Part shown: piece after piece, positions 1 through 52,048 of the stretch | Layout of the letters: every line of letters begins with the position of its first letter | Position numbering within the stretch: position 1 is the first letter of the stretch | Source of the DNA: Candidatus Methanomethylicota archaeon | GTDB lineage: Archaea; Thermoproteota; Methanomethylicia; Methanomethylicales; Methanomethylicaceae | NCBI GenBank assembly: GCA_029887765.1 | Contig: JARXPF010000004.1 | Span: forward strand, 610-52,657 | Direction: 5' to 3' | DNA length: 52,048 bases | Made by a program: the position numbers and the translations under genes | Notes under the pieces: generated by a model | The model's input: the letters and a program-made list of their open reading frames with translations, nothing else | What the model was told of the DNA's origin: nothing | Databases searched by the model: none

Positions 1-1545
1 TCCGCTCATTTTTATGAATGGAGAAACATCGCCCCAATTCCACATCATAGCTATCCCCCTCATAGACAACGTATGCGCGACTTGAGCTGGTAGCTGACCA
101 CCGTAATTCCAAACAGTACACAACGAATTATAATCTACATATCTTGTTAGCACTATTGCCAGATATACCAGTACTGCCTCTACATATTCACGAGTCTCTT
201 TCTTATTTAGTCCATCTTTTTGCTTTTCTTCTTCGATTTTCTTGCCTGCCTCGCGTATCAGCTTGACGAGTTTAGTAAGAGTTAGGAGCTGGCGCGGATT
301 AAACAACTTATAGAATTTGTCGAACCCCCAAACCCATATACTTAGACAACCTCCACCGCTAGCAGTATAGCACCATAAATTCTCAGTAGGTATGTCTGGG
401 TCGCCTTCCTGTAGCATTTTCTCCACTTCTCTTCTTGCGAGCTCGAGTTTCTCCTGGTCTTTCTGCGTGCATGGCTCGAACTCTAGATCGCCATTCTTCA
501 CTTTCACCTTGACGAGCAGCCTCTGTCTTGCAAGAGGCGTTACGCCTTCCTGTTCTAAGCTTTGGTTGTATGTTTTGATGGCGTATTTTACGTAGCCCTC
601 AAGTCTCTCTCTAACCTCTTTGGGCAAATTCTTCGTCTCGGTATAATGCCTTCCAGTCTGAGGATCCACCTGCATTATTGGTTGGTGACAGAGAAGGCAG
701 ATGGCTCTCTCGCGCCGAGCCTCAATATTGCTTTCTGGAACCCTAAACTCTTTATCAATGATTAAAACTCTTAAGCCTGAGACTTTCGCGTCTTTAATAG
801 CATTGTTTCTCAGCTCCCTATTCAGGTCGACAACCCTAATCTTTACTTCGTCGCCTTCCACAAACGGCTCCATCCAAGCCAGCCTCTCATAGCCCTTTCC
901 ACCTTTAACCCTCGCCAACCACCAGTTCCCGACAAGTGGAGTCCACCGCTCACAATTGGGACACTTAATCTCCCAGGAGCCTATGTAGACAGCTACATCA
1001 TCATCATATAACTGCTTTATGAGCGGATCCTCCCTAAGCCTCTCAGTAACCCATTTACCCCAGCGCTCTACATCCTCAACAAGCCTCTTACCATACTTCG
1101 CCGGATATTCTAGCACAGCCTTAAGGAAAACATAGGCTGTTGGAAGTAGCTCAACTGCCGTAGCCTCAAGACCAAGGCGCATTGCCTCAAGTGGTATAGA
1201 GCCGAAGCCAGCAAAAGGATCAAGTAGCCTGATTCCACTGAACCTATACAGCGGGGGATTATTATGTGCAGCTTTACTTCTACTACCTATCCCAATACCT
1301 CTCAGAAAAGCCCTCGGACTAGTACCCTCTGGAAGCAAGCAACCGGCGATAATTGCCCTAGCCGATATTAGAGGTTTACGAGTCCACCAGAAAACCATCT
1401 CCCAATGGGGCGGTCTACCAGGCCCTTTTTCAACTGCCGAAGCCTCACTAACCTCACTCCAAGGAAATTTATAAGATTCGATAAAAGTCTTTGATGGAAT
1501 ACGTAGACTTGTAAAATCATCAAACAGTTTGATTTGCTCGTTCAA
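1..1545 (-). CDS. DUF1156-family adenine-specific DNA methylase (5' part; runs off the left edge)
   Basis: An open frame of 515 codons runs from a TTG at 1545 to base 1 without a stop. It was found by reading the minus strand directly. The N-terminus has the family pattern WWTRKPLISARAII (about residues 53-66), then the SAM-binding motif DPFAGFGSIP (109-118) and CxxC pairs near CPNC and CLLC that suggest zinc binding. The catalytic (D/N)PPY motif is not seen here and should lie beyond the window. Family members are predicted N6-adenine methylases, often in defence loci. A GGGGG run lies about 7 bases before the TTG. Base composition is close to 50% G+C with many CGC, CTC and GAG codons, quite unlike every neighbouring gene, so recent transfer is likely. 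Confidence 0.85.
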   Translation of the reverse strand, partial: MNEQIKLFDDFTSLRIPSKTFIESYKFPWSEVSEASAVEKGPGRPPHWEMVFWWTRKPLISARAIIAGCLLPEGTSPRAFLRGIGIGSRSKAAHNNPPLYRFSGIRLLDPFAGFGSIPLEAMRLGLEATAVELLPTAYVFLKAVLEYPAKYGKRLVEDVERWGKWVTERLREDPLIKQLYDDDVAVYIGSWEIKCPNCERWTPLVGNWWLARVKGGKGYERLAWMEPFVEGDEVKIRVVDLNRELRNNAIKDAKVSGLRVLIIDKEFRVPESNIEARRERAICLLCHQPIMQVDPQTGRHYTETKNLPKEVRERLEGYVKYAIKTYNQSLEQEGVTPLARQRLLVKVKVKNGDLEFEPCTQKDQEKLELARREVEKMLQEGDPDIPTENLWCYTASGGGCLSIWVWGFDKFYKLFNPRQLLTLTKLVKLIREAGKKIEEEKQKDGLNKKETREYVEAVLVYLAIVLTRYVDYNSLCTVWNYGGQLPAQVAHTLSMRGIAMMWNWGDVSPFIKMSG

Positions 1546-1702
1546 TTAATTTCCCCCTAAATCTTTCTATAGTAGTTTCAATACACTTCTTCACAAATTG
1601 ACTGATACTTTCAATCTCATCAATTTCAATAATATTTCTTAAAAACTCAATATGTTCTTGAAGAAGGTTAATGCAAATTCTAATATTAAAACACTTGTCC
1701 AC
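1520..1702 (-). CDS. Small ribbon-helix-helix-like protein upstream of the methylase
   Basis: This 60-residue protein starts at a GTG preceded by GTGGTG, which serves as ribosome-binding site; an earlier in-frame GTG at 1714 is part of that site. A short beta-like stretch (FNIRICINL) is followed by two helix-like stretches ending in SISQFVKKCIETTIERF, a layout like ribbon-helix-helix DNA-binding proteins. The AT-rich composition matches the host chromosome rather than the methylase. Its last 26 bases overlap the start of the methylase gene in another frame, so the two may be translationally coupled. It may be a regulator of the methylase, but the family assignment rests on pattern only. Confidence 0.5.
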   Translation of the reverse strand: MDKCFNIRICINLLQEHIEFLRNIIEIDEIESISQFVKKCIETTIERFRGKLIERANQTV

Positions 1703-1826
1703 AAAAAGCACCACAATATTAAGTTTTGCATGAGCGTATTTAAAGTTTAATCAATTTTCATCAAAATATGAATATAAAACTAAACCATAAATATTGCTTT
1801 TAATAATATAAGTAATGTGATTATTA

Positions 1827-2015
1827 ATGACTAATTGTCCAATATGTAAAACAGAAAATCCAGTTCCAACAAAGATATGGAAATATGGTGCATTTACTGT
1901 AAAAGCTTACATATGCAAAAATTGTCAAACTCAATATAGAGAATACTACAATAAAAATGGAGAATATAGTTTTACACTAAAACTTGAAAAAGGAAAAGGC
2001 TACATAAAAGCATGA
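1827..2015 (+). CDS. Small zinc-ribbon protein
   Basis: The 62-residue product has two cysteine knuckles, CPIC (residues 4-7) and CKNC (30-33), separated by about 22 residues, the spacing of a zinc ribbon. A basic, lysine-rich tail (LKLEKGKGYIKA) follows. Small stand-alone zinc ribbons of this kind are common and mostly uncharacterised in Crenarchaeota-type genomes. The ATG has a weak GTGAT ribosome-binding site 5 bases upstream. It stands alone, divergent from the ribbon-helix-helix gene and convergent with bax1. A role in nucleic-acid binding is plausible but not shown. Confidence 0.65.
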   Translation: MTNCPICKTENPVPTKIWKYGAFTVKAYICKNCQTQYREYYNKNGEYSFTLKLEKGKGYIKA

Positions 2016-2228
2016 TTTTTACAATCAATTTAATATATAAAGTCAACTTTATAGAAAAATTTTCCAAAATTCATTAAATTCATAAGATGTTAAATCTACT
2101 TATAAAATACTTCACCAAGATTTTCGTTAATGTAATTATTGTAATAATTTTTTATTTATATTTAAAATTTCATTTAAATAATATTTTTTAAATTAATGTC
2201 TAGATAAAAAGAAGCCCATACTTTCATT
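2016..2228. other. AT-rich convergent spacer
   Basis: This spacer separates two convergent genes and is extremely AT-rich. I see no open frame, RNA gene or repeat in it. T-runs such as the one near 2146-2160 could end transcripts from either side. Confidence 0.4.
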
Positions 2229-3749
2229 CTAAATTAATTTTTTAACATAAGCATTTTCAATAGAAATACCATGCCATTTAATTTGAAAACCACATGCAGT
2301 TATAATAGATATAATATCTGGAAGTCCAAAATTTTCTAAAGCTTTTATAACTTCTTTCAAAGGAGTTTCATTTTTAACAATATTATTTATAATATCTCTT
2401 ATTTTTTCCATTAATTCTTTTTCAATAAAATAATCTCCAATTAATAAATGTGTTTTTACTTTATTTGAAGCTGCTTTAACAACTTCAGGAGAAATATTTA
2501 ATCTCTTAGCTATTTCATCTATAGTTTCTATTGGCTTTTTAATATTCAATTCTAATTTAGTCACATAAGTCTTAATTTCTTCTTCCATTATTTTATTTAA
2601 AAAATTTAATACTTCTTTAATAGGAATTTTATCTTTATAATATATTATGTGAAAATTAGAAAGAGAACTTAATTTTTCAATTTTTCCACAAGCAAGATCT
2701 TCATTTACTGCTACTATTATTGGATCTTTAATAAATTTTAATTTTTCAATTTTTCTTTTTAAATAATCAATAGTCCAAAAACCTACAATCTCCATAAGAA
2801 CTCTTTTATTTTCAAAATAAAAAGAAAAATCTGGAATAATTATACAATTATTAATAAGAATAGGATCGCTTTCTCTTTTTATAATCCATGGAGTATTTAA
2901 AGTTTTAAATTCATTAGCAAAATCTTCTTCAATAGTACTATCATAACTTTCTTTTAATTCAATTTTAGGAAATAGCCAACTGTATTTTTTACTATTTAAT
3001 TCAAATCTTAGTAGTTTATTTTTATAAAGTATAATAGCTTGTATTTGCCATGGTTGACTTGCAAATATTTCAGGTAAAAGCTTAGCAATAGCAGTTCCAT
3101 AACGTCTAGTAAGTTTAAAAATAGAAGCAGGACCATCTATTTTAAACCATTTACCTTCTTTATTAGTATACATTAATCCATAATATTTTATAGCTCTAAA
3201 AATTCTTTGCCAATTTCCACTTGAAGTAAAATCTATTTCAGTAGCATTGAATAATAATGTTTGAGTAATAGAAAAATTATATTCTTTAAGTAAATCTATT
3301 GCATTAATATTTTGAAAATAAGAAAGTTTATCTTCAGAATTTAAATCAGCATAAATTGATTGTTCAACATCCTCAGGCTTAATATTAAGTTTATTTGCTA
3401 CTATTTTTATAATATTATTTCTTTCTTCAAAAGTAGTAGGATATCCAAGAATTGAAGCTTCTTCAAAAAGTAAATGTCTAATTTTTTTAGGATCAATAGA
3501 ATAAGAAGCTATGAATTCACATTTACGTTCAATTAACAAAGAAAGAGCTCTAATTAATTTATAATTACCATAAATATTTTCAAGTTCTAAAATTTTTTCT
3601 TTTATTTCTCTTCTTTTTAATCCAATACTTTCAGAATAAATTTGAATAATAGCTTCAGCAATATTAATATCAGGAGTACTAAATCTAGAATACTTAGGCC
3701 AAATATTATTACCTCTTTTAATTACTACTAAGAGTTCTTTTGGAAGCAT
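2229..3749 (-). CDS. bax1: Bax1 nuclease, partner of archaeal XPB (DUF790)
   Basis: The product (506 residues) belongs to the DUF790 family, known as Bax1 (binds archaeal XPB), a structure-specific nuclease that works with the XPB helicase in DNA repair. The start MLPKELL matches the usual DUF790 N-terminus and has AAGGAG about 9 bases upstream; a further in-frame ATG at 3779 would add 10 residues inside xpb. A restriction-enzyme-like core is suggested by IIPDFSFYF and RVLMEIVGFW (about residues 300-325), with D and E in the expected order. The last 32 bases of xpb overlap its start, so the two are coupled. Confidence 0.85.
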   Translation of the reverse strand: MLPKELLVVIKRGNNIWPKYSRFSTPDINIAEAIIQIYSESIGLKRREIKEKILELENIYGNYKLIRALSLLIERKCEFIASYSIDPKKIRHLLFEEASILGYPTTFEERNNIIKIVANKLNIKPEDVEQSIYADLNSEDKLSYFQNINAIDLLKEYNFSITQTLLFNATEIDFTSSGNWQRIFRAIKYYGLMYTNKEGKWFKIDGPASIFKLTRRYGTAIAKLLPEIFASQPWQIQAIILYKNKLLRFELNSKKYSWLFPKIELKESYDSTIEEDFANEFKTLNTPWIIKRESDPILINNCIIIPDFSFYFENKRVLMEIVGFWTIDYLKRKIEKLKFIKDPIIVAVNEDLACGKIEKLSSLSNFHIIYYKDKIPIKEVLNFLNKIMEEEIKTYVTKLELNIKKPIETIDEIAKRLNISPEVVKAASNKVKTHLLIGDYFIEKELMEKIRDIINNIVKNETPLKEVIKALENFGLPDIISIITACGFQIKWHGISIENAYVKKLI

Positions 3750-5085
3750 TTCTTCTTCTCCTTCTACTAAAATCAACATCTTTAGTTTCTCTTGATATTA
3801 TTTCTAATAAAATTGCTTTTTTTCCTTCTTTTTTTCTAAGTAATCTTCCAAGACGTTGTATATGTTGACGAGGACTGCCATAACCTGCTAAAACTATTCC
3901 TCTACTTGCATCTGGTACATCAATTCCTTCATCTAAAACTAAACTTGTAACTATAGCTTTATAATCACCTGATTTAAATTTTTCAAGTATAATTCTTCTT
4001 TCATCTTCAGAAGTTTCATGAGTTATAGCAGGTATTAAAAAACGTCTACTTATTTCATAAACAAGACTATTATGAAGTGTGAATATTATAGTTTTTTCAT
4101 TAGAAAGTTTTAATTGTTCTGCTAAAAATTTCATTTTAGATTCAGAATTAAGAGCAATTTTTAATGCTTTAGCTCTTGCTAAAATTGCTTCTCTGGCTTC
4201 AGGATCTTTTGCAGATAATACAATTAATTTTTGAAAATCATTATTACTTTCTATTTTAATTCCTCTTTTTTCTAAAAATGAAGTATAAATTTTCCAAAGT
4301 CTATCATATTCCATTCTTTCTTCAGGTGTTAAATCTACATATATTCTCTTATGTTCATATGGCGCAATATAAGAACCTGCAAGATCTTCATGAGATGCTT
4401 CATAAACTATTCCTCCTATTAATCTAGGAGCATCTAAATGGCGCATATCACTTCTATGTAATGTACTTGTTAATCCCATTCTATATGGAGCTACTAACAT
4501 TTCAGCAATTTGACTATATGCAGGTGCAAAAATATGATGAGCTTCATCAGCTATTAGTAATTCAAATTTATCTCCAATTTCTTCAGCTCTTATATAAGCT
4601 GAATCATAAGTTGAAACTGTTATCCATTTTATATCTACTTTACCACCACCTAATATCCCTGGTTCAATGCCTAAAATTGTTTTTAATCTCTCTACCCATT
4701 GATCTACTAATGCTAAAGTTGGTGCAAGAATTATTGTACTTTTTCTTAAAACTTCTATAGCTTTTAATCCAATGAAAGTTTTTCCTCCAGCTGTTACAAT
4801 GCAAATTGTTCCCCAATAACCATTTTCTATCCATCTTTCAAAAGCTTCTTTTTGAAATGGATAAAGTTCTACTTTTCCAAGAATTGGTTGTGAAGGAGGC
4901 GGTTTTAATACTTCATCTTTAAAAAATATTTTATTTCTTTCAAGATATTTTATTATATCTTTATAAAAATATGCAGGTGCTCTATATGCTTTTATTCTAG
5001 GATCCCATTGAGTATATGGTGTTGATATATCACCATCTATTATTATAGTTCCTTTTGAATAACTTAATTTTACGAATAGAACCAT
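3718..5085 (-). CDS. xpb: XPB/Rad25-type DNA helicase
   Basis: This 455-residue SF2 helicase has a Q-motif-like LYPFQKEA (74-81), a Walker A variant TAGGKT (98-103), the Walker B box DEAH (180-183), a downstream TST motif and motif VI as QHIQRLGRLLR near the C-terminus. The length fits archaeal XPB, which lacks eukaryotic extensions. It is an ATP-dependent DNA translocase thought to act in nucleotide excision repair or related processing. It lies directly upstream of, and overlaps, bax1, the usual archaeal arrangement. The Walker A reads TAGGKT where TGAGKT or TGSGKT is more common, a mild variation. The ATG at 5085 has no clear ribosome-binding site and may be leaderless. Confidence 0.9.
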   Translation of the reverse strand: MVLFVKLSYSKGTIIIDGDISTPYTQWDPRIKAYRAPAYFYKDIIKYLERNKIFFKDEVLKPPPSQPILGKVELYPFQKEAFERWIENGYWGTICIVTAGGKTFIGLKAIEVLRKSTIILAPTLALVDQWVERLKTILGIEPGILGGGKVDIKWITVSTYDSAYIRAEEIGDKFELLIADEAHHIFAPAYSQIAEMLVAPYRMGLTSTLHRSDMRHLDAPRLIGGIVYEASHEDLAGSYIAPYEHKRIYVDLTPEERMEYDRLWKIYTSFLEKRGIKIESNNDFQKLIVLSAKDPEAREAILARAKALKIALNSESKMKFLAEQLKLSNEKTIIFTLHNSLVYEISRRFLIPAITHETSEDERRIILEKFKSGDYKAIVTSLVLDEGIDVPDASRGIVLAGYGSPRQHIQRLGRLLRKKEGKKAILLEIISRETKDVDFSRRRRRNASKRTLSSN

Positions 5086-5121
5086 TTTTAGTAATTAATA
5101 GAAGAAAATAGTATATAATTC

Positions 5122-6234
5122 TTATGATAAAAGCCATATATTTCCTATGGATACATTATTGACATATTTTAATGCAATTTCTCTACACTTAAATGCTAAA
5201 GTTTTACTAGTTCTTGGAAGATCCTCCATAAGATAACAACCATAAAATCCTAATAATGTATATGGAATATTTGGATTAATTGAACTTATAAATTCAGCTA
5301 TTCCCTTAACTTCTTCTACATCAATATATCCTGGAATAAGTAATGTACTAACAGATAATAATGGTACTTCAGGTCTTTTTTCATATAATCTTCCAAGAAT
5401 TTTTAAATTATTTAATGAAGGTTTATTTGATGTACCACATAAAATAATATTAAGATTTTCATCCCAAGATTTTATATCAAATTTTATATTTCCACCACTT
5501 TCAAGTGCATATTTTCCCATTATTGGAATATATTCTTCAGATATATTTCCATTAGTTTCCCAACAAATTCTTAAAATTCTATTTAATTCTCTTGCTCTTT
5601 CTAAAGAAAATCTACTAGTCTCTAAACAATGTGGCATTTGAGAAGAAGGATCTCCTCCAAAATAACATATACAAGATACACTTTTTTTATCAGCTTTCAT
5701 TGCTAATTCTTTTGCACTAATAAAATTTTTCAAACTTAAAGTAAGTTTTTTATAATGCCAATTTTGACAAAATAAACAATCATAACTACAAGAACCATAA
5801 AATACTGCAAGATTTTCATGAAATACTTCTGGTCCAGGAGAATAGGAGTATTTAGGATAGCCTCTACCAGTACATCCTGGACAGAACCATGATGCTACAC
5901 AATTTGTAGGTAAAGGATCATAATACCATTCTAAAATTCCTTTATCAGGAGTGCCACCAAGTCGAAAAAGATTTCCATTAATATTTTTAACAAGACCACA
6001 AAATCCAATTTCATTTTCTCCAAGAGAACATTTATTTGCACAACCATTACACTTAATACCATTAGGATTTCTAACTGGACTAGGAGGTAAACCAATTTTA
6101 GATCTTATAAACTTACGTTTTTCTTGAGCTATTCTTAATGCTTCTTCTGGTTTTTTTCTAATACAATTTAAGCAAATAGAAAGAAAATTTGATATTGTTG
6201 GATGTGAATTTTCACATAATACACATTTTCCCAT
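5122..6234 (-). CDS. Radical SAM protein, PflA-like, with extra cysteine clusters
   Basis: The 370-residue protein carries a radical-SAM iron-sulfur motif CxxxCxxC (C149, C153, C156) and a downstream GGDP stretch typical of SAM binding. Before this it has three further cysteine groups: C4/C7/C21/C24 (zinc-ribbon-like), C62/C65/C69/C79, and C112/C118/C121, which may bind additional metal or clusters. It resembles the group of archaeal proteins annotated as pyruvate-formate-lyase-activating-enzyme-like. The substrate is unknown. It sits between xpb and moaE on the same strand with short gaps of 36 and 23 bases, so it may be cotranscribed with either. Confidence 0.8.
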   Translation of the reverse strand: MGKCVLCENSHPTISNFLSICLNCIRKKPEEALRIAQEKRKFIRSKIGLPPSPVRNPNGIKCNGCANKCSLGENEIGFCGLVKNINGNLFRLGGTPDKGILEWYYDPLPTNCVASWFCPGCTGRGYPKYSYSPGPEVFHENLAVFYGSCSYDCLFCQNWHYKKLTLSLKNFISAKELAMKADKKSVSCICYFGGDPSSQMPHCLETSRFSLERARELNRILRICWETNGNISEEYIPIMGKYALESGGNIKFDIKSWDENLNIILCGTSNKPSLNNLKILGRLYEKRPEVPLLSVSTLLIPGYIDVEEVKGIAEFISSINPNIPYTLLGFYGCYLMEDLPRTSKTLAFKCREIALKYVNNVSIGNIWLLS

Positions 6235-6257
6235 ATATTATAATTAAGATTCTATTC

Positions 6258-6689
6258 TTAAATTCCTACCCAATAAGATCCTTCTTCTGTATATTCTTTT
6301 TTCCATATTGGAATTTCATGTTTAACTTTATCTAAAGCTACTCTTATTGCATCTATAGCTTTTTCACTTCTTTCAGCTGCAACAATAATATAAAGAACTT
6401 CTTCACCTGGTAAAAATACTCCATATTTATGACATATAATTACATCAATAATTCCACCCATCATGTATATAGTATTTGCAATATTTTCAAGTGCTCTTTT
6501 AGCAATTTCTTCAAATACTTCATATTCAAGTTTTTCTACTTTTTTACCATCAAGAGTCATTCCTCTTATAATACCTATAAAAGTTAAAATTGCACCACAA
6601 TTTTTCTCTTTTATATTTTCCTTAAGTATTTTAATTAAAGAGAAAAGATCAACACTTTCTTCTTTCTTTAAGAGTAAACCAATTGGCAT
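6258..6689 (-). CDS. moaE: Molybdopterin synthase catalytic subunit MoaE
   Basis: The 143-residue product matches MoaE, which transfers sulfur from MoaD thiocarboxylate to precursor Z to make molybdopterin. The C-terminal signature KHEIPIWKKE with the conserved lysines is present, as is the GAILTFIGIIRG core strand region. The usual HR pair before the conserved aspartate-lysine helix reads AAERSEKA, a modest departure. No other molybdenum cofactor gene is in the window, so the pathway must be completed elsewhere. It is divergent from the RNA methylase gene at 6729. Confidence 0.88.
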   Translation of the reverse strand: MPIGLLLKKEESVDLFSLIKILKENIKEKNCGAILTFIGIIRGMTLDGKKVEKLEYEVFEEIAKRALENIANTIYMMGGIIDVIICHKYGVFLPGEEVLYIIVAAERSEKAIDAIRVALDKVKHEIPIWKKEYTEEGSYWVGI

Positions 6690-6728
6690 AAATATGTAAA
6701 TATTATTCTATTATTTAATTATTTAGCT

Positions 6729-7883
6729 ATGATTATGGAAAATATTTTAGATTATGAAGAAGAGCTTTTAGAAAAATTAAAAGTAATTTATGGAAGTAGA
6801 TTAAGTTCAATTATTAATTCTATAGCAAAACCACCAAAAGAATATTCTTTACGTGTAAATACACTTAGAATAGATGTAGATAAAATAATTAAAGAAATAA
6901 GTGATATGGGCTTTAATTGTAGAGCTTCTAATTTATTAGAAGAAGTTATTTTAATTGAAATTAAAGGACCTTATTCTTTAGAAAAAACTGGAAAATTAGT
7001 AGTTGCAAAAAAAGGAGCTGCAGAAAGTGTAATGCTAGGGAGTAAATTATATGCTCCTGGAGTATTAAGATGTGAAAATTATAGAATTGGAGATTTAGTA
7101 AGAATAGAAGATCCAAGAGGACATTTAGTTGGTAAAGGAATTGCATTAATGCCACCAAAAATAGATAATAAAAAAAGAGAAGGATTAGCTGTAGATACAA
7201 AAGAATCAATATATAAACTTCCACCTTTTAGAGAAACTTCTCTTTATAAACTTGGTTTAATAAAAGAGCAAAATATTCCTGCTATGATAACATCAAGAGT
7301 ATTAGAACCAAAAAAAGGAGACATTATTGTAGATATGTGTGCTGCTCCAGGAGGAAAGACATTACATATAGCTCAATTAATAGAAGATCAAGGAAAAATA
7401 TTTGCTTTTGATAATTCTAAAGATAGATTAAATATTTTAATTAAAGAAATAGAAAGAATGAAATTTAAAAGTATAATTCCCATATGTCATGATTCAAGAT
7501 ATTTAGATATAGATTTTCCTACATTAAAAGCAGATAAAGTATTAGTAGATCCTCCTTGTTCTGCTTTAGGAGTAAGACCTAAACTTTATGAAGATTCAAA
7601 TTATAAAAAAGTAATTGGTTGTGCAAAATATCAAAAACAATTCATGAAAGTAGCAAGTAAAATAGTAAAAAAAGGAGGAATAATAGTTTATTCTACATGT
7701 ACTTTAACTTTAGAAGAAAATGAAGAAATTGTAAAATTTGCTATTGAGAATCTAGGACTTGAACTTGAAAATCAATGTATTAAAATAGGTGAAGATGGTT
7801 TTGGAATAAAAGAAGTACAAAGATTTAATCCAGATAAACTTGATATGCCAGGATATTTTATAGCTAAATTTGTGAAAAAATGA
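6729..7883 (+). CDS. NSUN/RsmB-type RNA cytosine-C5 methyltransferase with PUA domain
   Basis: A PUA RNA-binding domain occupies about residues 88-158, and a Rossmann methylase core follows with SAM motif DMCAAPGGKT (202-211), the DPPCSALG motif (274-281) and STCT (C324). The two cysteines C277 and C324 are the catalytic and release cysteines of the NOL1/NOP2/sun family. The target is probably tRNA or rRNA cytosine; archaeal members often act on tRNA. The start is uncertain between the ATG at 6729 and the one two codons later. Its stop overlaps the start of the archaemetzincin gene in an ATGA arrangement. Confidence 0.88.
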   Translation: MIMENILDYEEELLEKLKVIYGSRLSSIINSIAKPPKEYSLRVNTLRIDVDKIIKEISDMGFNCRASNLLEEVILIEIKGPYSLEKTGKLVVAKKGAAESVMLGSKLYAPGVLRCENYRIGDLVRIEDPRGHLVGKGIALMPPKIDNKKREGLAVDTKESIYKLPPFRETSLYKLGLIKEQNIPAMITSRVLEPKKGDIIVDMCAAPGGKTLHIAQLIEDQGKIFAFDNSKDRLNILIKEIERMKFKSIIPICHDSRYLDIDFPTLKADKVLVDPPCSALGVRPKLYEDSNYKKVIGCAKYQKQFMKVASKIVKKGGIIVYSTCTLTLEENEEIVKFAIENLGLELENQCIKIGEDGFGIKEVQRFNPDKLDMPGYFIAKFVKK

Positions 7884-8437
7884 AAAAAATAATATTAACA
7901 ATAACAGAAGGATCAAATATTGAATTATTAAAAATTGCAGAAAATTGTTATAGAAAGAAGTTTTTAAATTTAAAAATATTAAATAAATCACTTCCTATTA
8001 ATGACGTACCATTTAGAATAAATTTTAAAGGATTAAAACAATATTTAGCTGATGCTATATTAGAAAAAGGTTATAATTTAATAGAAGAAAATTCAATATT
8101 AATCATAATAACTGATTTTGATATTTATACTCATGGAACAAATTATATATTTGGTTTAGCAACTAAAGATATTGGTTTAATTTCTTCAGCAAGAATAGAT
8201 CCAAAATTTTGGGAAATGTTTCCTGAAATTCATTATTATTCAAAAATGGGAAAGGATTTCTTTATAAGACAATATGAAAAAGTACTTTTACATGAATTAG
8301 GTCATACTATTTCATTACCTCATTGTAATAATATTGAATGTGTAATGAGATATTCAAATTCTCCAATTGAACTTTATTCAAAAGGAGAAGATTATTGTAA
8401 AAAATGTTGGGAATATTTGAAAAATCATTTTCTATAA
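7880..8437 (+). CDS. amzA: Archaemetzincin metalloprotease
   Basis: The product (185 residues) has the zinc-protease motif HExxHxxxxxHC, read here as H138, E139, H142, H148 and C149, followed by further cysteines C154, C173 and C176. This is the archaemetzincin signature, in which the extra cysteines bind a second zinc. Archaemetzincins are small soluble proteases; their natural substrates are not established. The start ATG overlaps the preceding RNA methylase stop by four bases, so the genes are probably translationally coupled. Its 3' end overlaps the convergent nob1 gene by 13 bases. Confidence 0.9.
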   Translation: MKKIILTITEGSNIELLKIAENCYRKKFLNLKILNKSLPINDVPFRINFKGLKQYLADAILEKGYNLIEENSILIIITDFDIYTHGTNYIFGLATKDIGLISSARIDPKFWEMFPEIHYYSKMGKDFFIRQYEKVLLHELGHTISLPHCNNIECVMRYSNSPIELYSKGEDYCKKCWEYLKNHFL

Positions 8438-8922
8438 ACTTTTCTTTTTAAATAATGACCACATATTTTACAAATTTTTTCTGAAGAATCATAAGTAGCA
8501 CCACATGCAGGACAATATATTAACCATGAGAATTTTTCTTTAATTCCTTTAGTAATCATTGACTTAAATTTTAAAGAAAGAATAGAACAAACATTTTGTA
8601 AACTATAATCATCACTTATTATTATAGGTTCTTTACCTTCATTTTTAAGTTCAAAAGCTAATGCTATAATACTTAAATCAGTTTCAGAAAGAACTATTAA
8701 ATCACCACTCATATTTGCTTTTTGTTTTATAATTTCCAAAGATTCATTTTTTGGAGATCTTAATTTTAAATTTCCTAATGATATACATAAATCAATAAAG
8801 TCTTTTAATTTACTTTTTGAAAGTTCTAATAATACATTAGGAGTAATATAATGTTCTCCTTCAATAATTTGAGGATTGAAACCATTTATTAATGCAGAAG
8901 TATCTAATACATAAACATTCAT
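8425..8922 (-). CDS. nob1: Nob1 endoribonuclease (PIN domain plus zinc ribbon)
   Basis: The 165-residue protein begins with a PIN-domain strand and its first catalytic aspartate (LDTSALI, D7) and carries further acidic residues in SETDLSIIALAF and IISDD. A C-terminal zinc ribbon follows with CPAC and CKIC. This layout is that of Nob1, which cuts the 3' end of pre-16S rRNA in the archaeal small subunit. It lies just downstream of the NAD kinase gene on the same strand with a 9-base gap. The 3' overlap with archaemetzincin makes the two transcripts antisense at their ends. Confidence 0.88.
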   Translation of the reverse strand: MNVYVLDTSALINGFNPQIIEGEHYITPNVLLELSKSKLKDFIDLCISLGNLKLRSPKNESLEIIKQKANMSGDLIVLSETDLSIIALAFELKNEGKEPIIISDDYSLQNVCSILSLKFKSMITKGIKEKFSWLIYCPACGATYDSSEKICKICGHYLKRKVYRK

Positions 8923-8931
8923 ATTCTTACC

Positions 8932-9732
8932 TTATAATGTGAGTTTGTTTTTAATACGACTATAAAAATCATATGGCTCAATTCTAATAAATATTGTAGA
9001 TTTTTCAGATTTTTCAATAGTTATTGGTACACCATTACGTAATTTACATACTTCATCTCCATCTATTATTAATATTCCATTTTGACCATCTTCATGTAGA
9101 ATGATTTCAATTTTACTTGATAAAGGAAATATAAATGGACGAAGAGCTACTGTTAATGGGCATATGAAAATTGCTTCAATGGCTTCTAACCATGGATCAA
9201 TAATAGCACCACCAGCAGATAATGCATAAGCACTTGCACCAGTAGTTGTAGAAACAATTATTCCATCAGCTCTTCCTTTATAAACAATATTGCCATTTTT
9301 TAAAAGTGATAAAGATAAAACTTTAGAAGGAGAGCTTGAAGTAATTAAAGCTTCATTAAGTGCATAATATTTTTCCTCCATATACTTTACATTAAGCATT
9401 GATCTTACATCAAGATAATAATTTCCAGATAATATTTTATCAATTACAATTTTAAAATTTTCAGGTAGTGCTTCACATAAAAAACCTAAAGTTCCAAATT
9501 TTATACCTAATATTGGAACTTCATTTATTTTATGAGAAGCTCTAACAATAGTTCCATCTCCACCTATAACAATTACAAGATCAGCTTGATTTTTATCAAT
9601 TAAATTAACTTTATTAAGTGAAATTAATTCAATATCAATATTTTTTAAAATTAAATACTCTCCAATACTTTTACCTATTTGTTCAGCTTCTTTAGAAGTA
9701 TGTTTATAAATTATTATGGCTTTAGATATCAT
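8932..9732 (-). CDS. nadK: NAD kinase
   Basis: The 266-residue product has the GGDG motif (57-60) and ADGIIVSTTTGASAYALSAG, the NAD-binding signature of NAD(P) kinases, followed by GGAI and the C-terminal beta-sandwich typical of the family. It phosphorylates NAD to NADP using ATP or polyphosphate in the cytoplasm. The ATG at 9732 is the only sensible start. The gene is divergent from the mtaA-like gene, and the 61-base spacer contains an AT box (TTTTAAATATT) that can be read as a TATA box on either strand. A second, distinct kinase of the NAD-kinase superfamily lies at 31871. Confidence 0.92.
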   Translation of the reverse strand: MISKAIIIYKHTSKEAEQIGKSIGEYLILKNIDIELISLNKVNLIDKNQADLVIVIGGDGTIVRASHKINEVPILGIKFGTLGFLCEALPENFKIVIDKILSGNYYLDVRSMLNVKYMEEKYYALNEALITSSSPSKVLSLSLLKNGNIVYKGRADGIIVSTTTGASAYALSAGGAIIDPWLEAIEAIFICPLTVALRPFIFPLSSKIEIILHEDGQNGILIIDGDEVCKLRNGVPITIEKSEKSTIFIRIEPYDFYSRIKNKLTL

Positions 9733-9793
9733 AAGATCAATAAATTTCCTTAGTTTTAAATATTTGTTTGTAAATACTAAAATTGGTGATTTT
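9733..9793. promoter_or_regulatory. Divergent promoter region between nadK and mtaA-like gene
   Basis: An AT box TTTTAAATA at 9754-9762 lies about 30 bases before the mtaA-like start, placing transcription start only a few bases before the GGTGAT ribosome-binding site at 9785-9790. Read on the other strand, AATATTTAAAA could serve nadK. This is position and pattern only. Confidence 0.4.
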
Positions 9794-10819
9794 ATGGGAG
9801 AGATGACGCCAAAAAAGAGAGCATTACTCTGTATAACTGGAAATAAAAAAAGAGCTGATAGAATTTCTTGTTTTGATGTTTTAACAACAGCTACAGTTGA
9901 TCAAATGAATGCTGTAAAAGCACCATTTCCAGATGCTCATAAAGATCCAGAACTTTGCTTTAGACTTGCTGCAGCAGCATGGGAAGTAATAGGATTAGAA
10001 GGATTTAAACTACCATTTGATCTTTGTATAGAAGCAGAAGCTTTAGGATGTAAAATACATTGGGGAAGGATTGATAGACATCCAAGTGTTGAAACACCAG
10101 CATTTAATGATTTAAAAGAATTTAAAGTTCCTGAAAAAATTATAGAAAAAGGAAGATTTCCAATAAAACATAAAGTTGAAGAAAGACTTAGAAGAGAATA
10201 TGGAGATTATCTTCCAATAGCAAATCAAGTTACAGGCCCATTTACTGTAGCTGGTCATATATTTGGAATAGAGAAATTCTTAATTTGGACTAAGAAAAAA
10301 CCAAGAGAAGAAATTGAAGAAACATTAAGAATGATTGCAGATATTAATATTGAAGATTCTAAAGAAGCATTACGTAGTGGAGCAGATGTAATATGTATTG
10401 CTGATCCTTCTGCAACATCAGATATAATATCTCCACAATTCTTCAAAGAAGTTTTAGTACCAATATATAGGTACATGGTTAGAAAAATAGGAGCTCCTGT
10501 AGTATTACATATTTGTGGTAATACAACTGCTTATCTTCCATATATTCCAGATACAGAAATAGATGCATTTTCAATAGATGCTCAAGTTAATATAGGATTT
10601 GCTAAACAAATTTTAGGAGATAAAGTATCAGTAGTAGGAGGAGTTCCTACTATAAGTGTATTATTATTTGGAAATCCACAAACTGTTAGAAAAGCAGTAT
10701 TAGAAGCAATAGCTCAAGGAGTTGATGTTGTAATGCCATCTTGTGGAATACCTCCAAGAACTCCAACTGAAAACTTTAGAGCTTTAGTAGAAGCTACAAA
10801 ATGTATGATTTATGTATGA
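9794..10819 (+). CDS. MtaA/CmuA-like corrinoid methyltransferase (uroporphyrinogen-decarboxylase fold)
   Basis: The ATG at 9794 gives 341 residues and is chosen because GGTGAT ends three bases before it; an upstream frame to 9716 is open but unlikely. The fold is that of uroporphyrinogen decarboxylase, and the zinc ligands of methylcobamide:coenzyme M methyltransferases are present as HIC (H239, C241) and MPSC (C317), at nearly the same positions as in MtaA. Such enzymes move a methyl group between a corrinoid protein and a thiol such as coenzyme M. The next gene encodes a corrinoid protein. No substrate-specific MtaB-like partner is in the window, so the substrate and thiol acceptor are open. 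Confidence 0.85.
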   Translation: MGEMTPKKRALLCITGNKKRADRISCFDVLTTATVDQMNAVKAPFPDAHKDPELCFRLAAAAWEVIGLEGFKLPFDLCIEAEALGCKIHWGRIDRHPSVETPAFNDLKEFKVPEKIIEKGRFPIKHKVEERLRREYGDYLPIANQVTGPFTVAGHIFGIEKFLIWTKKKPREEIEETLRMIADINIEDSKEALRSGADVICIADPSATSDIISPQFFKEVLVPIYRYMVRKIGAPVVLHICGNTTAYLPYIPDTEIDAFSIDAQVNIGFAKQILGDKVSVVGGVPTISVLLFGNPQTVRKAVLEAIAQGVDVVMPSCGIPPRTPTENFRALVEATKCMIYV

Positions 10820-10829
10820 GGTGAGAATA

Positions 10830-11504
10830 ATGATAACAAAAGAAGATATTATAAATAAATTTAAAGAAGCTATAATAAATGGTGATGAAGAAGAAGCAGT
10901 AAAGTGGGCAAATGAAGCACTTAATGCTGGCTTAGATGCATATGAAATGGTTACAAAATATGGCGGAGAAGCCATGGAAGTTATAAATAAAATGTATGAA
11001 GAAAAGAAAATATTTGTTCCAGAAGTTCTACTTGCAGCAAATGCACTTAATGCAGCAGTAGAAGTATTAAAACCACACATGAAAGTTGAAAAAACAAGTA
11101 TTCCAGCAAAAATTGTATTAGGTGTAGTTGAAGGAGATATACATGATATTGGAAAGAATTTAGTAAAAATAATGTTAAGTTCTGCTGGATTTGAAGTAAT
11201 AGATCTTGGAAGAGATGTTCCATTACAAAAATTTATTGAAGTTGTGAAACAAGAAAAAGCAGATGTTTTAGGAATGTCAGCATTAATGAGTACAACAATG
11301 CCTGGTATGAAAAAAGTAATAGATATGCTCAAAAATGAAGGTATAAGAGATAAAGTAAAGGTAATAGTTGGTGGAGGACCTGTAACAGAAGAATGGGCAT
11401 TATCAATAGGCGCAGATGCACGTCCAAAAGATGCTTCTGCAGCTGTAGGAGTTACAAAACAATTAGTTGAAAAATTAAGACAAGAAAGAGGGAATAGTTG
11501 GTAA
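10830..11504 (+). CDS. Corrinoid (B12-binding) methyl-carrier protein
   Basis: Starting at the ATG at 10830, preceded by GAGGTGA, the protein has 224 residues. A helical cap (about 1-88) is followed by a Rossmann B12-binding domain with DIHDIG (103-108, cobalt-ligand H105), a central SALMSTTMP stretch and GGGPV (181-185). This is the build of MtmC/MtbC/MttC-type methyl carriers. Its ribosome-binding site overlaps the stop of the mtaA-like gene, so the two proteins are almost certainly made together and work as donor and acceptor. T-rich sequence directly after the stop may end the transcript. Confidence 0.9.
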   Translation: MITKEDIINKFKEAIINGDEEEAVKWANEALNAGLDAYEMVTKYGGEAMEVINKMYEEKKIFVPEVLLAANALNAAVEVLKPHMKVEKTSIPAKIVLGVVEGDIHDIGKNLVKIMLSSAGFEVIDLGRDVPLQKFIEVVKQEKADVLGMSALMSTTMPGMKKVIDMLKNEGIRDKVKVIVGGGPVTEEWALSIGADARPKDASAAVGVTKQLVEKLRQERGNSW

Positions 11505-11527
11505 TTTTTTATTTTATTTTTTTATTA
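11505..11527 (+). terminator. T-rich likely terminator after the corrinoid gene
   Basis: Runs of T in this spacer fit archaeal intrinsic termination, which needs only U-rich RNA. The stretch also forms the upstream region of aIF5A, so it may instead be just leader sequence. Confidence 0.35.
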
Positions 11528-11537
11528 GGTGATTAAA

Positions 11538-11933
11538 ATGTCAACAAAACCTGTTGAAATTGGAGATCTAAAAGAAGGAAGCTTTGTAGTAATAGATAAT
11601 GTGCCATGTAGAGTAGTATCTATTGAAAAATCAAAAACAGGAAAACATGGATCAGCAAAAGCAAGAGTGACAGCAATAGGAATTTTTGATGGTGTTAAAA
11701 GAAGTATAGTAGCACCAACAGATCAAAAAGTTGAAGTTCCAATTGTTGAGAAAAAATCTGGTCAAGTACTTGCAATAATGAAAGATACAGTACAAATAAT
11801 GGATTTAACAACTTATGAAACTTTTGAAATTGAAAAACCAAAAGAAGAAGAAATTCTATCAAAATTATCACCAGGTGTTGAAATAGAATATTGGGAAATA
11901 TTAAATAAAAAACACATAGTAAGAGTGAAATAA
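11538..11933 (+). CDS. eif5a: Translation factor aIF5A
   Basis: The 131-residue product has the hypusination loop KTGKHGSAK with the modified lysine at K36, followed by the C-terminal OB-fold half. aIF5A helps the ribosome through difficult peptide bonds and in termination. The start is the ATG at 11538 behind AGGTGAT; the GTG at 11529 lies inside that ribosome-binding site. The gene opens the long run of translation and RNA-processing genes. Confidence 0.95.
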
Positions 11934-11954
11934 TTTTTTTATTTGTGATAATTA

Positions 11955-13280
11955 ATGGTTCTTGAAAGTCTATCAATTTCATTAAGTAATGCAATAAAAA
12001 AAATATTAAGAGCTCCAATAGTAGATGAAAAAATAGTAAAAGAACTTATAAGAGATATACAAAGAGCATTAATTCAATCTGATGTTAATGTTAAATTAGT
12101 TTTTGAAATTTCAAAGAATATTGAAAAAAAGATTTTAGAAACTGAACTTCCACCTGGAATAACTAGAAGAGAACTTGCAATTAAAGTAGTTTATGATGAA
12201 TTAGTATCATTATTAGGTGGAGAAAAAGTAGAACCTCCAAAATATAGTAAAGGAAAAACTCATGTAATTCTTCTTATAGGAGTACAAGGTTCTGGAAAGA
12301 CTACAAGTGCTTCTAAACTTGCATGGTATTTTAAAAATCAAGGCTATTCAGTAGGTCTTGTTTGTGCAGATAATTTTAGAGCAGGTGCATATGATCAATT
12401 AAAACAACTTGCTGAAAAAATTGGAGTTCCTTTTTATGGTGAAAAAAATGAAAAAAATGCTGTAAAAATTTCTATAAATGGAGTAAATAAATTTAAAGAA
12501 AATAAAATTGATATAATCATTGTAGATACTGCAGGAAGACATAAAAAAGAAGAAGAACTTCTTGAAGAGATGAAAGAAATTGCAAATGCAATAAAACCAG
12601 ATGAAATCATGTTAGTATTAGATGCAACAATGGGACAACAAGCAGCTCAACAAGCTGAAACATTTAATAAATTTACTAATATAGGAACAATATTTCTTAC
12701 AAAATTGGATGGTACAGCAAAAGGAGGAGGGGCAATATCAGCTGTAGCTTCAACTGGAGCAAAAATAAGATTTATTGGAGTTGGAGAAGAACCTGATGAA
12801 ATAGAATTATTTAATCCAAGAAGATTTGTAAGTCGTTTATTAGGAATGGGAGATATTGAAAGTTTAATTGAAAAATTCAAGTCTATAGAAAAAACAGAAA
12901 AAGAGGCTATAACTTCTATAGCCTCTGGAAAATTTACATTAAAAGATCTTTATTTACAATTACAAACAATAAGAAAAATGGGACCAATTGGTAAACTTCT
13001 TCAATCTATTCCAGGTATGGGAATTTCTATAGATAAAGATATGATGAATATTACTGAAGAAAAAATGAAAAAATGGATGGCAATAATGCAATCAATGACT
13101 GAAGAAGAATTATTAAATCCAAATATAATAGATGGATCAAGAATAAGAAGAATTGCAAGAGGATCTGGAACAACTATAAAAGATGTTAGAGAACTTTTAG
13201 ATAATTATAGAATGAGTAAAAAATATATAAAACAATTAGTTAAAAAACAAAAAGGATTATATAAATTATTTAAAAAATGA
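11955..13280 (+). CDS. srp54: Signal recognition particle protein SRP54
   Basis: This is a complete 441-residue SRP54. The N domain precedes a GTPase domain with P-loop GVQGSGKT (109-116), DTAGRH (191-196) and TKLDGTAKGGG (249-259). A C-terminal M domain from about residue 330 is rich in methionine (for example KDMMNITEEKMKKWMAIM) and contains the RNA-binding GSRIRRIARGSG helix. SRP54 binds signal peptides and 7S RNA and delivers ribosomes to the membrane. GTGAT lies 5 bases before the ATG. The stop overlaps trmY by four bases. Confidence 0.97.
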   Translation: MVLESLSISLSNAIKKILRAPIVDEKIVKELIRDIQRALIQSDVNVKLVFEISKNIEKKILETELPPGITRRELAIKVVYDELVSLLGGEKVEPPKYSKGKTHVILLIGVQGSGKTTSASKLAWYFKNQGYSVGLVCADNFRAGAYDQLKQLAEKIGVPFYGEKNEKNAVKISINGVNKFKENKIDIIIVDTAGRHKKEEELLEEMKEIANAIKPDEIMLVLDATMGQQAAQQAETFNKFTNIGTIFLTKLDGTAKGGGAISAVASTGAKIRFIGVGEEPDEIELFNPRRFVSRLLGMGDIESLIEKFKSIEKTEKEAITSIASGKFTLKDLYLQLQTIRKMGPIGKLLQSIPGMGISIDKDMMNITEEKMKKWMAIMQSMTEEELLNPNIIDGSRIRRIARGSGTTIKDVRELLDNYRMSKKYIKQLVKKQKGLYKLFKK

Positions 13281-13795
13281 GAGAATTTTCTCTTTTAATA
13301 CCATCAAATATAATATATTCAGAAGAAATAGGAATAGTTACAAGATTTATAGTAGGATCATTAATGCTTTCTCATGAAATTAGAAGAGATTCAAAAGTTA
13401 ATATAATTATAGATAAGGAAATTTGTATAACTTTTAATGGAAAAGTTATGAGAAATGTTAGACCTGATGAAAGTTCTCTTTCTGGAATAATAAAAGCTGG
13501 ACTTCGTAAAATAGGTAAAAAAGTATTACCTGGTGTTATAGTAAAGAGAATTAATTTAGAAGATTTTTTTAATAAAGTAAAAGTAAATAAATTATATTAT
13601 TCAGAAAAAATTGGAAAAATACAAGATATTTCAAATGAATTTTTCATAGTTTTTCAATATCCTAAATTAGAAATTGAAGAATTATTATTAAGAATGAATT
13701 TTTTACCAATTAAATTAAGTAAAAAGAGTTTATTTCCAGATCAAGCAGTAGTTATATTAAACAATAAACTTGATCGAAAAATATTTGGTATCTAG
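13277..13795 (+). CDS. trmY: tRNA pseudouridine-54 N1-methyltransferase TrmY
   Basis: The 172-residue protein has the TrmY (DUF358, SPOUT fold) signature SHEIRRD and the RPDESSLSGIIKAGL stretch, which binds SAM through the knot. TrmY methylates pseudouridine 54 in the T-loop of archaeal tRNA to give N1-methylpseudouridine. The gene directly downstream encodes Pus10, which makes the pseudouridine that TrmY methylates, so two consecutive steps on one nucleotide are encoded side by side. The start overlaps the srp54 stop as ATGA. Confidence 0.88.
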   Translation: MREFSLLIPSNIIYSEEIGIVTRFIVGSLMLSHEIRRDSKVNIIIDKEICITFNGKVMRNVRPDESSLSGIIKAGLRKIGKKVLPGVIVKRINLEDFFNKVKVNKLYYSEKIGKIQDISNEFFIVFQYPKLEIEELLLRMNFLPIKLSKKSLFPDQAVVILNNKLDRKIFGI

Positions 13796-13805
13796 GGGAT
13801 TGAAT

Positions 13806-15119
13806 ATGATTTTAGAAGTTGTAAAAAAAATATTATCAAAATATCCATTATGTGATAGTTGTTTAGGAAGACAATTTGGAGGTTTATTAAAAGGAGTAAC
13901 TAATAAAGAAAGAGGAAGAGTATTAAAATTTGTTTTAGCTTTAGAAGGACATCTTGAATTTTTAAAAGAAGGAAATGAAGAATTACTTAAAATATTAGTA
14001 AAAAATGGAAATTCTCAACTTGCTATGAAAATACTTAATGTTAAAAATGAAGAATTTAAATGTTATTTATGCGAAGGAATTATGGATAGTTTAGAAAATA
14101 TTGTAAATAAAGTTGTAGAAGCATTAAATGAATATGAATTTTCTAATTTTTTAATTGGAGTAAGAGTTGCAGGTGATTTAGCTGAAAGAGAAGATAAATT
14201 ACGCTCAGAATTTGGAATAGAGTTTGGAGAATCTATGAGAATGGAATGTAGTAGAGAAATTGGAAAAGAAGTTTCTAAAATAACTGGAAAAAATGTAGAA
14301 TTTAAAAATCCAGATATTGTAGCAATAATTAATATTCCAAGTTTTGAGATTAATGTAAAATCCATGCCACTTTATATTTTTGGAAGATATAGAAAACTTG
14401 TAAGAGGAATACCACAATCTAAGTGGTATTGTTCTAAATGTAGAGGAAAAGGATGTGAAAAATGTAATTGGACTGGAAAAATGTATGAAACATCAATTGA
14501 AGAACTTATATCTGAACCTATTTTAAAAATAACAAATGGTAAAAAAGCAAAATTTCATGGAGCAGGAAGAGAAGATGTTGATGCTATAGTATTAGGTAAT
14601 GGAAGACCATTTGTTATTGAAATAAAAGAACCTAAAAAAAGAAATTTAGATTTAAAATTATTAGAAGAAGAAATAAACAAAAATGCTAATGGAAAAATTG
14701 AAGTTTTTGAATTAAAATATTCTAATAAAAAAACAATTAAAAGATTAAAAGAAGGAGCAAAAATTGCAGAAAAAACTTATAGAGCATTAGTTGAAGTAAA
14801 AAGAGAAATTAAAAATGAAGATTTAGAAAAAATAGAGAAAAGTTTTAATGGATGTATTATTAATCAATACACTCCAACTAGAGTATTGCATAGAAGAGTG
14901 GATAAATTGCGAATAAAGAAGGTATATGAAATGAAGGCAAAAAAAGTCAATGATAGAATGATGGAATTAATAGTAAGATGTCAAGGAGGATTATATGTAA
15001 AAGAACTTATATCTGGAGATGGTGGTAGAACTAGACCAAGTGTAGCAGAAATATTAGGAACTGAAGCAAAATGTATAGAATTAGATGTAATATCAGTAAA
15101 TGAGGGGATGGAAAAATGA
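13806..15119 (+). CDS. pus10: tRNA pseudouridine 54/55 synthase Pus10
   Basis: The product has an N-terminal zinc-binding THUMP-like region starting with CDSCLGRQF (16-24) and a later CYLC pair, then a pseudouridine synthase core in which GREDVDAIVLGNGRPF contains the catalytic aspartate. An additional cysteine cluster, CRGKGCEKC, lies before the core. Pus10 isomerises U54 and U55 in archaeal tRNA. The ATG at 13806 follows GGGGAT by five bases; a TTG at 13800 in the same frame is the alternative. The stop overlaps rpl21e by four bases. Confidence 0.92.
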   Translation: MILEVVKKILSKYPLCDSCLGRQFGGLLKGVTNKERGRVLKFVLALEGHLEFLKEGNEELLKILVKNGNSQLAMKILNVKNEEFKCYLCEGIMDSLENIVNKVVEALNEYEFSNFLIGVRVAGDLAEREDKLRSEFGIEFGESMRMECSREIGKEVSKITGKNVEFKNPDIVAIINIPSFEINVKSMPLYIFGRYRKLVRGIPQSKWYCSKCRGKGCEKCNWTGKMYETSIEELISEPILKITNGKKAKFHGAGREDVDAIVLGNGRPFVIEIKEPKKRNLDLKLLEEEINKNANGKIEVFELKYSNKKTIKRLKEGAKIAEKTYRALVEVKREIKNEDLEKIEKSFNGCIINQYTPTRVLHRRVDKLRIKKVYEMKAKKVNDRMMELIVRCQGGLYVKELISGDGGRTRPSVAEILGTEAKCIELDVISVNEGMEK

Positions 15120-15409
15120 AGCATTCATTAGGATATAGAAATAGAACTAGAAAATTACTTAGAAAAAGAATTAGAGAAAGAAGTAATCCAATAACAAGAA
15201 TATTAATGGACTATAACATAGGAGATAGAGTTGTAATAAAAATAGATCCAAGTTTTGTAAAAGGAATGCCACATAGAAGATTTCATGGTAAAACAGGAAT
15301 TATTATGGGAAAAAGAGGAAGAGCATATATCATAAAAGTTCTCATGGGTGGTTTTGAAAAAACTATTATAACAAGGCCTGAACATATTATTCCATTAGAG
15401 GGAAAATAG
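15116..15409 (+). CDS. rpl21e: Ribosomal protein L21e
   Basis: A complete 97-residue L21e, recognised from the basic N-terminus (HSLGYRNRTRKLLRK), GDRVVIKIDPS and the MPHRRFHGKTG loop. It is a large-subunit protein found in archaea and eukaryotes. GAGGGGAT precedes the ATG inside pus10, and the ATG overlaps the pus10 stop. The stop codon touches the start of rpoF. Confidence 0.96.
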   Translation: MKHSLGYRNRTRKLLRKRIRERSNPITRILMDYNIGDRVVIKIDPSFVKGMPHRRFHGKTGIIMGKRGRAYIIKVLMGGFEKTIITRPEHIIPLEGK

Positions 15410-15739
15410 ATGCCAAAAGAAGTAGTAAAGGAAGAAGTATTAAGCCTTCCACAAGTTAAAAAATTATTAGAAAAAAGATTTAATGAAGGAGAGCCTAATT
15501 ATTTACAAAAAATTACTTATGATTATGTTACAAAATTTTCTAAATTACCTCCAGAAAAAGCAGAAGAGTTAATGAAAAAGCTTGAAGTAGAAGGAATTTC
15601 TCCACCAGTTGCCGCCCAAATAGTAAATATAATGCCTAAAACAACAGATGAATTAAGAATTTTATTAACTACTGAGAAAAAACTTTTTCTTCCTTCAGAA
15701 TTAGAAAAAATTTTGAATTTAATTAATTCTTTTAGGTAA
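15410..15739 (+). CDS. rpoF: RNA polymerase subunit RpoF (Rpb4)
   Basis: The 109-residue protein matches archaeal Rpb4/RpoF, which pairs with RpoE (Rpb7) to form the polymerase stalk. The HRDC-like C-terminal helix bundle is seen as AAQIVNIMPKTTDELRILL. The start abuts the rpl21e stop with no spacer. The order rpl21e-rpoF-DUF655-ksgA is widely conserved in archaea. Confidence 0.93.
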   Translation: MPKEVVKEEVLSLPQVKKLLEKRFNEGEPNYLQKITYDYVTKFSKLPPEKAEELMKKLEVEGISPPVAAQIVNIMPKTTDELRILLTTEKKLFLPSELEKILNLINSFR

Positions 15740-15772
15740 TAATTTAAAAATATTTATTGAGGGATTAAAAAA

Positions 15773-16357
15773 TTGTTTGAAAGTAAGAGATTTTACTATG
15801 AAGAATATGCTTATGTTTTAGATTTTCTTCAATTTGGACATCCTAAAGACACTAGACCATTTTATAAAAGAGAGCCTTTAGTTCAAGTAATTGGAGAAAA
15901 TTATTTTACTTTACTTGAATTAGTAGCAATTCCTGGAGTAAGTTTTTCATTAAGAGAGAGAATTGGAATTGGAAAATTTGAAAGAACTAAAATAAGTCAT
16001 GTAAAAAGAAGAATAGAGTATGAAGAATTAACACAAACTGCAAAAGAAGAACTTGAGCCAGTAATAGAAGAAATTGTTTCAAAAAATGAAGCAAGATTTG
16101 TAAATTTTTTCAATAATGCTGGTCCAATTACTACAAGAATGCATTCTTTAGAATTACTTCCAGGTGTAGGAAAAAAATTAATGTGGCAAATAATAGAAGA
16201 AAGAAAGAAAAGTCCATTTCAAAGTTTTGAAGATATTCAAAAAAGATTACATATTTTAGATCCAAAGAAAATGATTGTAAAAAGAATATTAATGGAAATT
16301 AAAAATGAAGATAAATATCGTATATTTTGTAAAACTCCTATAAAGAAGGAGTTTTAA
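15773..16357 (+). CDS. DUF655 RNA-binding protein
   Basis: The 194-residue product is a DUF655 protein: an N-terminal OB-like region (YVLDFLQFGHP) and a helix-hairpin-helix segment (LELLPGVGKKLMWQIIEERK) near residues 125-145. The function is not established; its fixed position between rpoF and ksgA in archaea suggests a role with RNA or ribosome biogenesis. It uses a TTG start preceded by GAGGGAT. It ends two bases before the ksgA start. Confidence 0.88.
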   Translation: MFESKRFYYEEYAYVLDFLQFGHPKDTRPFYKREPLVQVIGENYFTLLELVAIPGVSFSLRERIGIGKFERTKISHVKRRIEYEELTQTAKEELEPVIEEIVSKNEARFVNFFNNAGPITTRMHSLELLPGVGKKLMWQIIEERKKSPFQSFEDIQKRLHILDPKKMIVKRILMEIKNEDKYRIFCKTPIKKEF

Positions 16358-16359
16358 AA

Positions 16360-17184
16360 TTGGATTTATTAAAATGGACATTAAATATTTTAAGAAAATA
16401 TAATATAAAACCTAAACAAAAATTTGGTCAAAATTATGTTATAGATGAAAAAATGATAGAGTGTATTTTAAATGCTGCTAATTTAAATTATAATGATACT
16501 ATTCTTGAAATAGGAGCAGGAATTGGTACTTTAACTTTAAGAATATCAGATAAAGTAAAAAAAATAATTGCAATTGAATCAGATAAAAAATCAATAAAAG
16601 CACTTTTAGAAGTATTAGCTGGAAAAAATAATATTGAAATAATTGAAGGAGATATTTTAGAAATACCATTACCTAAAGTAGATAAAATAATTTCAAATTT
16701 ACCATTTTCAATCTCAACACCAATTACTTTTAAATTACTTTCAGAAGGAGATTTTAAATTAGCTATTTTAACATATCAAAAAGAAGTTGCAGATAGACTT
16801 ATAGCAAAACCAGGTAGTAAAGATTATTCAAGATTAAGTGTCGCAGTAAGTTTATTAGCAGAAGTAGAAAAAATAAGAGATTTTCCACCTGAATCTTTTT
16901 ATCCAAAACCAAAAGTTTTTAGTACAGTTGTAAAAATAAAGAAAAAATCTAAATTTATTAATTTTAAAGATTTAGATGATTTATTAAAAATATTATTTTC
17001 TCAAAGAAGAAAAAAATTAAAGAATGCATTAAAAATTTTTTATAAAACTTTTAATAAAGAAATAGATTTAAGTAAAATAAATGAAAATCTTTTAGAACGT
17101 AGAGTATATGAAATTACTCCAGAAGAATTTTTACATTTAAAATCAATATTAATGAATTATGAAGAAAATAAAAATTATGGATAA
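16360..17184 (+). CDS. ksgA: 16S rRNA dimethyladenosine transferase KsgA/Dim1
   Basis: This is a 274-residue SAM-dependent methylase with KFGQNYVID at the N-terminus, SAM motif EIGAGIGTLT, and the catalytic NLPFSISTPI motif typical of KsgA/Dim1. It dimethylates two adjacent adenosines near the 3' end of 16S rRNA during small-subunit maturation. The start is a TTG behind AAGGAG. Its 3' end overlaps the next methylase gene. Confidence 0.95.
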   Translation: MDLLKWTLNILRKYNIKPKQKFGQNYVIDEKMIECILNAANLNYNDTILEIGAGIGTLTLRISDKVKKIIAIESDKKSIKALLEVLAGKNNIEIIEGDILEIPLPKVDKIISNLPFSISTPITFKLLSEGDFKLAILTYQKEVADRLIAKPGSKDYSRLSVAVSLLAEVEKIRDFPPESFYPKPKVFSTVVKIKKKSKFINFKDLDDLLKILFSQRRKKLKNALKIFYKTFNKEIDLSKINENLLERRVYEITPEEFLHLKSILMNYEENKNYG

Positions 17185-17749
17185 GACTATATTAATTTAT
17201 CCTGGAGTTTATGAACCTGCTGAAGATTCTTTTATACTAATGGATGCTGCTATTTCTATGGCTCATGGAAATCATTTAGATTTATGTTGTGGTACAGGAA
17301 TTATTGGATTATTTACAGCAGATAGAGTAGATTCAATAGTTTCTATTGATATAAACCCAATAGCTATTAAAAATACTAAAGAGAATTTTAAAATAAATGG
17401 ACTTTATAATAAATTAAATGCTATAGTTGGAGATTTATTTGAACCATTAAGAAATATAAAATTTGATTTAATAACTATTAATCCTCCATATTTATGGAAT
17501 GAAGAACCTAGGGATTTATCATGGAGTGGGGGAATTGAAGGAAGGGAAATAATTGATAGATTTATAATTAAAGTTGGAGAATTCTTAAAAAACAATGGAA
17601 GAGCATTACTTATTCAATCTACACATAATGATGTTAATAAAACATTAAATCTTATAAATAAAGTGGGATTATATGGAAGAATTTTAAAAGAAGAGAGATT
17701 CATGTTTGAAGGAATTGTCTTAATAGAAATTAAAAAAGAGAAAGACTAA
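17177..17749 (+). CDS. HemK/Mtq2-type N5-glutamine methyltransferase
   Basis: The product has the HemK-family layout: [13 protein letters not shown] near the N-terminus, SAM motif [11 protein letters not shown], and the NPPY motif (INPPYLW) that binds the target amide. In archaea this protein is the likely Mtq2 counterpart, methylating the GGQ glutamine of aRF1, whose gene lies at 47541. The start at the ATG 17177 gives 190 residues and overlaps ksgA by 8 bases; an ATG six codons earlier is possible and neither has a clear ribosome-binding site. Confidence 0.85.
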
Positions 17750-17784
17750 AATATTATATTTCTGATTCAAGTTTGGGGATTAAT

Positions 17785-18291
17785 ATGCCAGAAAGACCAG
17801 CTCATTGCTATAGATATTTTGATACCCCAGCTTATACTAGAATAGAATACATAAAATCCATACCTCAATCTAAAATTACAAAATTTGAATTTGGAAATCC
17901 AAAAGGTAATTTTCCAATAAAGCTTACATTAGTACCTCTTGAAGCAGGACAAATAAGACATAATGCATTAGATGCTGCAAGAATTATAGCTACTAAGTAT
18001 TTAGCTTCTAAACTTGGAGAAAATAATTACTATATGAAAATTAGAGTTTACCCTCATCAAATATTACGTGAGAATAAAATGATGGCTTTTGCTGGTGCAG
18101 ATAGACTTCAAGATGGAATGAGAAAAGCTTTTGGAAAACCAGTAAGTAGAGCTGCAAGAGTAAAACCACTTCAACCAATAATAGATGTTTATGTTCCAGA
18201 AGGAAAAGAAGAAATTGCAAAAGAAGCATTAAGAAGAGCAAGTTCAAAAATTCCAATGCCTTCAAGAATTATTCAAGAAAGTGCAAAATAA
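17785..18291 (+). CDS. rpl10e: Ribosomal protein L10e (uL16)
   Basis: The product matches archaeal L10e along its full 168 residues, with the start [10 protein letters not shown], the RIRVYPHQ-like stretch seen as [15 protein letters not shown], and the conserved loop [17 protein letters not shown]. The ATG at 17785 lies behind GGGGAT, and the TTG at 17773 is discarded because MPERPAH is the family's usual start. It belongs to the large subunit near the peptidyl-transferase centre. The dph2 start follows the stop directly. Confidence 0.96.
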
Positions 18292-19251
18292 ATGAAAATA
18301 CCTTACGATTTTGAAATTGAAAAAATATTAAAAGAATTAAAGAATGTAAAAAAAGTCTTTATTCAAGCTCCAGATGGTTTAAAACAATATTTAAATATAT
18401 TAAATGAATTTAAAGATATCACTTTCTTTATTTCAACAGATCCATGCTATGGTGGTTGTTATTTATTAGATGATATTGCAAAAAAAATTAATTGTGATTT
18501 AATAATACATTTTGGTCATGAAAAATTTATTGAAAAAGAAGAAGTTCCTACAATTTATATAAAATGTACTTATAGAGATTTTTCTAATGAACTTATTAAA
18601 AAATTATTAAATTTTATTAAAGAAAATAAATTTAGTAATATATCAATATTTACAAATGCTCAACATATTGATGCTCTTGAAGAATTTATAAGTAAAATTA
18701 AAGATTATGGCATAAATGTAATTAATGGAGGACTTATACTTGGTTGTAAAATAGATAAAGTAAAAGAAATTTCTAATTTTGTAGATGCTTTATTCTACTT
18801 AGGAGGAGGAGATTTTCATGCATTAGGTATGGCATTGGAAATTGAAAAACCAGTATATATAATAGATCCATTTAAAAATGAGATAAGAGATATTTCAATA
18901 TTAAAAAAGAAAGTTCTTGCTAAAAAATGGTGGGCAATTCATGAAGCAAAAAATGCAAAAGTAATAGGAATTGTAATTGTTGTTAGAAAAGGACAATTTA
19001 ATATTAATTTAGCTATGAAATTAAAATTAGAATTTGAAGAATTAGGTAAAAAAGTAATATTATTAATAGCTGAAGAAGTAAATTGGGAAAGACTAGCACC
19101 CTTTACATTTATAGATGCTTTTATAATAACAGGATGTCCAAGAATTGCAATAGATAATAGAGATAGTTTTTATAAACCAGTATTAAATTTAGAAGAAGCT
19201 CTTGAATTATTAAAGGTAATTAAAAATGATAAAATCAAAAACAGAACTTGA
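18292..19251 (+). CDS. dph2: Diphthamide synthase Dph2
   Basis: A 319-residue Dph2, the iron-sulfur enzyme that attaches the 3-amino-3-carboxypropyl group of SAM to a histidine of elongation factor 2. Its cysteine-bearing segments are visible as DPCYGGCY (50-57), LGCKID in the middle and TGCPRIAIDN near the C-terminus, one per domain as expected. GGGDFHALGMAL is also typical. The gene abuts rpl10e without a gap and overlaps the following methylase by 26 bases. Confidence 0.93.
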   Translation: MKIPYDFEIEKILKELKNVKKVFIQAPDGLKQYLNILNEFKDITFFISTDPCYGGCYLLDDIAKKINCDLIIHFGHEKFIEKEEVPTIYIKCTYRDFSNELIKKLLNFIKENKFSNISIFTNAQHIDALEEFISKIKDYGINVINGGLILGCKIDKVKEISNFVDALFYLGGGDFHALGMALEIEKPVYIIDPFKNEIRDISILKKKVLAKKWWAIHEAKNAKVIGIVIVVRKGQFNINLAMKLKLEFEELGKKVILLIAEEVNWERLAPFTFIDAFIITGCPRIAIDNRDSFYKPVLNLEEALELLKVIKNDKIKNRT

Positions 19252-19864
19252 AATTATATTAGAAAAAGTTAAGGGATTTGAAAGTCCAAAATTATCTTTA
19301 GAACAATATAGATTACCAGCAACAGTAGCAGCTGAAATACTTTGGTATATTCAAATGAAGTTTAATGATATTTTTGAAAAAATAATAGTAGATTTAGGAT
19401 GTGGTACAGGAATTTTAGGAATAGGGTGTGTATTATTAGGTGCGAAATATGTAATTGGAATAGATATTGATAAAAAAGCAATAAAAGAAGCGAGAAGAAC
19501 ATCAATTGAATTTGGAATTTTAGAAAAAATAGATTTTATATTAGGAGATGTTAAAAATTTAAATTTAAAAGTAGTAGATGTTGTTATCCAAAATCCTCCA
19601 TTTGGTGTTAGAAAAAAAGGAGCAGATAGAGATTTTATTATTACAGGATTAAGAATTGCTCCAAAAGTATATTCAATTCATAAAAGTGGAGAGAAAGTAC
19701 ATAAATTTATATTGAATTTTGTAGAAAAATTAGGAGGAAAAGTAGAAGAAGTAATTCCGTTAAAGATAAAACTACCTCATTCATATCATTTTCATAAGAA
19801 GAAATTTCATGAATTTGAAGCAAATCTCTATAAAATAGTAAGGAGGGAAAATCATGTTAAATGA
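19226..19864 (+). CDS. METTL5-like RNA N6-adenine methyltransferase
   Basis: The 212-residue protein has the METTL5 pattern: SPKLSLEQYRLPATVAAEI at the N-terminus, SAM motif DLGCGTGILGIG, and the catalytic NPPF (QNPPFGVRKKGADRDF). METTL5-type enzymes methylate an adenosine in small-subunit rRNA; archaeal homologues are presumed to act on RNA. It overlaps dph2 upstream and csl4 downstream by 11 bases. Confidence 0.88.
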   Translation: MIKSKTELEIILEKVKGFESPKLSLEQYRLPATVAAEILWYIQMKFNDIFEKIIVDLGCGTGILGIGCVLLGAKYVIGIDIDKKAIKEARRTSIEFGILEKIDFILGDVKNLNLKVVDVVIQNPPFGVRKKGADRDFIITGLRIAPKVYSIHKSGEKVHKFILNFVEKLGGKVEEVIPLKIKLPHSYHFHKKKFHEFEANLYKIVRRENHVK

Positions 19865-20417
19865 TATTAAAATAACAATTCCAGGAGAACAGATTGGTGT
19901 AGAAGAAGAATTTATGCCAGGAAATGGAGTTTATATTGAGAATGGAAAAATATATTCTTCAAAATTAGGTATTTTAATAATAGATTCAAAAAATAAAAAA
20001 ATAAATGTTGAATCAAAAACTAAATTAGCCATTCCAGAAGTTGGAGATATTGTTGAAGGAATTATAGTAGGACCTATAAGAGAAGATTCTACAATTGTAG
20101 AAATAGTTAGAATTTTAGGGAAAAAAAATTTAAAAGGAACATTTACTGGTATACTTCATATATCTCAAATAACAAGAGGTAGATTAAGTACGATTTTAAA
20201 TGCCATAGGTTTAGGAGATTGGATATTAGCTAAAGTTATGACTTCATGGCCACCATATCAATTGTCTATATTGGATAATAATTTAGGAATCATATATTCT
20301 ACTTGTCCAAAATGTGGAAAAGAACTTGTATTAAAAAAAGGAAGATTATATTGTGATAAAGATAAAATATTCATAAAGAAAAAAGTATCTTCACAATATT
20401 TATTAAAGGAGGATTAA
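19854..20417 (+). CDS. csl4: Exosome subunit Csl4
   Basis: The 187-residue protein has the three-part Csl4 layout: an N-terminal beta domain beginning ITIPGEQIGVEEEFMPGNG, a central S1 RNA-binding domain (about 62-140), and a C-terminal zinc ribbon (CPKCGKELVLKKGRLYC). Csl4 caps the archaeal RNA exosome together with Rrp4. A strong AAGGAGGG ribosome-binding site lies inside the preceding gene. rpoL follows after two bases. Confidence 0.93.
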   Translation: MLNDIKITIPGEQIGVEEEFMPGNGVYIENGKIYSSKLGILIIDSKNKKINVESKTKLAIPEVGDIVEGIIVGPIREDSTIVEIVRILGKKNLKGTFTGILHISQITRGRLSTILNAIGLGDWILAKVMTSWPPYQLSILDNNLGIIYSTCPKCGKELVLKKGRLYCDKDKIFIKKKVSSQYLLKED

Positions 20418-20419
20418 TT

Positions 20420-20707
20420 ATGATAAAAATAATAAAGAATAATGAAAATTGGCTTGAAATAGAACTCCCTAATGAAGACCATACCATTGGTAATCTTTTG
20501 AAAAGTATATTATTAATGGATGAACATGTAAAACAAGCAGGATATAGAGTAATTCATCCTATAATTGGAGGTATAAGAATAGTAATTCAAACAGATGGAA
20601 AAGAAAAACCAAAAGATGCATTAATAAATGCTTTATTAAAAATTGAAAAAGATACTCAAGAATTAAAAGAAAAAATTATTAATATTTTAAAAGAGAATAA
20701 AAGTTAA
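20420..20707 (+). CDS. rpoL: RNA polymerase subunit RpoL (Rpb11)
   Basis: The 95-residue product has the Rpb11/RpoL signature LPNEDHTIGNLLKSILL and dimerises with RpoD in the polymerase assembly platform. An AAAGGAGGA ribosome-binding site lies before the ATG. The stop directly touches the next start. Confidence 0.95.
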   Translation: MIKIIKNNENWLEIELPNEDHTIGNLLKSILLMDEHVKQAGYRVIHPIIGGIRIVIQTDGKEKPKDALINALLKIEKDTQELKEKIINILKENKS

Positions 20708-21076
20708 ATGATTATTGAAAATATTAAAGAATGGGCAAAGTTAGGAGATTCTTTTTTAAATTTTGTTTATTCAGTAGCAAAAACAAAAGTTACTGGAAAA
20801 CCTGTTGGAGAAAGAGTGCCAAATAAAGTATTATCAAAAGCTCTTAAATTATCTGGTATAAAAATGAAAAATGAAAAATGTGATAAAGGAGGGATTGTAG
20901 AAGGATTATTAGGTTATGCTTGGTTTTATGGTATAATATCTTTAGAAGAAGCAATAGGAATTATTTCAAATAGAATATCAAGAATGGAATATGAAAGTAG
21001 ATCTTTGGAAATGGAAATTTTAGCAAAAGCATTATCTGATTTATTAGAAGTGGTGATGAATCGATTTGAAAAATAA
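20708..21076 (+). CDS. Small RNase III-fold-like protein
   Basis: The 122-residue product contains LGDSFLNFVYSVA (12-24) and later GGIVEGLLGYAWFYG, which line up in my reading with the GDSVL and DVFEALIGA helices of RNase III, in the way MrnC/mini-RNase III proteins do. The first glutamate of the catalytic set and the aspartate of the second motif are missing, so it may bind but not cut RNA. Short proteins of this kind sit in the same informational block in other Crenarchaeota-type genomes. Its function is unknown. Confidence 0.6.
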   Translation: MIIENIKEWAKLGDSFLNFVYSVAKTKVTGKPVGERVPNKVLSKALKLSGIKMKNEKCDKGGIVEGLLGYAWFYGIISLEEAIGIISNRISRMEYESRSLEMEILAKALSDLLEVVMNRFEK

Positions 21077-21392
21077 AATAGAAAAAAGATATGCTTTTTT
21101 AGATTATATTAAAGAAGGGGATATTGTTATTGCAATTATATTTAGAGGTTGTTGGATAGATGCTATAACTATGAAAAGAGGAATAAAGAATTATGAAGAA
21201 ATAATTTCTTGGCTTAAGGAAGAGGGCTATTTCTATGAAATTTCTGGCTTTCATTTAAGTAATTCTATTATTGAAAAATTTAGATTATATAATATTCCTA
21301 ATATTCCATGTTGTAAAAGAAATTTAAATTCAGCAAAAGTAATAATAGATGGAATAAGAAATTGGTTAAATAATTTTATTAATGCTTTTTAA
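21066..21392 (+). CDS. Conserved-context protein of unknown function
   Basis: I do not recognise this 108-residue protein. It starts at a TTG behind GGTGAT inside the preceding gene and overlaps the upstream end of the tfs region. It has a short hydrophobic strand (DIVIAIIFRGCWIDAI), a central basic helix (YEEIISWLKEEGYFYEI) and a CC pair in IPCCKRNLNSAKVIIDGIRN. The dense packing with rpoL, the RNase III-like gene and tfs suggests that it is real and expressed with them. Confidence 0.65.
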   Translation: MKNKIEKRYAFLDYIKEGDIVIAIIFRGCWIDAITMKRGIKNYEEIISWLKEEGYFYEISGFHLSNSIIEKFRLYNIPNIPCCKRNLNSAKVIIDGIRNWLNNFINAF

Positions 21393-21423
21393 TAAACTAA
21401 AATTATCTTTGTGGGGGATTGAT

Positions 21424-21750
21424 TTGGAGTTTTGTCCAAAATGTAAAAATTTACTCTTACTAGATAGAAAAAGAAATATTATGATATGTAAAAAATGTGG
21501 TTATGAAAAAGTAGCTACAAATACTAGTTATAAAGTTATTGAAACAATAAATATTTCAAAAGAAACACTTATAGTTAAAGATCAAAAAGAAAAAGTAGAC
21601 AATATACTTCCAAAAACTAAAGCAGAATGTACAAAATGTGGAAATAAAGAAGCTTATTATTGGATGATGCAAACAAGAAGGGCTGATGAAGCTCCAACTA
21701 GATTTTATAGATGTACAAAATGTGGTCATACTTGGAGAGAATATGAATAA
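21424..21750 (+). CDS. tfs: Transcription factor TFS (RpoM/TFIIS-like)
   Basis: The TTG at 21424 gives a 108-residue protein beginning MEFCPKC, preceded by GGGGGAT. It has an N-terminal zinc ribbon (CPKC and CKKC) and a C-terminal TFIIS ribbon (CTKC and CTKCGHTWREYE) with the acidic hairpin RRADEAPT, whose DE pair stimulates RNA cleavage by a paused polymerase. The open frame to 21382 adds residues not typical of the family. Confidence 0.94.
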   Translation: MEFCPKCKNLLLLDRKRNIMICKKCGYEKVATNTSYKVIETINISKETLIVKDQKEKVDNILPKTKAECTKCGNKEAYYWMMQTRRADEAPTRFYRCTKCGHTWREYE

Positions 21751-21786
21751 ATATACAATAAATATATTAGTAATTAGGTGAAATTT

Positions 21787-22533
21787 ATGTTTAAAGCAAT
21801 ATTTCCTGAAGGAAAAGTTTGGAAAAATATTATTGAAGCAATTTCAGTATTAGTAGATGAAGGAGTTTTCATTGCTACTCCAGGAGAAATAAAATTAAGA
21901 GCCATGGATCCTTCAAGGGTTGCCATGGTTGATTTAGAAATACCTTCTTCAGCTTTTGAATCATATGAATGTGATAGTGAAATACCAATAGGAGTAAACT
22001 TTGATGATATGAAAAGTATTGTGAAAAGAGCAAAAAGTGATGAAAAATTAGAATTAGAAATTTCTCAAGCAAGATTAAAAATAAAATTAATTGGAAAATT
22101 TACAAGGACTTTTTCAATGCCTTTGTTAGACTTAGGAAAAGAAGAGCTTTCAATTCCAAAAATTAGTTTTTCAGTAAATACAAGATTATTAACTTCAGCA
22201 TTAGAAGAAGCTATAAAAGATGCTGAAGTTGTAAGTGATTTTATAAAAATAATTGCTGAAAATGATTTATTAAAAATCATGGCTTCAGGAGATAGAGGTG
22301 AAGTAGAAATAGAAATTACAAAAGACAGTGGTGAATTATTATCAATAGAATTAAAAGAGCCTTCTCATGCTCTTTATAGTTTAAATTATTTAAAGAAAAT
22401 GATGACTGCAACTGATTTATCAGATGTTTGTACATTAATGTTTTCTACTGATATGCCTTTAAGATTAGACTTTAATATGGCCATTGGAGGAAAAGTTACA
22501 TATTATTTAGCTCCAAGAATGGAAGCAGAATAA
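21787..22533 (+). CDS. pcn: DNA sliding clamp PCNA
   Basis: A 248-residue PCNA with MDPSRVAMVDLEIPSSAF, LDLGKEELSIPK in the interdomain connector, and LMFSTDMPLRLDF near the C-terminus. The ATG at 21787 is behind AGGTGA; the GTG at 21778 is part of that site. It forms a ring that holds polymerases and repair enzymes on DNA. The genes downstream encode the primase and a GINS subunit, so replication genes are grouped here. Confidence 0.96.
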   Translation: MFKAIFPEGKVWKNIIEAISVLVDEGVFIATPGEIKLRAMDPSRVAMVDLEIPSSAFESYECDSEIPIGVNFDDMKSIVKRAKSDEKLELEISQARLKIKLIGKFTRTFSMPLLDLGKEELSIPKISFSVNTRLLTSALEEAIKDAEVVSDFIKIIAENDLLKIMASGDRGEVEIEITKDSGELLSIELKEPSHALYSLNYLKKMMTATDLSDVCTLMFSTDMPLRLDFNMAIGGKVTYYLAPRMEAE

Positions 22534-22537
22534 AATT

Positions 22538-23563
22538 ATGTTAACTATAGAAGATTTAGTAAAATACCCTTTTTTAAATAAAACAACTTCTTATATAGTA
22601 CAATTTGGCTTAACTTTAAATGATTTTTTAAATAAAGAATTTAGTAAAATAGTTGATAGAGCATTAGATAAATTAAAATTTGCAATTGAAGGAAAAGTTA
22701 TTGAAATAGATATTTCTGAACCTGATGTTGAAATACTATCCCATGCTCTTGCTTTAGCTCTTGCTTATGGATCTAAAATAAATTGGATTGTTAGAAGATT
22801 TGCTAATATTGAACAAAAAAGATGTTATGAATTAATGAAAATTGAAGAAAATAGTAAATTAATTGAAATAGCAAAAGATGGTTTTAATTGGGATTTAGAA
22901 CCTTCTGATATAAAAGATTATGATTTTATAATGCCAATAAATCAATTTCTTCAAATTGCTCCAAAATTTCAATCTCCTAAATGGAAATTAGTTAATTTTA
23001 TGCTTTCAAATGGAAAAGTTTATATTAAAAAAGAAAAAATTGCAAGATTAATTTCTGAAGCAGTAAAATTAAAAATAATTAAAAAAATGGAAGATGAAGA
23101 AATTAAAAGAATGAAATTACCTCAAGAACTTTTAGATAAATTAGATAAAATTAAAGAAATTATTAAAAATAAAAAAATAATTATTGAAGAAGAAAAAGAA
23201 GAAGAAAATATTATTAAAGAAGAAAAAATGCCTCCATGTATTTTAGCAATTATGAAAGATTTGAAAGAAGGGAAGCCATTATCTCATATGGCAAGATTTA
23301 CAATAACTGCTTTTTTATTAAAAATAGGAATGAGTATTGAAGAAGTATTAAATATATTTAGAAATGTAGCAGATTTTGATGAAAATAAAGCATTATATCA
23401 AATAAAACATATAGCAGGCATGATTGGATCAAAAACCAAGTATTCTCCACCAAAATGCGAAGTTTTAAAATCTTTTGGACTTTGTATTAATCAAGATGAA
23501 TTTTGTAATAAAATAAAACATCCATTACAATATTATAAATTAAGGAGGAAAAAATTTGAATAA
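22538..23563 (+). CDS. priL: DNA primase large subunit PriL
   Basis: The 341-residue product has the PriL C-terminal iron-sulfur domain: one cysteine in MPPCILAIMKDL and three in the last 35 residues (CEVLKSFGLC and EFCNKIKHPLQYY), the set that holds a 4Fe-4S cluster. A charged low-complexity linker of Lys, Glu and Ile lies before it. PriL regulates the catalytic subunit PriS and supports primer initiation. Its 3' end overlaps priS by 8 bases. Confidence 0.93.
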   Translation: MLTIEDLVKYPFLNKTTSYIVQFGLTLNDFLNKEFSKIVDRALDKLKFAIEGKVIEIDISEPDVEILSHALALALAYGSKINWIVRRFANIEQKRCYELMKIEENSKLIEIAKDGFNWDLEPSDIKDYDFIMPINQFLQIAPKFQSPKWKLVNFMLSNGKVYIKKEKIARLISEAVKLKIIKKMEDEEIKRMKLPQELLDKLDKIKEIIKNKKIIIEEEKEEENIIKEEKMPPCILAIMKDLKEGKPLSHMARFTITAFLLKIGMSIEEVLNIFRNVADFDENKALYQIKHIAGMIGSKTKYSPPKCEVLKSFGLCINQDEFCNKIKHPLQYYKLRRKKFE

Positions 23564-24767
23564 AATATTTGAAAAATTTAAAAATTATTATATTAATTTA
23601 AATTCAGAAGATCTTAATATAGTAAATTTAGAAAAAAGAGAAATAGCTTTAATACCTTTTAAAGAAGATTTAATGATAAGACATCTAGGATTTAAAGATA
23701 CAAATTCATTAAAAGATTATTTAATAAAAAATGTTCCTTTACATTTATATTATTCTTCTGCATATTATGAAAATCCTCAAGTAGAAGATATGAATTTAAA
23801 AAATTGGGAAGGAGCAGATTTAATATTTGATGTAGATGCTGATCATATACCAACAGATTGTAAAATTTTACATGATAAATGGTTTTGTTTAAATTGTAAT
23901 TTACAAGGTTTTGGTATTGCTCCAGAAGAATGTCCAAAATGTGGACAAAAAAGAATAGATACTAATACATGGATTTGTGAAAGATGTTTAGAAGTTGCAA
24001 AAATAGAAGTTTTAAAATTAATAGATGAATATTTAATTCCTGATTTTGGTATTAGTAGTAAAGAAATAGAAATTTGCTTTTCTGGTCATAGAGGTTATCA
24101 TTTACATATTTATTCAGAATATTATAAAAAATTAAGTAGTGATGGTAGAAGAGAAATTGCAGATTATATAAGAGGAATTGGGATTGATTTAAAAGCTCAT
24201 GGATTAAGAAAAGTAAATGGTATTATAACTGGACCAAATATTAGAGAAAAAGGATGGAGAGGAAGAATTGCTAAATCATTTTATGAATATCTAAGTAGAG
24301 CTTCTTTAGAAGAACTTATGAATATAATAGGTAAGAGTGCAGAAATAATAATAAAAAAAAGAGATAAAATACTTGATAGTATAATGATGAATGGATGGTT
24401 TATACCAAAAGGCATAGGATTAAAAAGAATTTCAAAAATAATTAAAGAAGCAATAAAACAGAATTTTTGTAATATTGATGAAAGAGTAACTATTGATACT
24501 AAAAGATTGATAAGATATCCTAATAGTTTACATGGAAAAACTGGATTAAAAGTTTGTAGATTAAATTATATAGATCTTGAAAAATTCGATCCTTTAAAAG
24601 ATGCTATTGTATTTAAAACTGGAACAATGAAAATATATGTAAAAGAAATGCCAAAAATTAGAATAGGAAATTATGAAATTGGACCATTAAAAAATGAAAC
24701 TATTGAAGTTCCTGAAAGTATGGCCATATATTTAATATGTAAAGGAGCAGCGGAGATGAGAAATTGA
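23556..24767 (+). CDS. priS: DNA primase catalytic subunit PriS
   Basis: The 403-residue protein has the catalytic aspartates in FDVDAD (D92, D94), a zinc motif with C111, C114, C126 and C129 plus a second pair at C141/C144, and the SGHRGYHLH motif for nucleotide binding. It makes RNA/DNA primers. The start is TTG behind GGAGGA inside priL. An overlap of four bases with the GINS gene completes a priL-priS-gins block. Confidence 0.95.
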   Translation: MNKIFEKFKNYYINLNSEDLNIVNLEKREIALIPFKEDLMIRHLGFKDTNSLKDYLIKNVPLHLYYSSAYYENPQVEDMNLKNWEGADLIFDVDADHIPTDCKILHDKWFCLNCNLQGFGIAPEECPKCGQKRIDTNTWICERCLEVAKIEVLKLIDEYLIPDFGISSKEIEICFSGHRGYHLHIYSEYYKKLSSDGRREIADYIRGIGIDLKAHGLRKVNGIITGPNIREKGWRGRIAKSFYEYLSRASLEELMNIIGKSAEIIIKKRDKILDSIMMNGWFIPKGIGLKRISKIIKEAIKQNFCNIDERVTIDTKRLIRYPNSLHGKTGLKVCRLNYIDLEKFDPLKDAIVFKTGTMKIYVKEMPKIRIGNYEIGPLKNETIEVPESMAIYLICKGAAEMRN

Positions 24768-25222
24768 CTTATAAAAAACTTCTTGAAATTTGGAAAAAAG
24801 AACGTGAAAGTGAAGATTTACAAGAATTATCTAAAGAAACAATGGAAGAAATAAAAAATTATTTAGAATCTTTAGAAAATTTAGAAGAAATTCCAAAAAA
24901 ATTAAAAGAGATTGAAATTCAAAGAGTAAAATGGCTATTAGATAGAATAAAAAATATAAGAAAAGAAAAAATAATTAAAAAAAATATGGAAAAACAAATT
25001 GATGATTTTTTTGAAAATTTAATTATAAAGAAAAAAGAAATGGTTACGAAAAAAATATTAGTAAGAATTCTTCAAGATGTTCCATCATTTGTAGGAGTAG
25101 ATATGAAAATATATGGTCCATATAAAGCAGAAGATGTAGTATTACTACCTGAACAAAATGTAGAAGCATTAATAAAGAGGGGTGTGGCTACCATAATAGA
25201 AAGGAGGTCTAATGAAAAATGA
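24764..25222 (+). CDS. GINS complex subunit Gins15/Gins51
   Basis: The 152-residue protein has a long helical A domain (about 1-95) and a C-terminal B domain beginning [14 protein letters not shown] (about 105-150). The A-then-B order is that of the Gins51 type. GINS joins MCM and Cdc45/GAN in the replicative helicase. It uses a TTG start behind GGAGATGA, overlapping priS, and its stop overlaps rpl44e by four bases. Confidence 0.85.
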
Positions 25223-25494
25223 AAGTACCAAAAGAAATAAGAACTTATTGTCCAAGATGTAAAACTCATACAATACATACAGTAACACTTTATAAAAAAG
25301 GGAAAGATAGAGCATTAGCTGAAGGTGCAAGAAGATATGAAAGAAAGAAAAAAGGATATGGAAGTTCAAGAAAACCAGTTCAAAAAAGATTTGCAAAAAC
25401 AACTAAGAAATTAAGTTTAAAATTAAAATGTAAAAAATGTGGATATCAAAAACAAAGAAAAGGGATTAGAATAAAGAAATTGGAAATTGTATGA
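25219..25494 (+). CDS. rpl44e: Ribosomal protein L44e
   Basis: A complete 91-residue L44e with two zinc pairs, CPRC (11-14) and CKKC near the C-terminus, and the basic [15 protein letters not shown] loop. It belongs to the large subunit near the E site. AGGAGGTC precedes the ATG. The stop overlaps the ribosome-binding site of rps27e. Confidence 0.96.
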
Positions 25495-25504
25495 GGTGAA
25501 TTGT

Positions 25505-25705
25505 TTGAAAAAGAGAAAAATTTTAACTCCTATGCCAAAAAGTAAATTTCTTAAAGTAAAGTGCTTAGATTGTGGTAATGAACAAATAATATTTTCTCAT
25601 GCTTCTACTATTGTAAGATGTAATATATGTAATAAAGAATTAGCTATAGCTACAGGTGGAAAAGCAAAAATTTTAACCGATAAAATAAAGGAAATCTTAG
25701 AATAG
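25505..25705 (+). CDS. rps27e: Ribosomal protein S27e
   Basis: The 66-residue zinc-ribbon protein has CLDC and CNIC pairs and the tail LAIATGGKAKI typical of S27e. The TTG at 25505 is chosen since GAGGTGA lies 6 bases before it; the TTG at 25487 is inside rpl44e upstream of that site. Confidence 0.94.
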   Translation: MKKRKILTPMPKSKFLKVKCLDCGNEQIIFSHASTIVRCNICNKELAIATGGKAKILTDKIKEILE

Positions 25706-25715
25706 TGGTGAAAAA

Positions 25716-26486
25716 TTGACTTTAAGAAAAAGAGATTTTCCTGAAGTAGGAGAGCTTGTAATAGCAACTCCAGTGAAAATTTATGATCATGGAGCTTATG
25801 TGAATTTAGATGAATTTGAAAAAGTAGGTTATGTTCCAATAGGTGAAGTTGCTTCTACATGGGTGAGAAATATAAGAGATTATATAAAAGAGGGTCATAA
25901 ACTTGTTCTTAAAGTAATAAGAGTTGATGAAAAAAAAGGTCATATTGATTTATCATTAAAAAAAGTAACAGATAGAGAGAGAAAGGAAAAATTAATACAA
26001 TGGAAAAGAGCAAAGAAGTCTGAAAAAATTCTTGAAGAAGTGGCATCAGAATTAAAAAAATCAATGAAAGAAGCTATTGAGAAAATAGGAATTCCATTAG
26101 AAGATCGCTTTGGAGATCTTTATGCAGCAATGGAGGCTTCAGTAATTAATGGACCAAAAGTACTTATTGAAGCAGGAATACCTGAAGATTGGGCAAATAA
26201 AATTTATGAAATTGCAAAACATCATATAGAGCCTCCAATTGTCAAAATTTCTGGAGTACTTACTTTAAAATCAACAAAACCAAAGGGAATTGAAGATATT
26301 AAAACTGCATTATTATTAGGAGAAGAAAATGAAAATATAGAAATTACAAATTTAGGAGCGCCAAGATATAGAATTGAAGTAACTGCTAAGGATTATAAAA
26401 CAGCTGAGGCAATATTAAAAGAAGTTGTTGATAAAATAATTAATAAAATTACAGAATTAGGAGGAGTAGGTTCTTTTACAAGGTGA
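25716..26486 (+). CDS. eif2a: Translation initiation factor aIF2 alpha subunit
   Basis: The 256-residue protein has an N-terminal S1 domain (about 8-85, with YDHGAYVNLDEFEKVGYVPIGEV-like content), a helical middle domain and a C-terminal alpha-beta domain ending GGVGSFTR. It is part of the trimeric factor that brings initiator tRNA to the ribosome. It uses a TTG start behind GTGGTGA. The order rpl44e-rps27e-aif2a-nop10 is the common archaeal one. Confidence 0.95.
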   Translation: MTLRKRDFPEVGELVIATPVKIYDHGAYVNLDEFEKVGYVPIGEVASTWVRNIRDYIKEGHKLVLKVIRVDEKKGHIDLSLKKVTDRERKEKLIQWKRAKKSEKILEEVASELKKSMKEAIEKIGIPLEDRFGDLYAAMEASVINGPKVLIEAGIPEDWANKIYEIAKHHIEPPIVKISGVLTLKSTKPKGIEDIKTALLLGEENENIEITNLGAPRYRIEVTAKDYKTAEAILKEVVDKIINKITELGGVGSFTR

Positions 26487-26491
26487 AATTT

Positions 26492-26665
26492 TTGAAAATA
26501 AAAATGATGAAGTGTAAATCTTGTGGTGAATATACTTTAAGAAAAGATAAATGTCCATATTGTGGAGGAGATTTAAAAAATCCTCATCCTGCAAGATTTT
26601 CTCCTGAAGATAAATATAGTAAATATAGATTAGAATTAATTTTTTCAAAAAAGATTAATAATTAA
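26492..26665 (+). CDS. nop10: Nop10, H/ACA ribonucleoprotein subunit
   Basis: The 57-residue product has CKSCGEYTLRKDKCPYCGG, the zinc ribbon of Nop10, followed by the NPHPARFSPEDKYSKYR stretch that binds Cbf5. It is needed for guide-RNA-directed pseudouridylation. GGTGA ends 7 bases before a TTG at 26492; an ATG at 26504 is also possible. Its 3' end overlaps the convergent aglB gene by 11 bases. Confidence 0.92.
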   Translation: MKIKMMKCKSCGEYTLRKDKCPYCGGDLKNPHPARFSPEDKYSKYRLELIFSKKINN

Positions 26666-28661
26666 TTTTGTATATTAAGACCCAATAATTATTTGAATGA
26701 TAAACTAATTCAAAATTATTAAGAGGTTCTATATTAATTCCAAGTATTTTACTATATCCTTCTCTAAATGGATAGAATAATAATTGATAGAGAAGTGTTG
26801 TTGAAGCTTTTGGACCTGTTGGAAGAGGATAATTAACTATTTTTCCTCCAATATTTAAGGGTAAATGCCCTATATAATCTGATGAATTATAACCTGCTAT
26901 TACCATCATGGCTGTAGATTTTTCAAAATCTCCAATTACAGACCAAGGAGGTAGACCAATAATTGGTTCAGTATTTACAATAAGCCATGGTTCAAAAACT
27001 ACTACATACTCAACTCTCATCATTTTAAAAATTTCTAATCCATATTCTTCATTATTTAAAAAAGCTTCAGCAATTAATTTTATTTGAGTTCCATTTATTG
27101 TAGAATTATCAGCAATTACAGATTTATTAGCTATTACATTTATCCAATAACCATAATCCCACCAACATCCAACAATACTTCCTGGTGGAATGTTAGTTCT
27201 CATCCATTCAAGTGCATCTATCCAATCATTTACACTAGTTGCAATTCCAGTACATCCTGATACTAACATTACTGGTCTATTTGAAGCTCTTATACTTGAA
27301 TAAACTGCAGGAACAAAACCAGCAGTAACAATTGCTAAAATTATTATTCCATAAATTTTTCCAAGTTGTTTAGGATAAGCTTTTTTACTTTTAATTTCTT
27401 TTTTAATTATAAATTTTTGAATTATATTATCTATAGCCAAACCTGCTAACATTGCAATAGCAGGAGCTACAATTATTAAAAGTCTTATATATATTGCAGC
27501 ACCATAAATTGCCATTAATGCAAATAATAATATGAATATATCTTCATTTTTCATTCTTTTAAGTGCAAAATAAGCACCTGCAGGTGCTAATAATATTAAA
27601 ATATGATAATTGTAAAAGAAAACAGCCCAAGTTGCTGGAAATTGCTCTCCTACTGTTCCAACTATAGGAGCTTCTAATCTAGCAAGAGGATTTACAAATA
27701 ATAGAAATTTTCCACTAATTGGACCAAGAATTCCACTAAATATTGCAATAATACCAATTCCAATTATTGAAAATACTCCACCTATGGCTAATTTTCTTCT
27801 TAAATTTTTATCTTGAATAAAAGATGTAGCTGTCATAATAAGACAAGTTAAAAATGCAATAATTGGAATTCCACTATAAGGAGATAAAGCATTATAGACT
27901 CCAATATTAGGAGTTAATGCCATTGAAAACATTGTAATAGATGAGACTATAGTAATAGTAATAGATAAACGCATATTCCATTTTCCAAGAATTATTAATA
28001 TTATTGTATATAAAGCCAAGAAATTATATGGATATAGGTATGCTCCCCAACATAATACCATATATCCAAGAGCTAAACCAGATATTATTGCATAGGAAAT
28101 TGTTCTTTTCTTTAAAGCTTTTACAAAAAATACTAATGAAATAAACATTCCTAATAATCCAGTAGCTTCAGTATCAAAAAATCCAAGTCCAGTCCTTTGT
28201 ATAGAAGTTGGATCAATTGCAAAAACAAATGCTGAAAATAATCCTACAAAATTATTCACTAATTCTTTTCCTAAAATGAATATTAATAGTGTTAATATTG
28301 CACCAGAAATTATAGGAAAAATAGCTAATGCTTCTTGTAATGTAATATTTATTCCAATTTGTTTAAGAAATAAATAAAATAATGCTCCAGTAAAAGGAGG
28401 GCCTAATTGTGCAGAAGATGGAACATTAGTGCCCCATGGAGCCCATCTTGTAGAATCAAACCAAGAAAACCAAGCTGAAAAACCATTTTCTAATATATAC
28501 ATAGCACCTTTATAATGAATATAAGGATCAAATTCATCAAGATAAATTCCCCATCGCATTGGAAGTAATCTTATTATAATTGCAAGAATTATTATTCCAA
28601 TAAGTAAAGTGTAAGTAATTATTTTCTTTAATTTAATAATCTTCATACTATTAATATTCAT
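26655..28661 (-). CDS. aglB: Oligosaccharyltransferase AglB (STT3 family)
   Basis: A 668-residue membrane protein with about a dozen hydrophobic segments, the acidic DEFDPYIHYKG loop near the N-terminus that binds metal, and the catalytic-domain signature WWDYG (CWWDYGYWI, about residue 500) in the soluble C-terminal half. AglB moves a lipid-linked glycan to Asn in N-glycosylation sequons on the outer membrane face. It is transcribed against the informational block and diverges from ileS. Confidence 0.92.
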   Translation of the reverse strand: MNINSMKIIKLKKIITYTLLIGIIILAIIIRLLPMRWGIYLDEFDPYIHYKGAMYILENGFSAWFSWFDSTRWAPWGTNVPSSAQLGPPFTGALFYLFLKQIGINITLQEALAIFPIISGAILTLLIFILGKELVNNFVGLFSAFVFAIDPTSIQRTGLGFFDTEATGLLGMFISLVFFVKALKKRTISYAIISGLALGYMVLCWGAYLYPYNFLALYTIILIILGKWNMRLSITITIVSSITMFSMALTPNIGVYNALSPYSGIPIIAFLTCLIMTATSFIQDKNLRRKLAIGGVFSIIGIGIIAIFSGILGPISGKFLLFVNPLARLEAPIVGTVGEQFPATWAVFFYNYHILILLAPAGAYFALKRMKNEDIFILLFALMAIYGAAIYIRLLIIVAPAIAMLAGLAIDNIIQKFIIKKEIKSKKAYPKQLGKIYGIIILAIVTAGFVPAVYSSIRASNRPVMLVSGCTGIATSVNDWIDALEWMRTNIPPGSIVGCWWDYGYWINVIANKSVIADNSTINGTQIKLIAEAFLNNEEYGLEIFKMMRVEYVVVFEPWLIVNTEPIIGLPPWSVIGDFEKSTAMMVIAGYNSSDYIGHLPLNIGGKIVNYPLPTGPKASTTLLYQLLFYPFREGYSKILGINIEPLNNFELVYHSNNYWVLIYKINY

Positions 28662-28753
28662 AATTTTACCTCTTTTAACAAAAATTTCATAAATAGAAAC
28701 ATTTAAACCCTATGGTTAAATATGATATAAAAGTAATTGAAAAGTGATTTAAT

Positions 28754-31700
28754 ATGATTGGTCTAATTCCTAAGGAATATAATTCAAAAAATTTAGAAAA
28801 AGAAATAATGGATTTTTGGGAAAAGGAGAAAATTTATGAAAAAGTAAAAAACAAAGGTGAAGAAAAATTTTATTTCTTAGATGGTCCTCCATATGTAACA
28901 AATCCAATTCATGTAGGAACTGCTTGGAATAAAATTTTGAAAGATGTATATATACGATATTTTAGAATGAGAGGATATAATGTAAGAGATCAACCAGGAT
29001 TTGATATGCATGGACTTCCAATAGAAGTAATGGTAGAGAAAAAACTTGGAATAAAAACTAAAAAAGAAATTGAAGAAATGGGAATTGAAAATTTTGTAAA
29101 TGCTTGTAGAGAATTTGCTCTTGAAAATTTAAAAATTGCAACAAAACAATTTAAAGAACTTGGAATTTGGATGGAATGGGATAGGCCTTATAAAACCATA
29201 GATAATAGTTATATAGAATCAGTTTGGTGGTTAATAAAAAAAGCACATGAAAAAGGATTACTTGCTCAAGGAAAAAAAATAGTTCATTGGTGTCCAAGAT
29301 GTGAAACAGTACTTGCTGGATATGAAGTAACTGAAGAATATAGAGAGATTGAAGAAGACTCAATATATGTTAAATTTAAAATTGAAGGAAGAGAAAATGA
29401 GTATATAATTATATGGACTACCACACCTTGGACCCTACCTGCAAATGTAGCCATAATGGTTAATCCTAATTTTACCTATGCTAAAGTAAAAGTTGGAAAT
29501 GAATATTATATAATGGCTGAAAATAGAATTCCCTATGTATTAAATGGATTAAAATATGAAATTATTGAAAAATTTCTTGGAAGTGAATTAGAATGGATAA
29601 AATATATACCACCTTTAATTAATGAAGTACCTAAACAAAAAGAACTATCACCTGCTCATTTTGTAGTATTAAGTGAGACTTATGTTACATTAGAAGAAGG
29701 TACTGGATGTGTTCACGTAGCCCCAGGCCATGGTGAAGAAGACTTTGAAGTTGGAAAAGCCTATGGCTTACCAGAATTTTGTCCTGTAGATGAAAGAGGA
29801 AAATTTACTATTGAAGGAGGAAAATATTTTGGAAAAGATGTAAGAGAGGCTAATAAAGAGATTATAAAAGATTTAGAAGAAAAAGGTCTACTTCTTAAAA
29901 AAGAAAGAACTAAGCATAGATATCCACATTGTTGGAGATGTAAAACTCCACTTATACTAAGATTAGCAAATCAATGGTTTATAAAAGTTACAGAAATAAA
30001 AGAAAAAATGCTTGAAGAAAATGAAAAAGTAATTTGGGTTCCTGAATGGGCAGGAAAAGCAAGATTTGGAAATTGGATAAAAAATGCAAAAGATTGGGTA
30101 ATTTCAAGACAAAGATATTGGGGAATTCCATTACCAATATGGATGTGTGAAAAATGTGGAGAATATAAGGTAATAGGATCATTATCAGAGATTTCTAATA
30201 GAGAAATTGATTTACATAGACCATGGGTAGATTATATAAAGATTAATTGTAAATGTGGAGGAGAAATGAAGAGAGTAAATGATGTTGTAGATGTATGGAT
30301 GGACTCTGGTGCTGCTTCTTTTGCTTCTCTCAATTATCCATTAATAAAAAATGAATGGGAAAAATGGTGGCCAGTTGATCTTATACTTGAAGGTCATGAT
30401 CAAACTAGAGGATGGTTTTATACATTAATGATATGTGGAATTATAGCTTTTGATTGTGCTCCTTATAAAAGAGTACTTATGCATGGATTTACTGTTGATC
30501 AAGAAGGAAGAGCAATGCACAAATCATTAGGTAATGTGATTTATCCTGAAGAAGTAATAGAAAAATATGGAAGAGATGTGCTAAGATGGTATGAACTTGG
30601 ATGTACAACTTGGGAAGATTTAAAATTTACTTGGAAGAGTATTGAAGATGTTTTTAGATTTTTGAATATTTTATGGAATACATATTATTTTGCAAGTCTT
30701 TATATGAATTTAGATAAATTTTCTCCAAGTAAATATTCTTTAGAAATATTAAAAGAAGAAGATAAATGGATTCTTTCAAGATTAATGTCTTTAATTGAAA
30801 AAGTAACAAATAGTATGGAAAATCTTTGTGTCTTTGATGCTGTTAGAGATTTAGAATATTTCATGAAAGAAGACTTAAGTAGATGGTATATTAAAATAAT
30901 ACGAAGAAGAATATGGAAGGAAATTGATGACTATGATAAAATATCTGCATACATGACTATTTATGAAGTACTATTTAACTATTTAAGAATGATTGCACCA
31001 ATGATGCCATTCATCTCTGAAAAAATCTATCAAGAAATGTTTAGAAGTTTACCAAATATGCCATTAAGTGTACATTTATTAGAATGGCCAAAAGTTAATG
31101 AAAAATTAAGAGATATGGAACTTGAAGAACAAATGGAAATTGTAAAAGAAATTGTAGAAAAATCTTATGGAATAAGACAAAGTTCAAAAATAAAAATAAG
31201 ACAACCATTAAGGAAAATTATAGTAGTTTCAAATAATGAAAAAGTTAAATTTGCAATATCTAAATTAAAAGGAATATTATTAGAACAAGCAAATGTAAAA
31301 GAAATAGAATTTTTAACTCCTGAAGAAGAAAAAATAAAAGAAATTACTTTATTACCAAACTTTTCTATAATAGGACCAATTTTTAGAGAAAAAACTAAAG
31401 AAATTATAAAAATAATAAATGATTTAGATAAAAAAGAATTATTAAAATTAATAAAAAATGAAACTCCAATAATTATTGAATTAGATGGAGAAAAAATTGA
31501 ATTAAGAAAAGATTATTTCATTATAAAAGAAATTCTTCCACAAAATTATAAAGAAGAGAAATGTAGTTTTGGAACAATTTATCTAGATATTACAAAAGAT
31601 AGAGAGTTAATAATGGAAGGATTAATGAGAGATATAATAAGAAGAATACAAGAAATGAGAAAAAGAGCTGATTTAAAAGTTGATGCTTATATAAAAGTTT

Positions 31701-31870
31701 GGATTGAAACATCATCTGAAGAAATTAAAGAAGTAGTTCTTAATAAGAAAAATGAAATAGCCTTAGAAGTAAGAGCAAAGGAAATTTTAATGGAAAATGG
31801 AGGAAAATATAAAGAAGAATGGGAATTGGATGGAGAAAAATTCATAATAGGAATTGAAGAGGTAAAATAA
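28754..31870 (+). CDS. ileS: Isoleucyl-tRNA synthetase
   Basis: A full-length 1038-residue class I synthetase. The HIGH-type site reads PIHVGT (51-56) and the KMSKS-type site reads MHKSLGN (about 587-593); both are variants of the consensus, as happens in this subgroup. The editing domain contains TTTPWTLPANVA, and zinc cysteine pairs occur in CPRCE, CWRCK and CEKCGEY. It charges tRNA-Ile; a tRNA-Ile(GAT) gene lies at 51140. GTGAT precedes the ATG. The stop touches the next gene. Confidence 0.96.
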   Translation: MIGLIPKEYNSKNLEKEIMDFWEKEKIYEKVKNKGEEKFYFLDGPPYVTNPIHVGTAWNKILKDVYIRYFRMRGYNVRDQPGFDMHGLPIEVMVEKKLGIKTKKEIEEMGIENFVNACREFALENLKIATKQFKELGIWMEWDRPYKTIDNSYIESVWWLIKKAHEKGLLAQGKKIVHWCPRCETVLAGYEVTEEYREIEEDSIYVKFKIEGRENEYIIIWTTTPWTLPANVAIMVNPNFTYAKVKVGNEYYIMAENRIPYVLNGLKYEIIEKFLGSELEWIKYIPPLINEVPKQKELSPAHFVVLSETYVTLEEGTGCVHVAPGHGEEDFEVGKAYGLPEFCPVDERGKFTIEGGKYFGKDVREANKEIIKDLEEKGLLLKKERTKHRYPHCWRCKTPLILRLANQWFIKVTEIKEKMLEENEKVIWVPEWAGKARFGNWIKNAKDWVISRQRYWGIPLPIWMCEKCGEYKVIGSLSEISNREIDLHRPWVDYIKINCKCGGEMKRVNDVVDVWMDSGAASFASLNYPLIKNEWEKWWPVDLILEGHDQTRGWFYTLMICGIIAFDCAPYKRVLMHGFTVDQEGRAMHKSLGNVIYPEEVIEKYGRDVLRWYELGCTTWEDLKFTWKSIEDVFRFLNILWNTYYFASLYMNLDKFSPSKYSLEILKEEDKWILSRLMSLIEKVTNSMENLCVFDAVRDLEYFMKEDLSRWYIKIIRRRIWKEIDDYDKISAYMTIYEVLFNYLRMIAPMMPFISEKIYQEMFRSLPNMPLSVHLLEWPKVNEKLRDMELEEQMEIVKEIVEKSYGIRQSSKIKIRQPLRKIIVVSNNEKVKFAISKLKGILLEQANVKEIEFLTPEEEKIKEITLLPNFSIIGPIFREKTKEIIKIINDLDKKELLKLIKNETPIIIELDGEKIELRKDYFIIKEILPQNYKEEKCSFGTIYLDITKDRELIMEGLMRDIIRRIQEMRKRADLKVDAYIKVWIETSSEEIKEVVLNKKNEIALEVRAKEILMENGGKYKEEWELDGEKFIIGIEEVK

Positions 31871-32980
31871 ATGATAAGAAAAATTGGATTTATAGTAAAT
31901 CCTATTGCTGGAATGGGAGGAAGTGTTGGATTAAAAGGAACTGATGGAGAGGAAATTTTAGAAAAAGCAATAAAACTTGGAGCAAAAAAAGTAGCTTTAA
32001 AAAGAGCTGAAGAATTTTTAAATTCTCTTGGAACACTTGCAAATACAATAGAATTTTGGACTTGTCCTGGAGAAATGGGAGAAGAAATTTTAAAAAAATT
32101 AAATATAAAATACAATGTAATTCCTGGAAGAATTGGAAAAACTACTGCTGAAGATACTAAAAAAGCTGCAAAATATATGCTTAATCTTGGAGTAAGTATT
32201 ATAGTTTTTTGTGGAGGAGATGGAACTGCTAGAGATATTCTTGATGCAATTAATACTTCTATTCCAGTAATAGGAATACCTGCAGGTGTTAAAATGCAAA
32301 GTGGAGTATTTGCAATTACACCTAAGGCTGCAGCTGAGCTTTTAATAAAATATCTTTGGGATGAGGTTTCTTTAAAAGAAGTTGAAGTTGCTGATGTAGA
32401 TGAAGAAGCTTTTAGATTAGGAAGACTTTCTGCAAAACTTTATGGTTATTTACTTACACCTTATGAACCAAATTATATACAAGGTATGAAAACTCCCACG
32501 CCAATTAAAGATGATGTATTAGAAAATATGAAAGCCATAGCTAAATGGATTGTAGATAATATGGAAGAAGATGTAATTTATATTCTTGGACCTGGAACAA
32601 CAGTAAAATCAATTTTAGAAATCTTAGGCCTTAATGGTACATTATTGGGCGTAGATTTAATTATGAATAAAAAAATAATTAAACTTGATGCAAATGAAAT
32701 GGATATAATTCAATGTATAAAAGGAAAAAAAGCAAAAATAATAGTATCACCAATTGGAAATCAAGGATTTATTTTTGGAAGAGGAAATCAACAAATTAGT
32801 CCTGAAGTAATTAAAATTGTAGGAAAAGAGAATATAATTGTAATTTCAACAAGAGAAAAATTAAAAGATATAAATGTTTTAAGAGTTGATACTGGAGATT
32901 TAGAAGTAGATGATATGCTTCGTGGTAGTATAAAAGTATTAATAGATTATGGAATTTTTAAAATATTTAAAGTATATTAA
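31871..32980 (+). CDS. COG3199 ATP-NAD kinase-like protein
   Basis: The 369-residue protein has the NAD/diacylglycerol-kinase superfamily motif GGDGT (115-119) followed by GIPAGVKMQSGVFA (135-148), as in COG3199 proteins annotated as predicted ATP-NAD or polyphosphate-NAD kinases. It is only distantly related to the standard NAD kinase at 8932, and its substrate is not established. It starts directly at the ileS stop, so it is likely cotranscribed. Confidence 0.82.
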   Translation: MIRKIGFIVNPIAGMGGSVGLKGTDGEEILEKAIKLGAKKVALKRAEEFLNSLGTLANTIEFWTCPGEMGEEILKKLNIKYNVIPGRIGKTTAEDTKKAAKYMLNLGVSIIVFCGGDGTARDILDAINTSIPVIGIPAGVKMQSGVFAITPKAAAELLIKYLWDEVSLKEVEVADVDEEAFRLGRLSAKLYGYLLTPYEPNYIQGMKTPTPIKDDVLENMKAIAKWIVDNMEEDVIYILGPGTTVKSILEILGLNGTLLGVDLIMNKKIIKLDANEMDIIQCIKGKKAKIIVSPIGNQGFIFGRGNQQISPEVIKIVGKENIIVISTREKLKDINVLRVDTGDLEVDDMLRGSIKVLIDYGIFKIFKVY

Positions 32981-33018
32981 TAAAAAATAATTAATAATAT
33001 TATTAAAAAAGTTATTTA

Positions 33019-33420
33019 CTAAAGTTTTTTAATAAATTCAGCATAAGTTTTAGCATCCATTAATTCTTCAATTCTTCCTTCAATTTTTACTTTTACAAGC
33101 CATCCTTCACCATAAGGATCTTTATTTATAATTTCAGGAGAATCTATTAATTTTGAATTAATTTCAATAATTGTACAATCTACAGGAGCGTAAACTTCAG
33201 CTACTGCTTTTATTGATTCTAATGTACAAATTGTTGAATTCTTTTTAAAGAAAGAACCAACTTTAGGAAGTTCTACATAAACTATATCATGTAAATTTTT
33301 TTGAGCATAATCACTTATTCCTACTCTAGCTAGATTTTCTTCAAATGCTATCCATTCATGAGTTTTTGAATATAATAATCCTTCTAATATAATAAAATCT
33401 CCAACTTTTATAATATTCAT
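33019..33420 (-). CDS. gcvH: Glycine cleavage system H-like lipoyl protein
   Basis: The 133-residue product has the GcvH lipoylation motif ESIKAVAEVYAP with the lipoyl lysine at K71, preceded by THEWI and GISDYAQ. In the glycine cleavage system it carries the aminomethyl group between P, T and L proteins, none of which are seen here. In archaea, GcvH-like proteins can also serve other lipoate-dependent systems. AGGTG precedes the ATG. A small zinc-ribbon gene lies 12 bases upstream on the same strand. Confidence 0.93.
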   Translation of the reverse strand: MNIIKVGDFIILEGLLYSKTHEWIAFEENLARVGISDYAQKNLHDIVYVELPKVGSFFKKNSTICTLESIKAVAEVYAPVDCTIIEINSKLIDSPEIINKDPYGEGWLVKVKIEGRIEELMDAKTYAEFIKKL

Positions 33421-33432
33421 TTTTAAACACCT

Positions 33433-33633
33433 TTAAAATGGTTTAAATTTTAATATACTGCGTTGAGGTTTTTCATTTATTGAAATAATTATTCTTGATG
33501 GATCAAAAGAAAGTATGGAATAACACTTAGGACAAGTAGAATCATATTTATCAATTATTTCACGTGGAGAGATTAGTTCATCATCATCATAGAGAACAGT
33601 CTTACAATTATTACATATAATTTTTAACCCCAC
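33433..33633 (-). CDS. Small zinc-ribbon protein of unknown function
   Basis: The 66-residue protein has CNNC and CPKC pairs about 25 residues apart, an acidic YDDDELISPREII insert and the tail QRSILKFKPF. GGTGA lies 5 bases before the GTG at 33633, which is preferred over a TTG at 33645 that is part of this site. It is close upstream of gcvH and may share its transcript. No family is recognised. Confidence 0.6.
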   Translation of the reverse strand: MGLKIICNNCKTVLYDDDELISPREIIDKYDSTCPKCYSILSFDPSRIIISINEKPQRSILKFKPF

Positions 33634-33659
33634 AAATTTCACCAATTTTTTAAAAAAAA

Positions 33660-34190
33660 CTACTTATTTTTAAATTCTTTTGTGAAAAATTTAGATTTCA
33701 TAATAAATACCTTTGGATGAAAACCTCTATCTATTAAAGATTCAATCCATATATCATATGCAAATTGAAGCATAGAATTTGGAGATTTTAATGAATTTAA
33801 TCCTTTAGAACCAATATATGAAGTTATAATTTCTATTATAGCAGAGGATTGTTGAATATTTGAAGTAAAGCATAATAATGTTTTTAAAGATTTTATATAA
33901 TTTATTGCATCACTAACATCAAAAGAAAAAATTAATCTTTTTCCAAAACCACCAAATATAAACATCAAAATGCCAATTATTAATAATAAATCATAAGGAA
34001 ATAAGTTTTCATTATGATAAAAATAATTTCCTATAAAATATAGAATGCCAGTAATTCCAGATATTATTATCCCTAATAATCCAATATATGCTCTATGAAA
34101 TTTTGGATTAGTCCATAATTTATCAATAAATACTATATCATAGAAAATAGATAATGTAAGAAGCATTATTTTTGTTTTTATTAATTTCAT
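33660..34190 (-). CDS. Membrane protein of unknown function
   Basis: The 176-residue product has two clear hydrophobic segments (about 36-55 and 68-83) and a possible weak one at the N-terminus, followed by a soluble C-terminal half of about 90 residues rich in Ser, Ile and Lys with VSDAINYIKSLKTLL and GFHPKVFIMKSKFF. I recognise no family. It lies between the zinc-ribbon gene and the hemerythrin/PAS gene, all on the minus strand. Confidence 0.55.
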   Translation of the reverse strand: MKLIKTKIMLLTLSIFYDIVFIDKLWTNPKFHRAYIGLLGIIISGITGILYFIGNYFYHNENLFPYDLLLIIGILMFIFGGFGKRLIFSFDVSDAINYIKSLKTLLCFTSNIQQSSAIIEIITSYIGSKGLNSLKSPNSMLQFAYDIWIESLIDRGFHPKVFIMKSKFFTKEFKNK

Positions 34191-34264
34191 TAAGAATAAA
34201 ATAAAAATAAAAGTAGAAAAATTTTACTTATAGAATAATTATTTTTTTCTTCACTTCTTCAGAA

Positions 34265-35164
34265 TTATTTATTATTTCTGTTAAATCTTCCTACTATTTC
34301 AAGAATACCTAAATGCTCTCCATTATTATTTCTAACTGCAATTACCATTACTCTTATTATTCTATCTCCAAGTTTTGTCCAATATTCTTTAAAATCAGAT
34401 TTTCCTGAAATTAATTCATTAACAACTGAAGAAACGAATTTTTCCAATCTCGGTGGATGACAAAATTCAAATTTTCTTCCAAGTATTGTTTTTGTTCTAA
34501 CAAACCCTTTTCTAAAAATACTTTGAGAAAAGAAAGTTACTCTATTATTAGAATCTGCATAAGTTATTTCTATTGGTAAATGATTGAATATAGCTTCAAT
34601 TTCTTCTTTATTTAAAAATCCATTATTAAATTCAAAATCTTTAGATTTTATTTCATATGTATCTGGAATTAAAGAAGAGATAAATTGCTCAGGAAGTTTA
34701 TTCATCTGTTCTGGTGTAATAGTTCCAATTATTTCATAAGGTAATAATGGCTTGGCTTCTGATTTCCATTCTTCCTCTATGTTTACTAAATAACCCATTT
34801 CTTTAGCAATTTCATGTATTGCAATCCATTCACCTTCAGAAAGAAGAATCCAAAGAGATGGAAATAGTATTCTTTCTTCTCTAAAAATTAAATCTTGTAA
34901 TTCTTTTGATAATTCAAAAGATTTTTCAACTATTTCATTAATATATTTATCATAATTTGAGATAGCATTTTCAATAAGATTACTTAAATTTCTAATTTTT
35001 AAAATTGCTTGATCTTCTTTATTCCAAAGAACTCTTGGAACTGTAATTATACCTCTTCTTTCAAGATATGGAAATATAAGCATTTGAATTTTTCTATAAT
35101 GATTTCTAAATTTTCTTAATTCATTTACAATATTATTAATTTTTTTAAAAATATTAAGTTTTCT
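34265..35164 (-). pseudogene. 5'-truncated DUF438-type hemerythrin/PAS protein
   Basis: From an ATG at 35083 the frame gives 272 residues: a hemerythrin-like helical part (MLIFPYLERRG and FREERILFPSLW) and a C-terminal PAS-like domain (about 170-265). Family members usually start with a DUF438 domain and a complete hemerythrin helix. Here 27 further in-frame codons upstream of the ATG encode VNELRKFRNHYRKIQ, which continues the hemerythrin pattern but contains no ATG, GTG or TTG before the TAA at 35165-35167. The 5' part therefore seems lost, and the SDR gene ends 11 bases upstream. A shortened protein could still be made from the internal ATG, for oxygen or redox sensing. Confidence 0.6.
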
Positions 35165-35175
35165 TTAAATGAAAT

Positions 35176-35898
35176 TTATTGTAAAGTATATCCACCATCA
35201 ATTACTATATTTTGACCTGTTATAAAATCCGAATCATCACTAGCTAAGAAAGCAACAAGATTTGCTACATCTTCAGGCTTTCCCCATCTTCCTAGAGGAA
35301 TGCTCATTTTAATTTGTTCATACATTTTTTCTCCAAATGCCATTGTTCCTGGTGTAAGAATTGGACCTGGTGAAATTGCATTAACAGTTATACCATATTT
35401 TGCTACTTCAAGAGCTAAGGATTTAGTAAATCCAACTATAGCTGCTTTACTTGCAGAATAATGAACTAGATTTGGAAATCCAACTATTGAACCTGCAATT
35501 GAGGCAATATTTATTATTTTACCTTTATTTTGTTCAATCATTTTTGGTAAAACCATTTTTGTAAAATAAAATATACTTTTGAGATTTACATTCATAACTT
35601 TATCCCAATCTTCTTCAGTCATTTCTAAAAATGATTTAAATGGATAAATTCCAGCATTATTTACAAGTACATCAATTCTATTAAATTTATTAATTACTTC
35701 ATTTACAGCTTTTTTAACTTCATTAAAATTAGATACATCACATTTAATTGCTAATGCTTTTTGACCAATTTCTTTTTCAACTTCAAAAATTTTTTCATCT
35801 ATATCAATTATAATTACATTAAAATCTCTTTCAGCAAGTTTTATAGCAATTTCTTTTCCAATACCTTTTGCAGCTCCTGTAATTATAGCAATTTTCAT
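35176..35898 (-). CDS. SDR-family oxidoreductase (FabG-like)
   Basis: A 240-residue classical short-chain dehydrogenase with the cofactor motif GAAKGIG (8-14), NNAG (85-88), a catalytic serine in NIASIAGS and YSASK (about 149-153). The D at the end of the second strand (IIIDID) favours NAD(H). It may reduce a 3-oxoacyl or sugar substrate, which cannot be told from the sequence. It is upstream of and co-directional with the truncated hemerythrin/PAS gene. Confidence 0.9.
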   Translation of the reverse strand: MKIAIITGAAKGIGKEIAIKLAERDFNVIIIDIDEKIFEVEKEIGQKALAIKCDVSNFNEVKKAVNEVINKFNRIDVLVNNAGIYPFKSFLEMTEEDWDKVMNVNLKSIFYFTKMVLPKMIEQNKGKIINIASIAGSIVGFPNLVHYSASKAAIVGFTKSLALEVAKYGITVNAISPGPILTPGTMAFGEKMYEQIKMSIPLGRWGKPEDVANLVAFLASDDSDFITGQNIVIDGGYTLQ

Positions 35899-36212
35899 AT
35901 TAAAAATTTAGTAAACTAAGATTAAAAAAGGTTATTATAAAATATTTTTAAATAAGTAATTAAATTGATCTATTCTTATCACCTTTCTACATAATTTTGA
36001 TATTTATTTAATAAAAATATTTACAAAAATTATTTTTAACTATAAATTTCTGTATTGTAATATATTTTATAGCTAATTATAATTATATGAATTAATGAGT
36101 AAGGAAATTCTTAAATATTTTATACTTTTAATAGTTTTTAATTTTAGTTTAAATATAAATTATTATATATAATAAATAAATTTAATATATTTTAGTAAAA
36201 ATAGTTATAATA
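35899..36212. other. Very AT-rich intergenic region
   Basis: About 314 bases with only scattered G and C. I see no credible open frame or RNA gene. A GGTGATAAG read on the minus strand near 35977-35985 resembles a ribosome-binding site but leads to a stop within a few codons. It presumably holds the SDR promoter and the end of the 36213 gene. Confidence 0.4.
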
Positions 36213-36767
36213 TCATAAACTTAAGTCTTTAATTAATATTTCTGAATTTAATGCAAGATTACGATGTACATTTTCAATAATTTCTAAATCATAAATTATT
36301 GTTTGTAGAATTAAGCAAGTTTTCAAAGTATATTCATTCTTTTTTAAAATTTCTAAATATATTTTTAATAAAGAAGAAGCAATACTTATTATATTTGCAG
36401 TTTCTGTAAGCTTAGAAGATAACCAAGGTACCTCATATTTATTATTAAAAATAAATTCATTAATAATTTTCTTAATAGTTTTTTCAAAATCCTCTAAAGC
36501 TTCAATTGGTAATACACCAATTCTTCTTCGTAATTCTTCTTTTTCCAATCTTTCATCAGGTCTTATTCCAACTTCTTCAAGAACTATTCTAATATGTTCA
36601 GCTATAATATTAAAACGCTTACTTGAAAGTGTTAAATGTAATTTTAATCCTTTATTATTTATCTTATTTTTAGCTTCTTCAAGAGTATTTGAAACATCTA
36701 TTACAACCCAATATACAGCATGAAGAATATGAGGAAATTCTTTAATTAAATCAATTTGGTTTAACAT
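36213..36767 (-). CDS. Alpha-helical protein of unknown function
   Basis: The ATG at 36767 gives 184 residues and follows a GGTG ribosome-binding site; a GTG at 36782 overlaps that site. The protein is predicted by eye to be mostly helical, with a charged segment RPDERLEKEELRRRIGVLP (about 73-91) and hydrophobic-rich C-terminal helices (SLLKIYLEILKK, CLILQTIIYDLEII). There is no signal peptide. I recognise no family. It stands isolated between two non-coding stretches. Confidence 0.65.
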   Translation of the reverse strand: MLNQIDLIKEFPHILHAVYWVVIDVSNTLEEAKNKINNKGLKLHLTLSSKRFNIIAEHIRIVLEEVGIRPDERLEKEELRRRIGVLPIEALEDFEKTIKKIINEFIFNNKYEVPWLSSKLTETANIISIASSLLKIYLEILKKNEYTLKTCLILQTIIYDLEIIENVHRNLALNSEILIKDLSL

Positions 36768-36782
36768 TAAACAACACCACAC

Positions 36783-37292
36783 AATTACATTAATTATTTA
36801 CTAGGAAATATTTTAACTTAATGGGTTATTTATATAAATTACTGATAATTTTTTTAATTTGTTTAACATTAATTAAAACAAAGAAAACTATATTAAATTA
36901 AATAAAATTATTAATGAATTATAATTCCATTGGACTTCGTGAAAAACATGTTAAGAAGCAGATCAGTTGCCATTGACACATTATTGTAAAATTTGAATAA
37001 GAAATAGAGCGTTTGTAAAAAGAATTGATAGTCAAGATTGAATGACCCAGTTAATGCAGTATAGAAAATAGAATAAACTTTGTATAATTGACATTATAAT
37101 CTAACCTCAATCATTTTATAGCGTATGCATTATTATGAAAGACTTATTTTATCAATGGTGGTATTTATTTTAAATACTCTTAAGTATTATGTCTCATTTT
37201 TTGAATAGAACATAATTCATGTAAGAAAAAGTAAAAGAGGATATATATAGATTTTTAAACCTCTCTACTATTTTTATAGAAATCCTAATCTA
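36783..37292. other. Non-coding stretch with possible decayed coding remnant
   Basis: This 510-base stretch has no open frame of useful length. Bases about 36914-37135 are richer in G+C than the flanks. In the plus frame from the ATG at 36914 the reading is protein-like (NSIGLREKHVKKQ) but broken by several TAA and TGA stops. A minus-strand frame is open for about 60 codons over the same bases. A short inverted repeat (AATACT with AGTATT) lies near 37173-37188. Confidence 0.4.
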
Positions 37293-38273
37293 TTAGTTTA
37301 CACTAATATTGAATACAATTTCTGAAATTCCAATTCCATATTCAGAAATTCTCTTTATACTGTCTAATATGATAATTAAATCATCTATTTTTTCATTTAC
37401 TAGAAATTCTTCAATTTTTTTCACTAAATCTCTTGCATCATGTATTACTTTATTTGCATCTAAGACATTAATACTTTTAACACAATTTATTGATTTTACA
37501 AAAATACCTCCAGTTTTTTCAAGCAATTCTTTTATTATTTCTACAATATTATCATCTATATTATTAATTGAATTTAACAATACTGTAGCAATTTTACATA
37601 CATGGTCTGCAACTCTTTCAACATGTCTAAAAATAATTCTATACTCTAGTACTTCTTTACTTGATTTAATATCATAATCTATTAAAGAATATCTATTTTC
37701 AATCATATTAGCAAGCCATCTACTTCCCATGAAGTATAATCTATCTACATCATCATCTCTTTCAATTACATCTAGTAGAATATTTTTATTTTTTGAAATT
37801 AAGGCTTTGCAAATATCAATAATCATATTATGTACTAAAGATGCCATTCTAATTAAGATTCTACTTAATGGATATTCATATGGTCTAAGAATTACTTGTA
37901 TTGTAATATTATTCATAGACTCTTCTATAATTTCTGCCCCTGCCATTTTACTTTTTATAAATTTTCTTATTTTCTCCATACCTTCAAATTCAGGCTCAAT
38001 TTCTGAAAGATCTAATTTTATTATATCATATCCACCTATGTAAGCTGCCATTATTTTTCTAATAAGAAAACCAGCATCTTTCTCTTTTTCTTTTATAACT
38101 ATTTCTTTTTCTTTTTTCTTTGAATTAATTGTTGATATGCGAATACTACCATCATCCATTATTTGTAAATCTACTTCAGATTTAGCTCCTAAACCTTTTG
38201 ATTCAATCCATTCTTTAGGTAAAGCTACAGTGTATGTAGAAGTTCCTACTTTTTGTATACGTCTTACTACCAA
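37293..38273 (-). CDS. AbrB-PhoU phosphate regulator
   Basis: The 326-residue protein joins an N-terminal SpoVT/AbrB DNA-binding hairpin (about 1-48, with VGTSTYTVALPKEWI) to a PhoU-like helical bundle. Such fusions in archaea sit next to pst genes and are presumed phosphate-responsive repressors or signalling proteins. It diverges from pstS across 157 bases that contain three phased repeats, likely its own binding region. A second, stand-alone PhoU ends the pst operon. Confidence 0.88.
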   Translation of the reverse strand: MVVRRIQKVGTSTYTVALPKEWIESKGLGAKSEVDLQIMDDGSIRISTINSKKKEKEIVIKEKEKDAGFLIRKIMAAYIGGYDIIKLDLSEIEPEFEGMEKIRKFIKSKMAGAEIIEESMNNITIQVILRPYEYPLSRILIRMASLVHNMIIDICKALISKNKNILLDVIERDDDVDRLYFMGSRWLANMIENRYSLIDYDIKSSKEVLEYRIIFRHVERVADHVCKIATVLLNSINNIDDNIVEIIKELLEKTGGIFVKSINCVKSINVLDANKVIHDARDLVKKIEEFLVNEKIDDLIIILDSIKRISEYGIGISEIVFNISVN

Positions 38274-38430
38274 ATATCATACCTCCATATTCTAAGTATA
38301 TATTAATATCCTTATTAATAAAACTTAAATATATTTATAAATATTAGTATATATTAAATATATTAAAATATATATTATTTAGAAATAGTATATATTTTAA
38401 TAATTTCTCTTTTTACCTTGGGGGTAAATA
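38274..38430. promoter_or_regulatory. Divergent pst/AbrB-PhoU promoter region with three phased repeats
   Basis: The motif AGTATATATT occurs on the plus strand at 38295, 38346 and 38387, with start-to-start distances of 51 and 41 bases, close to five and four helical turns. A related TATATATTATTT lies at about 38369. These may be operators for the AbrB-PhoU protein, TATA boxes, or both. TTGGGGGTAAATA before the pstS ATG provides a ribosome-binding site. Confidence 0.5.
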
Positions 38431-39480
38431 ATGAAAAATATTATGATAATTGCAATAATAGCTATAATAGCTATAGGTGTAGGATATTACATAATTGCTT
38501 CTCAAAAAACCATTCCAGTTGTTATAACTGCTGGAGGAGCTTCTTTTCCATATCCATTAATAGTCAAATGGATTAATGAATACAATAAACTATATCCTTA
38601 TATACAAATATCTTATCAATCTGTAGGTAGTGGAGCTGGAATAAGTAATTTATTTGCAAAGACTTTTGATTTTGCTGCCTCAGATGCAACGCTTACGGAT
38701 GCACAATTAGCTAATCATCCAGTAATCCATATTCCTATGACAATAGGTGGTGTGGTAGTTTGCTATAATATACCTGGTATTGGAAGTGGTTTAAAATTAA
38801 CACCTGACTTAATTGCAAAAATATTTCAAGGAAATATCACTAAATGGAATGATCCAGAAATATTATCACTAAATCCAGGATTGAATCTTCCTGATAAGGA
38901 TATTGTTGTAGTAAGAAGATCAGACTCTAGTGGTACTACTTTTGTTTTTACAAATTATCTTAAAATAGCTTCTCCTTTTTGGGTTTTGGGTAGTGGTACT
39001 ACAGTCAATTGGCCTGTTGGAATTGGAGCTCCACAAAATGCTGGAGTGGCTAGTGCTTTAATGCAAACTCCTTATTCAATAGGTTATCTTGAATTCTTCT
39101 ATGCATATAATAATTCTATTCCATATGCTGCAATAAAAAATAAAGATGGAGAGTTTGTATTACCATCATTACAAACTATATCTAATGCAGCTAAAGCTGG
39201 AGCTTCACTTTTATTAAATGATGTTAGAACACCTATACTTAATCTTCCAGGAAAAGAGGTATATCCAATATCTGCATTTTCCTACTTCTTAGTCTATAAG
39301 GATCTCTCATACATGGATTATAATAAAGCAAAAGCCATAGTTAATTTCATATGGTGGACTATTCACGAAGGACAAAATTATTCAGAATCCCTGTTATATG
39401 CGAAATTACCAATTGAAATTGTTAAAATTGGAGAATCATTACTTAAGCAAATAACTCATCAAGGAAGGGCATTAATTTAA
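38431..39480 (+). CDS. pstS: Phosphate ABC transporter, binding protein PstS
   Basis: The 349-residue product has an N-terminal hydrophobic anchor (IMIIAIIAIIAIGVGYYIIA) and phosphate-binding segments AGGASFPYPL, SVGSGAGI and RRSDSSGTTFVF, where Ser, Asp and Thr hold phosphate. It sits outside the membrane and hands phosphate to PstCA. It is the first gene of pstSCAB-phoU. Confidence 0.95.
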   Translation: MKNIMIIAIIAIIAIGVGYYIIASQKTIPVVITAGGASFPYPLIVKWINEYNKLYPYIQISYQSVGSGAGISNLFAKTFDFAASDATLTDAQLANHPVIHIPMTIGGVVVCYNIPGIGSGLKLTPDLIAKIFQGNITKWNDPEILSLNPGLNLPDKDIVVVRRSDSSGTTFVFTNYLKIASPFWVLGSGTTVNWPVGIGAPQNAGVASALMQTPYSIGYLEFFYAYNNSIPYAAIKNKDGEFVLPSLQTISNAAKAGASLLLNDVRTPILNLPGKEVYPISAFSYFLVYKDLSYMDYNKAKAIVNFIWWTIHEGQNYSESLLYAKLPIEIVKIGESLLKQITHQGRALI

Positions 39481-39490
39481 GTGATTTTTT

Positions 39491-40420
39491 ATGAATAATA
39501 AATTCTTTTTTTTAGAAAAATTATTTAAATTAATTCTTAAAATTGCTACTTTAATAATTATTATAATATTTATATTGATGTTTATTTCATTAATAGAGAG
39601 ATCAATTCCTTCTTTTTTGAAAAATGGAATTTATATCTTAATAGGAACAACATGGGATGTTTATAATGAAATTTTTGGAGGAGCACCAGCAATATTAGCT
39701 ACTCTCTTTTCTTCTATTATTGCAGTATTATTTGCTCTTCCAATAAGTCTATTTATAGCAATATTTTATACAGAATATTGCCCATTAAGAATTAGACAAC
39801 TAATATCTGAAGTAATAAGTCTATTAGCTGCAATCCCAAGTGTAATTTATGGAATATGGGGATTATGGACAATTTCTCCATTAATAAAAATCTATATTCA
39901 AGAACCTATTATTGCTTATATAGGCTTCATTCCAATATTTTCTGGTCCAGCTTATGGATTAAGTATTTTCTTAGCATCTCTAATTCTAATAATAATGATT
40001 GTACCAATAATATCTTCACTTACTATTGATATTTTTTCTAAAACACCTATAACATTAAGAGAAGGTATTATTGCTTTAGGTGCAACTAAATGGGAAGTAG
40101 TGAAATATATTGTAATTCCTTTTTCTAAAGGAGGCATTTTTGCAGCAACAATCCTTGGTTTAGGAAGAGCTCTTGGAGAGACTATGGCAGTTACAATGGT
40201 TATTGGAAATGCTTATGTTTGGCCTTTTAAATCTATATCAATTTTCTCACCTGCTACTACAATCACTAGTAAAATAGCAAGCGAATTTCCTGAAAGTGTT
40301 GTAAATTTAATACATAGTTCATCATTAATTTCCTTAGCATTTATTTTATTGATAATTTCAATATCAATTAATTTCTTAGCTGATTTAATTTTGAAAAAAT
40401 TCACTGGAGGTAAATTATGA
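39491..40420 (+). CDS. pstC: Phosphate ABC transporter permease PstC
   Basis: A 309-residue inner membrane protein with about six transmembrane segments and the permease EAA-type loop REGIIALGATKWEVVKYIVIP followed by GLGRALGETMAVTMVIG. It forms the channel with PstA. It begins 10 bases after pstS and overlaps pstA by four bases. Confidence 0.94.
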   Translation: MNNKFFFLEKLFKLILKIATLIIIIIFILMFISLIERSIPSFLKNGIYILIGTTWDVYNEIFGGAPAILATLFSSIIAVLFALPISLFIAIFYTEYCPLRIRQLISEVISLLAAIPSVIYGIWGLWTISPLIKIYIQEPIIAYIGFIPIFSGPAYGLSIFLASLILIIMIVPIISSLTIDIFSKTPITLREGIIALGATKWEVVKYIVIPFSKGGIFAATILGLGRALGETMAVTMVIGNAYVWPFKSISIFSPATTITSKIASEFPESVVNLIHSSSLISLAFILLIISISINFLADLILKKFTGGKL

Positions 40421-41232
40421 ACATTAGAAAGATAAAGGATTTATTAATAAAAATAATTTCCTCAATTGTTACTATAATAATGGCTATTCCATTACTATGG
40501 ATAATTCTTGATGTTTTAATAAAAGGCATTTCAATAATAAGTTTAGAATTTCTAACCTCTCTTCCTGCACCTATTGGCGAGGGTGGAGGTATTGCAAATG
40601 CTATAATAGGAACTTTAATTATAAACACTATGGCTTGTATTATTGGTATTCCATTAGGTATAGCCACTGGTGTTTATTTATCAGAATATTCTGATAATAG
40701 TAAATTTTCTATATTATTAAGAAATATAATTTATACTCTATCAGGAGTGCCATCTATAATTCTTGGAATTTTTGCTTTTTCAATAATTGTTATTAGAATT
40801 GGACATTATACAGCCATAGCTGCAGCTTTTGCACTTTCAATTATAATTATTCCAATTATTGCTAAAGCTACTGAAGAAGGAATGAAAGCAGTCCCTATAG
40901 AAATACGTGAAGGAGCTATTGCTTTGGGATTGCCTAAATGGATAATTACTATAAAAATTATTTTAGGAGTGGCAAAGAATAGTGTTATTACAAGTAGTCT
41001 TTTAGCTTTTGCTAGAATTAGTGGTGAAACTGCTCCTCTTCTATTTACTGCACTATTTAGTAATTATTGGCCAAGAAGTTTAAATGAACCAATGGCTTCT
41101 CTACAAGTATTAATATATAATTATGCAATGAGTGGTTTTGAAGCATGGGTTACTAAAGCTTGGGGAGCTTCTCTATTATTACTACTATTAGTACTTTCAA
41201 TAAATATTTTAATTAGAAGATATTTGAGGTGA
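40417..41232 (+). CDS. pstA: Phosphate ABC transporter permease PstA
   Basis: The 271-residue product has about six transmembrane segments, the GGGIANAIIGTLIINT segment and the loop REGAIALGLPKWIITIKIIL with ARISGETAPLLFTA after it, typical of PstA. It pairs with PstC. Four-base overlaps join it to pstC and pstB. Confidence 0.94.
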   Translation: MNIRKIKDLLIKIISSIVTIIMAIPLLWIILDVLIKGISIISLEFLTSLPAPIGEGGGIANAIIGTLIINTMACIIGIPLGIATGVYLSEYSDNSKFSILLRNIIYTLSGVPSIILGIFAFSIIVIRIGHYTAIAAAFALSIIIIPIIAKATEEGMKAVPIEIREGAIALGLPKWIITIKIILGVAKNSVITSSLLAFARISGETAPLLFTALFSNYWPRSLNEPMASLQVLIYNYAMSGFEAWVTKAWGASLLLLLLVLSINILIRRYLR

Positions 41233-41993
41233 AAACATTGAATTATAAATTAAGAATAAATGGTTTAAGTGCTTGGTTTGGTAATAAACAAGTAATTTAT
41301 GAAATAAAATTAAATATTCCTGAGAAAAAGGTAATTGCAATAATTGGACCATCAGGTTGTGGTAAAACAACTTTTCTTCGTTGTCTTAATAGAATGCATG
41401 AATTAACACCAGGTGCTAAAGTAGAGGGGAAGGTAATATTGGATGGAAAGGACATATATTCTGAGATGGATGCTATGGAGGTTAGAAGAAAAATTGGAAT
41501 GGTTTTTCAAAAACCAAATCCATTTCCAAATATGTCTATATATGATAATGTTATTGCTGGATTAAAATTAATGGGTATACGTGATAAAAAATTTTTAGAT
41601 AAAGTAGTTGAAGATAAGTTAAAAAAAGTAGGTTTATGGAATGAAGTTTGTAATGAATTGAAAAAATCTGGAGTACAATTATCAGGTGGTCAACAACAAC
41701 GCTTATGTATTGCTAGAGCCCTTGCCACAGAACCAGAAGTACTATTAATGGATGAGCCGACTTCATCACTTGATCCTTCTTCATCTACTAGAATAGAAAA
41801 CTTGATTTTAGAACTTAAAAATCATATAACAATAGTAATAGTTACTCATAATATACAACAAGCAGCTAGAATTTCAGACTATACTGCTTTTATATATAAT
41901 GGAAGATTAATAGAATTTAATGAAACTAAAAAGATTTTTGAATCTCCTAAAGACCCATTAACTGAAAAATACATAACCGGGAGGTTTGGCTAA
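41229..41993 (+). CDS. pstB: Phosphate ABC transporter ATPase PstB
   Basis: A 254-residue ABC ATPase with Walker A GPSGCGKTT, a Q-loop in VFQKPNPFP, signature LSGGQQQR, Walker B VLLMDEPTSSLDP and the switch histidine in VTHN. It drives phosphate import. It starts at a GTG or the following TTG region behind GAGGTG. Its stop overlaps phoU by one base. Confidence 0.96.
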   Translation: MKTLNYKLRINGLSAWFGNKQVIYEIKLNIPEKKVIAIIGPSGCGKTTFLRCLNRMHELTPGAKVEGKVILDGKDIYSEMDAMEVRRKIGMVFQKPNPFPNMSIYDNVIAGLKLMGIRDKKFLDKVVEDKLKKVGLWNEVCNELKKSGVQLSGGQQQRLCIARALATEPEVLLMDEPTSSLDPSSSTRIENLILELKNHITIVIVTHNIQQAARISDYTAFIYNGRLIEFNETKKIFESPKDPLTEKYITGRFG

Positions 41994-42616
41994 TGGAAGA
42001 TTATTTAAATAGAATAGACTCAATCATAATGGAAATGTATGATCTTGTGGAAAATATGGGTAATTTTATATTAAAAGCATTAGAAGAGAGAAAAAGTGGT
42101 CTCTTAGAATTAACAAATGAAATCTGTAAAGTTGCTCAAATAAAAGAAGAAAAAGTATTAGAAATTTGTATTGAAGTACTTATAAGATTTCAACCATTTG
42201 CCTCTGATCTTAGAAAACTTACTACTTCTATGAAAGTAGCCTATGATATTTCAAGGATTTGTAGATATCTTAGAAATATAATTGAAGTAATGGAAGAGTT
42301 TGATTTATCTAATTGTGATATAGATGAGACTATTTTATTATTTAAAAGTGCATTCCCATCAGTACTCTTAAGTATAAACTCATATTTACAAAAAGATGTT
42401 AAAAAATCAAAGGATATAATAAAAGCAGATGAATTTATAGATCAAAAATATAAATTCCTCCTTAGAAAACTTGTTAATGAAAATACTAAACCTTCATGTA
42501 TTTTATTCAATGGACTTGTAGCAAGAATCATTGAAAGAATGGCTGATCATGCATGCTACATTGCACATGAAACTATATATTTGGTAACTGGAAATAGAAT
42601 AGAATTTTTTAAATAA
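41993..42616 (+). CDS. phoU: PhoU phosphate-signalling protein
   Basis: The 207-residue all-helical protein has the two PhoU repeats, with ELTNEICKVAQIKEEKVLEI and RFQPFASDLRKLTTSMKV in the first, and IERMADHACYIAHE in the second. It ties transport activity to phosphate signalling. It ends the pst operon and resembles the C-terminal part of the AbrB-PhoU protein upstream. Confidence 0.92.
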   Translation: MEDYLNRIDSIIMEMYDLVENMGNFILKALEERKSGLLELTNEICKVAQIKEEKVLEICIEVLIRFQPFASDLRKLTTSMKVAYDISRICRYLRNIIEVMEEFDLSNCDIDETILLFKSAFPSVLLSINSYLQKDVKKSKDIIKADEFIDQKYKFLLRKLVNENTKPSCILFNGLVARIIERMADHACYIAHETIYLVTGNRIEFFK

Positions 42617-42647
42617 TTAATTTAAATATTATAATTAGGGAAAATAC

Positions 42648-43034
42648 ATGACAGAAAGACTACAAGTATATAAATGTGAAATTTGTGGAAATATTGTAAT
42701 GGTTCTTCATGCAGGAAAAGGACAATTAGTTTGTTGTGGTAAACCTATGACTCTTTTTGAAGAGAAAACAATAGATGTAGGAAAAGAAAAGCACGTTCCT
42801 GTTGTAGAAAAAACTAGTGAAGGTCTTTTAATAAAAGTTGGATCAACAGAACATCCAATGGAAGAAAAACATTATATTGAATGGATTCAAGTTATAAAAG
42901 GCGATATTACTGCTATAAGCTTTTTAAAACCAGGAATGAAACCTGAATTCTTAATAAAACCAGAGACTTTTCTAGAAATAGAAAGAGCAAGGGAATATTG
43001 CAATATACATGGTCTTTGGTCTAATAAAAAATAA
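42648..43034 (+). CDS. dfx: Superoxide reductase (desulfoferrodoxin, two-iron type)
   Basis: The 128-residue product has both iron sites: the desulforedoxin-like site with C10, C13, C29 and C30, and the catalytic site with H49, H69, H75, C118 and H121, plus the active-site lysine in EKHVP. It reduces superoxide to hydrogen peroxide without making oxygen, as anaerobes do. It follows phoU by 31 bases but is probably separately regulated. A T-run after the stop at 43042-43049 may end its transcript. Confidence 0.94.
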
Positions 43035-43059
43035 TAATAATTTTTTTTGTGTGATATAA

Positions 43060-44604
43060 ATGATTAAGAATAATTTTATAATTAGTGTTACACCAGATAT
43101 TGCTTTAGAAAATGGCAATACTTATGCTGGTGGATTAGGTGTACTTGAAGGAGATAAATTCTATGCAGCATCTCGATTAGGAATTAATTATTTTGTTCTT
43201 GCTCCATATTATGAAAATGGATATGTAGATTATGATTTTGATTTAAATTTAAATCCTATTCCAAAACCTCAACCTCAACCTCAAGATTTTTTAAAAAATT
43301 TAGAATTATGTGATGAATTTAATATTAATTTAAGAAATGAAATAATAAAAATTCAAGCATTAAAATATACTAAAAATAGTGGAATTGCAATATTTTTTAA
43401 ATCAATTTCTCCTGATTGGGCAAGAAAATTATTTGATAGACTTTATATTGAAGAAAATTCAGAAGCAAGATTTTATAAATATCTTTTATTTGCAAAAGCA
43501 TCTGAATCTTATATAAGAAGAAATATTTCTCTTGATGAAATAGAATGTATTGATCTTCAAGAATCCTATGCTGCTTTTTTACCTCTTTCTTTAAAAATCC
43601 CAGGAAAATATAGACTTATTATACATACTGCTGGACCATGGGGACATCCTACTTTCAATAGAGAATTTTTTAAAAAAGAATTTGGTTATAGTTTTGTTGA
43701 TAATGATGTTGTATTAACAGAACTAGGATTATCACTATCTAAACAAGCATTTGCTGTATCTGCAAAACATTTAAGTATTCTTTTAAAAGTTTTCCCTCAT
43801 CATAGAGAAAAACTTAGTTATGTTACAAATGGAATAGATTTAGTAAGATGGATGGATAGAGAACTTGATGAAAAAAGTAGATGTTATGAACTTACACTTG
43901 ATAAATTTATTAAAATTAGAAAGAGATTAAAAGAAAATTTAATAAATTATTTAATTAAAATAAAGGATATTGATTTAGAAAATAAATTTATTGCTATATG
44001 GGCAAGAAGAGTAGTTCCATATAAAAGACCAGATTTTGTAATAAGATTAGCTTCACAAATAAAAAATAAACCTATAGTTATTATAATTGGAGGAAAAGCA
44101 CATCCATTTGATTCTCAAGGATTAGAATATATGAAATTGTTTATGAGACTTCATAAAGAAAATAATAATATCATTTATATTCCAAATTATTCCATACAAA
44201 TTGCTAAATTATTGTTAAGTGGTTCAGATCTTTTATTATTTACACCATTTTCTGGTTGGGAAGCATGTGGAACAAGTTATATGAAGGCTGCTGTAAATGG
44301 CATTCCTTCGCTTTCTTCAATTGACGGTGGTATACCAGAATTTATAATAAATGAAATTAATGGATGGTTATTTGGAGAAGACATAAGACTACTCATAGAC
44401 TATTTCAGTAATCAAGCTATGGAAATAAATGAAAAAGAGTATAGTGAATTTCAAGAATTATTCTTTAAAATTCATGAAATTTATAGAAATGATCCTGAAT
44501 TTTATTATAGAGTTGGACTAAATGCTTTAAGAACATTTACATCACGTGCAAATATGGAAAGAGTTCTTAAAGAATATTACCCAAACTTAATAAGAATTTA
44601 TTAA
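43060..44604 (+). CDS. Short alpha-glucan phosphorylase-like glycosyltransferase (GT35-type)
   Basis: The 514-residue protein has the N-terminal YAGGLGVLEGD glycine loop, the central WARRVVPYKRPD and GGKAHP motifs, and EACGTSYMKAAVNG, in which the lysine holds pyridoxal phosphate in glucan phosphorylases. It is shorter than bacterial or eukaryotic glycogen phosphorylase, as in other archaeal and thermophile forms. It would release glucose 1-phosphate from storage glucan. No glycogen synthase gene is in the window. Confidence 0.82.
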   Translation: MIKNNFIISVTPDIALENGNTYAGGLGVLEGDKFYAASRLGINYFVLAPYYENGYVDYDFDLNLNPIPKPQPQPQDFLKNLELCDEFNINLRNEIIKIQALKYTKNSGIAIFFKSISPDWARKLFDRLYIEENSEARFYKYLLFAKASESYIRRNISLDEIECIDLQESYAAFLPLSLKIPGKYRLIIHTAGPWGHPTFNREFFKKEFGYSFVDNDVVLTELGLSLSKQAFAVSAKHLSILLKVFPHHREKLSYVTNGIDLVRWMDRELDEKSRCYELTLDKFIKIRKRLKENLINYLIKIKDIDLENKFIAIWARRVVPYKRPDFVIRLASQIKNKPIVIIIGGKAHPFDSQGLEYMKLFMRLHKENNNIIYIPNYSIQIAKLLLSGSDLLLFTPFSGWEACGTSYMKAAVNGIPSLSSIDGGIPEFIINEINGWLFGEDIRLLIDYFSNQAMEINEKEYSEFQELFFKIHEIYRNDPEFYYRVGLNALRTFTSRANMERVLKEYYPNLIRIY

Positions 44605-44637
44605 TATTTGTTTTTATATCAATAATTTCGATGAAAT

Positions 44638-45435
44638 ATGCAAGAAGAAGAGTATAGAGAAGAATTAAAGAAATCTAAGCTTATAGTTGTAAAAGTTGGA
44701 GCTTCTTCATTATCTAATGAAGAAGGATTTCTTGATATTAAAAAAATAGAAAGACTTTGTGATGAAATTATTTCTCTTAAGAAAATTGGAATAGATGTTA
44801 TATTAGTTTCATCTGGTGCTATAAGAGCTGGTAAAAGTATAATTAAAGGAAAGAATGCAGATATGCCTAGTCTTCAAGCATTAGCTGCCATTGGTCAAGT
44901 ATTATTAATGGAGGCATATAGAAAAGTAATGGCTAATAGAGGATTCATAATTGCACAAATATTACTCACTTGGGATGATTTTAAAAATAAAAGAAGATTA
45001 AGAAATTTATTAAATACTTTAAATACATTAATTTCTTTTGGAGTACTTCCTATTATTAATGAAAATGATACTGTAGCTGTAGAAGAGATAAAATTTGGAG
45101 ATAATGATACACTTTCAGCACTTGTAGCTAAATATACTCAAGCTGATTTACTTATAATTCTTTCAGATGTAAATGGTTTATATTCTGGAGATCCCAAAGA
45201 TACAAATTCTAAATTTATTTCATGTGTTGAAAAAATTACTCCTGAAATAGAAAATTATGCTCAAAATAAATATAGTGGATTTGGTGGAATGGCTACAAAA
45301 ATAAAAGCTGCAAAAATTGTAACAGAAGCAGGTATTCCTATGGTAATTGCAAATAGTTCTATAGAAAAAGTTTTAGAAAAAATAATTTCTGGAGAGAAAA
45401 TAGGAACAATATTTTTACCAAAGGTGGAATCATGA
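44638..45435 (+). CDS. proB: Glutamate 5-kinase ProB
   Basis: The 265-residue amino-acid kinase has VKVGASSL at the N-terminus, LVSSGAIRAG, the NENDTV motif and FGDNDTLSALVA, all typical of glutamate 5-kinase. It lacks the C-terminal PUA domain of the E. coli enzyme. It makes glutamyl 5-phosphate in proline synthesis. proA follows with a four-base overlap. Confidence 0.93.
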   Translation: MQEEEYREELKKSKLIVVKVGASSLSNEEGFLDIKKIERLCDEIISLKKIGIDVILVSSGAIRAGKSIIKGKNADMPSLQALAAIGQVLLMEAYRKVMANRGFIIAQILLTWDDFKNKRRLRNLLNTLNTLISFGVLPIINENDTVAVEEIKFGDNDTLSALVAKYTQADLLIILSDVNGLYSGDPKDTNSKFISCVEKITPEIENYAQNKYSGFGGMATKIKAAKIVTEAGIPMVIANSSIEKVLEKIISGEKIGTIFLPKVES

Positions 45436-46769
45436 TTCTTGAAAATGTATTATTAGCAAAAAAAGCTTCTTTAATACTTGCGAATATATCAACTGAAATT
45501 AAAAATAGAGCTCTCATTACTGCTGCAAATTCTATTCGTAAAAATAAAGATTTTATATTAAGTGCTAATAAAATAGATTTAGAAAAAGGTTATGAACTTC
45601 TTAAAGAAGGAAAAATAATTAAACCATTAATTGATAGATTAAAATTAGATGAAATCAAAATAGAAGAAATTTGTAAAATGATTGAAAAAGTAGCAGAATT
45701 AGAAGATCCTGTTGGAAAAACTATTTATGCTATGAAAATGGATGAAGGCTTACATGTATTTAAAATAACAGTTCCTTTTGGTGTCATTGCTGCTATATTT
45801 GAGAGTAGACCAGATGCTTTACCTCAAATAGCATCTTTATGTATAAAATCAGGAAATGCTGTATTATTAAAAGGAGGTTCTGAAGCAAAAGAATCAAATA
45901 GAGCATTATTTAAAATAATGTATGAGGCTTTTTTATCTGAAGGTTTGCCAGAAGGATGTATACAATTAATCGAAGAAAGAGAAACAATTAAAGAAATTCT
46001 TAAAATGGAAGGACTAATAGATTTAATAATTCCAAGAGGAAGTAATGAATTTGTAAAATATATTCAAGAAAATACTAGAATACCAGTATTAGGACATTCA
46101 GCTGGAATTTGTCATATTTATATAGATAAAAGTGCTGATAAAAATAAAGCCATAGAAATATGTTATGATGCTAGAGTTCAATATCCTGCTGCTTGTAATT
46201 CTATGAAAATATTACTTATTGATAGAGAAATAGCAAAGGATTTTCTACCAGATATAGCTAAGCGTTTAATTGAAGGTGGAGTTAAAATTAAAGCATGTAA
46301 AGAAAGTTATGAAATTTTAAAATCTCATGGAATTTTTGTAGAATTAGCAAATGAAGAAGATTTTTCAACTGAATATCTTGATTTAATACTTCCAATAAAG
46401 ATTGTTAATGGTGTAGATGAAGCTATAGAACATATAAATCATTATAGTTCTCATCATACAGATTCTATTATTGCTGAAGATATTTCTGTAGTAAAGAAGT
46501 TTTTAACTATGGTTGATTCTTCTACAGTAATGCATAATGCTTCAACAAGATTTAGTGATGGATATAGATATGGATTAGGAGCAGAAGTTGGAATTTCTAC
46601 AAATAAGATTCATGCAAGAGGTCCTGTTGGTCTTGAAGGACTTGTAACAACAAAATATATTCTTTTAGGATCTGGTCATAAAGTTTCAGATTATGTTGGA
46701 AAAAAAGCAAAACCATTTATTCATAAAAAAATAGAGGGTTCTTGGCTTGATTATTTAAAAGGTGATTAA
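45432..46769 (+). CDS. proA: Gamma-glutamyl phosphate reductase ProA
   Basis: A 445-residue aldehyde-dehydrogenase-fold enzyme with the catalytic cysteine in YPAACNSMK and family segments ESRPDALPQIASL and LKGGSEAKESNRAL. It reduces glutamyl phosphate to the semialdehyde, which cyclises for ProC. The proC start touches its stop. Confidence 0.95.
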   Translation: MILENVLLAKKASLILANISTEIKNRALITAANSIRKNKDFILSANKIDLEKGYELLKEGKIIKPLIDRLKLDEIKIEEICKMIEKVAELEDPVGKTIYAMKMDEGLHVFKITVPFGVIAAIFESRPDALPQIASLCIKSGNAVLLKGGSEAKESNRALFKIMYEAFLSEGLPEGCIQLIEERETIKEILKMEGLIDLIIPRGSNEFVKYIQENTRIPVLGHSAGICHIYIDKSADKNKAIEICYDARVQYPAACNSMKILLIDREIAKDFLPDIAKRLIEGGVKIKACKESYEILKSHGIFVELANEEDFSTEYLDLILPIKIVNGVDEAIEHINHYSSHHTDSIIAEDISVVKKFLTMVDSSTVMHNASTRFSDGYRYGLGAEVGISTNKIHARGPVGLEGLVTTKYILLGSGHKVSDYVGKKAKPFIHKKIEGSWLDYLKGD

Positions 46770-47558
46770 ATGGAAATTGGTATTATTGGTTATGGAAGAA
46801 TGGGATCAGCAATTGCTCAAGGAATTTATAAAATTGGAATTATTCCTAAAATTTATGATATAGATGAAGGAAAAAGAATGAAAGCAAAAAATGAAGGAAT
46901 GAAAGTGGTAAATTTTCTTTCTGAATTAAGTGATTGTAGTATTATAATTATCGCAGTAAAACCCAAGGATTTTAATGAAGTTTTAGAAGAAATAAAAAAA
47001 TACTTAAATAATAAATTATTCATTTCCATAGCTGCTGGAGTTAGTATATCTTTTATTGAATCAAAACTTGGAAAAAATGCAAAAATTATTAGAATAATGC
47101 CAAATATTGCAGCATCTATTAGAGAATCCACTTCTGTTCTTATATATAATAAAAATGTAAAGGAAGAAGATTTAGAATTGATAAAAAATATTTTTGAAAA
47201 TATAGGAATGTTATTAATAATTGATAATGAAGAATTAATGGATGTTATTACTGGAATAAGTGGAAGTGGTCCTGCCTATTTCTTCTTTATTATGAAAATA
47301 ATGACAGAAATTTGTGAAGAATTTGGTTTATCAAAAGAAATAGCAAGAAAAATAGTAGCTCAAACTTGTAAAGGTGCAGGAATGATTGTTTTAAATTCTA
47401 GAGAAGATTTTCAATCTTTAATAAATATGGTTGCATCTCCTGGTGGAGTAACAGAAGAAGCTATAAAATTTATGATTTCAAATAATTTTCAAGAAATTTT
47501 TAAAAATGCTATTTATAATGCTATAAAAAAATCTAAAGAACTACTCTATAAATCTTAA
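46770..47558 (+). CDS. proC: Pyrroline-5-carboxylate reductase ProC
   Basis: The 262-residue product has the cofactor motif GIIGYGRMGSAI at the N-terminus, VKPKDF, and the family signature region GSGPAYFFFIM followed by VASPGGVTEEAI. It makes proline from pyrroline-5-carboxylate using NAD(P)H. It completes a proBAC operon with no gaps. Its 3' end overlaps the convergent aRF1 gene by 18 bases. Confidence 0.95.
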   Translation: MEIGIIGYGRMGSAIAQGIYKIGIIPKIYDIDEGKRMKAKNEGMKVVNFLSELSDCSIIIIAVKPKDFNEVLEEIKKYLNNKLFISIAAGVSISFIESKLGKNAKIIRIMPNIAASIRESTSVLIYNKNVKEEDLELIKNIFENIGMLLIIDNEELMDVITGISGSGPAYFFFIMKIMTEICEEFGLSKEIARKIVAQTCKGAGMIVLNSREDFQSLINMVASPGGVTEEAIKFMISNNFQEIFKNAIYNAIKKSKELLYKS

Positions 47559-48776
47559 TATTGCAACTATTCCTCCAAAAGAAGATAATAACATTTTTCC
47601 TTCATTTGTTTCTGTGGATATTATTTCTACTTGAGCTTTTGTAGCTTCTGCAAGTTTAGCAAATTCTTCTATTATACTTCTCCTTTCTTCTTCATACATT
47701 ATTCCTCCACATTTTTCACAAATCTCTCTTCCAAAACTTTGTTTATTAATTATTGTAATTTCTTTTTCAAAATTACAACTTTGACATTTGTATTTTACTC
47801 TATATTTTTCAATACCAGATGAAAGTAATAGAATTTTTACTGCTCCTTTTTCAAGTTTTTCTCTAACTTCATTTTCTCCATATGCTACATAATTAGAAGA
47901 TTTTGCAAGTAATCCTAAAAATTCTTGAACTAAATTCTTCTCTCTTACAAGTTCAACATCTTTTAAAACATCCTTAGCTTTTTCTATTAATTCATATACA
48001 CCTGGTTCTTCTGTATAACCCAAATCTTCTACACTTATAACTTTACTTTGTAATTGATAATGAAGATAATTTCCATTATAAAATTCATTTTTTGTTGGTC
48101 CAGGTCCACCAATAATAATTCCTTTTAAATTTTCAATATTAAGAAAATGTTTTTCTGCATGTTCAGCTACTCTTTTATAAAAATCATGAGCTGCAAGTTC
48201 AATAAGTCTTTGAAACCTTCTTGCTGATTGTCCACCAGCATCATGTTTCCCTGGTACTCCAGAAGTAATTGTTTCAATTATTTCTACTCTTCTTCCTTTT
48301 AATATAGCAAAAGTTGCACTACTTCTATCTAATACTATAATTCCATAAACATCCTTTTCAGCTAGCATTTCCTTTATTGGATCTAAAAAAAATTTTGAAT
48401 CACATCTATAGTAATAAATAGATATGGGCTCTGGAGGTTCTATAACATAAGTCTCTATTTTTTCCGATCCAGGAGGGCCTTTAGGTATTGCTCCACTAAA
48501 TATTATTAATCCATTTGGAGGAGGGGTTTTAAATAATTTTAATCTTTGCATTATACTTTCAATAGCATCTTGAACATTTTTTCTTGTAGATTTTGATTTA
48601 ATATTTGCTGCAGTACCATATTCTTCTCTTAAATTATTCATAGCATCTGCTATTTGTCTTCCAGGTGGAATATATAAAGAAACAAGCTCTGTACCTCTAC
48701 CTTCTTTAGACTCCAATTCTTCTATCAACTTCTTTAATCTATATATTTCTAATGAACTTCTTTTTTGTTCAGACAT
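47541..48776 (-). CDS. prf1: Peptide chain release factor aRF1
   Basis: The 411-residue protein has the stop-codon recognition motif NIKS (58-61), the catalytic GGQ (181-183) and a C-terminal minidomain with zinc pairs (CQSC, CEKC). It reads all three stop codons and releases the peptide. The Mtq2-like methylase at 17177 probably modifies its GGQ glutamine. It diverges from the UMP kinase gene. Confidence 0.96.
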   Translation of the reverse strand: MSEQKRSSLEIYRLKKLIEELESKEGRGTELVSLYIPPGRQIADAMNNLREEYGTAANIKSKSTRKNVQDAIESIMQRLKLFKTPPPNGLIIFSGAIPKGPPGSEKIETYVIEPPEPISIYYYRCDSKFFLDPIKEMLAEKDVYGIIVLDRSSATFAILKGRRVEIIETITSGVPGKHDAGGQSARRFQRLIELAAHDFYKRVAEHAEKHFLNIENLKGIIIGGPGPTKNEFYNGNYLHYQLQSKVISVEDLGYTEEPGVYELIEKAKDVLKDVELVREKNLVQEFLGLLAKSSNYVAYGENEVREKLEKGAVKILLLSSGIEKYRVKYKCQSCNFEKEITIINKQSFGREICEKCGGIMYEEERRSIIEEFAKLAEATKAQVEIISTETNEGKMLLSSFGGIVAILRFIE

Positions 48777-48836
48777 CGCTAAATCAAGTATCTAAGCTTT
48801 ATATATTTCTAACTATAACTTTTTTTGGTGATAAAT

Positions 48837-49517
48837 TTGAATATTACTATAAAATTAAGTGGACATGTTTTATTTCCATCATTTAATATTTCTCCAAATC
48901 TCAAACCTTATGCTGAAGTTATTAAAAAAATAAAATCCATGGGACATATGCCATATATTGTAATAGGAGGGGGTGAGCCTGCAAGATATTATATAAATAT
49001 TGCTAGAGAAAATAATGCTGATGAATCTACATGTGATTATATTGGAATTTCTATAGCAAATATTAATGCAAGAATTTTTGCTAATTTACTTGGTGAAGAT
49101 GCTTATTATTTTATTCCTAATAATTTTCAAGAGTTGGATATGGCCATATCCTCTGGTAAAATTGTTGTAATGGGAGGACTTCAACCTGGTCAATCTACAA
49201 ATGCTGTAGCTGCAATTATTGCAGAAAGAACAAAATCTAAAATTTTAATAATAACTACAAATGTTGATGGAATTTATACTAGCGATCCAAAAAAAGATCC
49301 ACAAGCTAAAAAATATGATTTAATAAATATTGATGAACTTATTAAAATTTTAGAAGAACAAGGAACTAAAGCTGGAGAATATGAATTATTAGATTCTATA
49401 GCTTTAAAAATAATAAAACGTTCAAGAATTTTAACAAAAGTAATAGATGGAAGCAATCCAAATAATATTTTAAGAGCTTTTTTAAATGAAAAAATAGGAA
49501 CTACGATTATACCTTAG
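48837..49517 (+). CDS. pyrH: Uridylate (UMP) kinase PyrH
   Basis: The TTG at 48837 follows GGTGAT and gives 226 residues beginning MNITIKLSG. The protein has IGGGEPARYYI, GGLQPGQSTNAVAA and TTNVDGIYTSDPKKDP, the amino-acid-kinase-fold signatures of archaeal UMP kinase. It makes UDP from UMP. The TTG at 48825 precedes the ribosome-binding site and is discarded. Confidence 0.95.
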   Translation: MNITIKLSGHVLFPSFNISPNLKPYAEVIKKIKSMGHMPYIVIGGGEPARYYINIARENNADESTCDYIGISIANINARIFANLLGEDAYYFIPNNFQELDMAISSGKIVVMGGLQPGQSTNAVAAIIAERTKSKILIITTNVDGIYTSDPKKDPQAKKYDLINIDELIKILEEQGTKAGEYELLDSIALKIIKRSRILTKVIDGSNPNNILRAFLNEKIGTTIIP

Positions 49518-49526
49518 GTGTTTAAT

Positions 49527-49748
49527 ATGTCAAAGAAAAAAGAAGAATGGGGACCACATTCTCATTGTATTATTTGTGGAAAAGCTATTCCTGAAGGAGA
49601 GAAAACTTGTTCAAAAGAATGTGCAAAAAAATATGAAGAAGAGATTAAGCATTATAAAAGACAACAAAAAATGAGTATATTCTTCATAATAGTTATGATT
49701 GGATTCATATTAATATTCTTCTTAGCATCTTATTTCATGCATGGTTAA
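49527..49748 (+). CDS. DUF2116-type zinc-ribbon membrane protein
   Basis: The 73-residue product has an N-terminal zinc-binding part (HCIICGKAIPEGEKTC and SKEC) and a C-terminal transmembrane helix (IFFIIVMIGFILIFFLASYF). This is the build of DUF2116 proteins, whose function is unknown. TTAGGTG overlapping the pyrH stop sets the ATG at 49527, and the pair is likely cotranscribed. Confidence 0.75.
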   Translation: MSKKKEEWGPHSHCIICGKAIPEGEKTCSKECAKKYEEEIKHYKRQQKMSIFFIIVMIGFILIFFLASYFMHG

Positions 49749-49782
49749 AAGTTAAATATTCTTATTACAATTCTTTTTTTAA

Positions 49783-49882
49783 GCGGGGGTCCCCTAGCCA
49801 GGTTAAAGGGGGAGGACTCAAGATTTAAAAATGGGTTATCCTCTGGCGTAGGCCTTCGTGGGTTCAAATCCCACCCCCCGCA
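49783..49882 (+). tRNA. tRNA-Leu(CAA) with a 15-base intron
   Basis: The acceptor stem GCGGGGG pairs with CCCCCGC at 49875-49881, with discriminator A at 49882 and no encoded CCA. The long variable arm and the GGTTCAAAT T-loop mark a leucine tRNA. The anticodon CAA is at 49819-49821 within the loop CTCAAGA, closed by GAGGA and TCCTC. Bases 49823-49837 interrupt the loop after position 37, the standard archaeal intron site. Confidence 0.93.
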
Positions 49883-49903
49883 TTATTAAATTAAAATATC
49901 ATA

Positions 49904-50812
49904 TTAAGATAGTTGAAGAAGTTCTTTTAATCCTTGTTCAAGACTTATTCTTGGATTAAAATTTAAAAGTTTATTAGCTTTTGATATATCTGCATAGCTG
50001 TGTTTTATATCACTTGAACGTGGTTTAACAAAAATTGGTTTTAAATTTTTATTTGAATAATTTATGATTAGTTTTGCTAATTCTCTTATAGTAATGGGTT
50101 TTCCAGTAGCTATATTAATAATTTCATTTTCTATTTCTTTTTCAATAGAAAGCTTTATTGCTTCAGCAACATCATTTACATGGATAAAATCTCTTGTTTG
50201 TAATCCATCTCCATAAATTATAGGCGGTTTGCCTTCTTTAAGTCTTTGAATAAAACAGTTAATTACACCACTATAAGTATTGCTTTGACCAAGACCATAA
50301 ACATTAAAAAGTCTTAATATAACATATTTTAGACCATATTTTCCATAAAATTTTATGACTTCTTCTCCCATTAATTTAGATAAACCATATGGTGATATAG
50401 GATTTGTTGGATGATTTTCATTTATTGGTAAATTAATTGGATTTCCATAAACAGCTGCACTACTTATGTAAATAAGTTTTATATTTTTATTTAAACAAAT
50501 ATTAGCCACATTAACTGTACCAACAACATTATTTTTAAAATATAAAGTTGGTTTTTTAACTGATTCCTCTACACTTATGTATGCAGCTGCATGTATTACT
50601 ATATCTACATCAGTCAAAGCTTTTCTCAATTTTTTAGTATTTAGTATATCACCTATAATAATTGGTATTTTATAAAGATTAATTTTTTCAAGAGTAGATG
50701 GCTTTGCTCTTTTAAGATTATCAAAAACTATAACATCATAACCTTGATTTTTAAGATGAATAGCTATATTACTTCCTATAAAACCTACTCCACCTGTAAT
50801 AAGCACTTTCAT
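49904..50812 (-). CDS. NAD-dependent sugar-nucleotide epimerase (GalE-like)
   Basis: A 302-residue extended SDR protein with the NAD motif GGVGFIG (7-13), the catalytic YGLSK (Tyr and Lys) and a serine-rich ISSAAVYG strand. It is closest by pattern to archaeal UDP-glucose 4-epimerase-like enzymes; the exact sugar is uncertain. It could supply sugars for the AglB glycan or for lipids. It stands alone between the tRNA-Leu and tRNA-Ala genes. Confidence 0.85.
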   Translation of the reverse strand: MKVLITGGVGFIGSNIAIHLKNQGYDVIVFDNLKRAKPSTLEKINLYKIPIIIGDILNTKKLRKALTDVDIVIHAAAYISVEESVKKPTLYFKNNVVGTVNVANICLNKNIKLIYISSAAVYGNPINLPINENHPTNPISPYGLSKLMGEEVIKFYGKYGLKYVILRLFNVYGLGQSNTYSGVINCFIQRLKEGKPPIIYGDGLQTRDFIHVNDVAEAIKLSIEKEIENEIINIATGKPITIRELAKLIINYSNKNLKPIFVKPRSSDIKHSYADISKANKLLNFNPRISLEQGLKELLQLS

Positions 50813-50987
50813 AATATTAATAATCTGAATTATTTATTTTAAATTTTCAATTTAAGATTCTAATTTTATTTTACAATAAGCTTTAATTGTTAATATTGTT
50901 ATTCTATCATGTAAAATGATTATCATAATAAATCACTTATTCAGAAATAATGGAAATTTATAAGAAAATATTTAAGATTAGAATTCA

Positions 50988-51062
50988 TGGTGGACCGGGC
51001 GGGATTCGAACCCGCGATCCTCCGCGTGCGAAGCGGACGATTTACCACTAATCTACCGGCCC
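50988..51062 (-). tRNA. tRNA-Ala(CGC)
   Basis: Read on the minus strand, a GGGCCGG acceptor pairs with CCGGTCC, giving the G3-U70 pair that identifies alanine tRNA. The anticodon loop TTCGCAC holds CGC, and the T-loop reads TTCGAAT. The CCA end is encoded. No intron is seen. Confidence 0.94.
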
Positions 51063-51139
51063 ATTTTATTTTCTTAATACAAATTCATAAGTTTTTAGGA
51101 CAAAAAACATAAATTAGAAAAATTCTTTTCATAAAAATA

Positions 51140-51217
51140 GGGCTCGTAGCTCAGCCTGGTTAGAGCACTCGACTGATAATCGAGTGGTCGAGGGTTCAAA
51201 TCCCTCCGGGCCCACCA
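51140..51217 (+). tRNA. tRNA-Ile(GAT)
   Basis: The acceptor GGGCTCG pairs with CGGGCCC, and the anticodon stem CTCGA/TCGAG encloses CTGATAA with anticodon GAT. The T-loop is TTCAAAT and CCA is encoded. It lies about 380 bases before the 16S rRNA, on the same strand, and may or may not share its transcript. Confidence 0.95.
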
Positions 51218-51350
51218 TTAAAATCTTTTATGTGAAAAATTTCACTATTTAATTAAAAATCTATTTTGTTATAATTTTTTATTTTTATTTAATTATATAA
51301 AAATAAATGTTATTGAGAATTAAAATTGAATTAAAATTTTAAGGCGTAAT

Positions 51351-51362
51351 AAATATATTTAA
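51351..51362 (+). promoter_or_regulatory. Candidate rRNA promoter TATA box
   Basis: AAATATATTTAA follows an AAGGCGTAAT stretch and precedes the GC-rich leader by about 40 bases, which fits a transcription start near 51385. Other AT boxes near 51290-51305 are alternatives. Confidence 0.4.
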
Positions 51363-51404
51363 GAAAACAAAATAAAACTTTGGCACGAACTGGAATTTCA
51401 ACTT

Positions 51405-51485
51405 GCCGCAGCTTCCGGCGGCGTTGGTCATAACCTTACGGGCATAGCCCGAGGAATGAATGACCGCCCTCCAGCTGCGGCTATA
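51405..51485 (+). ncRNA. Folded pre-16S leader element with K-turn-like hairpin
   Basis: A 9-base-pair lower stem (51405-51413 with 51473-51481) encloses an internal loop, then an upper stem of GGC/GCC and GGTCAT/ATGACC (51420-51431 with 51460-51468). Above it a three-base bulge (51455-51457) with G58 and A59 opposite A32-A33 resembles a K-turn. The tip is CCT/AGG and CGGGC/GCCCG with an ATA loop. ATA follows the lower stem at 51483-51485. The outline recalls an archaeal H/ACA RNA, but it could equally be a rRNA processing structure. Confidence 0.5.
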
Positions 51486-51492
51486 TTAATGG

Positions 51493-51539
51493 AGACTTGA
51501 ATAATCCCGATGTGAAACACCATCGGGAAATTCAAGTCT
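51493..51539 (+). ncRNA. Long leader hairpin before 16S rRNA
   Basis: AGACTTGAAT pairs perfectly with ATTCAAGTCT, then a small internal loop (two bases against one), then TCCCGATG pairs with CATCGGGA around an eight-base loop. A further hairpin pairs ACCCAATCAT with ATGGTTGGGGT near 51556-51581. These are probably pre-rRNA folding or processing structures. Confidence 0.6.
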
Positions 51540-51600
51540 TACACAGGCTTGATACCCAATCATGAAATATGGTTGGGGTTATAACAGCCTTGCGACCGTA

Positions 51601-52048
<448 letters not shown>

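Follow-up and report, generated by a model that had tools for sequence, protein, structure and literature searches.

A conserved H/ACA guide RNA element in the 16S rRNA leader across an archaeal phylum

Results

The Leader and Its Genomic Context

As listed in Table 1, the end of the window (the whole stretch of DNA analyzed here, 52,048 nucleotides) carries the 5′ part of a 16S rRNA gene and its leader, in which a TATA-like element, a short conserved sequence, the element described below, a second hairpin and the 5′ half of the 16S processing stem follow one another. The distance of GCACGAACTG from the TATA-like element is nearly fixed in the 11 same-family leaders. The 16S rRNA gene starts at position 51601, and the element therefore ends 115 nt upstream of it. 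Because the conserved TATA-like box and GCACGAACTG, where transcription would start, precede the element, the pre-rRNA probably has it as its first domain.

Table 1. Positions of the leader features in the window.
Feature	Position	Strand	Basis
TATA-like putative promoter element of the rRNA operon, AAGGCGTAAYAAATATATTTA	51353–51361	+	Conserved in 11 same-family leaders
Conserved GCACGAACTG, likely region of the pre-rRNA transcription start	51383–51392	+	Unchanged in all 11 same-family leaders
H/ACA guide RNA element, whole	51405–51485	+	Rfam Pab19 match; own covariance model R1, 76.8 bits; covariation
Lower stem, 5′ strand, 9 bp	51405–51413	+	Fold; 98.1% paired cells over 84 sequences; double changes in 6/7 pairs
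5′ guide strand	51414–51424	+	GGCGG conserved phylum-wide; 16S target scan
5′ guide core, GGCGGCGU	51417–51424	+	Complementary to 16S A1055–C1063 with G1058 bulged
Upper (GA) stem, 5′ strand, U51425 bulged	51423–51431	+	Fold; helix 2 covaries in 6/6 pairs
K-turn strand opposite the bulge, AA in the window, mostly GA in relatives	51432–51433	+	Sequence, alignment
Apical C-stem and loop (capped tip)	51434–51454	+	Fold; helix 3 covaries
K-turn bulge AAT, then GA	51455–51459	+	TGA identical throughout alignment A1
Upper (GA) stem, 3′ strand	51460–51467	+	Fold, covariation
3′ guide CCUCC, pairs with 16S GGAGG 1047–1051 immediately before U1052	51468–51472	+	CTC invariant in A1; target scan
Lower stem, 3′ strand	51473–51481	+	Fold, covariation
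ANA box (ATA), 15 nt past the GA stem	51483–51485	+	A-N-A columns almost invariant
Second conserved leader hairpin	51494–51541	+	Fold, leader comparison
16S processing stem, 5′ half	51545–51591	+	Complement directly after 16S in a same-genus genome
16S rRNA gene, 5′ part	51601–52048	+	RF01959, 409 bits

The core H/ACA proteins Cbf5 (463 bits), Nop10, Gar1 and L7Ae are all encoded in the genome, and the Nop10 gene, recognized in a preliminary description of this DNA, lies in the window itself at 26483–26665 (PF04135, E 8.7e-25). The window also holds an intron-containing tRNA at 49783–49882 (Rfam, 41.8 bits), which was missed by ARAGORN. The second leader hairpin occurs after the guide RNA throughout the phylum, as GGACCU...AGGUCUGA in many families and as GAGACTTGAA...TTCAAGTCTT in the window; its base often reads AUGnGGA / UCUGA, which faintly resembles a box C/D or K-turn pair.

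Structure of the Element

The fold of positions 51400–51490 has an energy of −42.3 kcal/mol compared with a mean of −26.4 kcal/mol for shuffled sequences (z −4.9), and 0 of 200 dinucleotide shuffles folded as well. The preliminary description had proposed a 9-pair lower stem, an internal loop that could be a guide pocket, an upper stem with a three-base bulge and G-A and A-A pairs like those of a K-turn, and a capped tip, and each of these parts is present where it had been placed. The nine pairs of the lower stem contain no mismatch, and the internal loop consists of the two guide strands, for which a matching site is present in the 16S rRNA. The upper stem is formed by GGTCAT and ATGACC (51426–51431 with 51460–51465) and is lengthened by the pairs G51423-C51467 and U51424·G51466, which flank the bulged U51425; the GA stem comprises eight standard pairs and the two K-turn pairs, with this one bulged U. 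The bulged U recurs in the family of the window element and in the published refolding of Pab19 (PMC4652768). The overall arrangement of a lower stem of about 9 bp, a pocket and a GA stem of about 10 bp is that of an archaeal H/ACA sRNA.

In the K-turn, the bulge A51455-A-U51457 is followed by the pair G51458·A51433 and then by A51459·A51432. A K-turn or K-loop in the upper part is what an archaeal H/ACA sRNA should have, and the motif is predicted to bind L7Ae; however, the second sheared pair is A·A and not A·G, which counts against the guide reading. The ATA box had been placed 14 nt from the upper stem; the box is present, although its distance is 15 nt when counted from C51467, a difference that comes only from the choice of the last stem base. 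The value of 15 nt agrees with the spacing rule for ANA boxes, by which they follow the first GA-stem pair at 14–15 nt (PMC4652768). One relative (L032, 2009–2081) has a shortened form of the element in which the apical part is reduced and a K-loop possibly takes the place of the K-turn.

Identification with Covariance Models

At gathering thresholds, cmscan gave no H/ACA RNA in the window, and the lenient Rfam search alone gave a match, in which Pab19 (RF02794, a Pyrococcus H/ACA sRNA) aligns over its full length with positions 51387–51485 at 32.5 bits (E 5e-4). The preliminary description had proposed a search with archaeal H/ACA models; an H/ACA model was thus matched, but below its gathering cut-off. 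This cut-off is 55 bits and was set for the curated family, and the score of the window copy, which falls short of it, counts against membership in Pab19. The RF02794 model is independent of the sequences gathered in this analysis. The other lenient matches (mir-425, ceN84, C0465 and CRISPR-DR57) overlap adjacent hairpins and were judged to have arisen by chance.

The scan of the phylum with RF02794 gave weak matches in 16 of 151 cases and zero matches over the cut-off, and our own covariance model, R1, was therefore built from an alignment of 31 elements, A1. The score of the window element with R1 is 76.8 bits. In A1, the TGA of the K-turn and the CTC of the 3′ guide are invariant, and the GGCGG of the 5′ guide and the A-N-A columns are nearly so.

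Conservation and Covariation

A search with the leader and the 16S rRNA gene covered 61 relatives, and inspection of their leaders showed the element in every one that had a leader. R1 matches 198 of the 299 genomes of the phylum, probably Thermoproteota to judge by the 16S rRNA, nearly always once per genome; the element occurs once per rRNA operon, and the two genomes with two operons each (G212 and G299) carry two. The missing match in about one-third of the genomes was considered as a sign of loss, which was rejected, as most of those checked had no recognizable 16S rRNA gene or had a weaker copy. When no-match genomes were re-examined, the leader truly lacked the element in two families, namely f18, which appears to be Thermoproteaceae-like, and f27. 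These two families, which have lost it from the leader, are represented by four loci (L190, L191, L209 and L211), and U1052 is still there in L190.

The element is located 62–655 nt upstream of the 16S rRNA gene in 86 of the 87 aligned loci, where L133, with a visible but divergent 16S start, is counted among the 86 and L047 is the exception. In f11, f20 and f24 (L029, L033, L034, L127, L198 and related loci), the guide RNA is 190–655 nt from the 16S rRNA gene, and it may have its own promoter in L029 and L198 because a TATA-like sequence lies between the element and the 16S rRNA gene.

The comparison of relatives that had been proposed to examine the pairing bears it out, including that of the upper stem. 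Over 84 distinct sequences, 92.3% of the cells are paired, compared with 67.7% in shuffled alignments and 34–45% when the partner is slid, and 350 cells show double changes, compared with 89 in shuffled alignments, with double changes in all three helices; these values come from an alignment fitted to the model, which favors the structure, although more than 50 of the sequences are outside the model-building set.

Occurrence in Thermococcales and Methanopyrus-like Genomes

In a pattern scan of named genomes, where many matches were chance matches in GC-rich bacteria, Rfam Pab19 was found at 81–95 bits inside the 16S leader of all six Thermococcus contigs that the scan gave. The RNA is present in 71 of the 86 genomes of the phylum to which a Thermococcus genome belongs, and in 30 of 30 further loci inspected in that phylum, the element lies 148–155 nt before the 16S rRNA gene.

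The RNA is also present in five of five Methanopyrus-like genomes (L047, L187, L188, L186 and L189), where no rRNA was found within 1.5 kb of it in any of the five; one of these copies scores 55.4 bits with RF02794, just above the cut-off. In the two examined closely, it is located outside the rRNA operon and upstream of an aspartate carbamoyltransferase gene, which follows the RNA in L047/L115 (the L047 copy being at 5463–5554) and in L187. The position of these copies off the rRNA operon indicates that action in trans is possible, as expected of a guide that works in trans.

Probable Target Site in Helix 34 of the 16S rRNA

Pab19 of P. abyssi is reported to guide the formation of 16S Ψ1017, an experimentally supported target; of its two models, the first has an anomalous 3-nt spacer and the second bulges a U out of the GA stem (PMC4652768). 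The published positions S27, S922, S995 and S1017 (PMC4652768) fall on a U in three Pyrococcus-like 16S rRNA genes when an offset of 12 is applied. A fourth Pyrococcus-like 16S rRNA gene has a one-base difference, and most positions there need an offset of 11. The further P. abyssi positions S891 and S1122 also fall on a U with the offset of 12, but S1122 fails in one of the three genes. With the offset of 12, S1017 therefore corresponds to E. coli U1052, within GGAGG-U-G-CAUGGCCG(U/C)C.

CCUCC pairs with the GGAGG that immediately precedes U1052, and GGCGGCGU pairs with A1055–C1063 provided that G1058 bulges. Both guide strands thus find their site; however, the pocket requires either this bulged target G or a 3-nt spacer, as published for Pab19, which counts against the guide reading. 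A search of the 16S rRNA for target sites had been proposed in the preliminary description, and it leads to helix 34: U1052 is the top-ranked site of the whole 16S rRNA gene in 44 of 61 other genomes, compared with 21 of 610 (3.4%) for shuffled guides. For the genus of the window, the scan was run on the 16S rRNA of the same-genus L004, as the window's own 16S rRNA gene is incomplete, and U1052 ranks second among 16 candidate sites, which again counts against. U1056 was also considered as the target because the best pairing of GGCGGC is with 1058–1063; it was rejected because the P. abyssi numbering puts S1017 at U1052, and it is further ruled out by the C at this position in L040, L140, L141 and L136.

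Guide and target change together in some lineages. The 16S rRNAs of L015, L019, L021 and L022 carry G1053A and G1057C, and the guide there is GGUGGCGGUG or GGCGGUA, with which the pairing is free of bulges. In several lineages, the guide is GGCGGCGGCAU, and an A-U pair replaces G·U at 1056. In many lineages, the pairing goes well beyond the usual pocket (GGCGGCGGCRU). In L120 and L122, GGAGG is changed to GGUGG. U1052 itself is a C in three families (L093, L111 and L147) although the element is kept, which counts against the guide reading, and in L093 and L111 both guide strands are intact. In these two, either the guide has another use or it decays slowly; the retention of the element where the target U is C hints at a chaperone-like second role.

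Discussion

Proposed Function

The element is a real, conserved and ancient H/ACA guide in the 16S leader, of a kind already known. That an RNA of the H/ACA type is built into the rRNA leader, as the preliminary description had suggested, is borne out by the Rfam match, the three covarying helices, the ANA box, the 16S target and the four core proteins. From its sequence and that of its relatives, we consider it likely, with good confidence, that the element is a pseudouridylation guide orthologous to Pab19 and Tko-19 that presents U1052. Of the structured domains of the pre-rRNA, the element would be transcribed first, about 20 nt past the probable start site, and L7Ae would then bind the K-turn, while Cbf5-Nop10-Gar1 would assemble on the stems and the ATA box. 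CCUCC and GGCGGCGU would pair with GGAGG (1047–1051) and A1055–C1063 of helix 34, respectively, presenting U1052 for conversion to pseudouridine. Cleavage sites in the 5′-ETS are known in crenarchaea (review, PMC8339473) and a 16S processing stem is present, and release from the leader is therefore plausible, presumably by the known cleavages in the 5′-ETS and at the processing stem. The RNP may act on the transcript that carries it, in cis and before release, or in trans afterwards.

The alternative that fares best is that the leader element serves chiefly as a chaperone in the folding or processing of pre-16S rRNA, like eukaryotic U3 or snR30/U17, with pseudouridylation secondary or lost; pairing in cis with helix 34 during transcription would delay or order the folding of the 3′ domain. 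The near-universal leader position with one copy per operon, the guide pairing kept in L093 and L111 where U1052 is C, and the pairing longer than the usual pocket in many lineages agree with such a role. Conversely, the ANA box and the length of the GA stem are kept, which only an H/ACA RNP requires; the element lies off the operon in Methanopyrus-like genomes, Thermoproteaceae-like genomes manage without a leader element, and the Pab19 target in P. abyssi is modified (PMC4652768). Taken together, this explanation is quite unlikely. A further proposal, which is somewhat less doubtful but still speculative, is that the leader-borne H/ACA RNP is a cis-acting, co-transcriptional assembly factor for the 16S rRNA and the archaeal counterpart of the U3- and snR30-type processing RNPs. 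The tethered RNP would capture helix 34 about 1 kb downstream, modify the U if one is present and hold the helix until the 3′ domain is able to fold; the main hint of this is that the element is kept in lineages without the target U.

It is very improbable that the hairpin only senses free L7Ae through its K-turn and regulates rRNA processing without any guide role, because this would not account for the co-change of guide and target or for the conservation of both guide strands and of the ANA box, even though the K-turn is conserved with an invariant TGA in A1 and archaeal L7Ae binds K-turns in mRNA leaders (PMC5539422). An ordinary stable hairpin with a chance likeness to H/ACA RNAs, which might be considered as leaders hold other strong hairpins, is hardly credible in view of the Rfam match, the covariation, the ANA box and a target match far above that of shuffled guides.

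As a pseudouridine guide, the element is carried within the precursor of the rRNA it modifies in two archaeal phyla and in one copy per operon, whereby the dosage of the guide is tied to that of the rRNA. The old question of whether archaeal guide RNPs aid the folding and processing of pre-rRNA becomes directly testable in culturable species, and the natural variants without the target uridine are among the material for it. The present Rfam model misses the element in nearly all of one phylum. The leader location, regarded as unusual in the preliminary description, is actually the rule across this phylum and Thermococcales, and it was noted in 2014 for T. kodakarensis, where the snoRNA Tko-19 is located immediately upstream of the 16S rRNA gene and is likely cotranscribed with it (PMC4247193). 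The location is thus already known for Thermococcus, whereas the spread across a second phylum appears to be new; no description of the element outside Thermococcales was found in the literature, where the coverage of subscription papers was limited. Within the literature covered, the co-change of guide and target also appears to be new.

Comparison with Known Systems

In archaeal pre-tRNATrp, a box C/D RNA is encoded in the tRNA intron. The likeness to the present case is that the precursor of the modified RNA itself contains the guide RNA; the difference is that a C/D methylation guide in an intron is replaced here by an H/ACA RNA in a leader. The H/ACA-like sRNAs of Pyrobaculum (sR201–sR210; PMC4652768) come from a related lineage and are likewise K-turn hairpins that guide pseudouridylation, but they mostly have no lower stem and are separate genes, and the Thermoproteaceae-like leaders found here are without the element. 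Tko-19, in the leader of a 16S-tRNAAla-23S operon, is similarly a leader-encoded guide with presumed 16S cotranscription (PMC4247193); it was reported for one Thermococcus species, whereas the element described here extends to a second phylum and dozens of families.

The closest system is Pab19. The window copy differs from it in having A·A for one G·A pair, an ATA instead of an ACA box, a 3′ guide of 5 nt instead of 6 nt, and a host of another phylum. The hairpin plan, the guides GGCGGCGU and CCUCC, the bulged U in the GA stem, the target site in the 16S rRNA and the position in the leader are alike, and by its guides, target and genomic position, the element belongs with Pab19.
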